From NCBI GenBank assembly GCA_029248525.1, contig JAQWJE010000049.1, positions 799,836-863,835 of the forward strand: a stretch of DNA of 64,000 bases, written 5' to 3'. The notes under the pieces were generated by a model, which ran no database searches, was not told where the DNA came from, and saw only the letters and a program-made list of their open reading frames with translations. Of this stretch, positions 1 through 64,000 are shown one piece after another (the stretch's first letter is position 1; each line of letters opens with the position of its first letter). Position numbers and translations under genes: made by a program. This DNA comes from Candidatus Binatia bacterium (GTDB lineage Bacteria > Desulfobacterota > Binatia > UBA12015).

Positions 1-850
1 CCGCAAGCAGGATTCTGTCGTGACGGTAGTTGTCGACGATGCGTTCGTTGATGAAAAACTCACTCAACCAAAAACTCTCCTGAATGGTCCACCCAGTCGA
101 GGTGCGGGTGTCGAGCAAGTTCTGGAGTTCAGCCTCGGTGGGAGGGCCGGTGGAGGCTTCCGGCCGGGGAGTTCCGCTGTCGACGATGATCCGCCAGCGA
201 CGGTGCCCCGCGGGGAAGAGGGCGACGATTCCATCGCGGGAAAGGCAGGCCCGAATAAATTGAGGATCAAAATCCTGATCGATAGAGAAGTCGCCGAGGA
301 TCCAGCGGCGATCGACGGAAGCGCCCGGGAAGTCGAGGTGGAGTCCGTGGCGGACTCGCGAATGCGCACCATCGGTTCCGATCATCCAGGGGAAGCGCGC
401 CTCGGAATCCCCTTCCGCCTCTGAGTGAATCTGGCAGGTGATACCGTCCGCATCGGGACGAAATTCACCCAGTGAAGTGTTGCGCTCGACCTCGACGCCC
501 TGTTCGCGGAGCCGTTCGATCAGGGTGGCCTCGGTCGCGGATTGCGGAAGAAGCAAGCCGGTCGGGATCGGCGAACTCGGTTCGTTCAGGACGATTCTGC
601 CGATGGTTTCTTCAGCCGTCTGGAGGATGGCCCCCTGCAGGATCTGGGCATCCTCATGTTGCTGGAACCGTTCATGGGGAAGGCTGCTGTCGAGGGTCTC
701 CAGTGTCCGTTGCCAGACGACGAGAGCCTTCGATAAGGAAGTCGGTCCCGCTTGCGCATCGATGATGCGCACCTCGCATCCATGCCAGAGAAGCCGGTGG
801 GCTGCGGCGAGCCCTACCGGCCCTGCACCCACTACAAGAATTGGTTCCAT
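1..850 (-). CDS. FAD-dependent aromatic-ring monooxygenase (PHBH/TfdB type), 3' end cut by window edge
   Basis: The minus strand is open from an ATG at 850 to the window edge, about 283 codons. The protein begins MEPILVVGAGPVGLAAAH, a Rossmann GxGxxG dinucleotide motif at residues 8-13 that binds FAD, followed by an acidic beta2 end (RIIDAQ). A GTDGAHSRVR stretch around residue 137 is the DG motif that contacts FAD and NAD(P)H in the p-hydroxybenzoate hydroxylase family. The family hydroxylates phenolic or polyketide rings using NAD(P)H and O2 in the cytoplasm; the substrate here cannot be read. The second GD FAD motif expected in the C-terminal half would lie beyond the window. It is followed upstream by a 74-bp gap and then the channel gene on the same strand, so they may be cotranscribed. 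Confidence 0.85.
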   Translation of the reverse strand, partial: MEPILVVGAGPVGLAAAHRLLWHGCEVRIIDAQAGPTSLSKALVVWQRTLETLDSSLPHERFQQHEDAQILQGAILQTAEETIGRIVLNEPSSPIPTGLLLPQSATEATLIERLREQGVEVERNTSLGEFRPDADGITCQIHSEAEGDSEARFPWMIGTDGAHSRVRHGLHLDFPGASVDRRWILGDFSIDQDFDPQFIRACLSRDGIVALFPAGHRRWRIIVDSGTPRPEASTGPPTEAELQNLLDTRTSTGWTIQESFWLSEFFINERIVDNYRHDRILLA

Positions 851-924
851 CGTTGGCATTGCCAGGCTCTGTCCTTTGCAACCGGTTCGCGTTGCGATCA
901 CAGCGGCTTTCAAGAGAGACATTT

Positions 925-2100
925 CTAGTCTCGCGGAGGCACCTCGAGGTGTTGCTTTGAAGCATCGACATAGCGAGCGAGGATGCCCAGCCATTCGGAT
1001 GTTTCCATAATCTGGAGAATCGAGGAGTTGACGTCGCGGCGCAATGGGCTGTGACGCGGGAACCCGAAGGCATAGAATCCGGGATCAAAAGTTTGCGGCA
1101 AGATCGAGAGTTCTCCCGTCCCGTCTCTTTTGACGCCATAGGCCAAAACGGGTTCGTCGTTCACGAAAGTGTCGATTTTACCGGCCTTCACGGCGTCGAG
1201 GCCTGCCTCGGTATTCGGGAAAGTGGAATAGAGAATGAAGTTCTGACGCAGATATTCCGCCCCGGTAGAACCGGCAAGTGCTCCTACGCGGACCCGCGAA
1301 AGGTCGGCCGGACCCTGAATCCGCGGTGTAAGCTGCGTCACGGTCAGGGCGGATGCCATTGCTCCGGTCAACCCGGCAAGGGCAAACAGGGAGATGAACA
1401 TCCATACCAGTGCGAGACCTCGCCCCAATGGTGTGATGGGTGATTTGTCGCCGTAGCCAACGGTGGTCATGGTGACCGCTGACCACCAGAAGCCGGCACC
1501 GATTCCGTCAGCTGCCGAGCCTCCAAATTGCGCCGGGTTTCGTCGATGCTCGGCTGCCCAGATCAGAACTCCGGTGACGAGCAGAATCAGGAAGAGAAGT
1601 CCGGCCGAACGCAGAAAGGATTTGGAAAAAAGCCGATTCAGAAACTCCCACCAGCCGCCCGATTCGCCGGACTTTACGGCCATCGCGAGGCCGGTGCCAA
1701 AGAAAGGATACGAGAACTCGATGATTTGGTTGCGCTGGGCGGTCATTCCGATAGCGGCTACGGCGATCTGGACTTTATCTTGGCGAGTCGACTCGATCAA
1801 TTTCTCGAGTTCGAGTTCGTGGATCTCGAATTCGAGATTCAGATCTTCGGCGATCGCACGCCATAGGTCGATGCTGATCCCGGTCCAGGTCCCATCGGGA
1901 AGCTGGAAGGAAAAGGGCGGGGCGTTCTTGGTCCCGATGCGCAGCTTTTTCGCTTTGCTGTCGGGCTTGGCACTTGTGGCCGCGTCGGTCGTGCCGGAAG
2001 CTGGGGGCTCCGGTGCCGCCACTAGATTGGCTGGCGCGAGCAGCAGTGCGAGGGAGAGCAGGGCCACTCCATGGAGAATTCTTTTTATCGGATGGTTCAA
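925..2100 (-). CDS. GluR0-type ligand-gated potassium channel (prokaryotic ionotropic glutamate receptor)
   Basis: The architecture is that of prokaryotic glutamate-receptor channels. A signal peptide (1-29) is followed by the first half of a periplasmic amino-acid-binding (SBP_bac_3) domain at about 52-145, with the FSYPF block and Arg123 where the ligand alpha-carboxylate is bound. Then come TM1 (about 164-183), a re-entrant pore with TTVGYGDKS (212-220, K+ selectivity filter), TM2 (226-252) and the second half of the binding domain to 391. Ligand binding outside the membrane should open a K+ pore. I place the start at TTG 2100: AGGA lies about 8 bp upstream, the TTG overlaps the stop of the upstream gene (TTGA), and the signal peptide follows directly. 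An upstream in-frame start at 2232 would add 44 residues of non-signal sequence inside the neighbouring gene. The ligand is inferred to be an amino acid, not shown. Confidence 0.88.
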   Translation of the reverse strand: MNHPIKRILHGVALLSLALLLAPANLVAAPEPPASGTTDAATSAKPDSKAKKLRIGTKNAPPFSFQLPDGTWTGISIDLWRAIAEDLNLEFEIHELELEKLIESTRQDKVQIAVAAIGMTAQRNQIIEFSYPFFGTGLAMAVKSGESGGWWEFLNRLFSKSFLRSAGLLFLILLVTGVLIWAAEHRRNPAQFGGSAADGIGAGFWWSAVTMTTVGYGDKSPITPLGRGLALVWMFISLFALAGLTGAMASALTVTQLTPRIQGPADLSRVRVGALAGSTGAEYLRQNFILYSTFPNTEAGLDAVKAGKIDTFVNDEPVLAYGVKRDGTGELSILPQTFDPGFYAFGFPRHSPLRRDVNSSILQIMETSEWLGILARYVDASKQHLEVPPRD

Positions 2101-2570
2101 TTCAAATCCTGTTCGACCGGTGCGGGGCTGCTTTGGCGCAGAGAGAGGGTCAGCATCAGTGTTGCGAGAGCGACCATGGCGAGGTTGAGCCGGGCGCCCG
2201 GAGGCGTCTGGAGGGTCTCCAGGGGTTTCCATAGGCCGATGCCAATCCGTCCAAGATACTCGATGAGCATCCCCAGGTACATCAGCGGGACCAGTGCCCG
2301 ATAGCGCAGCAACACGACCAGATAGAGCAGCCCGACCAGCAGTTGCGATAGTCCCCAGAGCGCAAAGATGGTGATCACCGCGCCGGCGGCCGCCGGCGTG
2401 TAGCTATCGAGCGGGATGGTGGCGATGGACTGGGCGCCCCCATCCGCGCGAAAGATATGAATCAGGCTGCGGGCAATTGTCACCCCGACCAGCGGGATAA
2501 AGGCCAGGAGGGCAAGCTTGTGCCCCTCGTACCGATTGCTCACCTCGCGGGGCAGGAGAAGATTCAACAT
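2097..2570 (-). CDS. Small integral membrane protein of unknown function
   Basis: 157 residues with four hydrophobic segments: about 19-40, 57-85 (with a VITIFALWGLSQLLVGLLYL core), 87-107 and 128-145. No enzyme motif was recognised. Its stop codon overlaps the putative TTG start of the GluR0-like channel by 2 bp, so the two genes are probably translated from one message. A role as channel partner is speculation. The ATG at 2570 is the only sensible start. Confidence 0.7.
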   Translation of the reverse strand: MLNLLLPREVSNRYEGHKLALLAFIPLVGVTIARSLIHIFRADGGAQSIATIPLDSYTPAAAGAVITIFALWGLSQLLVGLLYLVVLLRYRALVPLMYLGMLIEYLGRIGIGLWKPLETLQTPPGARLNLAMVALATLMLTLSLRQSSPAPVEQDLN

Positions 2571-2688
2571 GGCGGAAGTCTAGGAGATTATGATCATGGG
2601 GGCCAACGTTGTCGCCTCGCGTACGGTTTCTGCCTCGAGCATGCTCTTCCCTGATGGCACCGAATTGGCGAGGCTGTAGAGCCAGCGC

Positions 2689-3606
2689 ATGTCCCGAAAA
2701 GAGATTTCTTTTTCCGCCAGTGGAGGTACGCAGCTTCGCGGAGTCCTCTACCTTCCCGAACAGGACACGCCGTGCGCCGGGGTTGTCATGGCGCACGGGT
2801 TTTCCGCGGTAAAGGAAATGTGTCTCCCGGACCTTGCCGAATTTCTCTCGGTCTCGGGCCTGGCTGTTCTGCTTTATGATCATCGGAATCTGGGGGAGAG
2901 CGGGGGAGATCCGCGTCAGGAGATCAATCCGTGGGCACAGACCATCGATTATCAGCACGCATTGGCGTGGATGGCGGCTCATCCGCAGGTCGATTCTGGG
3001 CGACTGGCGGTTTATGGCAGGAGTTTCAGCGGGGGCGAGGTTTTGGTGCTTGGCTCGGTGGATGCCACGATTCGCGCGGTGGTTGCCAATGCTCCTCTCG
3101 CGGGAATGCCCGGCACAGACTATCGCGATACCGCCCATGCCTGGACCAAGATTCGGGATGCCCTGGCCGCTCCGGGTCCGGAGGCGCTGTCCAGAAGCGC
3201 TCAGGCACCGCCGATGGAATTGGCTGTGGTTGACGATCCCGAGGGATCGACTCGTCCCGCCTTCCTTCCTCAGGAAGAAGCAGCCGCCTGGTTCCTCCGG
3301 CATGGTGGTTCCGTCAAATCGACCTGGCGGAATGAAGTGACGCTAGCCAATGCTTTTGACTGTGACCCTCCGTTTGATCCGGGCCAGTGCATCGCTCATT
3401 TGCAGGCTCCTCTGCTGATGGTCGTGGCTACCGAAGACCGGCTTGCCCTGACCTCTGTGGCGCTCGATGCATTTGCGCGAGCCCCCGAGCCCAAACAATT
3501 GGAAATGGTCAGCGGCGACCATTTTGTGGCTTACGAGGGCGTAGCGTTCACGCAGGTCGCCACCGTGGTTCGGGATTTCCTGCACCGGCATCTAGCGGCC
3601 GAGTAG
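2689..3606 (+). CDS. Alpha/beta hydrolase (dienelactone-hydrolase/peptidase S15-like)
   Basis: A 305-residue cytoplasmic alpha/beta hydrolase without signal peptide. The oxyanion-hole region MAHGFSAVKE lies at 34-43. YDHRNLGESGG at 63-73 is the usual loop after beta5. The nucleophile elbow YGRSFSGG (109-116) has Ser112 in a GxSxS form. VVATEDRLAL carries the likely acid and GDHFVAYEG near residue 280 the catalytic His. Proteins of this group hydrolyse esters, thioesters or amides; the substrate is unknown. The gene stands alone, convergent with the beta-helix gene and divergent from the channel operon. Confidence 0.85.
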   Translation: MSRKEISFSASGGTQLRGVLYLPEQDTPCAGVVMAHGFSAVKEMCLPDLAEFLSVSGLAVLLYDHRNLGESGGDPRQEINPWAQTIDYQHALAWMAAHPQVDSGRLAVYGRSFSGGEVLVLGSVDATIRAVVANAPLAGMPGTDYRDTAHAWTKIRDALAAPGPEALSRSAQAPPMELAVVDDPEGSTRPAFLPQEEAAAWFLRHGGSVKSTWRNEVTLANAFDCDPPFDPGQCIAHLQAPLLMVVATEDRLALTSVALDAFARAPEPKQLEMVSGDHFVAYEGVAFTQVATVVRDFLHRHLAAE

Positions 3607-3660
3607 CGCACCGACCAAGCCCCGAGGGATACCGGCCATGCCTTCGCGGGCGGTCAGCAC

Positions 3661-5181
3661 TTAGCGGACGATGAGTCCGCGCTTCTTGGGCTGCGAGTTG
3701 GCTCCGAAGCGATCGAAGGCCGTCGCGTAGAGCATGTATTTCCCCCGGGGGAATTCATACGTCACGGTTGCCTCGGCACCCGGCGGGCGTCGCGCTTGAA
3801 AGACCATCTCGTCGCGAATCAGATCGATCGCGTAAAAGTCTATATGGACCAGCGCATCCTCGTTGTCCCCCGAGCGGGTAGCATCGATCATCACGGTGTA
3901 GCTTTCAGTGCCCTTGTTGAGAATTTTTTTCTGCAGAGCGACTTTTGGCACCGGGTTTTGCAGGGCGCTGCAGGCGCCGAATTGAGCTTCCAGAACCCCC
4001 TGGTCGATCGCGCTGATAATCTGGTCGTGGTCGAAGTCGGCCGCCGATACCCAATTCGAGTCTGTCGGCGTGCTGCCGAGGGCATTCTCGAGGAGGTTAC
4101 GGTCCAGCTGATCGACGATCGTGTCCCCGTTGAAGTCAGCGGTGCACCCGGGAAGCGTCTGGGTCACAGACTTTTTGCGGAGCGTGCGGTTGGCTGTGGC
4201 GGATTGCTCGATGCGGATGGGTTCGGTGGCGAAGACGTCCCTCTTGCAAGCCTCGAAAAAGGGGCGCACCAGAGTGTTATCGGCTGCCTGGTTCCAGACG
4301 CAATCGCCGGTCACTTTCAGAAAGCGACAATTCTCGAAAGTATTGTTGCTCGAATGGTCGCTGATGCGAAGGGTGCCCACGAACTGGTCATAGTCGAATG
4401 TATTATTATCGTTGTCGTTTTCCAGCCAATGCTTTTCAGCCTCGCCCCAGAAATTATGGCTGAAGGAATTTTCGTCCGAATCGCGCATCTCCAACCCTTG
4501 GCGCCCGCCGGTGCTATGGTTGCCCCGGATCTCGTTGCGATCGGCACCGATGATGTAGACCTGTTCAAATCCGTTGTCGATGAAGGTGTTGTTTTCGATG
4601 AGGCTGTTGGTGGATGCGGTGAGGTGGAGCCCTTCGTTCCCATTGTTCTGGACCAGGTTGTCCCGCATGGTGACTCGCAGGGAGTTGGCGATATCGACCC
4701 CGTAGCCAGTTCCGTTGGCGTCGGGATCGAACCAACCATTATCCTCGGCAATATTGCTTTCGAGGAGAATATCGTTCGAATTCGCCACGTAGATCCCCCA
4801 CCAGAAACCGCGCACGGTGCAATTGCGAACGGTGGAGTTCTCGCTGGGCCTCGTGGCTGAGCCAACCTTGATGCCGAAAGCTTCCTTGGCCCTGTCCTGA
4901 GGTCCGGTGATCGAGTAACCGGCACAATCGAGCGTCACATCCGAATTGATCCGCAGGCCGATCAATTCGGCCGAGGGGTTGGCAGGGTCACGGGTGCAAG
5001 GGCCCAGATCCTCGGTCATGGTGTAGTTCTCGACCACACGATCCCCGCAGGCGCATGGGATCTCGCCCCCGCACTCGGCTTGAGCCATCCGCCCGGCAAA
5101 GGACGGATTCGCGAGCAGCAGGAGGATCGGAATCAAAAGGACGCTGGTCCATGACAGAGTTTGGTGACATCGAGCAGTCAT
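3661..5181 (-). CDS. Secreted right-handed beta-helix protein with C-terminal dockerin-like repeat
   Basis: 506 residues. A signal peptide (about 1-29, ending SFAGRMA) is followed by a long series of N-rich beta-helix coils (about 75-330) with repeated patterns such as SLIENNTFIDNG and NEIRGNHST, typical of PbH1/NosD-like parallel beta-helices found in polysaccharide lyases and surface proteins. At about 350-410 lie two Ca2+-binding-loop-like repeats (ADFNGDTIVDQLD and ADFDHDQIISAID), the pattern of type I dockerins. A beta-sandwich-like tail follows. Location is presumably extracellular. No catalytic residues are identifiable, so binding or adhesion is as likely as carbohydrate cleavage. No cohesin is encoded nearby. 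Confidence 0.85.
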   Translation of the reverse strand: MTARCHQTLSWTSVLLIPILLLLANPSFAGRMAQAECGGEIPCACGDRVVENYTMTEDLGPCTRDPANPSAELIGLRINSDVTLDCAGYSITGPQDRAKEAFGIKVGSATRPSENSTVRNCTVRGFWWGIYVANSNDILLESNIAEDNGWFDPDANGTGYGVDIANSLRVTMRDNLVQNNGNEGLHLTASTNSLIENNTFIDNGFEQVYIIGADRNEIRGNHSTGGRQGLEMRDSDENSFSHNFWGEAEKHWLENDNDNNTFDYDQFVGTLRISDHSSNNTFENCRFLKVTGDCVWNQAADNTLVRPFFEACKRDVFATEPIRIEQSATANRTLRKKSVTQTLPGCTADFNGDTIVDQLDRNLLENALGSTPTDSNWVSAADFDHDQIISAIDQGVLEAQFGACSALQNPVPKVALQKKILNKGTESYTVMIDATRSGDNEDALVHIDFYAIDLIRDEMVFQARRPPGAEATVTYEFPRGKYMLYATAFDRFGANSQPKKRGLIVR

Positions 5182-5313
5182 GGAATTGACTCTAAAGGAG
5201 TTCCGAAAGGAGTGGAAGCCGCAGCGGCGAGTTGCGTCCGAGTGCGCTGGTGGGTTTTAATTCCAGTAAAAACAAGCTTTTATAGGGATAGGTGGTTTGG
5301 CTTGGCACTTGTC

Positions 5314-5344
5314 ATGCCCCAAGGCAGGGCAACCGCAGGGGCAT
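5314..5344. terminator. Inverted repeat downstream of the glycosylase gene (possible terminator)
   Basis: ATGCCCC (5314-5320) and GGGGCAT (5338-5344) form a perfect 7-bp stem with a 17-nt loop just past the stop of the AlkA-like gene on the minus strand. No U-tract follows, so intrinsic termination is uncertain. Confidence 0.3.
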
Positions 5345-5348
5345 CGGC

Positions 5349-5957
5349 TCAGTCCAGAGAGCGCCAGCAATACCAGGAGCCGATCGAGGCATAAGGGTGC
5401 CAGAGGGCCGCGATGGCCTCCATCTCGGGTGGTGAGGGCCGCTCGGCGAGTCCATAGAGTTGTTGCATCGCATTCTGGACGCCCAAATCGCCGCAAGGCA
5501 GAATATCGGTTCTTCCGAGAACGAAAATCAGAAACATTTGAGCGGTCCAGACTCCGATTCCCTTCACGCAGGTCAAGGTCTCGATGACTCGGGCATCGGA
5601 AAGGTGGCCGAGGCGCGAAAGCTGGATGCGTCCGTCGGCGGTCCGATCGCAAAGGTCGCGGATATAGCGAAGTTTCTGGGGACTCACCCCGGCACCCCGG
5701 ATCTCCTCGTCGGTCAACCCCGCGAGTGCTTCCGGGCAGATTCGCCCGCCGGCGGCTGCCGCCAGGCGTCGGCCAATCGTGGCTGCGGCCTGCGTCGAGA
5801 CTTGTTGGGATAGAATCGATTGCGCGAGCGAGGCAAAGCGATCCCGGCGCACCCGCAGGGTGCACGGGCCGATCTTTCCGATGACCTCTGCCAAAGTGGG
5901 GTCCACGCGCCTTAGATGACGGGCGCCCTCGGCGCATATCTGACGATCGATAGGCAT
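5349..5957 (-). CDS. DNA-3-methyladenine glycosylase II-like (HhH-GPD)
   Basis: 202 residues, the size of short AlkA/Mag-type glycosylases that lack the extra N-terminal domain of E. coli AlkA. SILSQQVSTQAA (about 47-58) is the conserved substrate-pocket helix. The helix-hairpin-helix LTCVKGIGVWTAQMFL (about 129-144) is followed by the catalytic Asp in GDLGVQNA. It should excise alkylated purines in base-excision repair in the cytoplasm. It stands alone, divergent from the ole operon. The overlapping longer frame starting near 6000 is a shadow. Confidence 0.88.
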   Translation of the reverse strand: MPIDRQICAEGARHLRRVDPTLAEVIGKIGPCTLRVRRDRFASLAQSILSQQVSTQAAATIGRRLAAAAGGRICPEALAGLTDEEIRGAGVSPQKLRYIRDLCDRTADGRIQLSRLGHLSDARVIETLTCVKGIGVWTAQMFLIFVLGRTDILPCGDLGVQNAMQQLYGLAERPSPPEMEAIAALWHPYASIGSWYCWRSLD

Positions 5958-6305
5958 GGCATCGTTTTGACCGATCCGGCGCTCTCTGGCGAGCCGTCAT
6001 GGTCTTGCTCCGTTGCCCCGGCCGGATCGAGGTCCGCCGAGGATCCCTCTGTGGATAGTTTTCCTCAATGCTGATTTACCGTGTTGATAGATTTCCGTGG
6101 TTTTCCCACAGGATTTCCACAGGAGGGAAGATTTCTCGCGCCCCGCAACCATGCCCGGCCGCTGCGGGCCTTTTAGGCTTCGTGGCGGGGCCGCTCCCCT
6201 TGGGCTAAAGCCAGCCTGCTGTCTCGGACTCGAGTGTACGGGGGCCGGGCGAGCACCTCGCTGGCCAGATCGGCCAGAGTTTCAGCGGAACCGGCCGGGA
6301 GCGGA
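5958..6305. other. 348-bp divergent intergenic region with DnaA-box-like sequences
   Basis: This region separates the minus-strand glycosylase from the ole operon and must carry both promoters. Its middle (about 6050-6125) is locally AT-richer and has TGTGGATAG near 6050 (8 of 9 to the DnaA box on the minus strand) plus two weaker 7 of 9 matches in the TTTCCCACAGGATTTCCACA stretch. No replication gene is near, so an origin is not claimed. An in-frame ATG at 6234 would extend OleA by 24 low-complexity residues and is not used. Confidence 0.4.
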
Positions 6306-7322
6306 ATGAATTTCGACAACCTATCGATTGTGAGCGTGCGCCATGTGGACGCCCCGCACAGCATCACCTCGGCCGCAATCCAGAGCGAACTCGAAGAAAC
6401 CATGGAACGACTGGGCATGCCGCCCAATCTGCTCGAATCAGTCGCCGGCATTCGCGAGCGCCGCTATTGGGACGAGGGAGTCCAGCCCAGTGATGCGGCA
6501 ACTCTGGCGGCCGAAGCGGTTCTGGCCGATTCTGGTCTCGACCGATCCTGTTTGGGGATCATCGTGAACACCTCGGTTTGTCGAGATTACGTCGAGCCAT
6601 CCACGGCCTGCCTGGTCCATGGAAATCTTGGCTTGCCGGCTACCTGCATGAATATGGATGTGGGCAATGCCTGTCTTGCTTTTCTCAATGGAATGGAAGT
6701 CGTCGGCAATATGATCGAACGGGGCCAGATCGATTACGGGATGATTGTGGATGCCGAATCGAGCCGTTTTCTGGTGGAATCGACAATCGAGCGCTTGAGA
6801 CGACCGGAGACGGACCTCGCGACCTTCCGTGACGAGTTTGCCTCGCTGACCACCGGTTCGGGAGCGGTTGCGATGATTCTGGCTCGCGCGGACCTGGTGC
6901 CGGATGGACATCGCTTCCGCGGGACGTTCAGTCTGGCGGCCACCGAGCATAACCGGCTGTGCGTCGGGCAAGTCGAGCGCGGGATCACCGACACCAAGGG
7001 CTTGATGGTCGAGGGTGTGGAGTTGTCACGAAAGACCTGGGCTGGCGCCCGCCAGCATCTTGGTTTCGAGGCCTCCGATGTCGATCAATATTGTCTCCAT
7101 CAGGTCAGTCAGCGCCATGCCGAGCAGTTGGCGGAGAGTTTGGAATTGGACGTGGCGAAGACACTTCTGATTGTGGATCTGTTCGGCAATATAGGTCCGG
7201 CGTCGGTGCCGATCGTGCTGTCGAAAGCACTCGACCTCGGGCGAATTCAAAAAGGTAATCGGATTGTTCTTGCCGGGATCGGTAGCGGTCTGAACTGCAC
7301 GGTTGGCGAAATCATCTGGTGA
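6306..7322 (+). CDS. oleA: OleA, long-chain acyl-CoA head-to-head condensing enzyme (thiolase superfamily)
   Basis: 338 residues with the ketoacyl-ACP-synthase-III-like fold. Active-site Cys123 lies in VGNACLAF, His265 in YCLHQVSQRH and Asn295 in FGNIGPASVP, the Cys-His-Asn set of OleA/FabH. Glu97 in DYVEPS fits the Glu that OleA uses to abstract the alpha proton. OleA joins two fatty acyl-CoAs in a non-decarboxylative Claisen condensation to a beta-keto acid, the first step of long-chain olefin synthesis. I choose ATG 6306 because GGGAGCGG lies just upstream and homologous sequence begins here. The identity as OleA rather than FabH rests mainly on the following oleB, oleC and oleD. Confidence 0.93.
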   Translation: MNFDNLSIVSVRHVDAPHSITSAAIQSELEETMERLGMPPNLLESVAGIRERRYWDEGVQPSDAATLAAEAVLADSGLDRSCLGIIVNTSVCRDYVEPSTACLVHGNLGLPATCMNMDVGNACLAFLNGMEVVGNMIERGQIDYGMIVDAESSRFLVESTIERLRRPETDLATFRDEFASLTTGSGAVAMILARADLVPDGHRFRGTFSLAATEHNRLCVGQVERGITDTKGLMVEGVELSRKTWAGARQHLGFEASDVDQYCLHQVSQRHAEQLAESLELDVAKTLLIVDLFGNIGPASVPIVLSKALDLGRIQKGNRIVLAGIGSGLNCTVGEIIW

Positions 7323-8212
7323 GAGAGCCGGCGCACGTCGCACGGTCCCTCTATCCGTTTGCGGGCCGCTACCTTGATCGTCACGGTCTTCGTTATCATT
7401 ACCTCGATGAAGGAGAGGGCCAGCCCGTGGTCATGGTGCACGGGAATCCGACCTGGTCGTTTTATTTTCGGAATCTGGTGCTGGAGCTCAGGCGCGACCA
7501 TCGGGTTCTGGTGCCTGACCATATGGGCTGTGGCTACTCCGACAAGCCTGCTGCCGATCGCTATGGCTACCGGCTCGAGGATCGAATCGATGATCTCGAA
7601 GCCTTGCTGGATTCGTTGGATCTTCAGGAGCCGGTTACGCTGGTGGCACACGATTGGGGGGGCATGATCGCGATGGGCTGGGCTGCACGCCATCCCGATC
7701 AGGTGGGACGAATCGTTTTGATGAATACCGCGGCCTTTCATTTGCCCGACGATATGTCGATGCCGCCAATGTTATCCTTTGTCCGCGATACCCGATTGGC
7801 GGCATTTCTGGTCCGACGGGCAAACCTCTTCAGTCGCGGTGCCGGGTGGATTGCTCCCCGCAAGAGACTGTCGCGCGAGGTGCGGAATGCCTACGCCGCG
7901 CCTTATAATTCCCCGGAGAATCGTTTGGCGACACTGCGCTTCGTGCAAGATATTCCGCTTCGTCCGGGGGACCCTTCCTACGAGACCGTCAGTCAGGTCG
8001 AGCGTGGTCTGGCGCTATTTACCAGCACCCCTGTCTTGCTTCTTTGGGGGGATCAGGATTTTGTTTTCGGGCCCAAGGTGATGGGAGTTTTCGAGAAATA
8101 TTGGCCTCATGCGGAAGGACACCATTTTCCTGACGCTGGGCATTATGTCCTGGAGGATGCGGCCGCCGAAATCCCGCCAATCCTGCGCGATTTTCTGGAA
8201 AGACACCCCTGA
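7319..8212 (+). CDS. oleB: OleB, beta-lactone decarboxylase (haloalkane-dehalogenase-like)
   Basis: 297 residues, starting at a GTG that overlaps the oleA stop by 4 bp (GTGA), so translation is coupled. It is an alpha/beta hydrolase of the haloalkane dehalogenase group: HGNPTWSF (41-48) is the oxyanion-hole loop, Asp112 in VAHDWGGM the nucleophile, Asp247 in WGDQDFVF the acid and His275 in PDAGHYV the base. In Ole pathways OleB opens the beta-lactone made by OleC and releases CO2 to give the cis-olefin. Taken alone it could be called a haloalkane dehalogenase; the operon decides. Confidence 0.92.
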   Translation: MREPAHVARSLYPFAGRYLDRHGLRYHYLDEGEGQPVVMVHGNPTWSFYFRNLVLELRRDHRVLVPDHMGCGYSDKPAADRYGYRLEDRIDDLEALLDSLDLQEPVTLVAHDWGGMIAMGWAARHPDQVGRIVLMNTAAFHLPDDMSMPPMLSFVRDTRLAAFLVRRANLFSRGAGWIAPRKRLSREVRNAYAAPYNSPENRLATLRFVQDIPLRPGDPSYETVSQVERGLALFTSTPVLLLWGDQDFVFGPKVMGVFEKYWPHAEGHHFPDAGHYVLEDAAAEIPPILRDFLERHP

Positions 8213-8225
8213 CGGGCGCTCGATA

Positions 8226-9899
8226 GTGAACGTCGCCTCGCTAGTTCTCGAACGTGCCCGCCAGGACCCTGCCGCCGTGGCCATCCACTACCCGGTGAGT
8301 GCCCGGGGTCAGAAGGTCTCCTATGCCGGCGCGACCAACCGGGAACTGGACCGCGAAAGCGATGCAATCGCGCGAGGATTGGCGAAGGCTGGTGTGACCC
8401 GGGGCATGCGGACCGCAGTGATGGTGCCGCCCGATCGCAGCTTTTTCGCGCTCATGCTCGGTTTGTTGAAGATGGGTGCGGTGCCGGTGGTGGTCGATCC
8501 GGGAATTGGTTTGCGCCGTCTGTCTCGTTGCTTTTCCGACGCCGAGCCGGAGGCTTTTGTCGGGATTCCCCGTGCACGTTTGGCTTGCCGCCTGTTCGGT
8601 TGGGGCCGCCGTACGATTCGGATCCGGGTGACGGTTGGCCGTCTGGGTACTCCGGGAGAGACGACCCTGGCCGGCCTTTGTCGTGAAGGCCTGTCGGAAG
8701 AAGCCTACCCGGTGGCTGATACCAACGGCGATGATCTCGCAGCGATTCTCTTTACCAGCGGCAGCACCGGTGCCCCCAAGGGCGTGCTTTATACGCATCA
8801 GAATTTCGCAGCGCAGGTGGAGGCCATCCGTGAACTTGCCGGGCACCCGCAGGGTGAGGTCGATCTGCCAACTTTCCCGCCCTTTGCACTTTTCGATCCT
8901 GCATTGGGAATGACCGCGGTCGTCCCGGATATGGACCCGACTCGTCCCGGATCCGTTGACCCACGAAGGATATTCTCTGCAGCAGAGCAATTTTCGGCGA
9001 CGAATCTTTTTGGTTCGCCAGCGCTCCTCGATACTGTCGGGCGTTATGGAATTGCGCATGGGATGCGATTCTCGACTCTCAGGCGGGTCGTTTCGGCGGG
9101 TGCTCCAGTCTCTGCGGCGATCATGGAGCGTTTTCTTCAGGTGCTTCCTGACGGGGCCCGCGTCTTGACGCCTTACGGGGCCACCGAATGTCTTCCCGTA
9201 TCCTGCATTGGCAGCGATGAGGTTCTGGGAGAGACCGGGGAACTGACCGATCAGGGCGCTGGAGTTTGTGTCGGGCGCCCGGTCCCTTCGGTGGAAGTTC
9301 GGATCCTTGCGATCTCCGAGCAGGCCTTTGCCGTTCATGAGTCGAAGCGCGAACTTCCGCAGGGGGAAATCGGTGAGATTATCGTCACGGGCCCTCAGGT
9401 CACCCGTGGGTATTATCATCTGGACGAAGAGACTCGGGCCGCCAAGATGAAAGATGCCTCGGGCCAGTTGTGGCACCGAATGGGAGATGTTGGCTATTTC
9501 GATGCAGACGGTCGGCTCTGGTACTGCGGTCGAAAGGCTGACCGTGTCGAAGCGAGCAATGGAACGATGTTCAGCATCCCCTGCGAGGCGATCTTCGACC
9601 GTCATCCTCAGGTGCGCCGGACTGCTCTGGTCGGTGTTCCTGACGGATCAGCATCGCGTCCTGTGCTTTGCGTCGAACTGGAACCCGAGGTGAGGCGATA
9701 CGAGAGGTCCCGAGTCGTCGAGGAGTTGTTGGCTTTGGGGGCGGGGTATCCTTCCACGCGGGATATCCGTGATATTTTCTTCCACCGAAAATTCCCGGTC
9801 GATATTCGTCATAATGCCAAGATCGGCCGTCCGGAACTTCAGCGGTGGGCGACTCGGCAATCGAGCCCGCGTGCGTGGTCCCGAGGCGCTGGGGCATGA
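8226..9899 (+). CDS. oleC: OleC, beta-lactone synthetase (AMP-dependent ligase family)
   Basis: 557 residues from GTG 8226, 13 bp after oleB. It is an ANL-superfamily enzyme: the P-loop-like FTSGSTGAPKGV (about 177-188) binds ATP, YGATECLPVS is the adenine/A5 motif, and MGDVGYFDADGRLWYCGR holds the A7-A8 hinge. OleC adenylates the beta-hydroxy acid and closes it to a cis-beta-lactone. An earlier in-frame ATG at 8109 would put 39 residues inside oleB and is rejected. The end overlaps the oleD start by 4 bp (ATGA). Confidence 0.92.
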   Translation: MNVASLVLERARQDPAAVAIHYPVSARGQKVSYAGATNRELDRESDAIARGLAKAGVTRGMRTAVMVPPDRSFFALMLGLLKMGAVPVVVDPGIGLRRLSRCFSDAEPEAFVGIPRARLACRLFGWGRRTIRIRVTVGRLGTPGETTLAGLCREGLSEEAYPVADTNGDDLAAILFTSGSTGAPKGVLYTHQNFAAQVEAIRELAGHPQGEVDLPTFPPFALFDPALGMTAVVPDMDPTRPGSVDPRRIFSAAEQFSATNLFGSPALLDTVGRYGIAHGMRFSTLRRVVSAGAPVSAAIMERFLQVLPDGARVLTPYGATECLPVSCIGSDEVLGETGELTDQGAGVCVGRPVPSVEVRILAISEQAFAVHESKRELPQGEIGEIIVTGPQVTRGYYHLDEETRAAKMKDASGQLWHRMGDVGYFDADGRLWYCGRKADRVEASNGTMFSIPCEAIFDRHPQVRRTALVGVPDGSASRPVLCVELEPEVRRYERSRVVEELLALGAGYPSTRDIRDIFFHRKFPVDIRHNAKIGRPELQRWATRQSSPRAWSRGAGA

Positions 9900-10897
9900 A
9901 GGCCCTTGTCACTGGCGGTGCGGGATTTCTCGGAGGTGCTCTGGTTCGAGCGTTGGCCGCGCGAGGCGACGAGGTGCGCAGCTACTCGCGGGGCTGTCAT
10001 CCGGAGATCGCGGCGCTCGGCGTGGAGCATATGCGCGGGGATCTGGTCGATGCAAAAGCGCTGTCGAGCGCAGTTGCAGGCTGCGAGATCGTCTTTCACG
10101 TTGCTGCTCGGGTCGGAGGTTGGGGCCCCGCGGCGGCCTATCATCAGACCAACGTGGTCGGCACCGAACGGGTGATCGCCGCCTGTCGAGAGCAAGGTGT
10201 GGGCCGATTGGTCTACACCAGCACGCCCAGTGTTGTGCATACGGGAGCCGATATCGAAGGTGGCGATGAGTCGCTACCCTATGCAACCCATTTCACGGCG
10301 AGCTACCCGCGCACCAAGGCCGAGGCGGAAAAACTTGTGCTCGCCTCCAACGGGCCGGCCCTGGCGACCGTGGCGCTGCGACCCCATTTGGTCTGGGGCC
10401 CGGGGGATCAACAACTTTTGCCGCGCCTGTTGGCTCGAGCGCGGGCGGGTCGACTGCGACTGGTTGGCGACGGGCAGAAGTTGGTCGATACGACGTATAT
10501 CGATAATGCCGTCAGCGCTCATCTCGGCGCCGGTGATGCTCTTTCGCCGCAGGCACCCTGCGCGGGACGCGCCTATTTCATCGCTCAAGGTGAACCGATG
10601 CCTTCGGCCGAGTTGGTCAACGCTTTTCTCCGCGCGGCCGATCTTCCCCGGGAGACGCGCACAGTGCCCGCTCGATTTGCCTGGTGGGCGGGCGCTGCTG
10701 CCGAAGCCTGTTTCCATCTGCTGCGTCGCACTGACGAGCCGCCGCTCACTCGATTTGCGGCAGAACAACTCTCTACCGCGCATTGGTACGATCTGGGTGC
10801 TGCCCGACGCGATCTGGGTTACGATCCGGTTGTGTCGATGGAACAAGGCCTCACCCGCCTGCGAGAATCGCTCCTCGCGGAAAGCCGATCTTCGTGA
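9896..10897 (+). CDS. oleD: OleD, NADPH-dependent 2-alkyl-3-ketoalkanoic acid reductase
   Basis: 333 residues, an extended SDR/epimerase-type protein. The nucleotide motif is TGGAGFLG (6-13), with catalytic Tyr137 and Lys141 in YPRTK and a Ser/Thr in YTSTPSVVH. RPHLVWGPGDQQLLPRL is typical of the 3-beta-HSD/OleD branch. OleD reduces the beta-keto acid from OleA to the beta-hydroxy acid used by OleC. The start is fixed by the ATGA overlap with oleC. Its stop overlaps the GTG of the next ATPase gene. Confidence 0.92.
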   Translation: MKALVTGGAGFLGGALVRALAARGDEVRSYSRGCHPEIAALGVEHMRGDLVDAKALSSAVAGCEIVFHVAARVGGWGPAAAYHQTNVVGTERVIAACREQGVGRLVYTSTPSVVHTGADIEGGDESLPYATHFTASYPRTKAEAEKLVLASNGPALATVALRPHLVWGPGDQQLLPRLLARARAGRLRLVGDGQKLVDTTYIDNAVSAHLGAGDALSPQAPCAGRAYFIAQGEPMPSAELVNAFLRAADLPRETRTVPARFAWWAGAAAEACFHLLRRTDEPPLTRFAAEQLSTAHWYDLGAARRDLGYDPVVSMEQGLTRLRESLLAESRSS

Positions 10898-11832
10898 GCG
10901 AAGGGCTTGGATTTCCGACGGACCTCCTCGAGCGTCGAGTTCATCTTGTGACGGGAAAGGGCGGGGTCGGCCGCACCACGGTTGCCGCGGCTATGGCGAG
11001 GCTTGCCGCGGTCGGCGGCAAGCGCGTTCTATTGTGCGAGATCGGCGATCCCGACGGCGGCCCATCGTCTGTAGGCGCCTGCTTTGGCAAGCCGGACCTC
11101 GGTCCGGACCCCGAGCCTCTCGGTCCGCCGGGACTCTTCGGGTGCCTTGTATGGGCCACTCGTGGTCACGAACTCTTTGCCCATCAGGTGATTCCTGCTG
11201 GTCCGTTGATTCGCACGGCATTGCGCTCCGAGACTTTACAAAAATTTGTCGCCGCTGTGCCTTCTCTTTACGAACTCGGCGTCTTCTATCATCTTTTGCG
11301 GTTGCTGCAGGAGACTGATGCGCAGGGAGCCCCGGTGCATGAAGTCGTGGTAGCCGATATGCCCGCCACCGGACAGACGCTGGCTCTGACCAGCCTGCCG
11401 GAAGTCCTCCTCGATGCGCTCCCCGACGGGCCTATTCCCCGCTATATGCGCGAGGGGCAGGCCTATCTGAATGACCCCGAGAAGTGTCTGGCCTGGGTGG
11501 TCACCGTGCCCGAACCGCTGCCGGTCACCGAGGCGATCGAGCTCGTAGATGGTCTGGCGAAGACGCACGTCACCACCGGCGGTCTCATCCTGAACCGGGT
11601 GCCTGTGGATCCTTTCTCGCCCGCGCAACGCGAGGCGCTCAAGCCGCTGCTGGCCGCATATTCGTTGCATGGCACGAGAGCTTTTCATCAGGCCGAGGCC
11701 GTCGGGAGGGCTCGTGCGCAAATCACCGAGGCAACATCGGTGCCGGTCGTCGAGGCGCCTCTCCTGCCTCGAGCACAGGGGGCAACCGCCGCAGAAGTCG
11801 CCGCTAAGTTGGCGAAAGGTTGGGGCACCTGA
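10894..11832 (+). CDS. ArsA/Get3-family ATPase, subunit 1 of a pair (P-loop GKGGVGRTT)
   Basis: 312 residues from GTG 10894, overlapping the oleD stop (GTGA). The deviant Walker A is GKGGVGRTT at 21-29: the signature Lys22 of the ArsA/MinD class is present but the canonical P-loop Lys is Arg27. VVVADMPATGQTLAL is the switch II-like region and LILNRVP a later nucleotide-pocket strand. No arsenite-binding Cys pattern was recognised. Families include ArsA, Get3 and the mycobacterial Rv3679/Rv3680-type pair. The next gene is a second family member, so a heterodimer is inferred. The function with the ole genes is unknown; membrane-protein or lipid-related chaperoning is only a guess. Confidence 0.85.
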   Translation: MSEGLGFPTDLLERRVHLVTGKGGVGRTTVAAAMARLAAVGGKRVLLCEIGDPDGGPSSVGACFGKPDLGPDPEPLGPPGLFGCLVWATRGHELFAHQVIPAGPLIRTALRSETLQKFVAAVPSLYELGVFYHLLRLLQETDAQGAPVHEVVVADMPATGQTLALTSLPEVLLDALPDGPIPRYMREGQAYLNDPEKCLAWVVTVPEPLPVTEAIELVDGLAKTHVTTGGLILNRVPVDPFSPAQREALKPLLAAYSLHGTRAFHQAEAVGRARAQITEATSVPVVEAPLLPRAQGATAAEVAAKLAKGWGT

Positions 11833-12959
11833 TGGCGGCGACAGGCGTGCAGGAATTGATTGCCGACAAACGCGTCGTGGTTGTTTGTGGCGCGGGGGGT
11901 GTCGGCAAGACCACAACCTCGGCGTCGTTGGCTTTGGCCGCGGCCCGCTCCGGCCGTCGTGTTCTGGTGATCACGATCGACCCGAGCAAGCGGTTGGCCC
12001 AGACGCTGGATGTTTCACCCAATGCGACTGAGCCAACCGAGATTGATCGCGAGCGATTGGATGCGATGGCGGTTCCCGCCTCCGGCAGCCTGTCGGCATG
12101 GATGCTTGATCCGCAGGCAGTTTCGGACTCCATGGTCCGCCGCCTGACACCGGATGTCGCCAGCGCGGAACGCCTGCTCGAGAATCGAGTCTACCGGAAC
12201 ATCACCTCGATGATCGCCGGCATGCAGGAATATATGGCCGTCGAGGCTCTGCACGAGTTCGTTCGTAGTGACCGCTACGATCTGATCGTTCTCGATACGC
12301 CGCCTTCGCGAGATGCGCTTCGTTTTCTCGATGCCCCGTCGCGCTCGACGGCGTTTCTGGACCGTCGCGTTCTGGGACTTTTCATTCCCGATGCCGAGAG
12401 CCGGCTGCGCCGGGCGGCCGCAGGCCTTTTTGAGGGGTTGCTGGATCTGGCGTTTGGCAAACGAGCCCGTGCGGAGATCCAGCAGTTCTTTGTTCTTTTC
12501 GAGCAGATCCTGGCGTACCTCGGGAGCAGCCACGAGGAAATGCAATCCTTTTTTGGCGGTCCGGGAATCGCTTTCCTTCTGGTAAGTTCGCCGGCTGCCG
12601 AATCGCTGGCGGAGGCAGACTATTTTGCGGCCAAGGCTCACGAGCTGTCCCTGCCGGTCTCTGGTTTCGTTCTCAATCGCAGTCTGGCGGGAACCGTCGA
12701 GGATCCGATGCCGACAGCGGACCTCCTGCCAGCCGACGCATCGGCGGATCTCCGCGCTGCGTGGGCGGTCCTGCAGCCGATGGCGCAGGCGGAGGCCTCT
12801 CTGGCCTCCGAGCACGTCGCTTTGGCCAGGACCCTCGGGAAGAGATTTCCGCAAGGGTTTGTCATCGCGCTGCCCGATCTGCCGACGGCGGCCTCGGAGC
12901 TCCGCGCCCTTCTGGCTCTGGCAGAGTCTCTTGAGGGAAGTCCGGAGGGATCGCTGTAA
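11832..12959 (+). CDS. ArsA/Get3-family ATPase, subunit 2 of a pair (P-loop GAGGVGKTT)
   Basis: 375 residues from the ATG at 11832, overlapping the preceding stop by 1 bp (TGATG); a TTG 12 bp earlier is possible. The P-loop is GAGGVGKTT at 20-28: canonical Lys26 is present but the signature Lys of the ArsA class is Ala21, the reverse of the partner. TIDPSKRLAQTL is switch I-like and VLDTPPSRDALRFLDAP is switch II-like, as in actinobacterial anion-transporting-ATPase homologues. It is the last gene of the six-gene operon and converges on a decayed sulfatase gene only 14 bp away. Confidence 0.87.
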   Translation: MAATGVQELIADKRVVVVCGAGGVGKTTTSASLALAAARSGRRVLVITIDPSKRLAQTLDVSPNATEPTEIDRERLDAMAVPASGSLSAWMLDPQAVSDSMVRRLTPDVASAERLLENRVYRNITSMIAGMQEYMAVEALHEFVRSDRYDLIVLDTPPSRDALRFLDAPSRSTAFLDRRVLGLFIPDAESRLRRAAAGLFEGLLDLAFGKRARAEIQQFFVLFEQILAYLGSSHEEMQSFFGGPGIAFLLVSSPAAESLAEADYFAAKAHELSLPVSGFVLNRSLAGTVEDPMPTADLLPADASADLRAAWAVLQPMAQAEASLASEHVALARTLGKRFPQGFVIALPDLPTAASELRALLALAESLEGSPEGSL

Positions 12960-12973
12960 ACTGCGGGCGGGCC

Positions 12974-14748
12974 CTACTCGATATAGCCCAGTAGACGAAG
13001 TCTTTGACGGGTCTGCGGGTCGAGCTCCTGGGTCTCGCTCGATGGCAGGAGGGGCTCGGCGGGTGCGCATATCATGGAATGTGAAACTCTGATCTGGCTG
13101 GCGGACCAATTTGAAGTTGCTGCTGCGGAGGGCGAAGATTTCCTGCCACTCGCAAGTTTTCATCTTGCGGCAGGTGGGATTGGCCCATTGGCCCGATTGA
13201 CTGATCGCGAATCGGGGCCGTGTCCCGGATGCTGCCGCACGGCTCGTTCCCCCGAGCGATTGCCCGTCCAGCCCAGGCGGGATCGGCATGTCGAGGATCT
13301 CGAAGAGAGTCGGGAAGACATCGACCAGGGGGGCGGCCTCGGTGATCCTTGCGGGGGCGATTTTACCCGGCCAGTAAAATGCCAACGGAATCCGCATGAC
13401 GTCTTCGCGGACCGATACGTGGCCGACATTACGGGAGTTGAACTCCTCGCCGTGGTCCGAGGTCAGGACAATCAGAGTGCGTCGGTCGGGGTCGAAGGTC
13501 TTGAGGCGTTTTACAAGGTCCCCGACCAGACGATCGAGGTGGTAGACACCGGCCAGATACAGAAGCTGGAGGCGGCGGAAGTCGGCCTCTGCGATCTCTC
13601 GCGACTTGAACTCGATCCACTCCCACTGGGGTATGATCTCGAACATGGTCCGGCGGTCTTCTCCGTAAAGCCCGGGCAGGAGTTCTTCGGAGACCTCCTG
13701 GCGTGGTGTGTAGGGGTTGTGGACCTCGTAGGTATGGACGAAGAGAAATAGCGGTGCGAGAGGGGCATAGGCCTCGAAGATCCGGATCGCTTCGTCGAAG
13801 GTCCGTCGGGCATCTCCCGCAAGTTATTCGAGATCGCTGCCGTCGTATTGATCGAATCCCTGAGAGAAACCAAATCGACTGCTGACGTAACCGTTCTCCG
13901 TGATGGCCATGGTGAGGTAGCCCTGGTTGGCGAGCTCGGGGACCAGCGAGTCAAAGGTAACTTCTTGAACTTTCGTGCGAGAGTTATTGTGCGGATAGAG
14001 CCCGGAGAAAAGTGCGGCGTGCGAGGGCAGGGTCCTCCCGGCAGGCGCAAACGCTTGATCATAGGAACGCGACTGGCCGAGGATGCGGTCGATTTCGGGG
14101 GTCAGACCCGTAGGGCCGCCGAGCCGGGAGATCGCGCTTGCGGCGAGGGTGTCCAGACTGACCAAAATAATGTTTGGCGGGGAGTCTGCATTGGGAGGGG
14201 CGCCCAGAAAGACCACCGAGCCCACGGCGATGAGGCCGGGCCGAGCCGGATCGCCTTCCGGCGCAGATGGATTCGAGATTCGGACCGGTGTTTCTCCGAG
14301 TCTGATTTTTTCCAGCCTTTCCCAGTTGGTTATCGAGGAGGTCTCCCGTGAGGAAGACGAATCGATTTCGACAAGGAGGTCGAGCCCTGCGGCAGGAGGG
14401 CCTGCTTCTGCGCCTGAACGTGGAGCACCCAGTTCGACGACGCTCAAGGCGATGCGCCCCACCCTCGAGGGTTTCGAGCGTCAGCGAACCCCCGCTGACC
14501 AGTACCGTGGCCTGACGAGTTTGTTCTCCGATCGTAACGGGCTTGGTTGGTCCCACCTCCGGGAGCCCCGGAAGGGGAGGATGGCCGGTCAGGCGCCCGA
14601 TCGCCCCCCGCGGCGACGCCTCAGGTGGGTTGGGCGTACACTGGGCGAGCAGGCTCAGGGAGGTGAAGAGCATGAGAATCCGCGCGCCGGCAAGTAGACT
14701 CGCTCGCCTGCGTGTGCGGGATGGGCTCCCCGAGTTCTCGATAATCAA
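12974..14748 (-). pseudogene. Decayed lipoprotein-type sulfatase/alkaline-phosphatase-superfamily gene
   Basis: The pieces read as one sulfatase-like protein only across three frames. An N-terminal lipoprotein-like segment starts at 14748 (LFTSLSLLAQC). A one-base shift near 14455-14468 leads to the frame with PPNIILVSLDTL and RTLPSHAALFSGLYPH. An in-frame TAA at 13824-13826 interrupts it after FDQYDGSDLE. The same frame resumes with FLFVHTYEVHNPYTP, TSDHGEEF and FHDMR. A further shift near 13050-13070 reaches the typical tail RLRLLGYIE and a TAG at 12974. Intact relatives would act in the periplasm; the nucleophile position is Thr (TLPSH), not CxPSR. Two shifts, one nonsense codon and an apparent loss of some C-terminal residues argue for a pseudogene rather than one sequencing error. 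The long frame running on to 12015 is antisense read-through into the ATPase gene. Confidence 0.75.
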
Positions 14749-14822
14749 AAGCAGGTGGCACTAGCTAGAAGAAATCATCGACCCGAGGCAAGCCCTCGTC
14801 CTGCTCAATCTGCCTGGCTCCC

Positions 14823-15359
14823 TCAGGACTGGACGATGGCGCTGACGGTCGTGAGCTGCGGACTGCAGCCGATGCTTTTTTCGCCCACGGTGACGGTTAA
14901 CTCGCCATCGTGCAGGGTAATATTCCAAGGGTTCTGTTTCTCGATCGTCTCGGCGAGCTCGGCGATGAATGCGGGTGCGAAAACCATCACCTTGATGGCG
15001 TCTGCGCGATGAATCTTCTGGCCGCGCCACTCCTTTTGCAGGCCGGTGAGATTCTTGTCGGTAAACACGCGGACCTCTTCGGCATGTTTATGGGCGCGAT
15101 GAAGTCTCGATGCGGCAGGTGCGCCGACGTCCACCCAGAGACGCAGCTGCCCGCTGTCATCATGGCTCCACAAGGCCGGTTCGTCGGTGTGGTCGAGGCC
15201 GCGACCAAATTCGAGGTTCTCGTCGCGAGAAAGCGCTCGGGCCAAGACGCGCACCACGACTCTATCGGCATTTTCCGAGGGGTGCTGAGCGACACGAAAC
15301 TTGAGGGTCTCGTAGACGTTGTCGTCTATATTGGCCAGCTCCAGATGGAAGCTGCGCAC
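14823..15359 (-). CDS. YaeQ family protein
   Basis: 178 residues with the full YaeQ pattern: FHLELANIDDNVYETL at the N terminus, AQHPSENADRVVVRVLA, LEFGRGLDHTDEPALW, LRLWVDVGAP, and VFTDKNL before the C-terminal beta-rich end. YaeQ proteins have a PD-(D/E)XK nuclease-like fold; their cellular role is unsettled. The length matches E. coli YaeQ (about 180). It lies upstream of the decayed sulfatase on the same strand and divergent from the GT9 gene. Confidence 0.9.
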   Translation of the reverse strand: MRSFHLELANIDDNVYETLKFRVAQHPSENADRVVVRVLARALSRDENLEFGRGLDHTDEPALWSHDDSGQLRLWVDVGAPAASRLHRAHKHAEEVRVFTDKNLTGLQKEWRGQKIHRADAIKVMVFAPAFIAELAETIEKQNPWNITLHDGELTVTVGEKSIGCSPQLTTVSAIVQS

Positions 15360-15507
15360 GGTGGCTGAGATCGCGATACTATGGGTTTAACAGAAAATAT
15401 ATCTGCTCGCCGAGGGCGAAACCTTGAAGGTGGTGGCCTGATTTGACCGTCGGGAAGCGTGTCAGCTATTTCACGAGGCCAATGCTTTCTCTCCCTGCGA
15501 GCCATCC

Positions 15508-16482
15508 ATGAAAGTTCTGATCGTCCGCTTCAGCTCGATCGGAGATATCGTGCTCACGACTCCGGTGATTCGTGTTTTGCGTGAGCAACTGCCGAGCGTC
15601 GAGATTCATTATCTCACCAAGGCGAAATATCGGGACGTGCTCGCCTATCATCCCTCGATCGATCGGCTCTGGACGATCGACAAAGACGTGGTCGAAGTCG
15701 GAGCGGCCTTGCAGGCTGAAGCTTTCGACCATGTGGTTGATTTGCACGCGAACTTTCGCTCCTCGCGGGTACGCTCTTTACTGGATGCCCCCGCAACGAC
15801 CTTTCGGAAACTGAGTCTCCAGAAGTGGCTTTTTACGACCTTTCATTGGAACCTGCTCCCGGACCTTCACGTTGTGGACCGATACCTGTCGACTCTCGAG
15901 GGAATTGGAGTGCGCGCAGATGATCAGGGGTTGGACTATTTCCTGGGTCCCGACGATGTGGTGGCTGCACAGGGGCTGCCCGAGGGGTTTCGTACCGGGT
16001 TCGTTGCAATCGTGATTGGCGGACAGCACCCTGGAAAACTCTACCCGACCGATCGCACGGCCGAGGTGTGTCGTCTGATCGGGTTGCCGGTAATCTTGCT
16101 TGGTGGCCCCGAAGATCAGGGTCGGGGGGACCAGATTGTCGAGGCGGCTGGGGCTTCGGTTTATAACGCTTGCGGGCGCTACTCGTTCAATCAATCGGTA
16201 TCGCTGCTGCAGCAGTCCTCGGTGGTGGTCACCAACGATACAGGCCTGATGCATGCCGCTGCCGCGCTGAAAAAGCGCGTCATCTCGATCTGGGGCGCGA
16301 CGGTCCCTGAATTCGGCATGTCGCCTTATCGCCCGGGTATCGGGTCGCAGATCCTCGAGCCTTCGTGCGAGTGCCGCCGTCCCTACTCCAAGCTGGGCAA
16401 CAAGGTGTTCTACAAGCCCGCCTATAATTGCTGGGATGGACTCGAACCCGCCGTGGTGGCGGCCGCTGTTTTGGCAGACTGA
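15508..16482 (+). CDS. Glycosyltransferase family 9 protein (ADP-heptose:LPS heptosyltransferase-like)
   Basis: 324 residues with a GT-B fold. The start MKVLIVRFSSIGDIVLTTPV is the classic GT9 N terminus (glycine/Asp loop near residues 12-14). HYLTKAKYRDVLAYHP, FDHVVDLHANFRSSRVR and the C-terminal donor-site segment VVTNDTGLMHAAAALKK follow. Members transfer heptose from ADP-heptose to the LPS core at the inner membrane. It may use another sugar in this lineage. Its 3' end overlaps the convergent sulfotransferase gene by 61 bp. Confidence 0.9.
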   Translation: MKVLIVRFSSIGDIVLTTPVIRVLREQLPSVEIHYLTKAKYRDVLAYHPSIDRLWTIDKDVVEVGAALQAEAFDHVVDLHANFRSSRVRSLLDAPATTFRKLSLQKWLFTTFHWNLLPDLHVVDRYLSTLEGIGVRADDQGLDYFLGPDDVVAAQGLPEGFRTGFVAIVIGGQHPGKLYPTDRTAEVCRLIGLPVILLGGPEDQGRGDQIVEAAGASVYNACGRYSFNQSVSLLQQSSVVVTNDTGLMHAAAALKKRVISIWGATVPEFGMSPYRPGIGSQILEPSCECRRPYSKLGNKVFYKPAYNCWDGLEPAVVAAAVLAD

Positions 16483-17333
16483 GTCATCATCGAAGACTCG
16501 TCGTTGTTCGCGCGCGCGTAGGCGTGCACTTTTTCCCAGTCTTCGGCGTAGACGTCGCGAATCTTTTCCAGCAGCCCTTTGGGGACCAGTTCTCCCTGGT
16601 CCAGCCAGGAGTCCGGGACGAAGCGGGCCGCGGCCATGATGGAGTAGGAGGTAAGCTGCTGTTTGCGCCACTGGAGGCGTTTCAGGAAAGCATTATTGTA
16701 CTGCTTCGGGTTGGCCGGAAAAAAGATCTTGCTGACGCTTCGCACCGTCTTGAGCTGCTTTTCCTCGTAGGACGGATGAACGGCATCGAGTGAAATCTGG
16801 TTCCGATCGTAGGTGGCCCCGATCGCGGTCGCGAATTGATCGAAGAACGCATAGGGATCCTCGCGCATATTCTCGTAGAAAAGGACCAGGGGTTTTCGGG
16901 TGAAGGTATTCTCGATGATGGAGAGCTTGTTGGAGTAGTCGAGATCCGCCTGCTTCCAAAGTCCTTCGTTCTTTTCGATATCGAAAAATTCTTCGAAGGG
17001 GATCTGAATTCCATTCTTGGCAAATCGTCGATACTGCGAGGCGATCCATCCATCGTGCCTTCGGAAGACGACGATCGCACGCGTGTCGGGATAGTGGACC
17101 GCGAATTTCTCGATCTCTTCCTGTAGCTGCTGGTCGAATTCCCGCGACAGCAAATGTCGTGGCGAGGCATCTCGCGCGATGATTTTAGGGGCTTTGGGGT
17201 ACCGCGTGCGCTGGACGTAGTGGATGCCGCGGAGTTTGGGAAAGAACTGGTATTGCAAATAAGTGGTGGCAGTCTTTCCCAAGCCGACGTGGAAGAAAAC
17301 TTCTTTTGCTGAGGACTCTTGTGCCATGTGCAA
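16422..17333 (-). CDS. Sulfotransferase (PAPS-dependent)
   Basis: 303 residues. FFHVGLGKTATTYLQ near residues 13-27 is the 5'-phosphosulfate-binding loop and AIVVFRRHDGWIASQYRRF (about 85-103) the 3'-phosphate-binding region of PAPS sulfotransferases. LVLFYENMREDPYAFF is a later conserved core. The acceptor, a glycan, lipid or other hydroxyl compound, cannot be read. Start ATG 17333, with a second ATG two codons on. The 3' end runs 61 bp into the convergent GT9 gene; both frames look real to their ends. The C terminus is Ala/Thr/Ser-rich and may be poorly ordered. Confidence 0.85.
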   Translation of the reverse strand: MHMAQESSAKEVFFHVGLGKTATTYLQYQFFPKLRGIHYVQRTRYPKAPKIIARDASPRHLLSREFDQQLQEEIEKFAVHYPDTRAIVVFRRHDGWIASQYRRFAKNGIQIPFEEFFDIEKNEGLWKQADLDYSNKLSIIENTFTRKPLVLFYENMREDPYAFFDQFATAIGATYDRNQISLDAVHPSYEEKQLKTVRSVSKIFFPANPKQYNNAFLKRLQWRKQQLTSYSIMAAARFVPDSWLDQGELVPKGLLEKIRDVYAEDWEKVHAYARANNDESSMMTQSAKTAAATTAGSSPSQQL

Positions 17334-17471
17334 ACCGCCGATCGCGTGAATCGGAAAAGTCCGGAACCTTAGTCATAAACGCTCGGCTTCGCAATCCGTT
17401 GTCCTACCGACGGCGGGGGTCTCGGCCCGGTATGGGTTTTTCCCGGGTTTAAATGCAGGTAGGGGGAGGGC

Positions 17472-18455
17472 ATGGCGAAAGCGCGCACACGGCGGACTCT
17501 GATGGCCCTCGGTTTTTTGGGCCTGATCTTTTTCGGGGCGGCATGGTGGCTGCTGGGGATCCGACAGGCTCCGGTGCCGAAACTCGGCGGCGCTCTGACG
17601 AGCGAGAGTTTGTCGTGGGAATCCCGAGAGCGAACCTATCAGGTCTACCGCCCTTCACGAGTCCTGCGATCGCCGCCGATTGTTTTCGTGTTGCATGGCT
17701 CGATGGGTAATGGCGCGATGGCCCGAACGTCCATGGCGCACGATTTCGATCGGCTTGCTGACGAGGAGGGGTTTCTGGTCGTTTACCCGGATGGGTTTGA
17801 TGATCACTGGAATGGCTGCCGTGTCGCCGGACCCTATGCGGCCAATCAGCTGGATGTGGATGATGTCGGGTTCTTTCGCGCTATCGTTTCACGTCTGGTG
17901 ACGGAGGATGATGCCGATCCCGCGGCGGTTTTTGCAACCGGAATCTCCAACGGAGGGCATATGGCGATTCGACTGGCGCTGGAGGCCCCCGATCTGGTGC
18001 GGGGCGTGGCGCCGATCGTGGCGTCGATGCCAAGTGACGAGAACCTCGGCTGCGAGGACCGGGGCGCAGGCGTCGCGTTTCTTCTGATCAATGGAACCGA
18101 AGACCCCATGAATCCGTATGAGGGCGGCGATGTCGCACTTTTCGGATTGGTGGGAAATCGTGGCGGTGTCCGTTCCACGCCCGAGACGATTCAGATGTTT
18201 GCCCAACGCGCGGGCTATGCGGGGGAACCCGAGGTTTCGAATCTTCCGGATGCGGATCCTGACGACGGATCGCGGATCGTACAATACCAATGGGCTGAGG
18301 AGGGTCGGCCCGAGGTGATATTGCTCGCAATTTTCGGCGGCGGCCATTCGGTGCCTCATCCCGTCCAGCGCGGACCCCGGTTGCTGGGGCGTACGAATAC
18401 CGACATTCGCACCGCCGAGGTGGTCTGGGACTTCTTTTCGCGTAATCGAACATAG
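17472..18455 (+). CDS. PHB depolymerase/feruloyl-esterase-like hydrolase (LpqC family), membrane-anchored
   Basis: 327 residues. An N-terminal hydrophobic segment (about 10-28) acts as signal or anchor, so the enzyme sits in the periplasm. VFVLHGSMGNGAMA holds the oxyanion loop, Ser159 in TGISNGGHMA is the nucleophile, Asp211 in LINGTEDPMNPYEGG the acid and His292 in GGGHSVPHP the base. This set defines the LpqC/esterase PHB depolymerase family, which cleaves polyester or feruloyl esters. The substrate is not determinable. Confidence 0.88.
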   Translation: MAKARTRRTLMALGFLGLIFFGAAWWLLGIRQAPVPKLGGALTSESLSWESRERTYQVYRPSRVLRSPPIVFVLHGSMGNGAMARTSMAHDFDRLADEEGFLVVYPDGFDDHWNGCRVAGPYAANQLDVDDVGFFRAIVSRLVTEDDADPAAVFATGISNGGHMAIRLALEAPDLVRGVAPIVASMPSDENLGCEDRGAGVAFLLINGTEDPMNPYEGGDVALFGLVGNRGGVRSTPETIQMFAQRAGYAGEPEVSNLPDADPDDGSRIVQYQWAEEGRPEVILLAIFGGGHSVPHPVQRGPRLLGRTNTDIRTAEVVWDFFSRNRT

Positions 18456-18518
18456 CTCCTGTAAATCGGCTTATTTCTCGATCTTGCGGGCCTTTGAGGA
18501 GCGCGATAGCGTCCCTCC

Positions 18519-21500
18519 ATGTGCTTCTTGAGGTGCGTGTCGGTCGTATTGGCCCTACTCATCGGGAGCATTCCCGGCTTGGCGTCAGATCGTGTGGATT
18601 TTACCACTGACGTCCAGCCGATCCTGGCCCAGAACTGCTACGAGTGTCATGGCGATGCCTCACGCAAAGGCGGGCTGCGTCTGACAAATGCGGAAGACGC
18701 ATTCAGGCCCGGCGATTTTGGTATCCCGGTGATCAGCAGGGGTGATGCTCAGCTCAGCCCCTTGATGGACTTGCTGGTCGCTGAAGACCCGGATGAACGG
18801 ATGCCCCAAAAAGGGAACGCACTGACCGCGGCCGAGATCGATACAATTCGTCGATGGATCGATCAGGGTGCTGTCTGGCCTGCGGAAGCTGGTTTGTCGG
18901 GAACGCATTGGGCCTATCGAGCTCCCGAGCGCCCTCAAATCCCGGGAGGGGTCGACGCTCGAAGTGGCGCAGATGTTCTGGATGCTTTTGTCCAAAGCCG
19001 CCTGGTCCGCGAAGGGCTTTCTTCCGCCGGTCGTGGACGTCCGGAGTCTCTAGTCCGTCGGCTGCATTTCGATCTGATCGGTTTGCCGCCGGAGCCCGCC
19101 ACGGTTCGCGCTTTCGCTGCGGATCCTTCGGAAGCCGCGTGGGTGGCTCTCGTGGATCGGCTACTGGCCAGCCCCCAATTTGGTGAACATTGGGCAACAC
19201 AATGGTTGGACCTGGCGCGCTATGCCGATTCGACCGGGTTCATGGCTGAGCGAGTCATCTCCAATTGGCTCTACCGTGATTGGGTGGTGGATGCGATCAA
19301 CCGGGACCTCCCTTTCGATCAATTCTCGATCGAGCAATTAGCCGGCGATCTGCTTGAGGATCCCACCGTTTCCCAGCGCATCGCGACCGGTTTCCATCGC
19401 TCGGCGCCCCTGAATCTCGAAGCCGGAGTGCGCGAGGAAGAGGCCCGGGTCCAACAAGTCCTCGATAACGTGAATACAACCGGTACGGTCTGGATGGCTT
19501 CGACGGTCGCCTGTGCCCAATGTCACGACCATAAATTCGACCCGATCACTCAGGAGGAATATTTCCAGCTCTATTCATTTTTCAATGGAGCCAGAGCCGG
19601 GGTGCGCAGCAAGGATGGCACAGGTGGGGTGGCTCTGATGCCAGGGGGAGCTCATCTCCTTCTGGCTGCACCGGGCAGCGAGGTGGTCCACGAGCAAGCC
19701 TGGCGGGAATTCCGTCTGGGTTTTGAAGCCCTCGATATTTCCGGGGGCACTCGATTTACGGGGTCGCCCGCGCTGGCAGCGAAGTTGGCAGAGTTCCGGC
19801 GGACTGGAGACTCCTGGCAATTCCGGAACCAGTTGCTCGTGGTGTCGAGTGAAGCGGCCTTGGCGGAGCTCACGCGCCGCCGGGATGCTGATTGGTTCGA
19901 GACCTGGCTGTCGCATGTTGCCCCTCGAATCGATGCGATGGAGAACTCCTATGCCGATCTGCAAGTTTCGAGCGAAGCCGCCGATGCCGCTGTGGGGAAG
20001 GGTGCGGCCGCGGCTGTCTCTTGCGTAAAGGTCGTCGGGGAACCGGAGACTCTTACCGACGCGGGCTTCGATCTCGTTTTTCCGGCGGGTACGTGGACAG
20101 CCATTCGCATGGAGATAAACCCTCCGCGCAAGCGCCCGGGATCGCTTCTGCTCGCAGAGGTGTCACTGGAGTTGCCCGAAGAACCCGGGCGTTCGCTGCT
20201 GGGCCGGGCCAGAGTTTCTGCTCCCGCTGCTCGCCACCTGAACCCTGCGGTCCTTATCGATGGCAACCCGTCGACCCATTGGCGCGTGAAGAGTTGGAAG
20301 GCGTGGCAAGAACCTAGCATCATGCTGAGTCTGGCAGAACCGCTTACCACCCGCGCCGGGGAGACACTCTCGTTGCGTTGGGGCTTTCGAGCCCTCCGTC
20401 CGGCCGAGCAGCATCAGATCTGTTTTTCTGCGACCGACGCTGCAGCAGATCTTCTGGTCCTGAGTGAATCTAACCGCGAGGCACTCAGCGAGGGTAAATG
20501 GCGCTCTTTGAACCAGGACCAGAAGAGACGGGTGCAAGCAGAGGTGGCGGTCACTCATTTCCCACGACTGGCTGCCCTTCTGGCAAAAGCGGAACGCCAA
20601 GTGGCCAGGGCCCCTAAATTCGGCAAGGCGCTGGTGATGGAGGAATCTGAGGACGTCCGCGTCGCGCGAATCTTTGAGCGAGGAGATCCTCATATCCTCG
20701 GAGCAGAGGTGATCTCTGACACGCCCGCCAGCTTGCATCCCTTCCCTCCAGACGCCCCGCGTAACCGACTGGGTTTTGCTCGTTGGTTGGTTGCCGAGGA
20801 GAACCCGCTCGCCGCAAGGGTCGCCGTGAACCGCTGGTGGGGCCAGATATTCGGCGCGCCGATTGTGTCCACACCCGAGGACTTCGGTATTCGGGGGGCC
20901 CGCCCCACGCATCCGGAGCTTCTGGATTGGTTGGCAATTGAATTGGTCGCGTCGAATTGGAGTCGCAAGGAGATGATTCGTCAGATGGTGCTCTCCGAGA
21001 CCTATCGCCGATCGCTGCAGCCGGCGTTCCCGGAGGTTCTGGAGAGGGATCCCGAGAACAGGTTTTTGGCCCGCAGCAGCCACCGCCGACTCTCTGCCGA
21101 GGCCATTCGGGATAATGCACTGAAAATCAGCGGTTTGCTTGTAGCGACCGTGGGTGGTCCCGCGGTTTATCCGCCGCAGCCCCGAGGGGTTGTCTTGCGC
21201 AACGGGCTTGTTTTCGAGCCCTATATCCCCTCGCTCGGTGCGGATGTGTACCGACGCGGCCTCTACACCGCATGGCGAAGAAGCGCGCCTCCGCCCAATG
21301 CGATGACCTTCGGGGCGAGCGAGCGCACGGCCTGTCGGATGACGCGCAGCGAGATGAACACCCCCTTGCAGGCGCTGGTCCTTTTGAATGACGATGTTTT
21401 CTCGGAGGCTGCATTGGCATTTGCCGAACGCATTCTGGATGAGACCCCGGGTGAAAGCGATGCTGATCGATTGGAGTTCTCGTTCTTTGCCGCGCTTTCG

Positions 21501-21710
21501 CGTGCCCCCGACGAGAGGGAGCGTGAGACGCTCCTCGATTTTCTCGAGCAGCGTCGGCTGCAACTGACGGCATCTCCGGGCGAGGCCGAAGCTCTTCTGA
21601 AGCAACCCCGTCGCCCGCGACGGGACGATCTTCCGGTCACCGAGCTGGCCAGCTGGTTTGGTGTCGCGCGTGTTCTGCTGAATTTGGACGAGGTGATTCA
21701 TCGTGGGTGA
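18519..21710 (+). CDS. PSD1 and planctomycete-type cytochrome c domain protein (DUF1549/DUF1553)
   Basis: 1063 residues. After a signal peptide (1-22) comes a planctomycete-type cytochrome c domain with CYECH (40-44). Then a DUF1549 segment (QWLDLARYADSTGF and, further on, ACAQCHDHKFDPI), a beta-sandwich insert about 490-640, and DUF1553 (NRLGFARWLVAEENPLAARVAVNRWW onward, ending around 1055). Such proteins are periplasmic or surface haem proteins paired with DUF1501 proteins; their biochemical role is unproven, with polysaccharide breakdown often proposed. The start is GC-poor in RBS but homologous sequence begins here. It overlaps the downstream DUF1501 gene by 8 bp. Confidence 0.92.
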   Translation: MCFLRCVSVVLALLIGSIPGLASDRVDFTTDVQPILAQNCYECHGDASRKGGLRLTNAEDAFRPGDFGIPVISRGDAQLSPLMDLLVAEDPDERMPQKGNALTAAEIDTIRRWIDQGAVWPAEAGLSGTHWAYRAPERPQIPGGVDARSGADVLDAFVQSRLVREGLSSAGRGRPESLVRRLHFDLIGLPPEPATVRAFAADPSEAAWVALVDRLLASPQFGEHWATQWLDLARYADSTGFMAERVISNWLYRDWVVDAINRDLPFDQFSIEQLAGDLLEDPTVSQRIATGFHRSAPLNLEAGVREEEARVQQVLDNVNTTGTVWMASTVACAQCHDHKFDPITQEEYFQLYSFFNGARAGVRSKDGTGGVALMPGGAHLLLAAPGSEVVHEQAWREFRLGFEALDISGGTRFTGSPALAAKLAEFRRTGDSWQFRNQLLVVSSEAALAELTRRRDADWFETWLSHVAPRIDAMENSYADLQVSSEAADAAVGKGAAAAVSCVKVVGEPETLTDAGFDLVFPAGTWTAIRMEINPPRKRPGSLLLAEVSLELPEEPGRSLLGRARVSAPAARHLNPAVLIDGNPSTHWRVKSWKAWQEPSIMLSLAEPLTTRAGETLSLRWGFRALRPAEQHQICFSATDAAADLLVLSESNREALSEGKWRSLNQDQKRRVQAEVAVTHFPRLAALLAKAERQVARAPKFGKALVMEESEDVRVARIFERGDPHILGAEVISDTPASLHPFPPDAPRNRLGFARWLVAEENPLAARVAVNRWWGQIFGAPIVSTPEDFGIRGARPTHPELLDWLAIELVASNWSRKEMIRQMVLSETYRRSLQPAFPEVLERDPENRFLARSSHRRLSAEAIRDNALKISGLLVATVGGPAVYPPQPRGVVLRNGLVFEPYIPSLGADVYRRGLYTAWRRSAPPPNAMTFGASERTACRMTRSEMNTPLQALVLLNDDVFSEAALAFAERILDETPGESDADRLEFSFFAALSRAPDERERETLLDFLEQRRLQLTASPGEAEALLKQPRRPRRDDLPVTELASWFGVARVLLNLDEVIHRG

Positions 21711-23121
21711 ACGCAAGCCGGAATCCGGGCAGAAGGCCGCTGGCCTGGCCACGCGGCGCGAGGTTTTGGGCGGTGGGCTCGGACTGGCAGGCCTTCTGGC
21801 GGCAGGTCGCTGGCCGCAGGTGGCCACAGCGGGCATCCGCCCGCCGGCTCGGGCCAAGAATATTATCTATATCTTTCTCGCCGGGGGCATGTCCCAGCTG
21901 GACACCTTCGATCCCAAGCCCGAGTTGGCTCGCCTGGATGGGCAGCTCTGCCCCGATGAGCTCTATGAGGGTAAACGCCTGGCGTTTATTCGGTCGCATC
22001 CCAAGATTCTCGGCTCTCCCTATACGTTCAAAAAGCATGGTCAGTCGGGTGCTGAAGTTTCCGAACTCATGCCGCACCTGGCCGAGGTCGTCGATGATCT
22101 GACGTTCATCAAGTCGATGCATTGCGACGAGTTCAACCACGGCCCGGCACAGCTGCAGCTTGCGACCGGGGTCGGGCGGTTCGGGCGACCAAGTCTGGGG
22201 GCCTGGCTGGATTACGCAATCGGTTCCGAGAATCAGGATCTTCCCGGGTTCGTAAACCTGCTCGGCTCCGTTGACGTTCCGGCCGCGGCCGGCGCACTCT
22301 GGGGTTCGGGGATGTTGCCGGGCAAGCATCAGGGGGTTCGATTTGCCTCGCCCTGGTCGCCTGTATTCTATCTGCGAAATCCATCTGGTGTTTCCGAGAC
22401 GATGCAGCAGCAGGATGTTGCGACCGTGAATGCACTCAACGAGATTGCCTTTGCGCGGGGGGGGAACCCGGAGACGGCGACCCGGATGGCTCAATATGAC
22501 CTCGCCCTGCGGATGCAGAAAGCACTTCCGGAGGCTGCGGATCTAAGCCAGGAGTCACAAGCGACGAAGGCGGACTACGGTGTTCGCCTCAACCCGACTT
22601 CCTTCGCTACCCAATGCCTTCTGGCACGGCGACTGGTCGAGCGCGACGTGCGGATGGTTCAGGTGATCAATTCCGGGTGGGATCACCACTCCAACATTTT
22701 CAGGTTTATCAAGCCCTCATCGCGCAAAGTCGATCGGCCCATTGCTGCTCTGATCCGCGATTTGAAGCAGCGTGGTCTGCTGGATGAGACGCTTGTGGTT
22801 TGTGCCACCGAGTTCGGCAGGACGCCGATCGCTCAGGGGATTGGCCTGGGCGGAGAGAAGGCGATCCCCGGACGAGATCATCAACGAGATGCATTTACCG
22901 TGTGGATGGCCGGTGCCGGGCTCAAGCCTGGCATGACCTATGGAAAGACCGATGAACTCGGACATCAAGTCGTCGAGAACCCGGTACACGTCCACGATCT
23001 GAACGCGACGATCCTGCATCTGATGGGGCTGGATCACGAGCAGGTGACCTTCCGCTACGAGGGCCGCGACCACCGGCTCACCGACGTGCATGGACATGTG
23101 GTGCGCGACATTCTGGCGTGA
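21703..23121 (+). CDS. DUF1501 domain protein with Tat-like signal
   Basis: 472 residues from GTG 21703, overlapping the preceding stop by 8 bp. A twin-arginine-like leader (ATRREVLGGGLGLAGLLAAG) is followed by the DUF1501 hallmarks IYIFLAGGMSQLDTFDPKPEL, INSGWDHHSNIF, VVCATEFGRTP and GRDHQRDAFTVWMAGAG. The fold belongs to the sulfatase/alkaline phosphatase superfamily. It is nearly always the partner of DUF1549/DUF1553 proteins, and both should be exported together. Molecular function is unknown. Confidence 0.92.
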   Translation: MGERKPESGQKAAGLATRREVLGGGLGLAGLLAAGRWPQVATAGIRPPARAKNIIYIFLAGGMSQLDTFDPKPELARLDGQLCPDELYEGKRLAFIRSHPKILGSPYTFKKHGQSGAEVSELMPHLAEVVDDLTFIKSMHCDEFNHGPAQLQLATGVGRFGRPSLGAWLDYAIGSENQDLPGFVNLLGSVDVPAAAGALWGSGMLPGKHQGVRFASPWSPVFYLRNPSGVSETMQQQDVATVNALNEIAFARGGNPETATRMAQYDLALRMQKALPEAADLSQESQATKADYGVRLNPTSFATQCLLARRLVERDVRMVQVINSGWDHHSNIFRFIKPSSRKVDRPIAALIRDLKQRGLLDETLVVCATEFGRTPIAQGIGLGGEKAIPGRDHQRDAFTVWMAGAGLKPGMTYGKTDELGHQVVENPVHVHDLNATILHLMGLDHEQVTFRYEGRDHRLTDVHGHVVRDILA

Positions 23122-23199
23122 GCGTATAGCATCCCTGCGGCACGGCGGCCACGGAGTGCGACATCAAGGCGGTGCCATGGCAGGGGGGCGCTCTTCGAC

Positions 23200-24162
23200 C
23201 TACATCAGAGCATCGAAGATCGATCGACCCACATCGACCGGAATGGCCTCGGGGTAGACCGCAGCAATGGCCATGGCTTGCTCGGGATTGTCGAGGTCCT
23301 CGAGGTCCAGTCGCAGCGACGAGCCCTTGGCAGCCAGATCGTCGGCAAAGATCCGGGCCACTTGCTCCAGAGACAACGGATTGGCTTGCCGTTGTTCCTG
23401 CTCTTGCTGGTCGCGATAGATATGAGCCTTCCACAGAACGCTGATACGGAAATCCTCCAGAGGCGCGCGGTAGGCAATCTTGCCGTGATCCCGCACGGCC
23501 CAATCACCGGATTCGTCGTCTTCCGGAGCCAGTTCGGCACTAGCGCTGACCAGACGCGTGCCCTGATCAAAGGGGCCGACCGGCTCGACCTGATGGAACA
23601 TGCCGTGGTTGTCGCCGAGCAGGGCGGTGTTGGTCATGTTCTCGCAATGGCGCTGGGGCGGGGACGCAGGCCCGTCAGGCCAGTAGAGCAGGCCGCCGCC
23701 ATCCACATCATTCATCCACCAGATCGAGGTCGCCTGCCGGATCGTCCAGTCCTCGAAAAGCCCCGACCACAGCATCGTGCGCAGCAGCCACATGGGGGTG
23801 TTGGTGCGATCGCGTCCCTCGAACAGGGGGTTGTCGGTATGCGCCGGGCCGCTCTCGGCCAGACACGCCATGAGATTCACATAGAGCGTATGCGGGATGA
23901 CCACTTCGGCCTCATAGAACTCGCGCGCGGCCGCGGTCACTTCTTCGTGCAGCATGAAGAGGTCGGCTCCCGGAACCGCGATATCACCGTGCACCCAATC
24001 GTTCTGAAACCACATGGGGCTGGTCGGTTCCTGCTGTCCCTGTTGCGGGCGGAACCAACCGCCCAGGGGCGTGTATGGCGCGTTCTGGCGCAGCAGCTCG
24101 TGCACCTGCGGGGTGTCCGCGATGACATCCGAGAGCATGATGGGTGGCTTGGCGTAATGCAT
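23200..24162 (-). CDS. Conserved hypothetical protein, putative 2OG-Fe(II) dioxygenase fold
   Basis: 320 residues from ATG 24162, which has GGAG a few bases upstream; an upstream in-frame start at 24276 would translate a tandem repeat and is unlikely. The central part contains GPAHTDNPLFEG, about 80 residues later GMFHQVEPV, then TRLVSAS. This HxD...H...R order and spacing matches prolyl-hydroxylase-like 2OG-Fe(II) enzymes. DVDGGGLLYWPDGP fits the jelly-roll core. No name was recognised; the assignment is inference from the metal-ligand pattern. It precedes no obvious operon partner, though an SDR gene lies 86 bp upstream on the same strand. Confidence 0.6.
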   Translation of the reverse strand: MHYAKPPIMLSDVIADTPQVHELLRQNAPYTPLGGWFRPQQGQQEPTSPMWFQNDWVHGDIAVPGADLFMLHEEVTAAAREFYEAEVVIPHTLYVNLMACLAESGPAHTDNPLFEGRDRTNTPMWLLRTMLWSGLFEDWTIRQATSIWWMNDVDGGGLLYWPDGPASPPQRHCENMTNTALLGDNHGMFHQVEPVGPFDQGTRLVSASAELAPEDDESGDWAVRDHGKIAYRAPLEDFRISVLWKAHIYRDQQEQEQRQANPLSLEQVARIFADDLAAKGSSLRLDLEDLDNPEQAMAIAAVYPEAIPVDVGRSIFDALM

Positions 24163-24171
24163 GAGTGCTCC

Positions 24172-24213
24172 GATCTTTTTGTTCTGATCTTTTTGTTCTG
24201 ATCTTCCTGTTTC
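24172..24213. repeat. Three tandem 14-bp units in a 5' leader
   Basis: Two perfect copies of GATCTTTTTGTTCT (24172-24185, 24186-24199) and one degenerate copy GATCTTCCTGTTTC (24200-24213). They lie 10-51 nt upstream of the start codon of the minus-strand oxygenase-like gene, between it and the SDR gene, overlapping its likely leader. Confidence 0.85.
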
Positions 24214-24247
24214 GATCGACTTGTCCGGATTTTTTCCGGCTCCTTGC

Positions 24248-25012
24248 CTAATGGTTCCACCAGGGCCGGTCGCCAAACGAGCGCAGGTCCATTTCGTGGG
24301 TCCAGGTCGAGCGATGCTGTTGGGAGAGATGCCAATAGGATTCAGCGATCTTCTCGGGCAGCATCAGGCCGTCGTGTTCGCGGCCGCGGGTAGCGCGCAG
24401 TTGCTCGAACATCTCGGGGCCGAGCATCTTGCCGAGTGTGTCCGGCGCATCGACCGCGCCGTCCAGAATCACGTGCGCCACATGAATTCCCTTGGGTCCG
24501 AACTCGGCATTGAGCGATTGGCAAAGCATCCGGCGTCCCCCCATGGCGGCGGCATGGGCGTGTTGTCCGGCGTTCCCGCGCACAGCGGCTGTTGCGGACG
24601 AGACCAGCAGGGTCCCCTTGCCGCGTTCTTCCATCAGCGGGCACACAGCCGAGGCCACCCGGTACAGACCGAAAGTGGCCAGTCGCCAGCACGTCTCGAA
24701 TGATTTGGCCGGCGTCTCGGCCAACGACCGGTCGCCGATCTGGGCGCCGAGGTTGTAGAGCACAACTTCAATCGGGCCAGTCTCCTGCTCGGTCTGCTCG
24801 ATCAATTCTTCCAGAGCGCCGTCTTTGGCCGCATTGAGCAACCGGCCGGACGCCGCAAAGCCTGCGTCGTGGATCTCGCCCACCATCCGGTCGAGGCCAT
24901 CCTGATCCTGTCGGCGACACAGCACGCTATGGTAGCCACTGGCGGCAAAGCGCTTCCCGACGGTACCGCCGATGCCGGCGCCGGCTCCGATAATCAGACA
25001 GACTGGTTTCAT
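24248..25012 (-). CDS. Atypical SDR family protein lacking the catalytic Tyr/Lys
   Basis: 254 residues. An SDR Rossmann fold is evident from LIIGAGAGIGGTVGKRFA (5-22) and YNLGAQIGD (the NNAG-equivalent, about 86). SSATAAVRG precedes the place where YxxxK is expected, but the segment reads QHAHAAAMGGRR, without Tyr or Lys. GIHVAHVILDGAVDAP and the C-terminal QQHRSTWTHEMDLR are hallmarks of a sub-family shared with the divergent neighbour. Either catalysis differs or the protein binds nucleotide without dehydrogenase activity. Confidence 0.8.
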   Translation of the reverse strand: MKPVCLIIGAGAGIGGTVGKRFAASGYHSVLCRRQDQDGLDRMVGEIHDAGFAASGRLLNAAKDGALEELIEQTEQETGPIEVVLYNLGAQIGDRSLAETPAKSFETCWRLATFGLYRVASAVCPLMEERGKGTLLVSSATAAVRGNAGQHAHAAAMGGRRMLCQSLNAEFGPKGIHVAHVILDGAVDAPDTLGKMLGPEMFEQLRATRGREHDGLMLPEKIAESYWHLSQQHRSTWTHEMDLRSFGDRPWWNH

Positions 25013-25102
25013 TTCGATTGCTCTCCCGGTTTGTTTACATGACCTTAGTCCGGCAATCCGGTCGGCGGCAAGTCATGCGGTACCGCAAGTGCTGTCGTCC
25101 GG

Positions 25103-25118
25103 GTGTCCGGGTGTCCGG
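25103..25118. repeat. Two tandem 8-bp units GTGTCCGG with flanking partial copies
   Basis: GTGTCCGG occurs at 25103-25110 and 25111-25118, preceded by GTCGTCCGG and followed by GGTTCCG, in the region between two divergent SDR genes. Confidence 0.7.
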
Positions 25119-25145
25119 GGTTCCGAGAGGCCGGTGGGCGGTGGC

Positions 25146-25193
25146 CAGTGATTCAGTAATTCAGTGGTCCAGTAGTCCAGTAATCCAGTGACT
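25146..25193. repeat. Six tandem 8-bp units (CAGTRRTY-type) upstream of an SDR gene
   Basis: Six contiguous octamers read CAGTGATT, CAGTAATT, CAGTGGTC, CAGTAGTC, CAGTAATC, CAGTGACT. They end just before CAGGAGAGGAAG, the ribosome-binding region of the SDR starting at 25213. The number of units could affect promoter or leader spacing; this is inference. Confidence 0.85.
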
Positions 25194-25212
25194 CAGGAGA
25201 GGAAGAGCGAAG

Positions 25213-25962
25213 ATGAGCCAGGAAGTCGCATTGATCGTAGGCGGTGGCGGGGGCGTGAGCGCCAGTTGCGCCCGTTTGTTTGCCAGCGAAGGCATGCAGG
25301 TGGCGGTAGCCGCACGAACCCCCGACAAACCGGCCCTGCAGACTCTGGCGGCCGACCATGGGGCTCGCATCTACCAATGTGATGCTGCCGAACCGTCCTC
25401 GGTAGCGCAGTTGTTCACCGAGGTGGCAGCCGACCTCGGCACGCCCCGGTTGGTGGTGCATAATATTGACGGGCGCACCGGGGACATCTTCCGCAAGAAA
25501 ATTACCGAGGTCGACCCCGAGCGCTTCTTCGAGGTCCTGCGCAACTCGACCTACAGCGCCTTTCTGGTTGCACAGAAGGCAGCCGAGGCAATCCTCACGC
25601 TGGAGCCGGATGCTCTGGGCGCGCGCGGCACGATCATCTTCACCAACGCCAGTGCGGCCTTCAAAGGCTATCCGCTAAGCGGCGCCTTTGCGGCATCCTG
25701 CCATGCCAAATCCGGTCTGGCGCAGAGCATGGCGCGCGAGCTCATGCCCCAGGGCGTTCATGTGGCGCACGTGCCGATCGATGCTGCCATCGGCGTACGT
25801 CAGGAAGACGGCAGCCGCGGCCATTGGTTGGCCGGACCCGATACCAACGACAATATGGCCGATCCGGATGCGATTGCGACGGTCTACCTGCAGCTGCACC
25901 GCCAGCATCGATCCACCTGGGCGCATGAAGTCGTGCTGCGGCCATGGGTCGAGAACTGGTAG
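25213..25962 (+). CDS. Atypical SDR family protein, Phe in place of catalytic Tyr
   Basis: 249 residues with SDR motifs ALIVGGGGGVSASCARLFA (6-24) and VVHNIDGRTGD. SerX12 is near TNASAAF, but the active-site Tyr position reads FAASCHAKSG, with Phe or a shifted Lys. MARELMPQGVHVAHVPIDAAIG and HRQHRSTWAHEVVLRPW match the divergent SDR, showing the two are paralogues. AGGAGAGGAAG lies 5-15 bp upstream of the ATG. Function unknown. Confidence 0.82.
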   Translation: MSQEVALIVGGGGGVSASCARLFASEGMQVAVAARTPDKPALQTLAADHGARIYQCDAAEPSSVAQLFTEVAADLGTPRLVVHNIDGRTGDIFRKKITEVDPERFFEVLRNSTYSAFLVAQKAAEAILTLEPDALGARGTIIFTNASAAFKGYPLSGAFAASCHAKSGLAQSMARELMPQGVHVAHVPIDAAIGVRQEDGSRGHWLAGPDTNDNMADPDAIATVYLQLHRQHRSTWAHEVVLRPWVENW

Positions 25963-25974
25963 CCTCCGGCAGGC

Positions 25975-27318
25975 TCAGAAAAACGCCAACGCGGTCAAAT
26001 AAATTACGCCGTTTACGGCAAGAGCGATGACCGAGTAGCCCATGATGTCACGCAGGTGCAGGCCGGCGATGGCCAGCACGGGGACGGCATAAAGCGGTTG
26101 GATGGCATTGGTCCAGACCTCGCCGATCGCCACCGCCATGGCGACCCGAGGGATGTCCGCGCCGAGCTGCAGGGCGGCCTCGGTCATGATCGGTCCCTGC
26201 ACGGCCCACTGGCCACCGGCCGACGGGATGAAGATATTGAGCAGGGCAGCAGAGAAGAACGTCCACAAGGAAAGTGTTTCCGCATTGGAGATCGCTACAA
26301 ACCCGCCGACAAAGATCTCGGCCAGACCCGAGGTCGCCATGATGCCCATCAGTCCCGCATAGAGCGGGTATTGAATCAGAAACGGGCCGGCGACCTTGGC
26401 GGCGTTACATAGTAGTTCGACATAATGGCGCGTGGATTCGGCAAAGAGCAGGCCCAGCACGACAAAGACCATGTTGAGCGAGTTCAGGTTCAGCGAACCG
26501 CCGAGATAGAAATAGCGCACCACATAAAACCCGCCGAAGAGTCCCAGCACCAGCGTGGCACCGCGCGTGTTCTCCAGCCATTGCGAGGGCGTCCGCGGTT
26601 CGGTGGCTGCGGTAGCTGTTTGCCCGGCCATCTCTTCGTCGCTCAGCCCGGCCGATACCGGCATCTCCTGGATCTCGTCATCGGCGGGCACACAGAGGCT
26701 GAGTGCCAAAGGCAGAAAGATCATGATCGCGACAACGATCAACATGCTCCACGGTGAGAAGATCGTGCTGTCCAGCCCGACCAGGCCGATTTTCTGCATC
26801 AGAAAATGGTCAGGCGTGTTGAGGATCAGCGGGATCGATGCCGAAAGCCCCTGCATGCCGATCACCGAGCCCGAATACCCGCACGCGACCAGCAGCGGGA
26901 AGTGAATGCGGATCCCGCGCTCGCGACAATTGCTCGCCACGATGCGCGCGAGCACCGCCGGCACAATCAGGCCGATCCCCCAGGAAACCAGCGCACAGAG
27001 GCCCGCGAGGATCGTCAGGCCGATATACGCCATGCGTGCTGACCGCACGGTGCCTGCGATCGCCACCAATCCCCGGTGGACGGGCCGGGTATGGGCGACG
27101 ACATGGCCGAGCGCCAGGACCAGCACCATCTGCGCGGTAAAGCGCAGCAGGCTCCAATAGCCTTCGCCCCAGGCATCGACGGTCTCGGCGACACTGAAAG
27201 GTGTGAAGGCAACAGCTGCTGCCGAGCACAACATGGTCAGCGCGATGGCGATCACCAACGGATCGGGCATCCAGCGTTCGGCGAGTCGGACGAAAAATCC
27301 GCTGATCGATTGCAGCAT
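25975..27318 (-). CDS. Short-chain fatty acid transporter (AtoE family)
   Basis: 447 residues, at least ten hydrophobic helices, starting MLQSISGFFVRLAERWMPDP as in AtoE proteins. LVSWGIGLIVPAVLARIVA, GYSGSVIGMQGLSASIPLIL, and IFIPSAGGQWAVQGPIM are conserved AtoE segments. The family imports short-chain fatty acids such as butyrate or acetoacetate across the inner membrane. A charged cytoplasmic loop at about 215-245 separates two halves. It is convergent with the SDR and divergent from an aldehyde dehydrogenase gene 284 bp away. Confidence 0.9.
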   Translation of the reverse strand: MLQSISGFFVRLAERWMPDPLVIAIALTMLCSAAAVAFTPFSVAETVDAWGEGYWSLLRFTAQMVLVLALGHVVAHTRPVHRGLVAIAGTVRSARMAYIGLTILAGLCALVSWGIGLIVPAVLARIVASNCRERGIRIHFPLLVACGYSGSVIGMQGLSASIPLILNTPDHFLMQKIGLVGLDSTIFSPWSMLIVVAIMIFLPLALSLCVPADDEIQEMPVSAGLSDEEMAGQTATAATEPRTPSQWLENTRGATLVLGLFGGFYVVRYFYLGGSLNLNSLNMVFVVLGLLFAESTRHYVELLCNAAKVAGPFLIQYPLYAGLMGIMATSGLAEIFVGGFVAISNAETLSLWTFFSAALLNIFIPSAGGQWAVQGPIMTEAALQLGADIPRVAMAVAIGEVWTNAIQPLYAVPVLAIAGLHLRDIMGYSVIALAVNGVIYLTALAFF

Positions 27319-27602
27319 TCGGGTAGGCTCCTTTGCCCTGCGGGTTGGTCAGCGCAGGGGCGACCGTCATAGCCCAGTTCGGGGAGTCGTCAAACGCCGG
27401 TCCGGATCTCGAAGAGGGGGTCGCCTGCAAATCGGACCCGCGTTGGGCCGGCGTTGGGCTCGCTTCGGACCGGTGGATCGCCGGACTGAAGCCGCCGCCG
27501 CGCAAGCGAGGCCGAGAATCTGAGGCGTCGGGCCTCATTGCGCTTTCAGGTCCAAAGGCTAGCGTTTGCCAAGATTCTTTCTGACCCGATGAGGAGAAGG
27601 CG

Positions 27603-29006
27603 ATGCCCGATTTCAAATTATTGATCAATGGAAAAATGGTGGAGGGGGCCGATACCCTCGATGTGATCAACCCGGCAACCGAAGAGCTTGCCGGCACCTG
27701 CTCGCGGGCCTCGGAGGCGCAACTCAACGATGCCGTGGCGGCAGCGCGCGCGGCTTTTCCGAAATGGGCAGCGACTCCCATCGAGCAGCGCCGTGAAGCG
27801 CTCGAGAAGGTTGCCGATATCGCGATGGGCAACGCGACTGAACTCGGCGCCATCCTGACCAGCGAGCAGGGCAAACCTCTCAACGATGCTGTCACCGAAG
27901 CCTTCGGCTTCGGCGTCTTTACCAAACATTTTGCGGGTATGGATCTGCCGGTTGACGTTCTGGAAGATAGCGATACCCGTCGGGTGGAGGTGCACCGCAT
28001 GCCGCTGGGCGTGGTGGGTGCGATCATCCCGTGGAATTTCCCGCTCGTGCTGATCGGTTTCAAACTGGCTCCGGCCTTGCTCGCGGGCAATACGATGGTC
28101 GTGAAGCCTGCGCCGACCACACCTCTGGCGACCCTGCGTCTGGCGGAACTGATTGCCGATGCTTTGCCGCCGGGTGTCCTCAATGTGATTGCCGACGCCA
28201 ACGACCTGGGTGGTTGTCTGACCGCCCATCCTGATATTCGCAAGATCTCGTTTACCGGCAGCACGGCGACCGGATCGAAGGTCATGGCGGGGGCTGCCGC
28301 AACCATCAAGCGCATCACCTTGGAGATGGGTGGCAACGATGCCGGTCTGGTCCTGCCGGACGTGGATCCGAAAGAGACGGCCCCCAAGGTCTTTGATGCC
28401 GCCTTCGCCAACAACGGCCAGGTCTGCATTGCGCTGAAGCGACTTTACGTGCACGAGGATATCTACGAGCCGATGTGCGAGGAGTTGGCCAATATCGCGC
28501 GTTCCAAAAAAGTTGGCGATGGTGCTGCCGAGGGCACCCAACTTGGCCCGCTGCAGAATCGATTGCAGTATGAAAAGGTGCAGGCGATCATCGCGGACGC
28601 CGCCGAGAAGGGTACCGTCATTGCCGGTGGCAAGGCTGTGGATGGTCCGGGTTATTTCATCGAACCTACAATTGTTCGGGATATCTCCGCAGGCGCGCGT
28701 CTGGTCGATGAAGAGCAATTCGGCCCGGCTCTGCCGGTGATCAAATACTCGGATCCCGAAGAGGTTCTCGCGCAGATCAATAGCACCTCGGAAGGTCTGG
28801 GCGGCAGTGTGTGGTCCTCGGATGTGGATGCAGCACGTAAGCTGGCTGCTCGGATGGAGTCCGGGACCATTTGGGTCAACAAGCACGGCGAATTGGATCC
28901 CGGCATTCCCTTTGCCGGAGCCAAACAGTCCGGGATCGGCACCGAATTGGGTGCCACCGGGCTCGATGAGTTCACCCAGCGAAAGGTTCTGAATATCGCC
29001 CGCTGA
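27603..29006 (+). CDS. NAD(P)-dependent aldehyde dehydrogenase
   Basis: 467 residues with the complete ALDH set: Asn145 in IPWNFPLVL, Lys168 in VVKPA, FTGSTATGS at 217-225 binding the cofactor, Glu241 in LEMGGNDAG and Cys275 nucleophile in NNGQVC. It oxidises an aldehyde to the acid, in the cytoplasm; the substrate is unknown. AGGAGAAGG just before the ATG is a strong ribosome-binding site. A 539-residue minus-strand frame across this gene is a shadow. Confidence 0.93.
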   Translation: MPDFKLLINGKMVEGADTLDVINPATEELAGTCSRASEAQLNDAVAAARAAFPKWAATPIEQRREALEKVADIAMGNATELGAILTSEQGKPLNDAVTEAFGFGVFTKHFAGMDLPVDVLEDSDTRRVEVHRMPLGVVGAIIPWNFPLVLIGFKLAPALLAGNTMVVKPAPTTPLATLRLAELIADALPPGVLNVIADANDLGGCLTAHPDIRKISFTGSTATGSKVMAGAAATIKRITLEMGGNDAGLVLPDVDPKETAPKVFDAAFANNGQVCIALKRLYVHEDIYEPMCEELANIARSKKVGDGAAEGTQLGPLQNRLQYEKVQAIIADAAEKGTVIAGGKAVDGPGYFIEPTIVRDISAGARLVDEEQFGPALPVIKYSDPEEVLAQINSTSEGLGGSVWSSDVDAARKLAARMESGTIWVNKHGELDPGIPFAGAKQSGIGTELGATGLDEFTQRKVLNIAR

Positions 29007-29034
29007 GCCTTGCCTCAGCTGGCGCTGTTTTTTT
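28997..29034 (+). terminator. Intrinsic terminator of the aldehyde dehydrogenase gene
   Basis: CGCC/GGCG (28997-29000, 29021-29024) and GCTGAG/CTCAGC (29002-29007, 29014-29019) form a stem with one mismatch and a CCTTGC loop, followed by a T run (29028-29034). It overlaps the aldehyde dehydrogenase stop and the end of the convergent DJ-1 gene. Confidence 0.7.
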
Positions 29035-29878
29035 GCACGATCGCCAGCATTTTCTGGGCCGTTTCGCGACCGGAGTTCTGATTTTGCCCGGTCACGAAAC
29101 GTTGCTCGTCGTCCACGACCACGTGGGTCGCCAGCATGTCGCGAAAAGCCGTCTGGCTCTCGAAGATCACACCCGCCTTGCGAAGTTCGGTTTCCGGATG
29201 CTGCGGGGTGATTTCGATACCCAGCTCCTTGATTTGTTTGTCGGTCACGCCCGTCATGCGTCGTCCTGCAATCAGGAGGTCTCCCTGCCGGTCTTTGGCC
29301 TGGATCAGGCCGAGGGGGCCGTGGCAGACGCCGCCGATGACAGGTTCCCGGTCGGCGTAATAGGCCTCCGAGATTTTCTCGGCGAGGACATCCGAATACC
29401 CAAGGTCGTAGGCGGCACCCCAGCCACCCGAGAGGAAGATCATGTCATATTGGGTGAAATCGACGTCCGCGATCGGCAGCGAATTTTCTACCTTTTGCTG
29501 GAAGATAGGGTCTTCCAGATAGCGATCGTCCTCGGGCGTTCGCATAAGCCACATAAAAGATTGGGGTTCGATCGGGATGGCACCACCGTCGATGCTGGCG
29601 ACGTCCACCTGCGCACCGGCATCGAGAAAGTGGTAATACGGATGCGTCATTTCCGATGCGAAGACACCGGTGGCCGGGCCGGTGGTCTCGCCGGGCCTGG
29701 ATAGCGTGTCGTGGCTGGTGGTGATCACCAGCGCGCGCTTGCCGGGAGCGAGTTGTACTTTGGTGCCCCTGTACTCGGGATGGAGTCCGGCTTGATGAAG
29801 CAGGGCGGGTGCTGCAACGGCGAGAACCAGCGCCAGAGCGGCGAGTCCGCCGGCGATCTTCAATATCGTAATTTTCAT
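29015..29878 (-). CDS. DJ-1/PfpI superfamily protein with N-terminal export signal
   Basis: 287 residues. An N-terminal hydrophobic segment (8-27) suggests export or anchoring, unusual for the family. The DJ-1/PfpI core runs from ALVITTSHD (49) with Glu76 in FASEMTHPY, FLSGGWGAAYDLG (148-160) and the nucleophile elbow GGVCHGPLG with Cys185-His186. Relatives (Hsp31, YhbO, glyoxalase III-like) act as chaperones, glyoxalases or deglycases. The actual reaction is not decidable. It converges on the aldehyde dehydrogenase gene with which it shares a terminator region. Confidence 0.87.
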   Translation of the reverse strand: MKITILKIAGGLAALALVLAVAAPALLHQAGLHPEYRGTKVQLAPGKRALVITTSHDTLSRPGETTGPATGVFASEMTHPYYHFLDAGAQVDVASIDGGAIPIEPQSFMWLMRTPEDDRYLEDPIFQQKVENSLPIADVDFTQYDMIFLSGGWGAAYDLGYSDVLAEKISEAYYADREPVIGGVCHGPLGLIQAKDRQGDLLIAGRRMTGVTDKQIKELGIEITPQHPETELRKAGVIFESQTAFRDMLATHVVVDDEQRFVTGQNQNSGRETAQKMLAIVQKNSAS

Positions 29879-29937
29879 CTCGGGTTTCCTTACGTCGTTG
29901 TGCGGGGATCTCTGGTGCAGCCTCTGTCTGATCTAAG

Positions 29938-29966
29938 GTCGTAAGTTTTGTCATTAAGAGTGTCAA
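29938..29966 (-). promoter_or_regulatory. Sigma70-like promoter candidate for the DJ-1 family gene
   Basis: On the minus strand a perfect TTGACA (29966-29961) is followed after 17 bp by TACGAC (29943-29938), about 60 bp before the ATG at 29878. The -10 is weak, so this is tentative. Confidence 0.35.
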
Positions 29967-30109
29967 TATTGAGGTAGGGGCTTGGTGCAGAATTCCTGCG
30001 CGACCTGAAGCCGGGATCGGTTCGATCGAGGCGGCATGGATGTCGGGGATCTTCGCATTTTGTGAAAACCGTTCGTGCTCCAAGCCGGGGTGAATTAAGA
30101 GGAGTCAGG

Positions 30110-31300
30110 ATGGGTCGTTTTCCCGAGTATTTTGAGCCGCGTTCGCTGCTGGAGGCCGCGCGGGCGATCGATGGTCTGGAGGATTTCGGGAACGACGATT
30201 TCCGCGAACCCATGGATGTTTTGGCCAGCTCTTTTGGGGAGGCGGCCCTGCACAAGGGCGGGGCAAAAGTCCTGCGTGGATCGATGGTGCGGAATCTTCG
30301 GAATCGACTGCGCCTGCAGGATTGGTGTCGTCGCCACCCCGACATCGAGGACGAGGTCATCGCCCAACCGATCGTGGTGATGGGCATGATGCGGTCGGGC
30401 ACGACTTTGGTTCAGCGCCTTCTGGCTAGTGACCCCCGCCATTATTGCACGCAGGGTTGGGAAGCCGCGGAGCCTTCGCCGGCCCCAGATTGGAATCCTG
30501 CCGGGGAGGATCCGCGAATCGCGGCAGGCGAGGCCTACGAGCAGCAGTTGCGACAATTCGCACCGGATTATTTCTCGATCCATCCCTCCTATGCCCATGG
30601 CGCCGAGGAGGAAATCCTCTTTTTATCCGATGGGTTTCTCTCTCATATCCCCGAGGCTTCCTGCGATGTTTCGGCCTATCGATCCTGGATCAATGATCAG
30701 GACTTTCGACCGGCGTATCGTCACCTCCGTCGGACGCTGCAAATTCTGCAGTGGCAAAAGAAACAACGTGGCGAGACCGCCGAGCGTTGGGTGCTCAAGA
30801 CGCCCGCGCATCTGGGGTATCTCGAAGCCCTTTTTGAGACTTTCCCCGATCTCCACATCGTGCATATGCATCGCGACCCTCTGGAGATCATTCCGTCCGG
30901 TGCAAGTCTGAACACGATCATCTGGCGTATGCATAACGACGATGTGGATCCCGCTATTGTCGGCCAGCAGTGGCTCGATCGTATGAGGTGGACGAATGAT
31001 CGTGCCCTCGAGGTCCGCTCTCGCCGGCACGACATCGAGGCCCGCATCACGGACCTCTACTTTTCAGAGACCGTCCGGGATCCTGTCGGCCAGATCGAGA
31101 AGGTCTATGCCGACGCAAAGATCAAGTTCGCAGAAGCCGGCCGTGGGGCAATGGAGTCCTGGCTGGCCGAGGATCGCCAGGATCCACGGGCGGCGCATCG
31201 CTATCGCCCCGAGGATTTCGGCCTGTCGGTCGGAGGAATCGAAGAATCATTCGCCGCTTACAAGAGTCGCTTTGGTCTGCTTGCAGAGCCAGAGGGCTGA
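30110..31300 (+). CDS. Sulfotransferase family protein (PAPS-binding)
   Basis: 396 residues. IVVMGMMRSGTTLVQRLLASD (about 88-108) is the PAPS 5'-phosphosulfate loop. RWVLKTPAHLGYLEALFETFPD and IVHMHRDPLEIIPSGASL (about 255-272) contain the 3'-phosphate site. This larger sulfotransferase family is abundant in actinobacteria and former Deltaproteobacteria; targets are mostly unknown lipids or sterols. The ATG at 30110 has AAGAGGAG 7 bp upstream; a GTG at 30062 is less likely. It is first of a run of five same-strand genes. Confidence 0.87.
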   Translation: MGRFPEYFEPRSLLEAARAIDGLEDFGNDDFREPMDVLASSFGEAALHKGGAKVLRGSMVRNLRNRLRLQDWCRRHPDIEDEVIAQPIVVMGMMRSGTTLVQRLLASDPRHYCTQGWEAAEPSPAPDWNPAGEDPRIAAGEAYEQQLRQFAPDYFSIHPSYAHGAEEEILFLSDGFLSHIPEASCDVSAYRSWINDQDFRPAYRHLRRTLQILQWQKKQRGETAERWVLKTPAHLGYLEALFETFPDLHIVHMHRDPLEIIPSGASLNTIIWRMHNDDVDPAIVGQQWLDRMRWTNDRALEVRSRRHDIEARITDLYFSETVRDPVGQIEKVYADAKIKFAEAGRGAMESWLAEDRQDPRAAHRYRPEDFGLSVGGIEESFAAYKSRFGLLAEPEG

Positions 31301-31327
31301 GCCCATCAAAATCACCGAGGAGTCCCC

Positions 31328-32572
31328 ATGTCCCATCAGATAGCCACACCCGAACAGCACGAGCATGAACTGGCCGCATTGCGCCTGATCGAGCATCCCA
31401 TCGTCCGCGAGGCCTACGACCGCGTCTTCCAGCATTGGCTCACCGAGATGGATCCATCTCCGGCGATGCGCGCGTGCTATGATTGGGCGTTTCGCGAGGT
31501 CATGTTCTCGGCCGCGATCTGGTCCTCGAACCAGGATCCCTTGCGCCCGAAGGTGATCGCCATCACCCGCCTCGAGCATCCCGTGGGCGATCAGACGGTC
31601 CCCGGTTCCAGATGGGGGATTGATAACCCGGATTCGATCTACCGGGTCATTCCGATCTCGGGTGGCGAGAAATACAAGATCCATGGTCGCGTTGCAGAGC
31701 GCCGCTTGACCGAGAATTATTTCACGCTCTGGGATCCGAACATGAATACTGTGGGGCTTCTTTCCGGCCACGATCTGGTGCTCAACGAGGATCGCACCTT
31801 TACCATTACCGTCGACAGCGATCCGGCAGATGGACGAACCAATCACATTCAATCCTGTCCGGAAGCCCATGAATTCTATATCCGGGACGTGATTCTGGAC
31901 TGGGCGTTGGATGAGCCCAATGAACTCCGCATCGAGCGTCTCGGCGCCGAACCGGCGACCTCGCCGATGAGCGAGGACGAGCAGGCCGAACTCACGGCTT
32001 CCTTCATGTTGCGTTACGCAGACTTCACGCGCGGTCTCAGCAGCGGGATGTTGCGCGGCAAGCCGAATCGCTTCGCGCTGGCTTATTCTGCCGACAAGGG
32101 CGGAGCGCTGCGTAATCAGTTCTATGTCGGCGGACATTTCAATCTGGCCGAGGACGAGGTGTATGTCGTGCGCGTGCAGGACGGCGGTGCCGCTTATTTT
32201 GTGGTTCCGCTGGCCAACGTCTGGGGCACGACCATGGATATCGTGGATCGCACCAGCAGCCTCAACAAGGCACAATCCATACCGGATGGCGACGGCGCTT
32301 ATACCTATGTCTTGTCTCCCGAGGACCCCGGCGTTCACAATTGGCTGGACACCTGTGGTTTGCACGAAGGCATGCTGACCTTGCGCATGGCTGAATTTCC
32401 CGACGGCAAGCCGCGCGATGATCTCGAAGCCCGCGGCGAGGTGGTCAAGAAGGCCGACTTGAAGACGTATCTTTCCGACACGACTACCTGGGTCGATGCG
32501 GCTGCACGCAAGCGGCAGCAGGAAGAGCGCGCTCACGCCTATCTCCGCCGTCTGCCCGAGGCGTCCCGATGA
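31328..32572 (+). CDS. Conserved hypothetical protein, DUF1214-like
   Basis: 414 residues without signal or membrane helices. YRVIPISGGEKYKIHGRV near 100-118, WGIDNPDSIYR, and VPLANVWGTTMDIVDRTSSLN near 297-317 resemble DUF1254/DUF1214-type proteins; I am not certain of the family. It ends in ATGA overlapping the next SDR gene and starts 27 bp after the sulfotransferase, so the three are one unit. A role alongside a sulfotransferase and an SDR suggests modification of a hydroxylated lipid or steroid, as inference only. Confidence 0.65.
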   Translation: MSHQIATPEQHEHELAALRLIEHPIVREAYDRVFQHWLTEMDPSPAMRACYDWAFREVMFSAAIWSSNQDPLRPKVIAITRLEHPVGDQTVPGSRWGIDNPDSIYRVIPISGGEKYKIHGRVAERRLTENYFTLWDPNMNTVGLLSGHDLVLNEDRTFTITVDSDPADGRTNHIQSCPEAHEFYIRDVILDWALDEPNELRIERLGAEPATSPMSEDEQAELTASFMLRYADFTRGLSSGMLRGKPNRFALAYSADKGGALRNQFYVGGHFNLAEDEVYVVRVQDGGAAYFVVPLANVWGTTMDIVDRTSSLNKAQSIPDGDGAYTYVLSPEDPGVHNWLDTCGLHEGMLTLRMAEFPDGKPRDDLEARGEVVKKADLKTYLSDTTTWVDAAARKRQQEERAHAYLRRLPEASR

Positions 32573-33426
32573 AGCTGCCAGCAGACGCCGTCTGGTTGAT
32601 CACCGGATGTTCCACCGGAATCGGCCGCGAGGTCGCCACGCTTGCCCTCGACCAGGGCTACCGGGTGGTGGTCACGGCCCGGAAGCCCGAAGCGGTCGTC
32701 GACCTGGTTGTGCCGCATGGCGATCGCGCCGTGGGGGTGGCGCTGGACGTGACCGACCGGGCCCAGATCGCGGCGGCGGTCGCGGCCGCCGAAGACGCCT
32801 TCGGCGGTATCGATGTTTTGGTGAATAACGCGGGTTACGGGTACATGGCCGCGCTGGAGGAGGGCGAGGACGAGGAGGTCCGGCGGCTCTTCGACACCAA
32901 TTATTTCGGTGTGGTTGACACGATCAAGGCCGTCTTGCCCGGGATGCGGTCGCGTGGTCGCGGGCATATCATCAATATGTCGTCCATGACCGGGCTGGTC
33001 GCGAACCCACCAAATGTCTACTACAGCTCAACCAAATTTGCGCTCGAGGCAGTCACCGAAGCTCTGGCGCAGGAGGTCGCGTCTTTCGGCTTGCATGTGA
33101 CGGCGATCGAACCGGGTGCCTTTCGCACCGATTGGGGCACGCGCTCGATGAAGGAATCCGCAGCGCCGATCGAGGCCTACGCCGAGACGGTCGGGGCTCG
33201 CAAGGAATTGATCAAGGCGTTTGCGGACAAATTGCCCGGCGATCCGCGCCGAGTGGCGGATGCGGTCCTGCAGATCGCGCGTGATCAGGACCCGCCGCTG
33301 CATTTGCTGCTCGGGCAGGACGTGCTGGGTGCCTTTCGTAAAAAACTCAAAACGCTCGGCGAATCGATCGAGAAATGGGCGCCGGTTTCCAAGGACGTCA
33401 ATTTTCCTCCTGATGCGGAGTCCTGA
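32569..33426 (+). CDS. Classical short-chain dehydrogenase/reductase
   Basis: 285 residues with intact motifs: LITGCSTGIGR (10-20) for NAD(P), LVNNAGYGYMA (about 84-94), INMSSMTG (about 126-133) and the catalytic YYSSTK. EPGAFRTDWGTR follows. It should oxidise or reduce a hydroxyl/ketone; the RGHIINMSSMTGLVANP type is common in retinol/steroid-like SDRs. The start overlaps the preceding stop by 4 bp (ATGA). Confidence 0.9.
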   Translation: MKLPADAVWLITGCSTGIGREVATLALDQGYRVVVTARKPEAVVDLVVPHGDRAVGVALDVTDRAQIAAAVAAAEDAFGGIDVLVNNAGYGYMAALEEGEDEEVRRLFDTNYFGVVDTIKAVLPGMRSRGRGHIINMSSMTGLVANPPNVYYSSTKFALEAVTEALAQEVASFGLHVTAIEPGAFRTDWGTRSMKESAAPIEAYAETVGARKELIKAFADKLPGDPRRVADAVLQIARDQDPPLHLLLGQDVLGAFRKKLKTLGESIEKWAPVSKDVNFPPDAES

Positions 33427-33480
33427 TTCGGACACCCCGCGGGTTGGCATCATGGCCGCCGATCGGGTTAGATCTCACCC

Positions 33481-35703
33481 ATGAGCACCTCGGAAGCAGC
33501 CGTGGATTCGCCGGCACCTCGCCACGTCGTTTGTACGATCTGTGACATCGGCTGTCAGATGCGCGCGGAGTCTGAAGACGGGCACCTGACCCGGATTCGC
33601 CCTCACGAAAACCCGATGTTGGCAAAAAACATTTGCTACAAGGGAACTGCCGCGCCGCATATTCACAATCACAAGGATCGCCTGCGCCAGCCTCTGAAGC
33701 GCGTCGGGGAACGCGGCGCGGACCAATGGGAGGAGATCTCCTACGCCCAGGCGATGGATGAGATCGCCGAGCGCCTCGGCAAGGTGGTGGCACAATATGG
33801 CCCCGAGGCTTTTGCCGTTTCCACCTCGGGCTGGAACACCCAAACCACTCATAGTCTTGACCGCAGATTCATGAATCTGCTTGGCAGCCCCAACTGGACC
33901 AGCGGCGTTTCGCTCTGTGCGGGGAATACCGCAGCCGTCAATCGGATGACTTACGGTTGGTTCCCGATGCCGGACTTCGGCAGCACGAATTGCATCGTCC
34001 TCTTCGGCCACAACCCGCGCAAGCATTCCTGGACACCGATCTACAATGCGATCAATAGCGCGCGTGCACGCGGTGCCAAGGTCATCGTGCTCGATCCGCG
34101 GATCTCGGATCAGGCAGAAGTCGCCGATTTGCACCTCCGCCTTCGCACCGGAACCGATGCGGCGATGTGCCTCGGTTGGCTCAAGGTGATCATCGACGAG
34201 AAGCTCTACGACGAAGATTTCGTCCGCGATTGGTGTGTCGGATTTGAAGAATTGCGCCAGCGAGTCGACGAGTACCCGCTCGAGCGCGTCGAGGAGATCA
34301 CCGGTGTGGATCGCGAACTGATTGCGGAAGCAGCGCGGGTCTATGCGACCGCCGACGGTGCCGTGATCCCCTGGACGCCGATCACCGATCAGCAGATCTC
34401 GTCGACCTCGGCGATTCGATTACATTCCATCCTGCGTGCGCTCACAGGCAATCTCGATATCGTCGGCGGCGAGACGCTCGGTGGTTTCAATCCCGATTAT
34501 ATTCCCGAGTCCGAAATCGGCATGCACGATGCCATCGCACCCGAGCAGCGCGCCAAGCAACTCGGCTACCAGGATCATCCAGCCTATACCTACCGCGTGG
34601 CCGAGATGTTGCGCGAGCCCACCGAGAAAGTCTGGGGCTATCCGTGGGCGGATATTGTCATGGGCTGTCAGATGGCGAACCCCTCGGATCTTTTCCGTGC
34701 CATGGATACCGGGGACCCCTATCCGGTGAAGGCATTTTTCGCTCTCGGCAATAATGCGCTTCTGAGCTATCCGAACCAGCATCAGATCCACCGTGGCATG
34801 CTGAATCAGGATCTGATTGTGGCCCACGAGATCTTCATGACGCCGACCGCGATGTTGGCCGATTATGTTTTGCCGGGGGACGTCTTTACCGAGCGGAATC
34901 ACGTGGCGGATAGTTGGAGTTGGACCACGCGACTGACCTTGTCACAAAAGGTTGTCGACCCGCCCGCCGAGGCCAGCAGCACCTTCGAGTTCTGGACAGA
35001 CCTCGCGCACCGGATGGGCTTCGGAGAGCATTTTCCCTGGAAGACGCTCGAAGACATTCTGGATTATCGTCTGTCGCGCTCGGGGCGAACGTTCCGCGAC
35101 TTCGAGGCGCAGACCTTTATGGAAGCGCGACCGCCGGAGTTCCGGAAGTACCGCAAGAAGGGGTTTGCAACACCGTCGGGGAAAGTCGAGCTCTCCTCCA
35201 GTGTTCTGGACGACCTTGGCTTCGACCCCTTGCCCTATCATCGCGAAGGTCCGACGCCGACCGCGGAATTCCCTTACCGGGTTTTCACCGGGGTCCGGGA
35301 GGACGCCTTTTTTCAGACCGGCCAACGCGGCGTGGAGGTCTTGCGCCGCAAATCTCCGCTTCCCAAACTCTTCCTGCACCCCACCGACGCGCAAGCCGAG
35401 GGGCTGTCGGATGGGGACTGGGTGCGGCTGGAAACGGAAAACGGACACGTCACTGCCTTGCTCTCGGTGCAGCCCTCGATGAAGGAGGGACACATCCGTG
35501 TGCCGCATGGGTGGTGGTATCCCGAGCTGCGCGGCCACGAGCCGCTGGCCGGCGCTTTTCTCTCCTCCGATGCGGTCCTCTGCTCGGATACCAACGACTT
35601 GCTCGATCACGAACAGGGGATCCCTCACTTCAAGGGCTTCCCGGGCCGAATTATGGCCAGTGAAGCGCCCGAGCATCTGCCGCGCATGCTGAATCGAGAG
35701 TAG
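33481..35703 (+). CDS. Molybdopterin-dependent oxidoreductase with N-terminal [4Fe-4S] site (DMSO reductase family)
   Basis: 740 residues. Cys18, Cys21, Cys25 and Cys52 (CTICDIGC ... NICYKG) bind a [4Fe-4S] cluster. Cys146 in SGVSLCAGNT is in the position of the Mo/W ligand. FGHNPRKHSWT, VIVLDPR and the C-terminal molydopterin-dinucleotide-binding domain (LFLHPTDAQAEGLSDGDWVRLE) complete the family. No Tat signal was seen, so it is likely cytoplasmic and needs an electron partner not encoded next to it. The substrate is unknown; it follows the SDR by 54 bp. Confidence 0.9.
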   Translation: MSTSEAAVDSPAPRHVVCTICDIGCQMRAESEDGHLTRIRPHENPMLAKNICYKGTAAPHIHNHKDRLRQPLKRVGERGADQWEEISYAQAMDEIAERLGKVVAQYGPEAFAVSTSGWNTQTTHSLDRRFMNLLGSPNWTSGVSLCAGNTAAVNRMTYGWFPMPDFGSTNCIVLFGHNPRKHSWTPIYNAINSARARGAKVIVLDPRISDQAEVADLHLRLRTGTDAAMCLGWLKVIIDEKLYDEDFVRDWCVGFEELRQRVDEYPLERVEEITGVDRELIAEAARVYATADGAVIPWTPITDQQISSTSAIRLHSILRALTGNLDIVGGETLGGFNPDYIPESEIGMHDAIAPEQRAKQLGYQDHPAYTYRVAEMLREPTEKVWGYPWADIVMGCQMANPSDLFRAMDTGDPYPVKAFFALGNNALLSYPNQHQIHRGMLNQDLIVAHEIFMTPTAMLADYVLPGDVFTERNHVADSWSWTTRLTLSQKVVDPPAEASSTFEFWTDLAHRMGFGEHFPWKTLEDILDYRLSRSGRTFRDFEAQTFMEARPPEFRKYRKKGFATPSGKVELSSSVLDDLGFDPLPYHREGPTPTAEFPYRVFTGVREDAFFQTGQRGVEVLRRKSPLPKLFLHPTDAQAEGLSDGDWVRLETENGHVTALLSVQPSMKEGHIRVPHGWWYPELRGHEPLAGAFLSSDAVLCSDTNDLLDHEQGIPHFKGFPGRIMASEAPEHLPRMLNRE

Positions 35704-35705
35704 CG

Positions 35706-35903
35706 GTGGCCACTCGCAGTGCTTTCACGCAATGGCGCGCCGAGAAGCGCTCCTGGCTTATGACCAACATCGCGAATCGCCTGTTTCGCAAGGGCGAGGG
35801 GGGCGTGGATGGTTTGTTGCGTCGCCGGATGGCACCCTCGCGGACCGATGCACCTCTGGATCCGGACCTCGAGCATCCGGACCTCGAGCATCCGGACGAA
35901 TAG
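35706..35903 (+). CDS. Small ORF after the molybdoenzyme, unknown function
   Basis: 65 codons from a GTG only 2 bp past the molybdoenzyme stop. The first 45 residues are basic and amphipathic (SWLMTNIANRLFRKG). The end is acidic and repetitive (PDLEHPDLEHPDE), encoded by a 15-bp tandem repeat that continues beyond the stop. No homologue recognised. Position favours a real translated gene, but the low-complexity tail weakens the case. Confidence 0.4.
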   Translation: MATRSAFTQWRAEKRSWLMTNIANRLFRKGEGGVDGLLRRRMAPSRTDAPLDPDLEHPDLEHPDE

Positions 35904-35920
35904 CATCCGGACAAAACGAA
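35861..35920. repeat. Four tandem 15-bp units crossing a stop codon
   Basis: Two identical units TCCGGACCTCGAGCA (35861-35875, 35876-35890) are followed by TCCGGACGAATAGCA (35891-35905), which contains the small ORF stop, and a degenerate TCCGGACAAAACGAA (35906-35920). Confidence 0.85.
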
Positions 35921-35990
35921 TTCGCAGTGCACCTCCCCGGATTCGAGTGTTCCGAATCCCTGGCGTGGATGCCTGTTGGAGCCGGGTCGC

Positions 35991-37067
35991 TTATTCGAAG
36001 AGTTTGGTGGGGTCGCTCAGGTCGAGTTCCGTATCGCGAGGACTATCGTGGGTGTTGGCCGAGCCACCGAATTTGTTCAAGCCAAGTTCGTCACGGAATT
36101 CACCGGTAGCCGCACGAATCCGATCGTCGAGAGGAATGCCGGTGGCGTCGGCGATCCGCACGAGGCCATTGAAAATTCCAACGGTCGCGGCGGCCTCCAC
36201 GAAGGCTTCGGGGCCGACGGCCTCGATCAGTGCCTGACGGGTAGCAGCGAGCTCGGTGCTGCCACGAGTTGCAGCCTCGGCGAACTCACGGAGCTCATTT
36301 CCGTGGGGGACCCCGCCGTCACCTTCACCGATGGTGCCGTTCAGATCCGCTTGCTCCCCGATGGCTTCGCTGCTCGCACGGAGCAGCATCACATGAGAGG
36401 TCGTTCAATAGAAGCATTCGTTGATCGACGAAACGCGGGCGGCCACCAACTCCACTTGTGGTCGACTGAGGGGTCGATCCCATACCAGAGTGTTGAAGTC
36501 CTTGGCGCCATACATCGCCCCGACCACAAAGAAAAAAGCCATCTGATCACCGGGCGCCAGACTGAGGGCCCGGGCTACGTTGGGGCCCGTGAACGGGTCG
36601 GTCATCACGACATGGGCACCGATATCGGCCAGACCATCGGGTCGGCTTCCATCGGGTTCCCCGTCACGCGGCGTCGGCATGGGTTCGTGGTCGATGCCCA
36701 TCGCCTCGGCAAAGGCATCGGCAGCCGTCGTGAACGCCAGGATGCCGACGATTTCGATATACGCCACATCCCCCAGAACATCGATCATCCGGTGCGCCCA
36801 GGCGCGATCGATCTTGTGGGCGTCGGCGGCGATGGTGGTCGCCAACTCGCAGGCCTCCGATGTGATCTCGACCTCGGTTTCGGGCAGCTCTCGCATCCAT
36901 GGTGGCTGGTCGCGTTGTGCGCGGGCGGCACGACCCAAGCTGGCCAGCGCGACTCGTTGGGCACCGGTGAAGCGGGCGCCCGGGCCTGCCAGTCGCTCCC
37001 ATGCCATGGCGCGTGCCTGCAGGATATCCTCCCGGATCGGGATCTTCGTCATATCGGTTCCGGGCAC
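35991..37067 (-). CDS. Putative AhpD/carboxymuconolactone-decarboxylase-like selenoprotein (CxxU)
   Basis: The minus strand reads 220 codons from GTG 37067 (or ATG 37052) to a TGA at 36405-36407 and continues in the same frame for 137 further sense codons to 35991, giving 358 residues if TGA is selenocysteine. At the junction the protein is NECFY-U-TTSHVMLLR: Cys218 and U221 form CxxU where AhpD-like proteins have the redox CxxC followed by a helix with His. Both sides look like one protein: an alpha-helical CMD-type core (AFFFVVGAMYG, VSSINECFY) and a conserved-looking C terminus (AATVGIFNGLVRIADATGIP). A 7-bp hairpin follows the TGA. AhpD-like CxxU selenoproteins are known. Predicted role: peroxide or thiol redox reaction in the cytoplasm. 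No sel genes are in the window. Confidence 0.75.
36369..36387 (-). promoter_or_regulatory. Bacterial SECIS-like hairpin downstream of the in-frame TGA
   Basis: GCTGCTC (36387-36381) pairs perfectly with GAGCAGC (36375-36369) around the loop CGTGC. It begins 17 nt, and its loop 24 nt, after the TGA, and the second loop base is G. These values fall within the published loose model for bacterial SECIS elements (loop 16-37 nt from UGA, a G in the first two loop bases). Confidence 0.6.
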
Positions 37068-37171
37068 ACGGCGACTCTAAGCCGAGGGGAGGGGGCAAGT
37101 CCAGACCGCAAGTCGCGTTGTGGAGATGTGCCTCCCCGAAAAGTGCTACGAATCAGAAGTTCTCGACAAGC

Positions 37172-39346
<2,175 letters not shown>

Positions 39347-39494
39347 ATGCGGTGCTCCATGCGCTCGGCGAAGTCGGCAACAGGCCGCTCCCTTCCCGTG
39401 TTGATAGGTCAATCCGATAGGACTGTTCAAGCGAATACGGGATCTCGCGAGAAGAGTTCGGCCTGTCTCGCCCTTGCTTGTCGCGCGCCTCCGG

Positions 39495-39875
39495 TCAGCT
39501 CAGGAATGCCGCTACCTGGGCGGAGTCAAGGTATTCATCGATGCGGGTAATCTTGCCGTCTGCGTCGAAGTGCAAAAGGATGCAGATGTCGAGAACGATC
39601 TCTCGCCCATCTTCTCGGGTCATCCGCACGTCATGCTGCTCAACGACAGCATGCTCGCCAAGGATACGGCGAGGGTTTTCGTAGCCGAAGGACTTCAGCG
39701 ATTCGACAAGGGCGCGCATCGAGGTCAGCAAGGTCCGCGCATCGACTTCCTCGCCGGAAATGTTCTGCCTCGCTCGACCATCGGGATGCACGCGCTCCAG
39801 CGCATCGGCCCAGTCGCGCCGGGTGATCGCGGCGAAGAAATCTTGCGTCAATTTTTCCAATGCATCGGGTGTCAT
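39495..39875 (-). CDS. SnoaL/NTF2-like fold protein
   Basis: 126 residues, a cone-shaped alpha+beta NTF2-like protein: an N-terminal helix (EKLTQDFFAAITRRDWADALERV), followed by beta strands ending CILLHFDADGKITRIDEYLDSAQVA, the typical SnoaL C-terminal strand pair. Members act as small cyclases, isomerases or binding proteins; no function can be given. It lies 148 bp upstream of the PQQ enzyme on the same strand. Confidence 0.75.
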   Translation of the reverse strand: MTPDALEKLTQDFFAAITRRDWADALERVHPDGRARQNISGEEVDARTLLTSMRALVESLKSFGYENPRRILGEHAVVEQHDVRMTREDGREIVLDICILLHFDADGKITRIDEYLDSAQVAAFLS

Positions 39876-39923
39876 CTGTTGTTGCCTCTGTTGTTGCCGG
39901 TAGTTTCGGTCTTGCGTTCTTGT

Positions 39924-40152
39924 TCAATCCAGATGGCCAAGGCGTCGAAGACGTTCGGCGAGTTCCGGTGCGATTGCTGCGTCAGCATTTCCGCGAGGGT
40001 CGAATCGTATCGATCGAGATCATCAGGGTATTGGGAGGCTCACCCGCGGTATTGCGCATCCAACCTTCGTCAATGGTGGCTACCTCCATCCCGGGTGAGG
40101 TTGGACACGCGGTCAGGAGCAGGGCGCAGAACAGGCTGGGCCAGTGCCTCAT
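39924..40152 (-). pseudogene. Probable internally deleted remnant of a lipoprotein sulfatase gene
   Basis: A 56-codon frame starts at ATG 40152 overlapping the TesB stop (ATGA): a lipoprotein leader (FCALLLTAC) then PPNTLMISIDTIRP, which matches the opening of sulfatases (usually PPNVLLISIDTLR). It stops at 39982. Immediately after, in another frame, comes APELAERLRRLGHLD and a stop at 39924, like the sulfatase C-terminal tail. The simplest reading is loss of the entire middle of the gene with a frame change. Alternatively it is a real small lipoprotein. Confidence 0.5.
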
Positions 40153-41009
40153 TGCGCAGTAGCCTTCCGAATCAAACCCTCCTGCACGACCGAAACGGCG
40201 AGGGCGCCGTCTTTCGTGAAGATCGAACCACGGGCCAGTCCCCGGCCTTGCGAAGCTGTCGGCGTGTCCTGGTCGTAGAGCAGCCACTCGTCTGCGCGGA
40301 AAGGTCTGTGAAACCACATGGCGTGGTCGAGACTGGCCATCTGCACCTCGGGATTCTGGAAGGTGCTGGCATGAGGCAAAAGGGTCGTATCGAGGAGCGT
40401 CATGTCGGAGAGGTAGGTCAGGATACAGGCGTGCAGGACCGGCTCTTCCGGTAAAACCCCATTGGCGCGCACCCATACCCGGTGGCGCGGGGGCAGGGGG
40501 CGGGCGCGGTCGCCAGGCTTCCAGTCCAGGTATCGCGTGTCGATGGCGCGCGGTCGGTCGTACCAGGCGCCCATTTTTTCGCGGTAGGGCGCCCAGCGGG
40601 TCCGGAAGTCGTCCAGCGATTCGGGTTCGGGGATTCCCTCGGGCATCTCGAATTGATGATCGTAGCCGGACTCGGGAATATGAAACGAGGCGGAGAGGTT
40701 GAATATTGGTCGTCCGTGTTGGATCGCGACGACACGCCGGGTGGTGAAGGAGCGGCCGTCACGCTGGCGATCGACCTCGTAGACAATGGGCGTGGTCGGG
40801 TCGCCGGGGCGCAGGAAGTAGGCGTGGAGGGAGTGAATCTGTCGCTCGGCCTCGACGGTTCGCGAGGCTGCGACAAGGGCTTGGCCGGCAACCTGCCCGC
40901 CGAATACTCGTTGCAGGTCGATATCGGGACTCAGGCCGCGAAAGATATTCAATTCGATATTTTCGAGGTCGAGCAGGCCAACCAATTCGTCTACGGCATC
41001 TTGCTCCAT
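40149..41009 (-). CDS. Acyl-CoA thioesterase II (TesB family)
   Basis: 286 residues, a double hot-dog thioesterase. FRGLSPDIDLQRVFGGQVAGQALVAA opens the first domain as in TesB; SFTTRRVVAIQHG and LHAYFLRPGD follow; the second domain holds SLDHAMWFHRPFRADEWLLY, typical of TesB, and a final LAVSVVQEGLIR. It hydrolyses medium to long acyl-CoAs in the cytoplasm. It may feed or compete with the OleA acyl-CoA pool, but it is 33 kb from ole. Its stop overlaps the sulfatase remnant start. Confidence 0.92.
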   Translation of the reverse strand: MEQDAVDELVGLLDLENIELNIFRGLSPDIDLQRVFGGQVAGQALVAASRTVEAERQIHSLHAYFLRPGDPTTPIVYEVDRQRDGRSFTTRRVVAIQHGRPIFNLSASFHIPESGYDHQFEMPEGIPEPESLDDFRTRWAPYREKMGAWYDRPRAIDTRYLDWKPGDRARPLPPRHRVWVRANGVLPEEPVLHACILTYLSDMTLLDTTLLPHASTFQNPEVQMASLDHAMWFHRPFRADEWLLYDQDTPTASQGRGLARGSIFTKDGALAVSVVQEGLIRKATAQ

Positions 41010-41201
41010 CGACGAAGTGTCGCATGCGAGGCGCGCCCGGGAAAGAAGGGGCGCATTGGTTCTGATTGTCAGGCCGGAACACTCGTGTTTCCGGCCATCC
41101 TCGCAGGCCTCTGCCGAGAATCTCGATCACGGAGATATTCTTCTCCGTTGGACCTTTTGTCAGTGGCCCGCGCTCAAGCTAGGATTCTCCTCGAGGCGAC
41201 G

Positions 41202-42032
41202 ATGAAGGCGACAGTTATGGATGGATGCGGGGTCGAGATCACGGATGTCGATTTGCGCAAAATGAGCGATGCCGTTGCCGATGATGTGCGGGGTCTTTTC
41301 GCAAGTCATGGGCTGGCGTTTTTTCGCGACCAATCGTTGAGCGAGAGCGACCATATAGCGCTGGCCGAGAGATTCGGCCCGATCAATATCAATCGATTCT
41401 TCCCGGCTCACCCGCAGTTCCCCGAAATCGCCATGGTGGCCAAGGAGCCCGAGCAGGAGGGCAATATTGGCGGGGGGTGGCATACCGATCACTCCTACGA
41501 TTTTGAGCCGGCGCTCGGTTCGATTCTGGTCGCTCGAGAACTGCCGGCTTCTGGTGGCGACACTTGGTTTTCGAGCATGTACAAAGCTCATGATGCCTTG
41601 TCGGAAGGGCTGCGTGAGACTCTTTCAGGTTTGCGCGCCGTGCATTCGGCAAGACATATTTTCGGCACCCAAAGCCCGGATAGCGATGTGAAAGGCGATA
41701 CGGGCATCAGCAATGCCGAGGCGGCAGATGCTTTGAAGGACCCTCGTCATCCGATCCTGATCGAGCACCCGCTCAGCGGTCGGAAAGCACTCTACGTGAA
41801 CCCGGGCTTTACCATCGGGATCGATGGTTGGACGAGGCAGGAGTCCAAGCCTCTCCTGAAGTACCTCTACAGCGTGGCCATGAACGAGGACTTTGTAACG
41901 AAGTTTCGTTGGCACCCCGGCTCGGTCGCATTTTGGGATAATCGTGCAACGTGGCATTGGGCGCAGAACGATTATCACGGAATGCGACGAATCATGCACC
42001 GGATTACAGTTGAAGGCTGTGCCCTGCAGTAG
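41202..42032 (+). CDS. TauD/TfdA-family 2-oxoglutarate Fe(II) dioxygenase
   Basis: 276 residues from ATG 41202. The Fe(II) ligands are His94 and Asp96 in GGGWHTDHSYD and the distal His252 in WDNRATWHWAQ; the 2OG-binding Arg is in RRIMHRITVEG near residue 267. This is the TauD/TfdA pattern. The family hydroxylates sulfonates, aryloxyalkanoates and other acids in the cytoplasm. The substrate is open. A longer frame to 40482 is antisense to TesB and is not used. Confidence 0.9.
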   Translation: MKATVMDGCGVEITDVDLRKMSDAVADDVRGLFASHGLAFFRDQSLSESDHIALAERFGPININRFFPAHPQFPEIAMVAKEPEQEGNIGGGWHTDHSYDFEPALGSILVARELPASGGDTWFSSMYKAHDALSEGLRETLSGLRAVHSARHIFGTQSPDSDVKGDTGISNAEAADALKDPRHPILIEHPLSGRKALYVNPGFTIGIDGWTRQESKPLLKYLYSVAMNEDFVTKFRWHPGSVAFWDNRATWHWAQNDYHGMRRIMHRITVEGCALQ

Positions 42033-42079
42033 CCGCCGGCGAGTTTACAATTGTGATTCGCAGGCATAGGGTTTGAGCA

Positions 42080-43135
42080 ATGAAGAGACCTGCCGTTCTG
42101 ATTTTGCTCGTCTTGCTTTCGGGCGCTGGCTGCTCCACCGACAGCGATCCTGCAGTCGAGCCGCCCTGCACGGGGAACCTGGTCAACCGTGATAGCGATG
42201 TCTGGCATATCCACGACCCGGCGATCGCAAAGGAAAACGGATCTTATTATATTTATTCCTCCAGCCCTCTGGGTTCGTTTTACCGCTCTGATGATATGCG
42301 GACATGGACGGAGTCCGGTCGGCTTTTCGATGCCTTGCCTGAATGGGCTTACGAGGAGTTGGTGACGCCCGATCATATCGGTGCGCCGGATATTGCCTGG
42401 TATGACGGGCAGTGGGTGCTCTACTACCAGAGTCATATCGGTGGCACTTGCAACGCAGGGACGGGGGTGGCGACCAACAAGACCCTGGATCCCGAGGACC
42501 CGAACTACGAGTGGGTCGACCACGGTTTACTCCTTCGATCGACCCCTCTTTTTGAGGGGATCGACATCATCTGTGGTCAGGATGAAGCCTACTACAACGC
42601 CATTGACGCCCATCTGTTCATCGATGTGGACGGCAAGCCGTGGATGGTCTTCGGGTCCACCATTGGCGGTTTGCTCCTTGCCGAGATCGATCCAAAGACC
42701 TTTGCTCCGACGCAGCATCCTCGAGATTTTGTGACCTTGGCCGCCCGCGATCTTTTGCAACCCGATCCGATTATCGAGGGGCCCTACATCATCCATCGCA
42801 ATGGATGGTACTATCTCTTTCTATCGCACAATCGCTGCTGTCAGGGTGAGAATACGAAGTACAAGATCCTGGTTGGCCGCTCACGCGATTTGAAGGGACC
42901 TTATGTTGATCGAGATGGCGTCTCCCTGATGGAGGATGGCGGTACCGTTCTGATCGAGAGAGAAGGGACGATGATCGGGACGGGTCATGCGGACGTCTAT
43001 TCCGAGGGCGGTTACGATTACCTCGTCCATCACGCCTATGATCGCGAGCGAGACTATGAGTCGATTTTGAATATCCGGCGCATGGACTGGGATGAGGAAG
43101 GTTGGCCGTCGGCCTGCAAGGCCGACGAATCCTAG
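42080..43135 (+). CDS. Glycoside hydrolase family 43-like lipoprotein (arabinan endo-arabinosidase type)
   Basis: 351 residues with a lipoprotein leader (VLLSGAGC, Cys18). The five-blade GH43 pattern is present: Asp46 in WHIHDPAIA as base, GAPDIAWYDGQWVLYY, Asp176 in NAIDAHLF as pKa modulator and Glu233 in IIEGPYIIHR as acid. The order and spacing match endo-1,5-alpha-L-arabinanases. It would cut arabinan or a similar glycan at the cell surface. No other arabinan genes are nearby. Confidence 0.88.
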   Translation: MKRPAVLILLVLLSGAGCSTDSDPAVEPPCTGNLVNRDSDVWHIHDPAIAKENGSYYIYSSSPLGSFYRSDDMRTWTESGRLFDALPEWAYEELVTPDHIGAPDIAWYDGQWVLYYQSHIGGTCNAGTGVATNKTLDPEDPNYEWVDHGLLLRSTPLFEGIDIICGQDEAYYNAIDAHLFIDVDGKPWMVFGSTIGGLLLAEIDPKTFAPTQHPRDFVTLAARDLLQPDPIIEGPYIIHRNGWYYLFLSHNRCCQGENTKYKILVGRSRDLKGPYVDRDGVSLMEDGGTVLIEREGTMIGTGHADVYSEGGYDYLVHHAYDRERDYESILNIRRMDWDEEGWPSACKADES

Positions 43136-43140
43136 GTGAA

Positions 43141-43163
43141 GCCCGAGCATGCAGGACTCGGGC
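43141..43163. terminator. Hairpin between convergent GH43 and GST genes
   Basis: GCCCGAG (43141-43147) pairs perfectly with CTCGGGC (43157-43163) with a 9-nt loop, between the two convergent stops. No T run follows, so it is a candidate only. Confidence 0.45.
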
Positions 43164-43173
43164 AGGAGCGATT

Positions 43174-43806
43174 TCAGCCCTTCGGCTTGGGCGCCGCTTC
43201 CGATGTGACCCGGGCGATGCTGGGGTGTTCGGCCAGTCGCTCGAGGAGTTTCTGGATCTCGGGATCCTTTGCCAGTAAATCGATGCCGACCACAGCCTTG
43301 GCAAGCCCGCTCGCAATGCCCAAGCAGTAGAAGATGTAAAAATCGGCGAGGCTTATCTCGCTACCCGCTGCGTAAGGGGCACCCTGAAAGAGGCTTCGGA
43401 TGGCAGACATTCCCTTGGGAAGGTCGGCACGAACCTGATCCTTGGTCTCGTCGCTGACCGGTTTGCCGAACAGTAATTCGGGCAGGCAGCGTCGCGCGAC
43501 CAACTCCACGTCGAGCTTGCAGTGGCAGCAAAGTTCGAGAACCTTACCTGCGGCGAAAGGGTCGGCGGGAAGCAGGGCGGGTGTCGGGTAGGCACGCTCC
43601 AGAAAACTCGTGATGGCGAGCGACTCGGACATATATTGGCCGTCCACTTCGATATAGGGCATTTTCCCCATCGGAGATTTCGTCAGATAGTCAGACTTTT
43701 GCGAAGGTGGTTGTTTCACCTCCTCGAAGTCGATGCCTTTTTCAATCAATACGGCCTTGGTGAGGCTGTAGTAATTGCTCATTCTCAATCCTGAAATCTT
43801 GATCAT
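43174..43806 (-). CDS. Glutathione S-transferase family protein
   Basis: 210 residues from ATG 43806, chosen because AAGGAG lies 7 bp upstream; a TTG at 43821 would place the start on that site. The N-terminal thioredoxin fold has MSNYYSLTKAVLIEKGIDFEE with the catalytic Ser/Tyr region and SPMGKMPYIEVDGQYMSESLAI, the cis-Pro and gamma-glutamyl-binding SES motif. The C-terminal all-helical domain has SEISLADFYIFYCLG. It conjugates or reduces electrophiles with glutathione. Confidence 0.88.
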   Translation of the reverse strand: MIKISGLRMSNYYSLTKAVLIEKGIDFEEVKQPPSQKSDYLTKSPMGKMPYIEVDGQYMSESLAITSFLERAYPTPALLPADPFAAGKVLELCCHCKLDVELVARRCLPELLFGKPVSDETKDQVRADLPKGMSAIRSLFQGAPYAAGSEISLADFYIFYCLGIASGLAKAVVGIDLLAKDPEIQKLLERLAEHPSIARVTSEAAPKPKG

Positions 43807-44017
43807 TTTGCTCTCCTTCAAGCCCGCAGTCTAGAACCGGCAAGCACTCTAGCTTGGGGTACGGATTGCGCGCAAATCGCGAGCGTTCCAGTCGCGATTT
43901 ATAGATTCGATCTTGCGAGTGAGCAATTTCGTTTGTCTCCTGCGGAGGCTGGACTTGGAGTGCGAAACCAGTCATTTGCTTTCTCATGAATCTGAAATTC
44001 CATGGCGAGAACTCCTG

Positions 44018-44800
44018 ATGGCGTTGCATCCGATCGAGGCGTCTCCGCTGCACGCCCGCCGCGAACGAGTGTTCCTCGTCCTCGCCGGGATCTTTTTGGG
44101 TACGCTGGCGATGTTGAACATCTTGGGCATCCTGCGGTTTATAAAATTGGGCGAGATGGAAACAATGGCCTTCGGAACGCTGACCTTCGCTGTGGCCGTC
44201 GGTGTCCTGCCCTATCCAGTCACTTTCCTTTGCACGGACCTGATCTGCGAGCTTTATGGTCAGGCACGGGCGAATGCGGTCGTATGGACTGGCGTCCTGT
44301 TGAACGCCTGGGTGGTTTTCATCCTGTGGCTGGGAGGAATCCTGCCCGGTTTCGAGACCATCGATCCCGCCAATAGTCTTCCGGTAGCGGATGCAGCTGG
44401 CCGAGTGCCCGTGTTCTTTGAAGTCCGGAAGTTTGCGTTCGGAGCCGTAGCCGCATCGATGATTGCCTATCTCACAGCGCAATTCACCGATGTCTATATG
44501 TTTCATTTTTGGAAGAGGGTGACCAAGGGCAAGCATCTCTGGTTGCGCAACAATGGATCCACGATGGTCAGCCAATTGGTCGATAGCTCGGCTGTGATTT
44601 TGATCACATGGTCGCTCGGTGGCCTCGACGCCATTCTGACAGACAAGGCCCCGCTCGCGGTGCAGCTCGGGACCCTGATCTTCACGGGATATATGTTTAA
44701 ATTCAGCTTTGCGCTGATCGATACGCTGCCTTTCTACTGGCTGACGGCCCGATTGAGTCGCTACCTCGAAATCGACCCGCGAGCAGATCACGCCGACTAG
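44018..44800 (+). CDS. Queuosine precursor transporter-like (YhhQ/VUT family) membrane protein
   Basis: 260 residues with six hydrophobic helices. PYPVTFLCTDLICELYGQARANAVVWTG is the hallmark of YhhQ/VUT proteins (TDxxxExYG). The C-terminal half carries TAQFTDVYMFHFWKRVTKGKHLWLRNNGST and LVDSSAVILI, also conserved. YhhQ imports 7-cyano-7-deazaguanine for queuosine synthesis. ATG 44018 is chosen because the family begins here; an earlier frame start at 43913 adds a non-homologous stretch. Confidence 0.88.
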   Translation: MALHPIEASPLHARRERVFLVLAGIFLGTLAMLNILGILRFIKLGEMETMAFGTLTFAVAVGVLPYPVTFLCTDLICELYGQARANAVVWTGVLLNAWVVFILWLGGILPGFETIDPANSLPVADAAGRVPVFFEVRKFAFGAVAASMIAYLTAQFTDVYMFHFWKRVTKGKHLWLRNNGSTMVSQLVDSSAVILITWSLGGLDAILTDKAPLAVQLGTLIFTGYMFKFSFALIDTLPFYWLTARLSRYLEIDPRADHAD

Positions 44801-45015
44801 ATCCGGGCTCCGAAGATAGGAGCGCCTTTCCGAGATGAACAGCTGGCCCTGCGCTCCATGGCCGATTCGGAGTCATCTGCCTCGCGGTTATTGGTTGTGG
44901 TCGCGCCGGAAATACCAGCTCGTTCCGGGGGCGGGGCATCCGGAACGAAACCTCTTTCGGGGCACCGGGGTTTTGTGTTGCAATCAGAGGAGTTGTTGTG
45001 CTCTAAATACAGCCA

Positions 45016-47268
45016 GTGTCTCCATTTTTCACATGGAAACCCGGTAGCGCAGGCCTCAGGGTTCGAGTTTTCTCACGCCCCGAGACGCCGTTGCCACGAC
45101 TGAGCTGCTTGTCCATCCTGACAATCTTGGTCTTCGTGCACATCATGACTGTCGGGGCCGCCGCTGCCGAAAATCATTGTCTCTCTGCACTTCGCAAGGG
45201 CTACGCGAAGGTTGTCTCGATGGAGGGAAAGGAAAGCGGGCGATGCCTCGCGTTGGCCGCGAACGGGAGGCTTGGATTTCCGCCGACTCTCGCCGCCTGC
45301 AGCGCAAATGACCCCCGCGGCAAGATCGCCCGGGTTGCGGCGAAGGCTTTGGGAAGCGAGATTGCCGCTTGCCGCAGCGAGAGTCTGCCGGCATTTGCCG
45401 TGCCCGACCTCGATGGTGAGCCCTGGTCGCCCGGCAGCGGGGCGAGCTTCAGTGGCGCGATGAGCGCCGCGGCCGGGGCGCTGGATACGCAGTTATTTTC
45501 GGTCCTGCTCGGGGCAGATTTCGACAGCGCGGTGGTCTTGCGCCGATCGATAAATTTCCAGACGCCCGGGGCGCGTATCAACCCGCTCGCCGCAAAGTGC
45601 CAGGGTAAGGTGGTAACCACGGCACAGAAGTGCGTTGCGGCGAAGTTGGCGGCGTTTGACCAGTGCGCGGCGACGAGCCTGCGGGCCGTGGGCGACGGGT
45701 CCGCCCTGATCACTGATTGTATGGCCAGCGCGGCCGGTGGTCAGCCCGATGCGAACGGGAGTCTTCAGCGGCGCTGCGAAAGCAAGGTTGAAAAAATCGT
45801 CGATCGACTCTGCGTGCGTCGCAACGTCGATCTTGGGGCCACTTTTCCGGGCGTGAGCGGGTGTCCGGGAGGCGCGGGTGATTGGGCGAGCTGTCTGGAC
45901 CAACGCATCGATTGTGCAGTCTGCGAATCGCTGGAAGTGGCAACATCGCTTGGAATCCCCTGCGATCTTTTCGACGACGGAGTCTTGAACCAAAGCTGCG
46001 GGCCGACCCCGACCGCGACGCCGACCGCGACGCCGACGCCGACGCCGACCCCGACACCGACGCCGACCGCGACCGCGACGCCGACCCCGACCGCGACGCC
46101 GACGCCGACCCCGACCGCGACGCCTACCGCGACGCCGACGCCGACCGCGACCGCGACGCCGACGCCGACCCCGACCGCGACGCCTACCCCGACCGCGACC
46201 GCGACTGTGACCCCCGCACCCACGCCAATTCTCGAGCTTGATCTCGAGGGGTTCCTCCCTCGGTCGGGTGGTCCCGGTTCGGAACCCTTCCAACGCCTTG
46301 CGGTTTCCGAAGAAGATGAGGTCAATCAGGGCATCGGAATCCGATATAACGGAGACGATGATGACGATGATGGCGTCAACGACTACGGCGACAATAGCGT
46401 CGCCAACGAGAACGATCTGATCGAGGTGGCTCTCACGCTCGCCGGACTCCCGGAGGGCGCCACCCTGCAGCTCGCACGGAGCGCCGCTTCATTACGGCTT
46501 TGGTCGAGCGCCACGAAGGGCAACGGTGTGCTTGTCGACGAGGCCTCGACCACGCTATCTCTCGCGGCTGGCACGACGACATTCTTTGCCGAACTCGTTG
46601 CCCTGGACGCAGCGGACCTGACAGTTTCGGTTATTGATACGATCAGTGGGAACGTGGTTGCGAGCGATGTCCTGCGCTTCCGCCCCTTCGCGAGCCTGGT
46701 GATCGGGCTCGACGGTGAGTTCCTCACGCCAAGCGATCCGCCAAGCGGTCTCAATTCGGGGATTGCCGAGATGAGCGTCGCCCTTCGGGCGCTCGGGTAC
46801 GATTCTCATATGTATGCCGAGAGTGTGGTCGACCCGACAGGTTCCGGCGAACTCTACGACGAGATCGTCTCCGCGGTTCAGGATCGGGGAGTCACTGAAA
46901 TTGCCTGCATTGGTTTCAGCCATGGCGGGGGGTCCTGCCATGATGTTCTCGCCAAGCTGAGCGCGGATGGTGTCGGGGGCTTCACGGTACCGTTTACCGC
47001 CTATATTGATGGAATTTCCAATGCGAGCGACCTCACGACTCTGGCGGAGGACCAGTTACCAATCGGCAGCGCGTATCATGTCAATTTCTATCAGACGAAT
47101 ATTTTCACGCCGCTGTGGATCTGGGGTACGTCGATCCCCGGCTCGGTGGTGGACGTCAATGTGAACAATACAACTTGGGGTGCAGGCGTACTGCACATTA
47201 CAATTACGGAAGCCGAGGAAGTGCAGCTCGGGATCCTCGTGCCGCTGATCAACGAAGTCGCACGGTAA
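45016..47268 (+). CDS. Secreted protein: Cys-rich module, Pro-Thr linker and C-terminal lipase-like domain
   Basis: 750 residues if GTG 45016 is the start; a TTG at 45091 just before [23 protein letters not shown] is an equally good signal-peptide start. About 50-320 is a Cys-rich helical module with paired K/C spacing, ending [15 protein letters not shown]. Then a Pro-Thr-Ala linker of about 70 residues, an acidic beta-sandwich-like segment, and a final domain with [16 protein letters not shown], a serine-hydrolase elbow (GFSHG), near 635. Catalytic Asp and His could not be assigned. The Cys-rich module recurs in the PI-PLC-like protein 1 kb on. Likely extracellular; function unknown. Confidence 0.72.
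46003..46227 (+). repeat. Low-complexity Pro-Thr-Ala coding repeat
   Basis: Degenerate hexamers of the type CCGACC and GCGACG repeat over about 225 bp and encode a PTPTATPT-type linker. The region is purine-poor on the plus strand and gives long Arg/Gly shadow frames on the minus strand. Confidence 0.9.
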
Positions 47269-47282
47269 TGACCGGCGTGTCC

Positions 47283-47301
47283 GGGGAATTCGCAATTCCC
47301 C
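47283..47301. terminator. Perfect 8-bp hairpin between the secreted protein and the nitronate-monooxygenase-like gene
   Basis: GGGGAATT (47283-47290) and AATTCCCC (47294-47301) with a CGC loop, 15 bp after the preceding stop. It may terminate or regulate the following gene, since no T run is present. Confidence 0.45.
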
Positions 47302-47313
47302 GTCTGGATAGCC

Positions 47314-48261
47314 ATGCTGAACACGATGAAAATTGAGAATCGTGTCACCGAGATGACGGGTACGGACTATCCGATTATTCAAGCGCCCATGGGATGGATT
47401 GCTCGTGCGCAACTTGCATCTGCGGTCAGCAATGCGGGGGGGATGGGGATTATCGAGACCTCCTCGGGCGAGTTCGACAAGATTCAGGTCGAGGTTGCGA
47501 AGATGCGCGACCTGACCGACAAGCCTTTTGGAATGAACGTCGCCCTTTCCTACGTGAAAGGTCATAATTTCATAGATTTCGTGATCGAGCAGGGGATCAA
47601 ATTTGTCACGACCTCCTCTGGTAGCCCCAATGTTTGCACGGCTGTCTTTCAGGAGGCCGGGATCAAGGTTTTTCACGTTGTTCCTACCTTGGCGATGGCC
47701 CAAAAGGCGATCGATGTGGGCGTCGATGGTCTGATTGTGGAAGGTGGCGAAGGCGGCGGCTTCAAGAACCCGAGTCCTGTTTCGACGATGGTTCTGCTGC
47801 CGCTGATCCGATCGAAATTCGACGGTCCGATCATCGCGGCTGGCGGGATCTCCGACGGCATTTCCATGGCAGGCGCTTTCGCCATGGGAGCCGAGGGCGT
47901 CCAGATGGGAACGCGAATGCTTTCGTGTTCGGATTCGCCCGTTCACGAGAACTGGAAGCAGGCCGTGTTGGGCGCGAAAGAGACGGATACGGTTTTTCTC
48001 AATCAGGAATCACGCCCGGCCCTGCGCGCGTTGCGCACCGAGAGGACTGCGGCCTTGGCCCCGATGGGCTCCATTAACGTCATGGAGCATATGGCCTCGC
48101 TGCAGGACCTCTATTTCGGCGGCGATATGGAGGCGGCTATTCCGCTATCCGGTCAGGTCTGCGGTCGCATCGATGCCATTCTTTCGGCCGAGGAAGTCGT
48201 TCAGGGGACGATGGAAGAATTTCATCGCACGATGAAAAACTTGGCCCGGGCCTACGCCTGA
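47314..48261 (+). CDS. Nitronate-monooxygenase/FabK-like flavoprotein
   Basis: 315 residues, a TIM-barrel FMN protein: PIIQAPMGWIARAQLASAVSNAGGMGII at the N terminus, MNVALSYVKG, VTTSSGSP, IVEGGEGGGFKNP and PIIAAGGISDGISMAGAFAMGAEGVQMGTRML, the FMN phosphate site. The catalytic His of class I nitronate monooxygenases (usually GGHxG) is Phe here, so oxidation of nitronates is uncertain; an enoyl-reductase-like or other oxidative role is possible. Start ATG 47314 or 47326. Confidence 0.82.
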   Translation: MLNTMKIENRVTEMTGTDYPIIQAPMGWIARAQLASAVSNAGGMGIIETSSGEFDKIQVEVAKMRDLTDKPFGMNVALSYVKGHNFIDFVIEQGIKFVTTSSGSPNVCTAVFQEAGIKVFHVVPTLAMAQKAIDVGVDGLIVEGGEGGGFKNPSPVSTMVLLPLIRSKFDGPIIAAGGISDGISMAGAFAMGAEGVQMGTRMLSCSDSPVHENWKQAVLGAKETDTVFLNQESRPALRALRTERTAALAPMGSINVMEHMASLQDLYFGGDMEAAIPLSGQVCGRIDAILSAEEVVQGTMEEFHRTMKNLARAYA

Positions 48262-48299
48262 TGGGGTGACCGTCTGGAGAGGAAAGTGCGGGCCTCGAG

Positions 48300-49943
48300 C
48301 TAGAGTTCCGGCAGTCGATTCCGTTCGCGGACTACTTTATAAACGTCGCCAATATTCTCAAAGTCGACGGTAATAAAGTTGGGTAGTGCGCCCGATGTGT
48401 TCTGGCAGGTCAGGACGCGGTCCCTGAACAGGGGATTGAAGTTGACGCTGGTGGCGAGCGCGGTCGATGGCAGCGGGGCGGTCAGGAAGTGGTTCAGGAT
48501 ATGTAGTGGGTTGTCGGTCGACCCGCGATTGGGATCACACGAAAGACTTTCCGGTGTCGTAAAAGAATAATGAGTCTCCCATGCGTGTTGCCAAACGTAA
48601 TGATGCCAGTCGAGGCTGGCATTCGAGTCGTCGGTAAAGACGACTAATCGCGTGTCCGCAGTGATCAGTTCCCGAAGTGTGGGCCAGGGGTCGCCGCTAT
48701 TATGTGCGTATACATGGGCAATCAAGCCACTGCTGGTGAAGTCCGCGAGCATATCGGCCTCGCTGATATAGCTCTCGAAAATAATCGAGAGGACTTCGTG
48801 CGGGTGATTGTCCAGGTAGGTCGTTAGTTCGCTCAGGCCGGTATCGAGGGGCTTCTGCCCGGTGATATCGCAACCAAGCCCCGGTACGATTTCGCCGCCG
48901 TGGCAGAGGACCGCATCGCCGCCCCAGTACCATGCGTCCAGCATGAGAGAGCGAATCCCTGACCCCAATTGAGTAACGGTGGTCGTCTCGTTGTTCGGAG
49001 CCAACCATCCTTCGGTGTTATTGGACATCGCGTTGTGCGAGGTCGGGAACACCACTTCATCAAATCTGCGGTCGCATAGAGAAGCTGCGCCATTGCACTC
49101 GATGCAGCTCTGATTTGCGGCTCCGTCGTCGAAGAGATCACAATCGCGCATCGACAGATCATGTGCGTCTGTCAGCTGAAGACAGGCGCGGCATGCTGTT
49201 CTTTGGCCGAGGCATGCCGCTTGATCGCCAGCATCGGCACAGACGCCGGGGAGGGGATCAGCCATGCCGGGTAGATCGCATTTTCGTGCGAGGATTTTGC
49301 CGAGGCCGCTGATGGATTTCGCGATCTTGCCCTGCGGATCGCCAGCGACTTCGTCGAGACAGCCATTGACTGCGGCTGCATCGTTGACCGTGTTGGATTT
49401 CAAGCCGTCCTTGAAGCAATTGCTGAACTCTTGCAATTGTTTTGCGAATATTTTGTTCGTGCCTTTGGCGGCTGCAATCTGACACCCGGCAAGTTTGGAG
49501 TCATTCGCTTTGGGAACGACCGCGCTGCCGACGTTGTTGCCGAATAGATCTTGCGCGAGCCCGAGTGATTGCTCGGCGGCCGCTCGTCCGATGTTGTCCG
49601 CGGTCGAGAAACCAAACGACGGATTCGGTGAGCACTTCGTGGCGGCGATGCTCGAGACTCGGCTGCGAGCTTTCGGCACACGCGAGGAGGGCCCTCCGAG
49701 CAGGCAGTCATCTGCTTCCTGTGCGGTCAGGCCATCCCCTTCGGCGGGATCATATTTCGTTCGATCGAGAAGGCAACGAATGCTTTGCGCGTTTTGAACT
49801 CTGGCGACCTTGACTCCGGCAAGACTGGTCTTGAGGAGGCAGGATGCTTCTTGTGAAAGAGGCCCCGCGGTTACCGGTGAGGCTGCCAGCAGGATCGCTA
49901 GGGTGCCAACAGAGAAGAGAAACGTGCGAAAATGATTTTTCAT
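48300..49943 (-). CDS. Secreted PI-PLC-like protein with N-terminal Cys-rich module
   Basis: 547 residues from ATG 49943, with GAGG just upstream. A signal peptide (1-26) is followed by a Cys-rich helical module (about 27-290) with two halves and the ending MRDCDLFDDGAANQSC, closely matching the secreted protein at 45-47 kb. The C-terminal catalytic-like domain shows VVFPTSHNAMSNN, LMLDAWYWGGDAVLCHGG and HEVLSIIFESYIS, the two-His pattern of PI-specific phospholipase C X domains. It may cleave phosphoinositol-type lipids outside the cell; Cys-rich module function is unknown. Confidence 0.8.
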   Translation of the reverse strand: MKNHFRTFLFSVGTLAILLAASPVTAGPLSQEASCLLKTSLAGVKVARVQNAQSIRCLLDRTKYDPAEGDGLTAQEADDCLLGGPSSRVPKARSRVSSIAATKCSPNPSFGFSTADNIGRAAAEQSLGLAQDLFGNNVGSAVVPKANDSKLAGCQIAAAKGTNKIFAKQLQEFSNCFKDGLKSNTVNDAAAVNGCLDEVAGDPQGKIAKSISGLGKILARKCDLPGMADPLPGVCADAGDQAACLGQRTACRACLQLTDAHDLSMRDCDLFDDGAANQSCIECNGAASLCDRRFDEVVFPTSHNAMSNNTEGWLAPNNETTTVTQLGSGIRSLMLDAWYWGGDAVLCHGGEIVPGLGCDITGQKPLDTGLSELTTYLDNHPHEVLSIIFESYISEADMLADFTSSGLIAHVYAHNSGDPWPTLRELITADTRLVVFTDDSNASLDWHHYVWQHAWETHYSFTTPESLSCDPNRGSTDNPLHILNHFLTAPLPSTALATSVNFNPLFRDRVLTCQNTSGALPNFITVDFENIGDVYKVVRERNRLPEL

Positions 49944-50000
49944 GTGGACCTCAAGGTTAGCCGCCACGCTATCGCCAGCGTGGCATATCGCGCAAGAGTT

Positions 50001-51116
50001 CTATTGCGTGATGCAGTCAAGAGTTTTTTCGATGAATGCCCTGCGAGCCTCCGCCGAAGGCGGGGCGTCGCTCTGCAGTTTCTGAGCGAATTCAAAGAAC
50101 TTCATGAAGGCTGAGGTTCCGTCGCATTTTTTTCGTATCTGGAGCTCCGAATTCTTGTCGAAGCGCTCTGTCCAGCTGGTGCGTACATCCTGCCAAAAAG
50201 GAGCTGTCGCTTGCCAGTATTCGTCGGCGGCACGGAAGTCGAATTCGGCGAGAGGCTGGTAGCGGTTCACACCGACCTCGCGTGCGCGCGTGATTTCCTT
50301 ATCCCCGGAGCCGGCTGTTTTCAGATTGTCCTCCTCGTGCACCCAGCCGAGGGGCAGGATTGTGTGGCGATTGATTGCCCTCAGGTTGTCGTAGTCGGAG
50401 CGAACACTCCTTTCGCGGCGAGGAAGCGGTCGCAGGGTCGGTCCACTCGTCCACGAGGAGAAGGAGGGGGTATGCTGCCACTGCCCGACGGCGGCATAAC
50501 GCGGACTATCATCGACCTGGAAAACAGACTGGCTCCAACGCCCCTCGCGTTCTTCCGCAGAAAGGTCTGCGCGGGCCCACAACTCGCCGCCGCGGTATTC
50601 GTAAATATTTGCGGGTTGATAGGCCCAGTCTTGTCGCCAATGCTTTTGCACAAAGGGTCCCTGACGCTTGCCGTCGGCATCGACGACGTACATCTCGAGG
50701 ATATGCTGAAGGGATATGAAGTCCTTGCGATCCTCGATGATGTAGACCTTTTCGGTGGCCCATGATCGATAGGGTTTTGCGGGTTCAAAAGGCGGCTCGA
50801 AAACAACGGTCTCCAAAAAGTCGAACGACACCCGGTATTCACCAGCCATTGCCAGAATAGCCGCTCGGTCACGCTCGAGTGGCGTGGCGTCGGTTCGCTG
50901 GATGGCCTTCCAGGACGTGGTGGCTGCCGTCTGAAGGGCAACCTTTTCTCCCCGGGTCGTTCCGCCGCGGGGACTCATGTCGCTGGTTTCGATAAAGGGC
51001 CAGGCGAAGATATACGGAGCGTCTGCTGTTGCTGGCACGCGTGCGTTCTGAGCGGCGCACGCAAAGCTGAACGTGCAGCTCAGGAGAATCGGCACAATGG
51101 ATCGTGGGAAGTTCAT
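50001..51116 (-). CDS. DUF6607 family exported protein
   Basis: 371 residues with an N-terminal signal (1-21). The body has HWRQDWAYQPANIYEYRGGELWARADL, WSQSVFQVDDSPRYAAVGQW and RHTILPLGWVHEEDNLK, features I associate with DUF6607, a family of unknown function in Gram-negatives; the family call is from memory. The sequence is Trp/Tyr-rich, suggesting a beta-rich periplasmic or outer-membrane-associated protein. It lies between the PI-PLC-like gene and the DUF4956 gene on the same strand. Confidence 0.7.
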   Translation of the reverse strand: MNFPRSIVPILLSCTFSFACAAQNARVPATADAPYIFAWPFIETSDMSPRGGTTRGEKVALQTAATTSWKAIQRTDATPLERDRAAILAMAGEYRVSFDFLETVVFEPPFEPAKPYRSWATEKVYIIEDRKDFISLQHILEMYVVDADGKRQGPFVQKHWRQDWAYQPANIYEYRGGELWARADLSAEEREGRWSQSVFQVDDSPRYAAVGQWQHTPSFSSWTSGPTLRPLPRRERSVRSDYDNLRAINRHTILPLGWVHEEDNLKTAGSGDKEITRAREVGVNRYQPLAEFDFRAADEYWQATAPFWQDVRTSWTERFDKNSELQIRKKCDGTSAFMKFFEFAQKLQSDAPPSAEARRAFIEKTLDCITQ

Positions 51117-51167
51117 GCTCCAACCTGAAGCAAATGGGAACTTCGTTTGCTCGTAACGGTTTCGTGT

Positions 51168-51788
51168 TTAGTTCGGGTCTTCTTCCGGGAAGTAGACGGT
51201 TACCTGAGCGGTATCCCGCAGGAGGTTTACGGAGCCGACCGAGACCCGCTGGATATTGATTCCGGTTCTGGTGCGCAGATCCTCGATCAAGGCTTCTCGA
51301 TCGTTGCGTCGAATGATGTCCATATTGTCGTAGGTAACGACACGGCTCTGGTCCCGGCGGAACATGGGCAGGCGCTCGAGCATGGCGGTCAAAAAGACGA
51401 TCGAGCCATTAACCAGCAGCAATTCGGCGAGACTGACCTTCTTATTGGCCACGGCATTGAGAATCGCCAGGCCAATCACCACAAACATATAGGTCAGGTC
51501 CTGTGTCCGAATAGCTTCGGTCCGGTAGCGCAGGATGCCAAAGACGGCGAATAGTCCCAATGCGAAACCCAATTCAATCGGGACTTTACGCAGAAGAAAG
51601 CACAGCGCGAAGGTGATCGCGTTGAACATGAAATACGTGAAGATGTACTCGTTCTTTCCGTATCGCCGCACGTAGACGCCCAGAACAATCATGGCCGTGA
51701 AGGCCAGGTTCAGAGCGAGGCGAAGCCCTAGTCGTGCAAAACCGGGGAAATCGAAAAAGTCCGGGTATAAGCCCAAGATTTCAGTCAT
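51168..51788 (-). CDS. DUF4956 membrane protein
   Basis: 206 residues from ATG 51788, after AAAGGATG. Four hydrophobic segments (about 15-37, 45-66, 71-85, 100-118) are followed by a cytoplasmic-type domain with QSRVVTYDNMDIIRRNDREALIEDLRTRTG and VTVYFPEE, the DUF4956 arrangement. It overlaps the VTC-domain gene by 8 bp. DUF4956, VTC and CotH genes are often clustered in bacteria, so it is likely part of a polyphosphate or cell-surface phosphorylation system. The longer frame to 51899 lies inside the VTC gene. Confidence 0.87.
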   Translation of the reverse strand: MTEILGLYPDFFDFPGFARLGLRLALNLAFTAMIVLGVYVRRYGKNEYIFTYFMFNAITFALCFLLRKVPIELGFALGLFAVFGILRYRTEAIRTQDLTYMFVVIGLAILNAVANKKVSLAELLLVNGSIVFLTAMLERLPMFRRDQSRVVTYDNMDIIRRNDREALIEDLRTRTGINIQRVSVGSVNLLRDTAQVTVYFPEEDPN

Positions 51789-52557
51789 TGTGCATCCTTT
51801 GGAGGGAGCGAACTTTCGGCAGATACCTTTGCATCGGAACCGAAGGGAGCAGCAGAGTCGCTGCTGTACAATATTTGCTGATCGACACCGGCAAGACATG
51901 CGCTTGTCGGAGCGCGAGCATGACAGGCGAGCGCGCCCGGAACCGGTCCTGCTTGATCTCGGCTATTACCGCACCGGGAATTCGGGCGTCGTCGGATGAT
52001 TTCTGAAAGGAGAGGTCGAGGTCGAAGGTGGCTCGTTCCATGGTCTCGAGGCCGACCAGAGTAATCCGATGGAAGTCGGTTCGGAGGCTTGGCTGGAGGC
52101 TCTCGGCAGCAATCGGATTGTGCTCGTTGATGAAACTGCGTTCGTTGCGGCCGATCGTCTCTTGCAAGAAGGGAATCTGCTGCCGGGCCTTGATCGTTCG
52201 GTTGGCATTCGTCTTGTTCTTGATTTCGAGATAGGTCAATTTTCGATCGAGATAGTGACGGATCCGTATTTTATGACGCGGTCGCCTGCCACGGTGGTGC
52301 TCGCGGAGGCAATCATAGTTCCGAGTGTCGAAGTAGAGCGTCTTGTATTGGGCGGCTGTCGCTCCTTCGGCCGTCAGTAGCGCGTATTTACCGTGAACTT
52401 GGCGCAGGACTTGATGCAGCGCGTCGGAGTTGAGGATGAATTTCGTGTCCACGCGCTGGAGAAGCGCCCGCTCCTCCAGCAGGGCGGCGGTTGCTTCGGG
52501 GAATCGCCCCAGAGTTTCCGGCATCCAGTCCGGAAGAGCGGTTTTGGTACTCGTCAT
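51781..52557 (-). CDS. VTC-domain protein (polyphosphate polymerase-like)
   Basis: 258 residues from ATG 52557; an ATG at 52614 is possible but has no clear ribosome site. The VTC tunnel motifs are present: RVDTKFIL near 34-41, TLYFDTRNYDC, RHKIRIRHYLD, LEIKNKTNANRTIKARQQI, IAEIKQDR and ISKYCTAATLL. These Lys/Arg and Glu residues line the triphosphate tunnel in yeast Vtc4, which makes polyphosphate from ATP. A transmembrane partner is the overlapping DUF4956. Divergent from two CotH genes. Confidence 0.88.
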   Translation of the reverse strand: MTSTKTALPDWMPETLGRFPEATAALLEERALLQRVDTKFILNSDALHQVLRQVHGKYALLTAEGATAAQYKTLYFDTRNYDCLREHHRGRRPRHKIRIRHYLDRKLTYLEIKNKTNANRTIKARQQIPFLQETIGRNERSFINEHNPIAAESLQPSLRTDFHRITLVGLETMERATFDLDLSFQKSSDDARIPGAVIAEIKQDRFRARSPVMLALRQAHVLPVSISKYCTAATLLLPSVPMQRYLPKVRSLQRMHND

Positions 52558-52745
52558 GAGGTTCCGAGAACGATCGCGACAGTCCTGCAGGTGTGTACGC
52601 AGGCGCCGTGGCATGTGGTTTGTGTGCGATCGGTTTGCATAACGCGAAAGTTGCGGCTCGGGAACAGCCCTAGTATTCCAAAGATAGTACCTTCATCGCA
52701 ACTCCCGCGTTTTTACGTGGTTGCCTAAAGCAAATCGAGTTCTCA

Positions 52746-54173
52746 ATGCCGCATAATGTTCAACGATCCAATGTCTTTCTTTTTATTTTTTCGCTTCTTC
52801 TCGCCGCTTGCGGCCCGGGGCAAGGTGGTGCGCCACCGACCGTTGGCGACGGATCAGGCGACGAGGGGGCCTACCTTTTTGATGACTCGGTTGTGAGAAC
52901 ATACTCGATCGAGGTGAGCGATGAAAATCTGGCGTTTCTGGATTCTTCGCCTGCTCGTGAGGAATATGTGCCGGGAGCGCTGGTTGTCGAAGGCGAACGG
53001 ATCGACGCTGTAGGCATTCGCTACAAGGGCGGGGTCGGTTCTTTTACCGGATGTGTTGGTGGTGGGCCCGGCGGGATTCTGGATGTTTCGGGTCCGAAGG
53101 TTTGTCCGAAGCTGGGCATGAAAATCAGCTTCAACCTTTATGTCGAGGGGCGTCGTTGGAAAGGGCTCAAGAAGCTTCAATTCCATGCCATGAATCAGGA
53201 CCCGAGCTATATGAAGGAAGCTCTCGGGTACCAGATGTTTCAAGATTTCGGTGTCGGATCTCCCCGAACAGCTTTCGTCAGGCTTGAGATGAACGGCGAG
53301 TTCTTTGGCCTCTTCATCCTGATCGAAGAGCTGGACAGCACCTTCACCGAATCCCGCTTTGGAGACATCGAGGGCGGCGAAGGGAATCTCTACAAAGACT
53401 ATTGGCCCGGACGGCCCGATTTGGCAGAGGGAGCCATCACCGGGATCCGGCCTGACGTGACCCTGAATGGATCCTTGCGCACCAACCGGGAAGAACCAGG
53501 GCTGAATCACGATACGATGGTCGGGTTTACTCGCGAATTTCAGGAAGCGCTCAAGATCAGTGAAGAGGCGGTCGACGCGGTCGTCGACCGTTGGATGGAC
53601 ATCGAATACTTCCACAAATACATTGCTGTGGACCGGGCGCTGGAAGCCAACGATGGGCCACTGCATTTCTTTGCTCCAGGACCGGTGGGGTCTGAGTATA
53701 CGGGGATCGGCTGGAACCATAACTATTATTGGTACGCCGCCTTGGACATCGCCATTCTATGGCCCGTGCCATGGGATCTGGATCTCACGCTGGGTGCCGG
53801 AATTACCGATGCCTGGATCCAGGATGAGTGGAACGACCTTGAGGCGCCGTGTCTTCTCAAGGCGAATATCTTGCCATTTTTTCCACCGAGTATTCCCCCC
53901 GCCTGCGACGAACTGGTCCGAAGTCTCGCGAGGCGCGGAGCAGCCTATCGCAAGGTCGTTGTGGCGATGCTCGAGGGGCCCTTCTCGGATAGAGTTGTGC
54001 TTGGGAAAATAGCTCGCTGGGAGGAACTGCTGGCCCCCTACGTGGTCGAGGAAGTCGAGGCCGGGATCCGACGAGGTCGAGGCAATCTGGCACGATGGCA
54101 AGGCGAGGTGCAGCGATTACGTGACCATTTGGCCACTCGACGTGTCGAGATCGCAGCCAGCATCGACTACTGA
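52746..54173 (+). CDS. CotH-family kinase lipoprotein, copy 1
   Basis: 475 residues. Lipobox LLLAACGPGQ shows a lipoprotein. GIRYKGGVGSF, KKLQFHAMNQDPSYMKEALGYQMFQ, FFGLFILIEELD, GNLYKDYW and WNHNYYWYAA...WPVPWDLDLTLG are CotH features: the Asp in WDLD and the Asp of the catalytic loop bind metal/ATP in CotH, an atypical Ser/Thr protein kinase of bacterial coats and surfaces. It is about 60 percent like the next gene by eye. The target and ATP source outside the cell are unknown. Confidence 0.88.
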   Translation: MPHNVQRSNVFLFIFSLLLAACGPGQGGAPPTVGDGSGDEGAYLFDDSVVRTYSIEVSDENLAFLDSSPAREEYVPGALVVEGERIDAVGIRYKGGVGSFTGCVGGGPGGILDVSGPKVCPKLGMKISFNLYVEGRRWKGLKKLQFHAMNQDPSYMKEALGYQMFQDFGVGSPRTAFVRLEMNGEFFGLFILIEELDSTFTESRFGDIEGGEGNLYKDYWPGRPDLAEGAITGIRPDVTLNGSLRTNREEPGLNHDTMVGFTREFQEALKISEEAVDAVVDRWMDIEYFHKYIAVDRALEANDGPLHFFAPGPVGSEYTGIGWNHNYYWYAALDIAILWPVPWDLDLTLGAGITDAWIQDEWNDLEAPCLLKANILPFFPPSIPPACDELVRSLARRGAAYRKVVVAMLEGPFSDRVVLGKIARWEELLAPYVVEEVEAGIRRGRGNLARWQGEVQRLRDHLATRRVEIAASIDY

Positions 54174-54189
54174 AGATCCGGAACAAGCT

Positions 54190-55659
54190 ATGTCCGATAG
54201 ATATTTCCCGCTCAAATCGATTGCTTTTCTTTTTTTTCTGGTGCTTTCCGCTTGCGGCCCGGGGCAAGGAGGCGCACCCCCGAGTGTCGGGGACGGCTCG
54301 TCGGACGAGGCCGCATATCTTTTTGACGATTCCGTTGTGCGTACATATTCAATCGAGTTGAGCGAGGAGAATCGTGAGTTTCTCGATGCCGCTCCGGCTC
54401 GAGAGGAATACGTATCCGGTTCAATTGTTGTTGATGGAGAACGGATCGGCCCGGTCGGCGTCCGATACAAGGGCAGTGTGGGCTCCTTTGCCGGTTGCGT
54501 GGCCGGCGGGGCCGGTGGGCTTACGGATGTGTCAGGGCCGAAGGTCTGCCCGAAACTCGGAATCAAGGTCAGCTTTAATCAATTTGTGCAGGATGGTCGC
54601 TGGAAGGGCCTCAAGAAGCTCCAATTCCACGCGATGAATCAGGACCCCACCTATATGAAGGAAGCTCTGGGGTACTCGATGTTTCAGGATTTCGGAGTCG
54701 CGTCGTCGCGGGTCGCATTCGTACGGTTGGAGATCAACAACGAATTCATTGGCATCTTCGTCTTGATCGAGGAGCTCGATAGTCGCTTTGCCGAGTCCCG
54801 TTTTGGTGAAGTCGAGGGTGGGGAAGGAAATCTCTACAAGGACTTCTGGCCGAGTCGCCCCAGTCCGGAAGCGGACTTCATTAATACGATCCGAGCGGAA
54901 TTCGGGGCGGGTGTAGACACGGCTATTCGGACCAACCGGTCCGAAGCGACGCTGAACCACGACGTCATGTCCGGCTTTATCACCGAGTTTCAGGCAGCGC
55001 GGGCGATTGGCCCCGATGCGGTCGATCGTGTTGTCGATCGCTGGATGGACGTCGATTATATCCTGAGATATTTTGCCGTCGATCGAGCCCTTGAAGCGGA
55101 CGACGGTCCGATGCATTTCATCGCTTTCGGTGCGGCCGGCGATCCCTACAACGGGCAAGCCTGGAATCACAACTACTATTGGTACGCCGCGTTTGAGGAA
55201 GAATTCCTCTGGCCGGTCCCTTGGGATATGGACAATAGCCTTGGCTCGCCCCTCGTGGACTCATGGGTGGATGTCCCCTGGAATGATCTTGATCTCGAAT
55301 GCGTACTCATTCCCCATTCGGTGGGCTTCCCACCGGTGCCTACAATGCCGCCGGCCTGTGACCCTCTGATCCGCAGCCTCGCTCGGCGGCAAGAGCCCTA
55401 TCGCAAGATTGTGGAAGAAATGCTTGCAGGTCCGTTTTCGGAGCAGGTGGTGAACGGAAAGCTGGATCGCTGGGAGCAATTGCTGACGCCTCACGTCGCC
55501 GATGAGGTTCGGTTGCGAATCCGTCGCGGCAGCGATGTTGCGGATTGGCAGCGCCTGATCGAGCAGCTGCGAGAGTATCTGGCAATGCGGCGCGCGGAGA
55601 TTGCAGCCACCATCAATTTCGTGGATCCTACGGGATCTTTCAAGCAGGACTCGGACTGA
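54190..55659 (+). CDS. CotH-family kinase lipoprotein, copy 2
   Basis: 489 residues from ATG 54190, 16 bp after the first copy. Lipobox LVLSACGPGQ. VRYKGSVGSF, LKKLQFHAMNQDPTYMKEALGY, FIGIFVLIEELD, NLYKDFW and WNHNYYWYAA...WPVPWDMDNSLG repeat the motifs of copy 1, so the two are tandem duplicates. The N terminus, domain order and length are the same. The C-terminal tail continues into a short Asp/Ser-rich end. The porin gene follows 26 bp later. Confidence 0.88.
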   Translation: MSDRYFPLKSIAFLFFLVLSACGPGQGGAPPSVGDGSSDEAAYLFDDSVVRTYSIELSEENREFLDAAPAREEYVSGSIVVDGERIGPVGVRYKGSVGSFAGCVAGGAGGLTDVSGPKVCPKLGIKVSFNQFVQDGRWKGLKKLQFHAMNQDPTYMKEALGYSMFQDFGVASSRVAFVRLEINNEFIGIFVLIEELDSRFAESRFGEVEGGEGNLYKDFWPSRPSPEADFINTIRAEFGAGVDTAIRTNRSEATLNHDVMSGFITEFQAARAIGPDAVDRVVDRWMDVDYILRYFAVDRALEADDGPMHFIAFGAAGDPYNGQAWNHNYYWYAAFEEEFLWPVPWDMDNSLGSPLVDSWVDVPWNDLDLECVLIPHSVGFPPVPTMPPACDPLIRSLARRQEPYRKIVEEMLAGPFSEQVVNGKLDRWEQLLTPHVADEVRLRIRRGSDVADWQRLIEQLREYLAMRRAEIAATINFVDPTGSFKQDSD

Positions 55660-55685
55660 AATCCGAGATCGCAAGGAGCAGATTC

Positions 55686-57062
55686 ATGAGAATCATCTCG
55701 CAAAAGCGAGTGGCTACGCCCGGATATGTGGCATTTTGCATGTCGTTTGTCTTGTTTTCCCTTTTTCTGGCACCGCCGGCAGCTTCCGCTGACGAGGTGC
55801 CGCCGCTGGGTGCGAGCGCTGACCTGACTCAGGCCGCCACGACGAAAGAGGTGGCCGCGGAGTCATCCACCGAAAAGTCGGCGGTGAAAAAGAAGAAATC
55901 AAAAAAAGGTAAAAAGAACGACTTCCGCGTCTATTGGAAGAACGGCGTTCGCTTCCGCAGCAATAGCAAAAACTTCCGGTTTCGTATTGGCGGCAGCATG
56001 CAACTCGACGCCGGAATTTTGACGCCGAGCAAAGCTTTGCAGCAGGAGTTTGACATTGACTCCTTGCAGAACAACGTGCGCTTTCGACGGGCGCGCTTGA
56101 AGGTCGAAGGGACGTTGTACAAGATCTTCGATTTCAAATTCCAGTATGGATTCGTCGACGGTAAGGACGGATTCCGCGACATGTATGTCGCCGTAAAAAA
56201 GGTTCCATTGCTCCAGCGGATTCAAGTTGGTCAGTTCAAGGAGCCGTTCTCTTTGGAGCGCATGACCTCCAGCAACAACGTGACCTTCATGGAGCGAAGC
56301 CTTCAGTCGCGCCTCGAGCCGCGCCGCAATCCGGGCATCGCCGCTTTCATGCATTTCTTCGACAAGCGAATGACGGCAGCAGCCGGCGCTTTTCGGATTG
56401 TCGACGACCTTGGGGATACCTTCGATAGCGGTTCCTCCTACAGCCTGGCCGCTCGTGTGACCGGTCTGCCCTGGTATGACAAGAAGGGCGAGCAGTTCCT
56501 GCATCTCGGCCTGTCCTACGCTTTTGATTTTCACAACGGAGATGAGATCCGGGTTCGCCAGCGACCGTCGACCCAATTCGGCCCCCGTCTGGTCGATACC
56601 GGAAAATTCATCACCAACGATATTACCTACCTGGATCCCGAAATTGCTCTCGTTCTCGGACCACTATCCTTCCAGGCGGAGTATTTGCATGCGTTCCTGA
56701 ACCAGCAATATATCGGCGACCCGCAGTTCTCGGGATGGTATGTCGAGACCAGCTACTTCCTGACAGGGGAGCACCGGCCCTACAACCGGAAAAAAGCCAA
56801 GTTCAAGCGACTGAAGCCGATCAACGACTTTGGTTGGGGCGATGGTTCCGGTTGGGGCGCCTTTCAAGTTGCAGCGCGGTTCTCTCAACTCGATCTGAAT
56901 TCCGGCGATATCGAGGGTGGCCGCATGGAAGATGTGACGCTCGGACTGAACTGGTACCTGAACCCGGCCGTTCGCGTGATGTTCAACTACGTCTATGGAG
57001 ATCGAATCGACGAGCCGGGCACCGAGAACGTGTACCAGATGCGTTTTCAGACGGCTTTCTAG
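55686..57062 (+). CDS. OprO/OprP-type phosphate/polyphosphate-selective porin
   Basis: 458 residues. Signal peptide (about 1-36, ending PAASADE), then a Lys-rich segment (KSAVKKKKSKKGKKN, about 65-79) that is unusual. The beta-barrel has FRIGGSMQLDAGIL, FRRARLKVEGTLYKIFDFKFQYGF, VQVGQFKEPFSLERMTSSNN, FMERSLQ and the terminal FQTAF with C-terminal Phe, as in OprO/P porins. These conduct phosphate or pyrophosphate. Its placement after VTC and CotH genes supports a phosphate-related role. Confidence 0.88.
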   Translation: MRIISQKRVATPGYVAFCMSFVLFSLFLAPPAASADEVPPLGASADLTQAATTKEVAAESSTEKSAVKKKKSKKGKKNDFRVYWKNGVRFRSNSKNFRFRIGGSMQLDAGILTPSKALQQEFDIDSLQNNVRFRRARLKVEGTLYKIFDFKFQYGFVDGKDGFRDMYVAVKKVPLLQRIQVGQFKEPFSLERMTSSNNVTFMERSLQSRLEPRRNPGIAAFMHFFDKRMTAAAGAFRIVDDLGDTFDSGSSYSLAARVTGLPWYDKKGEQFLHLGLSYAFDFHNGDEIRVRQRPSTQFGPRLVDTGKFITNDITYLDPEIALVLGPLSFQAEYLHAFLNQQYIGDPQFSGWYVETSYFLTGEHRPYNRKKAKFKRLKPINDFGWGDGSGWGAFQVAARFSQLDLNSGDIEGGRMEDVTLGLNWYLNPAVRVMFNYVYGDRIDEPGTENVYQMRFQTAF

Positions 57063-57073
57063 GAACTCTCGAA

Positions 57074-57105
57074 GCCTGCCGTGCGCGTCGCCGCGCGCGG
57101 CAGGC
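57074..57105. terminator. Strong hairpin after the porin gene
   Basis: GCCTGCCGTGCGCG and CGCGCGCGGCAGGC (57074-57087, 57092-57105) form a 14-bp stem with one wobble pair and a TCGC loop, starting 12 bp past the porin stop. No U tract, so termination may be Rho-assisted. Confidence 0.6.
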
Positions 57106-57275
57106 TCCACCTGCGTGCGTGAGCCACAGGGCTCGCCCAAGGTCCTTTGAGAGGCTGGCTGGCCCTTCAGGCCAAGCGCCCGGGACGTCTCGGGGCCGAT
57201 GGGCAACGCTACTCCCCATCTGATCCCATCGTGGGGTGGTTCGCCATGCTTTTCGATGGGATATAAGACTTCGTC

Positions 57276-58769
57276 ATGCGAGTGCTGCGAAATTTGGCCC
57301 TGGTAATCGGTGGATTGATTCTGGGAAGCTTTTTGATTGGTTCTTCCGTTCTCATGGTCCGCTGGGTGCAGGTGAAAACCTTTCCGCAGCCACCGTCGAC
57401 GGAACATCTGCCGCAGAAAGCGGCGTATCTGGACTCGCTGGGGGGTACGGACCTCGCGACCGCACCGAATATCGTGATCATTTTTTTTGATGATCTTGGC
57501 TACGGCGACCTCTCGATGAACGGTAATGCGTTGATCGATACGCCACGAATCGACACTTTGGCAGGTGAGGGCATTCAACTTACCAACTTCTATGCGCCGA
57601 CGTCGGTGTGTACGCCCTCCCGCGCGGCCTTGCTGACGGGCCGGTTCCCCATCCGGTCAGGCACTCAGGGGCATGTCTTTTTCCCGGACGAGTCACCGAT
57701 CGGGACGCTCCGGCGGGTGATCGGTGTGGGCAACGAACTGCCGGCCGACGAGATTACCGTCGCGGAAGCGTTAGGCGCAGCCGGTTATGCCACCGGCATG
57801 ATCGGGAAATGGCATCTCGGCGCGCTACCGGGGTATCACCCCAACGATTTCGGGTTCGACTCTTATTATGGCGTGCATTGGAGCAATGATATGCAGCCGT
57901 TGCATATCTATCGGGACCGAGAAATCGAAGTCGCGGATACCACAGAGGTCTCGAATCCGATGAATGCCTTTCGTGATGAGGACGAGCCCTTCACGCGCGA
58001 TCGCGAGGTAGATCAATCCCGGCTCACGCGACGCTATACCGAGGAGGCGGTGACGTTTATCGAGAAGCATCGCGACGAACCCTTCTTCCTCTACCTTGCG
58101 CATTCCTTTCCGCATGTGCCGCATTTTCCGGATCCGGAATTTGCAGGGCAGTCTCGCGGGGGACCTTACGGCGACGTTGTCGAGGACCTCGATCGTTCCA
58201 CCGGAGCGATCGTCGATGCAATCGACCGGCTTGGTCTGGCTGAGAATACCCTCGTGATTGTGACCAGCGATAACGGCCCGGATTACGATGGAAGCCCGGG
58301 CGGATTGCGCGGTCGCAAGGGCGATACCTACGAGGGTGGGCAACTGGTTCCCTTCATCGCACGCTGGCCGGGCGTGCTGGGGGCAGGCGGTGTGATTTCC
58401 GGCATGAGCATGAATACGGACTTGCTGCCCACGATCCTTGGGCTAGCAGGAGTGCCACTTCCAGCCGACCGCATCATCGATGGCGAAGATGTTTTTGCGA
58501 TGTGGCAAGGCGGAGCGACCTCGCCACACGAAGTGCTTTTCTATTTCCCGGTCTGGGGCGATGCCCCCGTGGCGGCGCGTGACGACAAGTTCAAATACCG
58601 TCTGGCAACCGGTCAAAGTGGTCGGTCCAAGCCGACGCTCACGGCGCTGGGTCAGGACCAGGAGAACCACAATCTCATCAAGCGTTTCCCGGAGCAGGCC
58701 GCCAGGCTGTCAGAGCAGTTGTCCCGCAGGACTTCCGAGCTGGAAGCGAACCCGCGTGGTTGGCGATAG
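57276..58769 (+). CDS. Arylsulfatase (type I formylglycine-dependent), membrane-anchored
   Basis: 497 residues. N-terminal hydrophobic segment (about 7-28) anchors it with the catalytic domain in the periplasm. NIVIIFFDDLGYGD (65-78) supplies metal Asp72 and Asp73. Cys112 in SVCTPSRAALLTGR is the CxPSR formylglycine precursor. IGKWHLG, FSHVPH-like SFPHVPHF and SDNGPD complete the metal and sulfate site. It should hydrolyse sulfate esters after activation by a formylglycine-generating enzyme, which is not in this window. The TonB receptor gene converges on it. Confidence 0.92.
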   Translation: MRVLRNLALVIGGLILGSFLIGSSVLMVRWVQVKTFPQPPSTEHLPQKAAYLDSLGGTDLATAPNIVIIFFDDLGYGDLSMNGNALIDTPRIDTLAGEGIQLTNFYAPTSVCTPSRAALLTGRFPIRSGTQGHVFFPDESPIGTLRRVIGVGNELPADEITVAEALGAAGYATGMIGKWHLGALPGYHPNDFGFDSYYGVHWSNDMQPLHIYRDREIEVADTTEVSNPMNAFRDEDEPFTRDREVDQSRLTRRYTEEAVTFIEKHRDEPFFLYLAHSFPHVPHFPDPEFAGQSRGGPYGDVVEDLDRSTGAIVDAIDRLGLAENTLVIVTSDNGPDYDGSPGGLRGRKGDTYEGGQLVPFIARWPGVLGAGGVISGMSMNTDLLPTILGLAGVPLPADRIIDGEDVFAMWQGGATSPHEVLFYFPVWGDAPVAARDDKFKYRLATGQSGRSKPTLTALGQDQENHNLIKRFPEQAARLSEQLSRRTSELEANPRGWR

Positions 58770-58813
58770 ACCCCAAGCCGCGCGCGGGCTCCGTTCTGTC
58801 GCTGCAGAGTGTA

Positions 58814-61219
58814 TCAAAAAGTATAGGTCAACTCGGCGCCGAATGTCCGCGGGACGCCATAGCCTTTGACGATCAACCCCATAGGTCCGACGAGCGGTAC
58901 GGCACTGTTGACGTATATCTTGTCCCCGAGGTTGCGCCCCCAAAGGGCGATTTGCGCCTGGTTGTCGAGAAAATCATAGCTCAGGCGGGCATTCACCAAG
59001 CCATAGCCTCCTTGCCGGGCGGCGGGGATCTCTGGTTCGGCAAACCTCTCGGCGGCTCGGTATGCCCACTCGATGCGTGGTGTGATATATCCGCTCGCCC
59101 AGGCTGGACCTTCTACTGGAATCGAGTACTGCCCGGCGAGAAAGGTGTTGAATTTCGGCGTACGGATGAACCGCTGGCCGGAGCGGTCGAGAGGGTCGCT
59201 TCCGCCGCGTGCATCAACGGCATCGGGAAATTCGTCGTAGCGTGCGTCGAGAGTGCCGACGAGCCCACTGATTAAAACGCCCTCGATCGGAATCCATTGG
59301 AACTCGGCCTCGACACCCTGAATGGTGGCTCTGGCCGCATTCTGCGTCAGCAGCCTTGTCGTGATTTGATCGTTGGCTTCAAGAATAGTCTGGAAACTGT
59401 TGCGCTGGATATCCTCGTAGGAACTCTGAAACAGAGATAGATTAAACGTCAGACGCCCATCGACGGCGATGGTTTTGGCGCCGATCTCGAAGTTGTCGAG
59501 GCTCTCGGGTCCGTAGGGAATCAGTCCGTCTTCGGGCGATGCGGCAAGGGCGGCGTTGAGACCGCCACCTTTGAAGCCCCGGGCCCAGGTGAAGTAGCCC
59601 ATCAAATGGTCGATACCGCCCCTCTCCAGAATGGGCTCGGGCGCGAAGAGGGCGAGGCTGGCCATCGGCGACCAGGATGAAAAAGAGGCCTGCCCAGAGG
59701 GGTCCAGAGTGATTTTCCCATCTGGCTCAGTGGCGAAGTTGCGATTGATTTGTGACGCGCGCTTCTTGTCCTCGGTGTAGCGAAGGCCCGCGGTCAGACT
59801 CAACCAATCCGTGGGCGCCACGGTGCTCTGGGCGAAAAGGGCCCAAGTGAAATTATTCGTGAGGATCTGGTTAGCCGTTTTCTGGTTGACGACAGGGACC
59901 GATAGGCCGTTGGTCCGGTCGGCGCTTTCCCAGAAGAAAAATGCACCTGCGACCAGATTGATGCGATCTTCCCATGCTGTGGCCGCCAGTTGGGCTTCCT
60001 GCTGGATTTGCTGCGCCTGGCCGGCTTCACCATTGACTCCGCCACCGCCAAAGTTGGCGACGCGAATGACCGCGAATTCCGTTGCATCGACATCCAGCAT
60101 GCTGGGGCTGAGCTGCCGCCTCCAAGAGGTGATCGACTTGGCGACGATCCCCGAGAAGGGCCCCGCGTCGCCAATCGCCCAGGCAATATTGGCCCAAGTT
60201 CCCCAAGACGAAGAGGCCGCGATCTGGTTGACGTTCGCGGCAATCTCGTAAGGCTTTGTGGAGTTGCAGTTGTCCCAGAAGCCGGGCTCAAGATTTCCCA
60301 GGCCGCTGCGCTGCACTTCAACGCATTGTCCAAGGGGGTCATGAACATGATCCTTGAACCAGCTTCCGGTTATATCGATCGTGATGTCCTCAGTGGGCAG
60401 GAAGCGCAGGGAGCCGATGAAGCTCAACCCATTTTCCTCGCCCCACCAAGCGTCACGTGTCTTGTTGTAGACGTAGCCATCGCGATTGCGGCTGGAGAAC
60501 GTCACGCGGGAAAACAGCTTGTCCTCGAACCAGCCGATGTCGATCGGGACGTTCAGGCTGACCCGTGTTCGAATGGCGCCGAGGTTCCCGGGCCGGACTG
60601 AAATCAAGCCACTCAATTCGTCGCTCGGTTTGATCGTGGTGACGCTGACCGCACCGCCGACAGTATTTTTTCCGAACAAGGTTCCCTGCGGACCCCGAAG
60701 GACCTGTACGGACTCAATATCGACGACATCAAAGATCGAGGCTTGGGCGCGGGGGAGGTAGACGCCGTCGATGTAGAGACCGACACCCGGGTCGAAGGCC
60801 ACGCCCACGCCTGGCGTGCCGACGCCGCGGATCGAAATCTGAGCTGCCTGATTTCCGGCGCCGGTTTGGATGGTCAGGTTGGGGGAGAGTTCCTGAATTT
60901 GGTCGATTGTGGTGATGCTGGAGTTCTCGAGGCTGGCTGCCGAAATCGCGGTGATGGCAATCGGTGTGTCTTCAAGAAATTCTTCTCGCTTGCGCGCGGT
61001 GACGACGATCTCTTCAATTCGGGAAAGAGACTGTATGGCCGCAGGCGCTTCGGACGCGCCGCTGGCAATCGCTCCGTCATCTTCTTCCATGACTGAAGGC
61101 TGCACCGGCAGGGAGCCGAGGACGGCCGCGGATTCATCCTCCGTGCCGGTTGCGATCCCGCTTCCTGAAAAGACTGCCAAAATCGACAAAAACATCCCAG
61201 TCCTGAGTTGACGCATCAT
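58814..61219 (-). CDS. TonB-dependent outer-membrane receptor
   Basis: 801 residues; ATG 61219 has AAGGAG 6-8 bp upstream. After a signal peptide and a Ser/Ala-rich spacer comes the TonB box region (IEEIVVTARKREEFLEDTP, 68-86), the plug domain with LYIDGVYLPRAQ and VEVLRGPQGTLFGKNTVGGAV-type sequence (VQVLRGPQGTLFGKN), and a beta-barrel ending GAELTYTF with C-terminal Phe. It resembles receptors of the sterol/large-hydrophobic substrate class found near monooxygenase genes. The ligand is unknown. It lies divergent from a Baeyer-Villiger-type monooxygenase. Confidence 0.93.
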   Translation of the reverse strand: MMRQLRTGMFLSILAVFSGSGIATGTEDESAAVLGSLPVQPSVMEEDDGAIASGASEAPAAIQSLSRIEEIVVTARKREEFLEDTPIAITAISAASLENSSITTIDQIQELSPNLTIQTGAGNQAAQISIRGVGTPGVGVAFDPGVGLYIDGVYLPRAQASIFDVVDIESVQVLRGPQGTLFGKNTVGGAVSVTTIKPSDELSGLISVRPGNLGAIRTRVSLNVPIDIGWFEDKLFSRVTFSSRNRDGYVYNKTRDAWWGEENGLSFIGSLRFLPTEDITIDITGSWFKDHVHDPLGQCVEVQRSGLGNLEPGFWDNCNSTKPYEIAANVNQIAASSSWGTWANIAWAIGDAGPFSGIVAKSITSWRRQLSPSMLDVDATEFAVIRVANFGGGGVNGEAGQAQQIQQEAQLAATAWEDRINLVAGAFFFWESADRTNGLSVPVVNQKTANQILTNNFTWALFAQSTVAPTDWLSLTAGLRYTEDKKRASQINRNFATEPDGKITLDPSGQASFSSWSPMASLALFAPEPILERGGIDHLMGYFTWARGFKGGGLNAALAASPEDGLIPYGPESLDNFEIGAKTIAVDGRLTFNLSLFQSSYEDIQRNSFQTILEANDQITTRLLTQNAARATIQGVEAEFQWIPIEGVLISGLVGTLDARYDEFPDAVDARGGSDPLDRSGQRFIRTPKFNTFLAGQYSIPVEGPAWASGYITPRIEWAYRAAERFAEPEIPAARQGGYGLVNARLSYDFLDNQAQIALWGRNLGDKIYVNSAVPLVGPMGLIVKGYGVPRTFGAELTYTF

Positions 61220-61446
61220 GGTTTTCTCCTTGAGCGCGCATTCTTATCGCGATCAAACTTGTGGTTCCAGAACGGCGCCGCATTATTCGTGCGGTCGTAC
61301 CTTCGGCCAAAGCTGTCCGATCTTGCTCGAACGCGGCCAGTTTGGCACCCGGCGATGAGGAGGGTGGCAGGTCACCGGTGGCGCGAAAATCCCGTTCCAG
61401 AAACCTCTGGATGGCGCGTAAATTCCATGGTTAGAAAGATTCCAGC

Positions 61447-62928
61447 ATGGAACTCGATTTTGAAACAGTCGTGGTGGGTGCCGGCGTCAGCGGAATTGGT
61501 GCGGGCATTGAACTTCTGAAGAACGATTTTGATTCGTTCGTCATTCTGGAGAGGGCGCAGGACCTTGGTGGCACCTGGCGCGACAATTCATACCCCGGCA
61601 TTGCTGTGGATATTCCGAGTATTGCCTATTGCTTTTCGTTCGAGATGGACCATCCCTGGTCGCGGACCTATGCTCCTGGCGCCGAAATTCAGGACTACCT
61701 CCGGCACTGTTCGGAAAAATACGAGATCGACAAGCATATCGAGTACGGGGTTGGCGTCTCGAAGATCGAATTTGATGCGAAGACCAATACCTGGACCACG
61801 CAGGCCGATGGCGGACGTGTCTACCGGTCGCGGTATGTGATTGCCGCGACAGGAATCCTCAGTCAGCCGAAGCTCCCGGAGATCGAAGGCTTGGAGAATT
61901 TTTCCGGTAAGTCGATGCATACCGCCCGGTGGGATCACGATCACGATTTGGGTGGCGAGAGGGTCGGCGTTATCGGTACGGGAGCCTCGGCCGTTCAGAT
62001 TGTTCCGAGCATCGCCCCCGACGTGGGACGCCTCGCCGTGTTCCAGCGTACCCCGATCTGGGTCGGACCGAAGGATGATGAAGCGATTGCGGCCGAGGAT
62101 CGAAAAGGCTTCCGCTTCAGCCAGATGGGATTACGGGTTCGACGATTTTTCACGGAACTTGGTTTCGAGATCGGAACGTACCTGGTCGTGAATTACCAGA
62201 AGCGAAAGTCGTTCGTTCGCCAAGGCGAAGCGCGATTGGTGAAATACGTTCGTCAGGTGGTGAAGGATCCGGCGCTGCAAGAAAAACTGCTTCCGAACTA
62301 TGGTCTGGGTTGCAAGCGTCCGGCATTTTCGAATGAATATCTCCAGACCTTCAATCGAGAAAACGTGGATCTGGTTACCTCGGGGATTACTCGGATTACC
62401 GAATCCGGGGTGATGACCGATGACGGCGTGCATCATGAACTGGACACCTTGATCTTGAGTACGGGTTTCAAGACCTTCGAGAAAGGTAACGCGCCCAGCT
62501 TTGAGGTGGTTGGTCTCGACGAAGTGGAGCTTGGCCAGTTCTGGCACGATAATCGATACCAATCTTATGCCGGTATCGCGGTGCCCGGGTTCCCGAATTT
62601 CTTTCTGACCGTTGGGCCTTATTCGGGCGGCTTCAATTGGTTCACGATGTTGGATGCACATTTGAAATACATTTTGCGGTGCATGCGCCGGGCGCGTTCG
62701 GGGGGCACTTCTCGTGTCGAGGTGCGGCGCGAGGCCCATGACGAATATTTCGAGATGATGCTCCGCGAGGCCGAGGATACTGTCTTCAAGGATCCCGCCT
62801 GCGTAACGGCCCGCAGCTATTATATTGATCGTCATGGAGATGCCTCTGTCGGGTTGCCGAGAACGCCCTGGTGGAGGGCGCTTCGAGTGCGGTTCTCGAA
62901 CTTGAATGTGTTCCGATTCGAGAGCTGA
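61447..62928 (+). CDS. Baeyer-Villiger-type flavin monooxygenase
   Basis: 493 residues. FAD site VVVGAGVSGIGAGIE (8-22), GGTWRDNSYPGIAVD (43-57) and the BVMO-like fingerprint FSGKSMHTARWDHD (about 152-165). The NADPH site is VGVIGTGASAVQIVP (about 172-186). STGFKTFEK follows near 338. The protein should oxygenate ketones or other soft substrates with NADPH and O2. Being opposite a TonB receptor suggests uptake and breakdown of a hydrophobic compound, as inference. Confidence 0.9.
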   Translation: MELDFETVVVGAGVSGIGAGIELLKNDFDSFVILERAQDLGGTWRDNSYPGIAVDIPSIAYCFSFEMDHPWSRTYAPGAEIQDYLRHCSEKYEIDKHIEYGVGVSKIEFDAKTNTWTTQADGGRVYRSRYVIAATGILSQPKLPEIEGLENFSGKSMHTARWDHDHDLGGERVGVIGTGASAVQIVPSIAPDVGRLAVFQRTPIWVGPKDDEAIAAEDRKGFRFSQMGLRVRRFFTELGFEIGTYLVVNYQKRKSFVRQGEARLVKYVRQVVKDPALQEKLLPNYGLGCKRPAFSNEYLQTFNRENVDLVTSGITRITESGVMTDDGVHHELDTLILSTGFKTFEKGNAPSFEVVGLDEVELGQFWHDNRYQSYAGIAVPGFPNFFLTVGPYSGGFNWFTMLDAHLKYILRCMRRARSGGTSRVEVRREAHDEYFEMMLREAEDTVFKDPACVTARSYYIDRHGDASVGLPRTPWWRALRVRFSNLNVFRFES

Positions 62929-63146
62929 CCTGCCTGCTAGATGGCGATTTCGGCGTGCCCGTCGCGTTGGGAGCATGCCCCGATGGCCGTGATTGCGAGG
63001 CCGAATGCAAAAACTCCGGATATTCGGTCGCTCAGAGGATTGAATGGTAAAACAGTCGAGCGCAGTGGGTCAGGGTCGTGTTACGATTTGCAAGAATCGA
63101 GACCGACTGACCGGTCGGGACGTCGAGCAATCGTGGAGAAAGTTCT

Positions 63147-64000
63147 ATGAGATTCTTGAAGTTGAGAAACATTCTATCGGCGTCAGCCATGGTGCTCGTC
63201 GTCTCGTCTTGCGGCGGTAGCAGCGACAATCAGCTGACGCTTCAGGTGCCAGAGGTACCAGAGGTGCCCGACAACCCCGTCGAGCCCGTCGAGCCCGAGG
63301 TCCCGGCCGAACCTGAAGTCCCGGAATCTCCGGAATGTGCCGGCGAGGTTTATGCCAGTACATTCGATGCTGTCCAGAAAGTCATTTTCGACCGTTACCA
63401 ATGCGTGGGTTGCCATAGTGGCGACAACGCAAGTGGCGATCTGGATCTCACGCCGGAGTTCGCCTACGAGAATCTGATGGAGGTTCCTTCGGTGGGCTCG
63501 AATTTTGCGCGGGTGTACCCGGGCTCTCGCGAGCGCAGCTCCTTGTGGCTCAAGATGTATGGTCACGTCGATCCCTCGATTACCAGTCTTGCCTTGATGC
63601 CGCCGTCCGGTCCTGTTCCGGAGGACTGGGAATTCGAGCTGTTGCGGCAATGGCTGGTCGCTGGTGCGCCGGAGACCGGCGTGGTTCTGGGCACGGAGGA
63701 ACTGCTGCCCGGTTGCCTCTCGGAGCCGACACCGCAGAGCATTATTCCACTCGAAGCCCCCGAGGCCACGGAAGGCGTGCAATTTCAGATGCCCGGCTTC
63801 GATCTTTACGCGGCCTCCGAGCGAGAAGTTTGTTTTGCGACCTACTACGATCTCCGGGATGTCGTTCCCGAGGAATATCAGTCCGAGGACGGTCAGGTCT
63901 TTTATTTTGACGGTTGGGAAGTTCGCCAGGACGCCCTCAGTCACCACCTGATTGTCTTTTTGCCGGTTTCCGAGGCCGGAGAAGTGACACCTGATGATTT
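63147..64000 (+). CDS. Lipoprotein with c-type cytochrome site and copper-monooxygenase-like domain, 3' end cut by window
   Basis: The frame is open from ATG 63147 to the edge (284 full codons). Lipobox MVLVVSSCGG, then a Pro-Glu-Val-rich spacer (VPEVPEVP, EPEVPE), a haem site CVGCHSG near residue 88, and after about residue 195 a beta-sandwich with QFQMPGFDLYAASE and SHHLIVFLPV. The paired His resembles the Cu site of peptidylglycine-monooxygenase-like (PHM) proteins often fused to cytochrome domains in this group. The rest, including possible DUF1588-type parts, lies beyond the window. Confidence 0.72.
   Translation, partial: MRFLKLRNILSASAMVLVVSSCGGSSDNQLTLQVPEVPEVPDNPVEPVEPEVPAEPEVPESPECAGEVYASTFDAVQKVIFDRYQCVGCHSGDNASGDLDLTPEFAYENLMEVPSVGSNFARVYPGSRERSSLWLKMYGHVDPSITSLALMPPSGPVPEDWEFELLRQWLVAGAPETGVVLGTEELLPGCLSEPTPQSIIPLEAPEATEGVQFQMPGFDLYAASEREVCFATYYDLRDVVPEEYQSEDGQVFYFDGWEVRQDALSHHLIVFLPVSEAGEVTPDD

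Follow-up and report, generated by a model that had tools for sequence, protein, structure and literature searches.

A stretch of 64,000 nucleotides of Candidatus Binatia DNA (the window) contains a gene that almost certainly encodes a member of the AhpD-related family NF041238, in which an in-frame UGA would be read as selenocysteine (Sec) through a downstream hairpin to give an AhpD-type redox protein. The gene is located as follows:

35991..37052, minus strand: AhpD-related selenoprotein gene of 353 codons, Sec predicted at residue 216; assigned from the NF041238 match, an alignment with 21 homologues and an AlphaFold2 model
35991-35993, minus strand: TAA stop of the selenoprotein gene
36405..36407, minus strand: predicted Sec codon (UGA) for the U of CxxU within ECFYUTTSH, with TGA at the equal column in 29 of 29 members read

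The list of open reading frames shows two minus-strand ORFs that share a reading frame: 36405-37067 (220 aa, with ECFY at its end) and 35991-36392 (133 aa). The TGA at 36405-36407 separates ECFY from TTSHVML, and when it is counted as a residue a single frame of 358 aa results. The initial annotation had described these two in-frame halves with correct coordinates and flanking letters, and the division of the gene that it expected from standard annotation is indeed what the ORF list contains. Its product of 358 residues is obtained from a GTG at 37067, which places Sec at residue 221; however, the ATG at 37052, giving 353 aa and Sec at 216, is the likelier start. In a scan of the window, codon usage past the TGA was still that of coding DNA, and a search of the genome revealed no second copy of the gene.

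The read-through product matched NF041238 (AhpD_rel_CFYUT) with 300.7 bits over model positions 1-355 of 357, above the curated whole-protein cut-off of 175 bits (NCBIfam), whereas each half alone fell under it (152 bits for positions 1-238 and 111 bits for positions 245-355). A chance juxtaposition is excluded: the segments of the model matched by the two halves follow one another, and conservation after the TGA equals or exceeds that before it (identity to relatives of 37-51% versus 27-38%). Similarly, the N-terminal piece matched Pfam CMD (PF02627) weakly, at 15 bits and below the cut-off, and the joined product reached 29 bits, above it. The CFYUT motif with its in-frame TGA is present as ECFY-TGA-TTSH, and the 29 members read are alike save for small changes (CFF, CRY). 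At the level of sequence, the gene, its Sec codon and its family are established. The call of an AhpD-like CxxU selenoprotein was correct, but NF041238 had by then been curated as a family of selenoproteins. It first appeared, as 'hypothetical protein 1', in the 2005 Sargasso Sea selenoproteome, where it was represented by four sequences with CxxU (PMC1088965), and a 2026 review lists the 'AhpD-related protein (hypothetical protein 1, Sargasso Sea metagenome)' as NF041238, with CxxU (PMC13188914). The gene is therefore a further member of a catalogued family whose Sec and motif were also known before.

The window protein shares with NF041238, the alkylhydroperoxidase-related (seleno)proteins, the full-length match, CFYUT, the TGA at the Sec position and the downstream SECIS-type hairpin, but it scores about 300 bits where most members found reach 400-480, and it has a C-terminal tail of its own. 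The short AhpD-like CxxU selenoproteins (COG2128 / TIGR01926; PMC1088965, PMC13188914) also carry CxxU in an AhpD-type domain; however, they are about 180-230 aa long, lack the N-terminal half and score much lower against NF041238. Against the TIGR01926 peroxidase-related enzymes the window protein obtained 35 bits, below the cut-off of 81.8. In many genomes of the class there are additional short AhpD-like genes, each containing a single in-frame TGA (e.g. G400:C1:652697-653275 and G472:C78:83739-84122), which are probably the known short CxxU selenoproteins.

The family searches covered 395 genomes from the phylum, 148 from the class and, for the class to which an alphaproteobacterial homologue (L021) belongs, 385. 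All 87 members that scored above the cut-off and spanned the site had one in-frame TGA (one of them also had two TAG codons): 37 in the window's class, two more in the phylum and 48 in the class of L021. Three further matches above the cut-off end before the site and are uninformative about the TGA. The codon-level placing of the TGA covers the 29 members read out of the 87, and in every one of them it is the U of C-x-x-U. No cysteine version of the full-length family was found in the phylum, the class or the class of L021, and plasmid records yielded no homologue. A pattern-based scan of contigs recovered one relative only, the whole-genome family searches being far better. One member, L069 (G483:C13:3102-4145), has two in-frame TAG codons plus the TGA and may be a pseudogene or the result of misassembly. 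The initial annotation had anticipated homologues with a conserved C-terminal half and a Cys at the site; the first part was borne out, but the codon found there was TGA instead of one for Cys. Nor do the homologues end at this point, since they keep both the TGA and the C-terminal half.

These data bear on two simpler readings of the TGA. If it were an ordinary stop, the gene would be a truncated pseudogene with a decaying remnant as its C-terminal half, and its division into two ORFs by standard annotation agrees with this. However, the TGA stands at the equal codon in all the members read, from many families and another phylum, the codon usage remains coding beyond it, and comparisons of closely related pairs show purifying selection on the C-terminal half (dN/dS after the TGA of 0.12-0.27, similar to the part before it). 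A conserved TGA followed by a conserved protein in distant relatives refutes this reading, and we consider it extremely improbable. The TGA could also be a sequencing or assembly error for TGC or TGT, the genome being a draft assembly in 59 contigs; yet TGA was present in every homologue read and neither TGC nor TGT was found. Since 86 other genes have an in-frame TGA, a single-base assembly error is very unlikely.

If the UGA is decoded as Sec, a recoding signal is expected close downstream. The bacterial SECIS model has an apical loop of 3-9 nt with a G in its first two positions and a stem of 4-16 bp, 16-37 nt from the UGA (PMC13188914). The window gene contains a structure that agrees with this model (loop CGUGC, 7-8 bp, 24 nt):

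36369..36387, minus strand: hairpin of the bacterial SECIS type, with CGUGC as apical loop on a GCUGCUC/GAGCAGC stem, loop start 24 nt past the UGA

A hairpin was observed at the expected place in 28 of 30 sequences, with the loop starting 24-25 nt past the UGA, a stem of 6-8 bp and loops of CGUGC, CGUGU, CGGGA or similar. The two exceptions were L021, with a weaker stem, and the short distant relative L078, with a different one. Across 26 sequences, 96.7% of the cells were paired and 10 cells had changed on both sides; this covariation was higher than in 500 of 500 shuffles, and slid partners were 26-54% paired. Because the hairpin stretch also encodes the conserved LLRxS, we carried out a synonymous recoding test, in which an equally long stem appeared in 1.9% of the recodings of the window gene and in 1-14% of those of six other genes. 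Downstream of the TGA the folding energy was ordinary (z of -0.4), and Rfam gave no SECIS match in this region. In keeping with the selenoprotein call, a SECIS-type hairpin with compensatory changes thus sits past the TGA. A second near match to the hairpin sequence, with 3 mismatches, lies at 46467-46485 on the minus strand (GGCGCTCCGTGCGAGCTGC); the scan showed no TGA candidate there.

The genes that the initial annotation had named for a genome check, selA, selB, selC (tRNA-Sec) and selD, are all present in the window's genome. selB (C35:75600-77486, 332.6 bits) adjoins selA (C35:77552-78877, 540.6 bits); selD (C14:50477-51415, 265.5 bits) lies within a 745-aa open frame (L010) and is therefore probably part of a fusion with a further domain; and tRNA-Sec is found at C49:227932-228024 (70 bits), with the anticodon TCA according to ARAGORN. 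selA was detected in 18 of the 19 carrier genomes tested, and also in the alphaproteobacterial genome of L021. It was not found in carrier G450 (99% complete), which a gap in the draft genome could explain. The predicted insertion of Sec at residue 216 follows from the machinery together with the conservation. The idea that TGA encodes an ordinary amino acid throughout the genome, for which only the open continuation of the frame through the TGA speaks, has a negligible probability, since 12 of 24 long ORFs of the window end at TGA in a mechanical ORF list, the Sec machinery is present, and the one other strong case in the TGA scan of the window is a place where one gene ends and another begins further on in frame. 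Two scans of the window gave no other convincing Sec candidate, the thresholds of the first missing even the known case.

The AlphaFold2 model, in which Sec was modelled as Cys, predicts a single helical protein over both halves (mean pLDDT 90.9, pTM 0.91), confident over nearly the whole length, and places Sec216 close to the beginning of helix 214-230. Sequence profiles and Foldseek related the C-terminal half to the AhpD-type structures 6k40, 3c1l, 2oyo and 2prr, the Foldseek matches having modest E-values (0.015-0.05) at a probability of 1.0. A Foldseek search with the whole chain showed a weak likeness to Sestrin2 (TM 0.38-0.44, E of about 1). In 22 sequences Glu201, Cys213, Sec216 and His220 are invariant, and Tyr215 is nearly so. 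The five-residue proton relay of PA0269 consists of Glu36, Cys48, Tyr50, Cys51 and His55, and its counterparts in M. tuberculosis AhpD are Glu118, Cys130, His132, Cys133 and His137 (PMC3141380). The spacing of Glu201-Cys213-Tyr215-Sec216-His220 is identical to that of PA0269, and to that of M. tuberculosis AhpD except for the Tyr, which is His132 there. The TGA was therefore rightly placed at the second Cys of the AhpD-type redox CxxC, followed by the His. By analogy, Sec216 would correspond to Cys133 and Cys213 to Cys130. The C-terminal helical fold and the Glu-Cys-(His/Tyr)-Cys-His spacing are shared with M. tuberculosis AhpD, PA0269, 3c1l (mlr4105) and 6k40 (D. radiodurans AhpD), but the window protein differs from AhpD-type proteins in having Sec for the second Cys, about twice the length and an additional helical region at the N-terminus.

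In 22 of 28 members the N-terminal half contains a further CxxC (as in CALCRERK); this motif is common among NF041238 members but not known to be defining. It is absent from the window protein, L021 and L071-L074, which group together in the tree (support 97/93), although this grouping is tentative because of long branches (L020, L021, L025). The chances are about even that these proteins are a separate Sec subfamily within NF041238, in which the N-terminal redox CxxC was lost or never present, so that the active-site chemistry would differ between two Sec-only paralogous lines. The missing N-terminal CxxC is the only feature that is new here, and mildly so.

The selenoprotein gene adjoins a molybdopterin oxidoreductase gene of opposite orientation, and upstream of it lies the following gene:

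37172..39430, minus strand: PQQ-dependent methanol/ethanol-family dehydrogenase with a C-terminal cytochrome c domain (TIGR03075, 680 bits)

The molybdopterin oxidoreductase (33481-35703, plus strand) is related to the formate dehydrogenase alpha subunit (TIGR01591, 315 bits, below the cut-off) and apparently contains Cys, not Sec, given LCAGN at the presumed Mo-ligand site. Apart from the gene itself and a generic short-chain dehydrogenase, the neighbourhoods of 15 homologues had almost nothing in common with this locus; they contained no counterpart of the PQQ dehydrogenase and no conserved neighbour hinting at a redox partner. The gene context was therefore rejected as an indicator of function, and the proximity to a PQQ alcohol dehydrogenase, which had been put forward as new, carries no evident meaning.

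Taken together, we propose that the UGA at 36405-36407 is decoded as Sec when the hairpin 24 nt downstream recruits SelB with Sec-tRNA-Sec. The product would be all-helical, with an AhpD/peroxidase-related domain as its C-terminal half, where Sec216, at the start of its helix and second in CxxU, would have Cys213 as its partner, and Glu201, Tyr215 and His220 would form the proton relay. The redox activity and its substrate are inferred: the protein would most likely carry out hydroperoxide reduction or disulfide exchange through a selenenylsulfide intermediate.

Standard gene callers would split this gene, and calls of an in-frame TGA made from raw sequence can be right. The window's class seems to be rich in selenoproteins. 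The family is widespread in this class and in the Alphaproteobacteria and is Sec-only in everything searched here; selenium therefore seems hard to replace in it.
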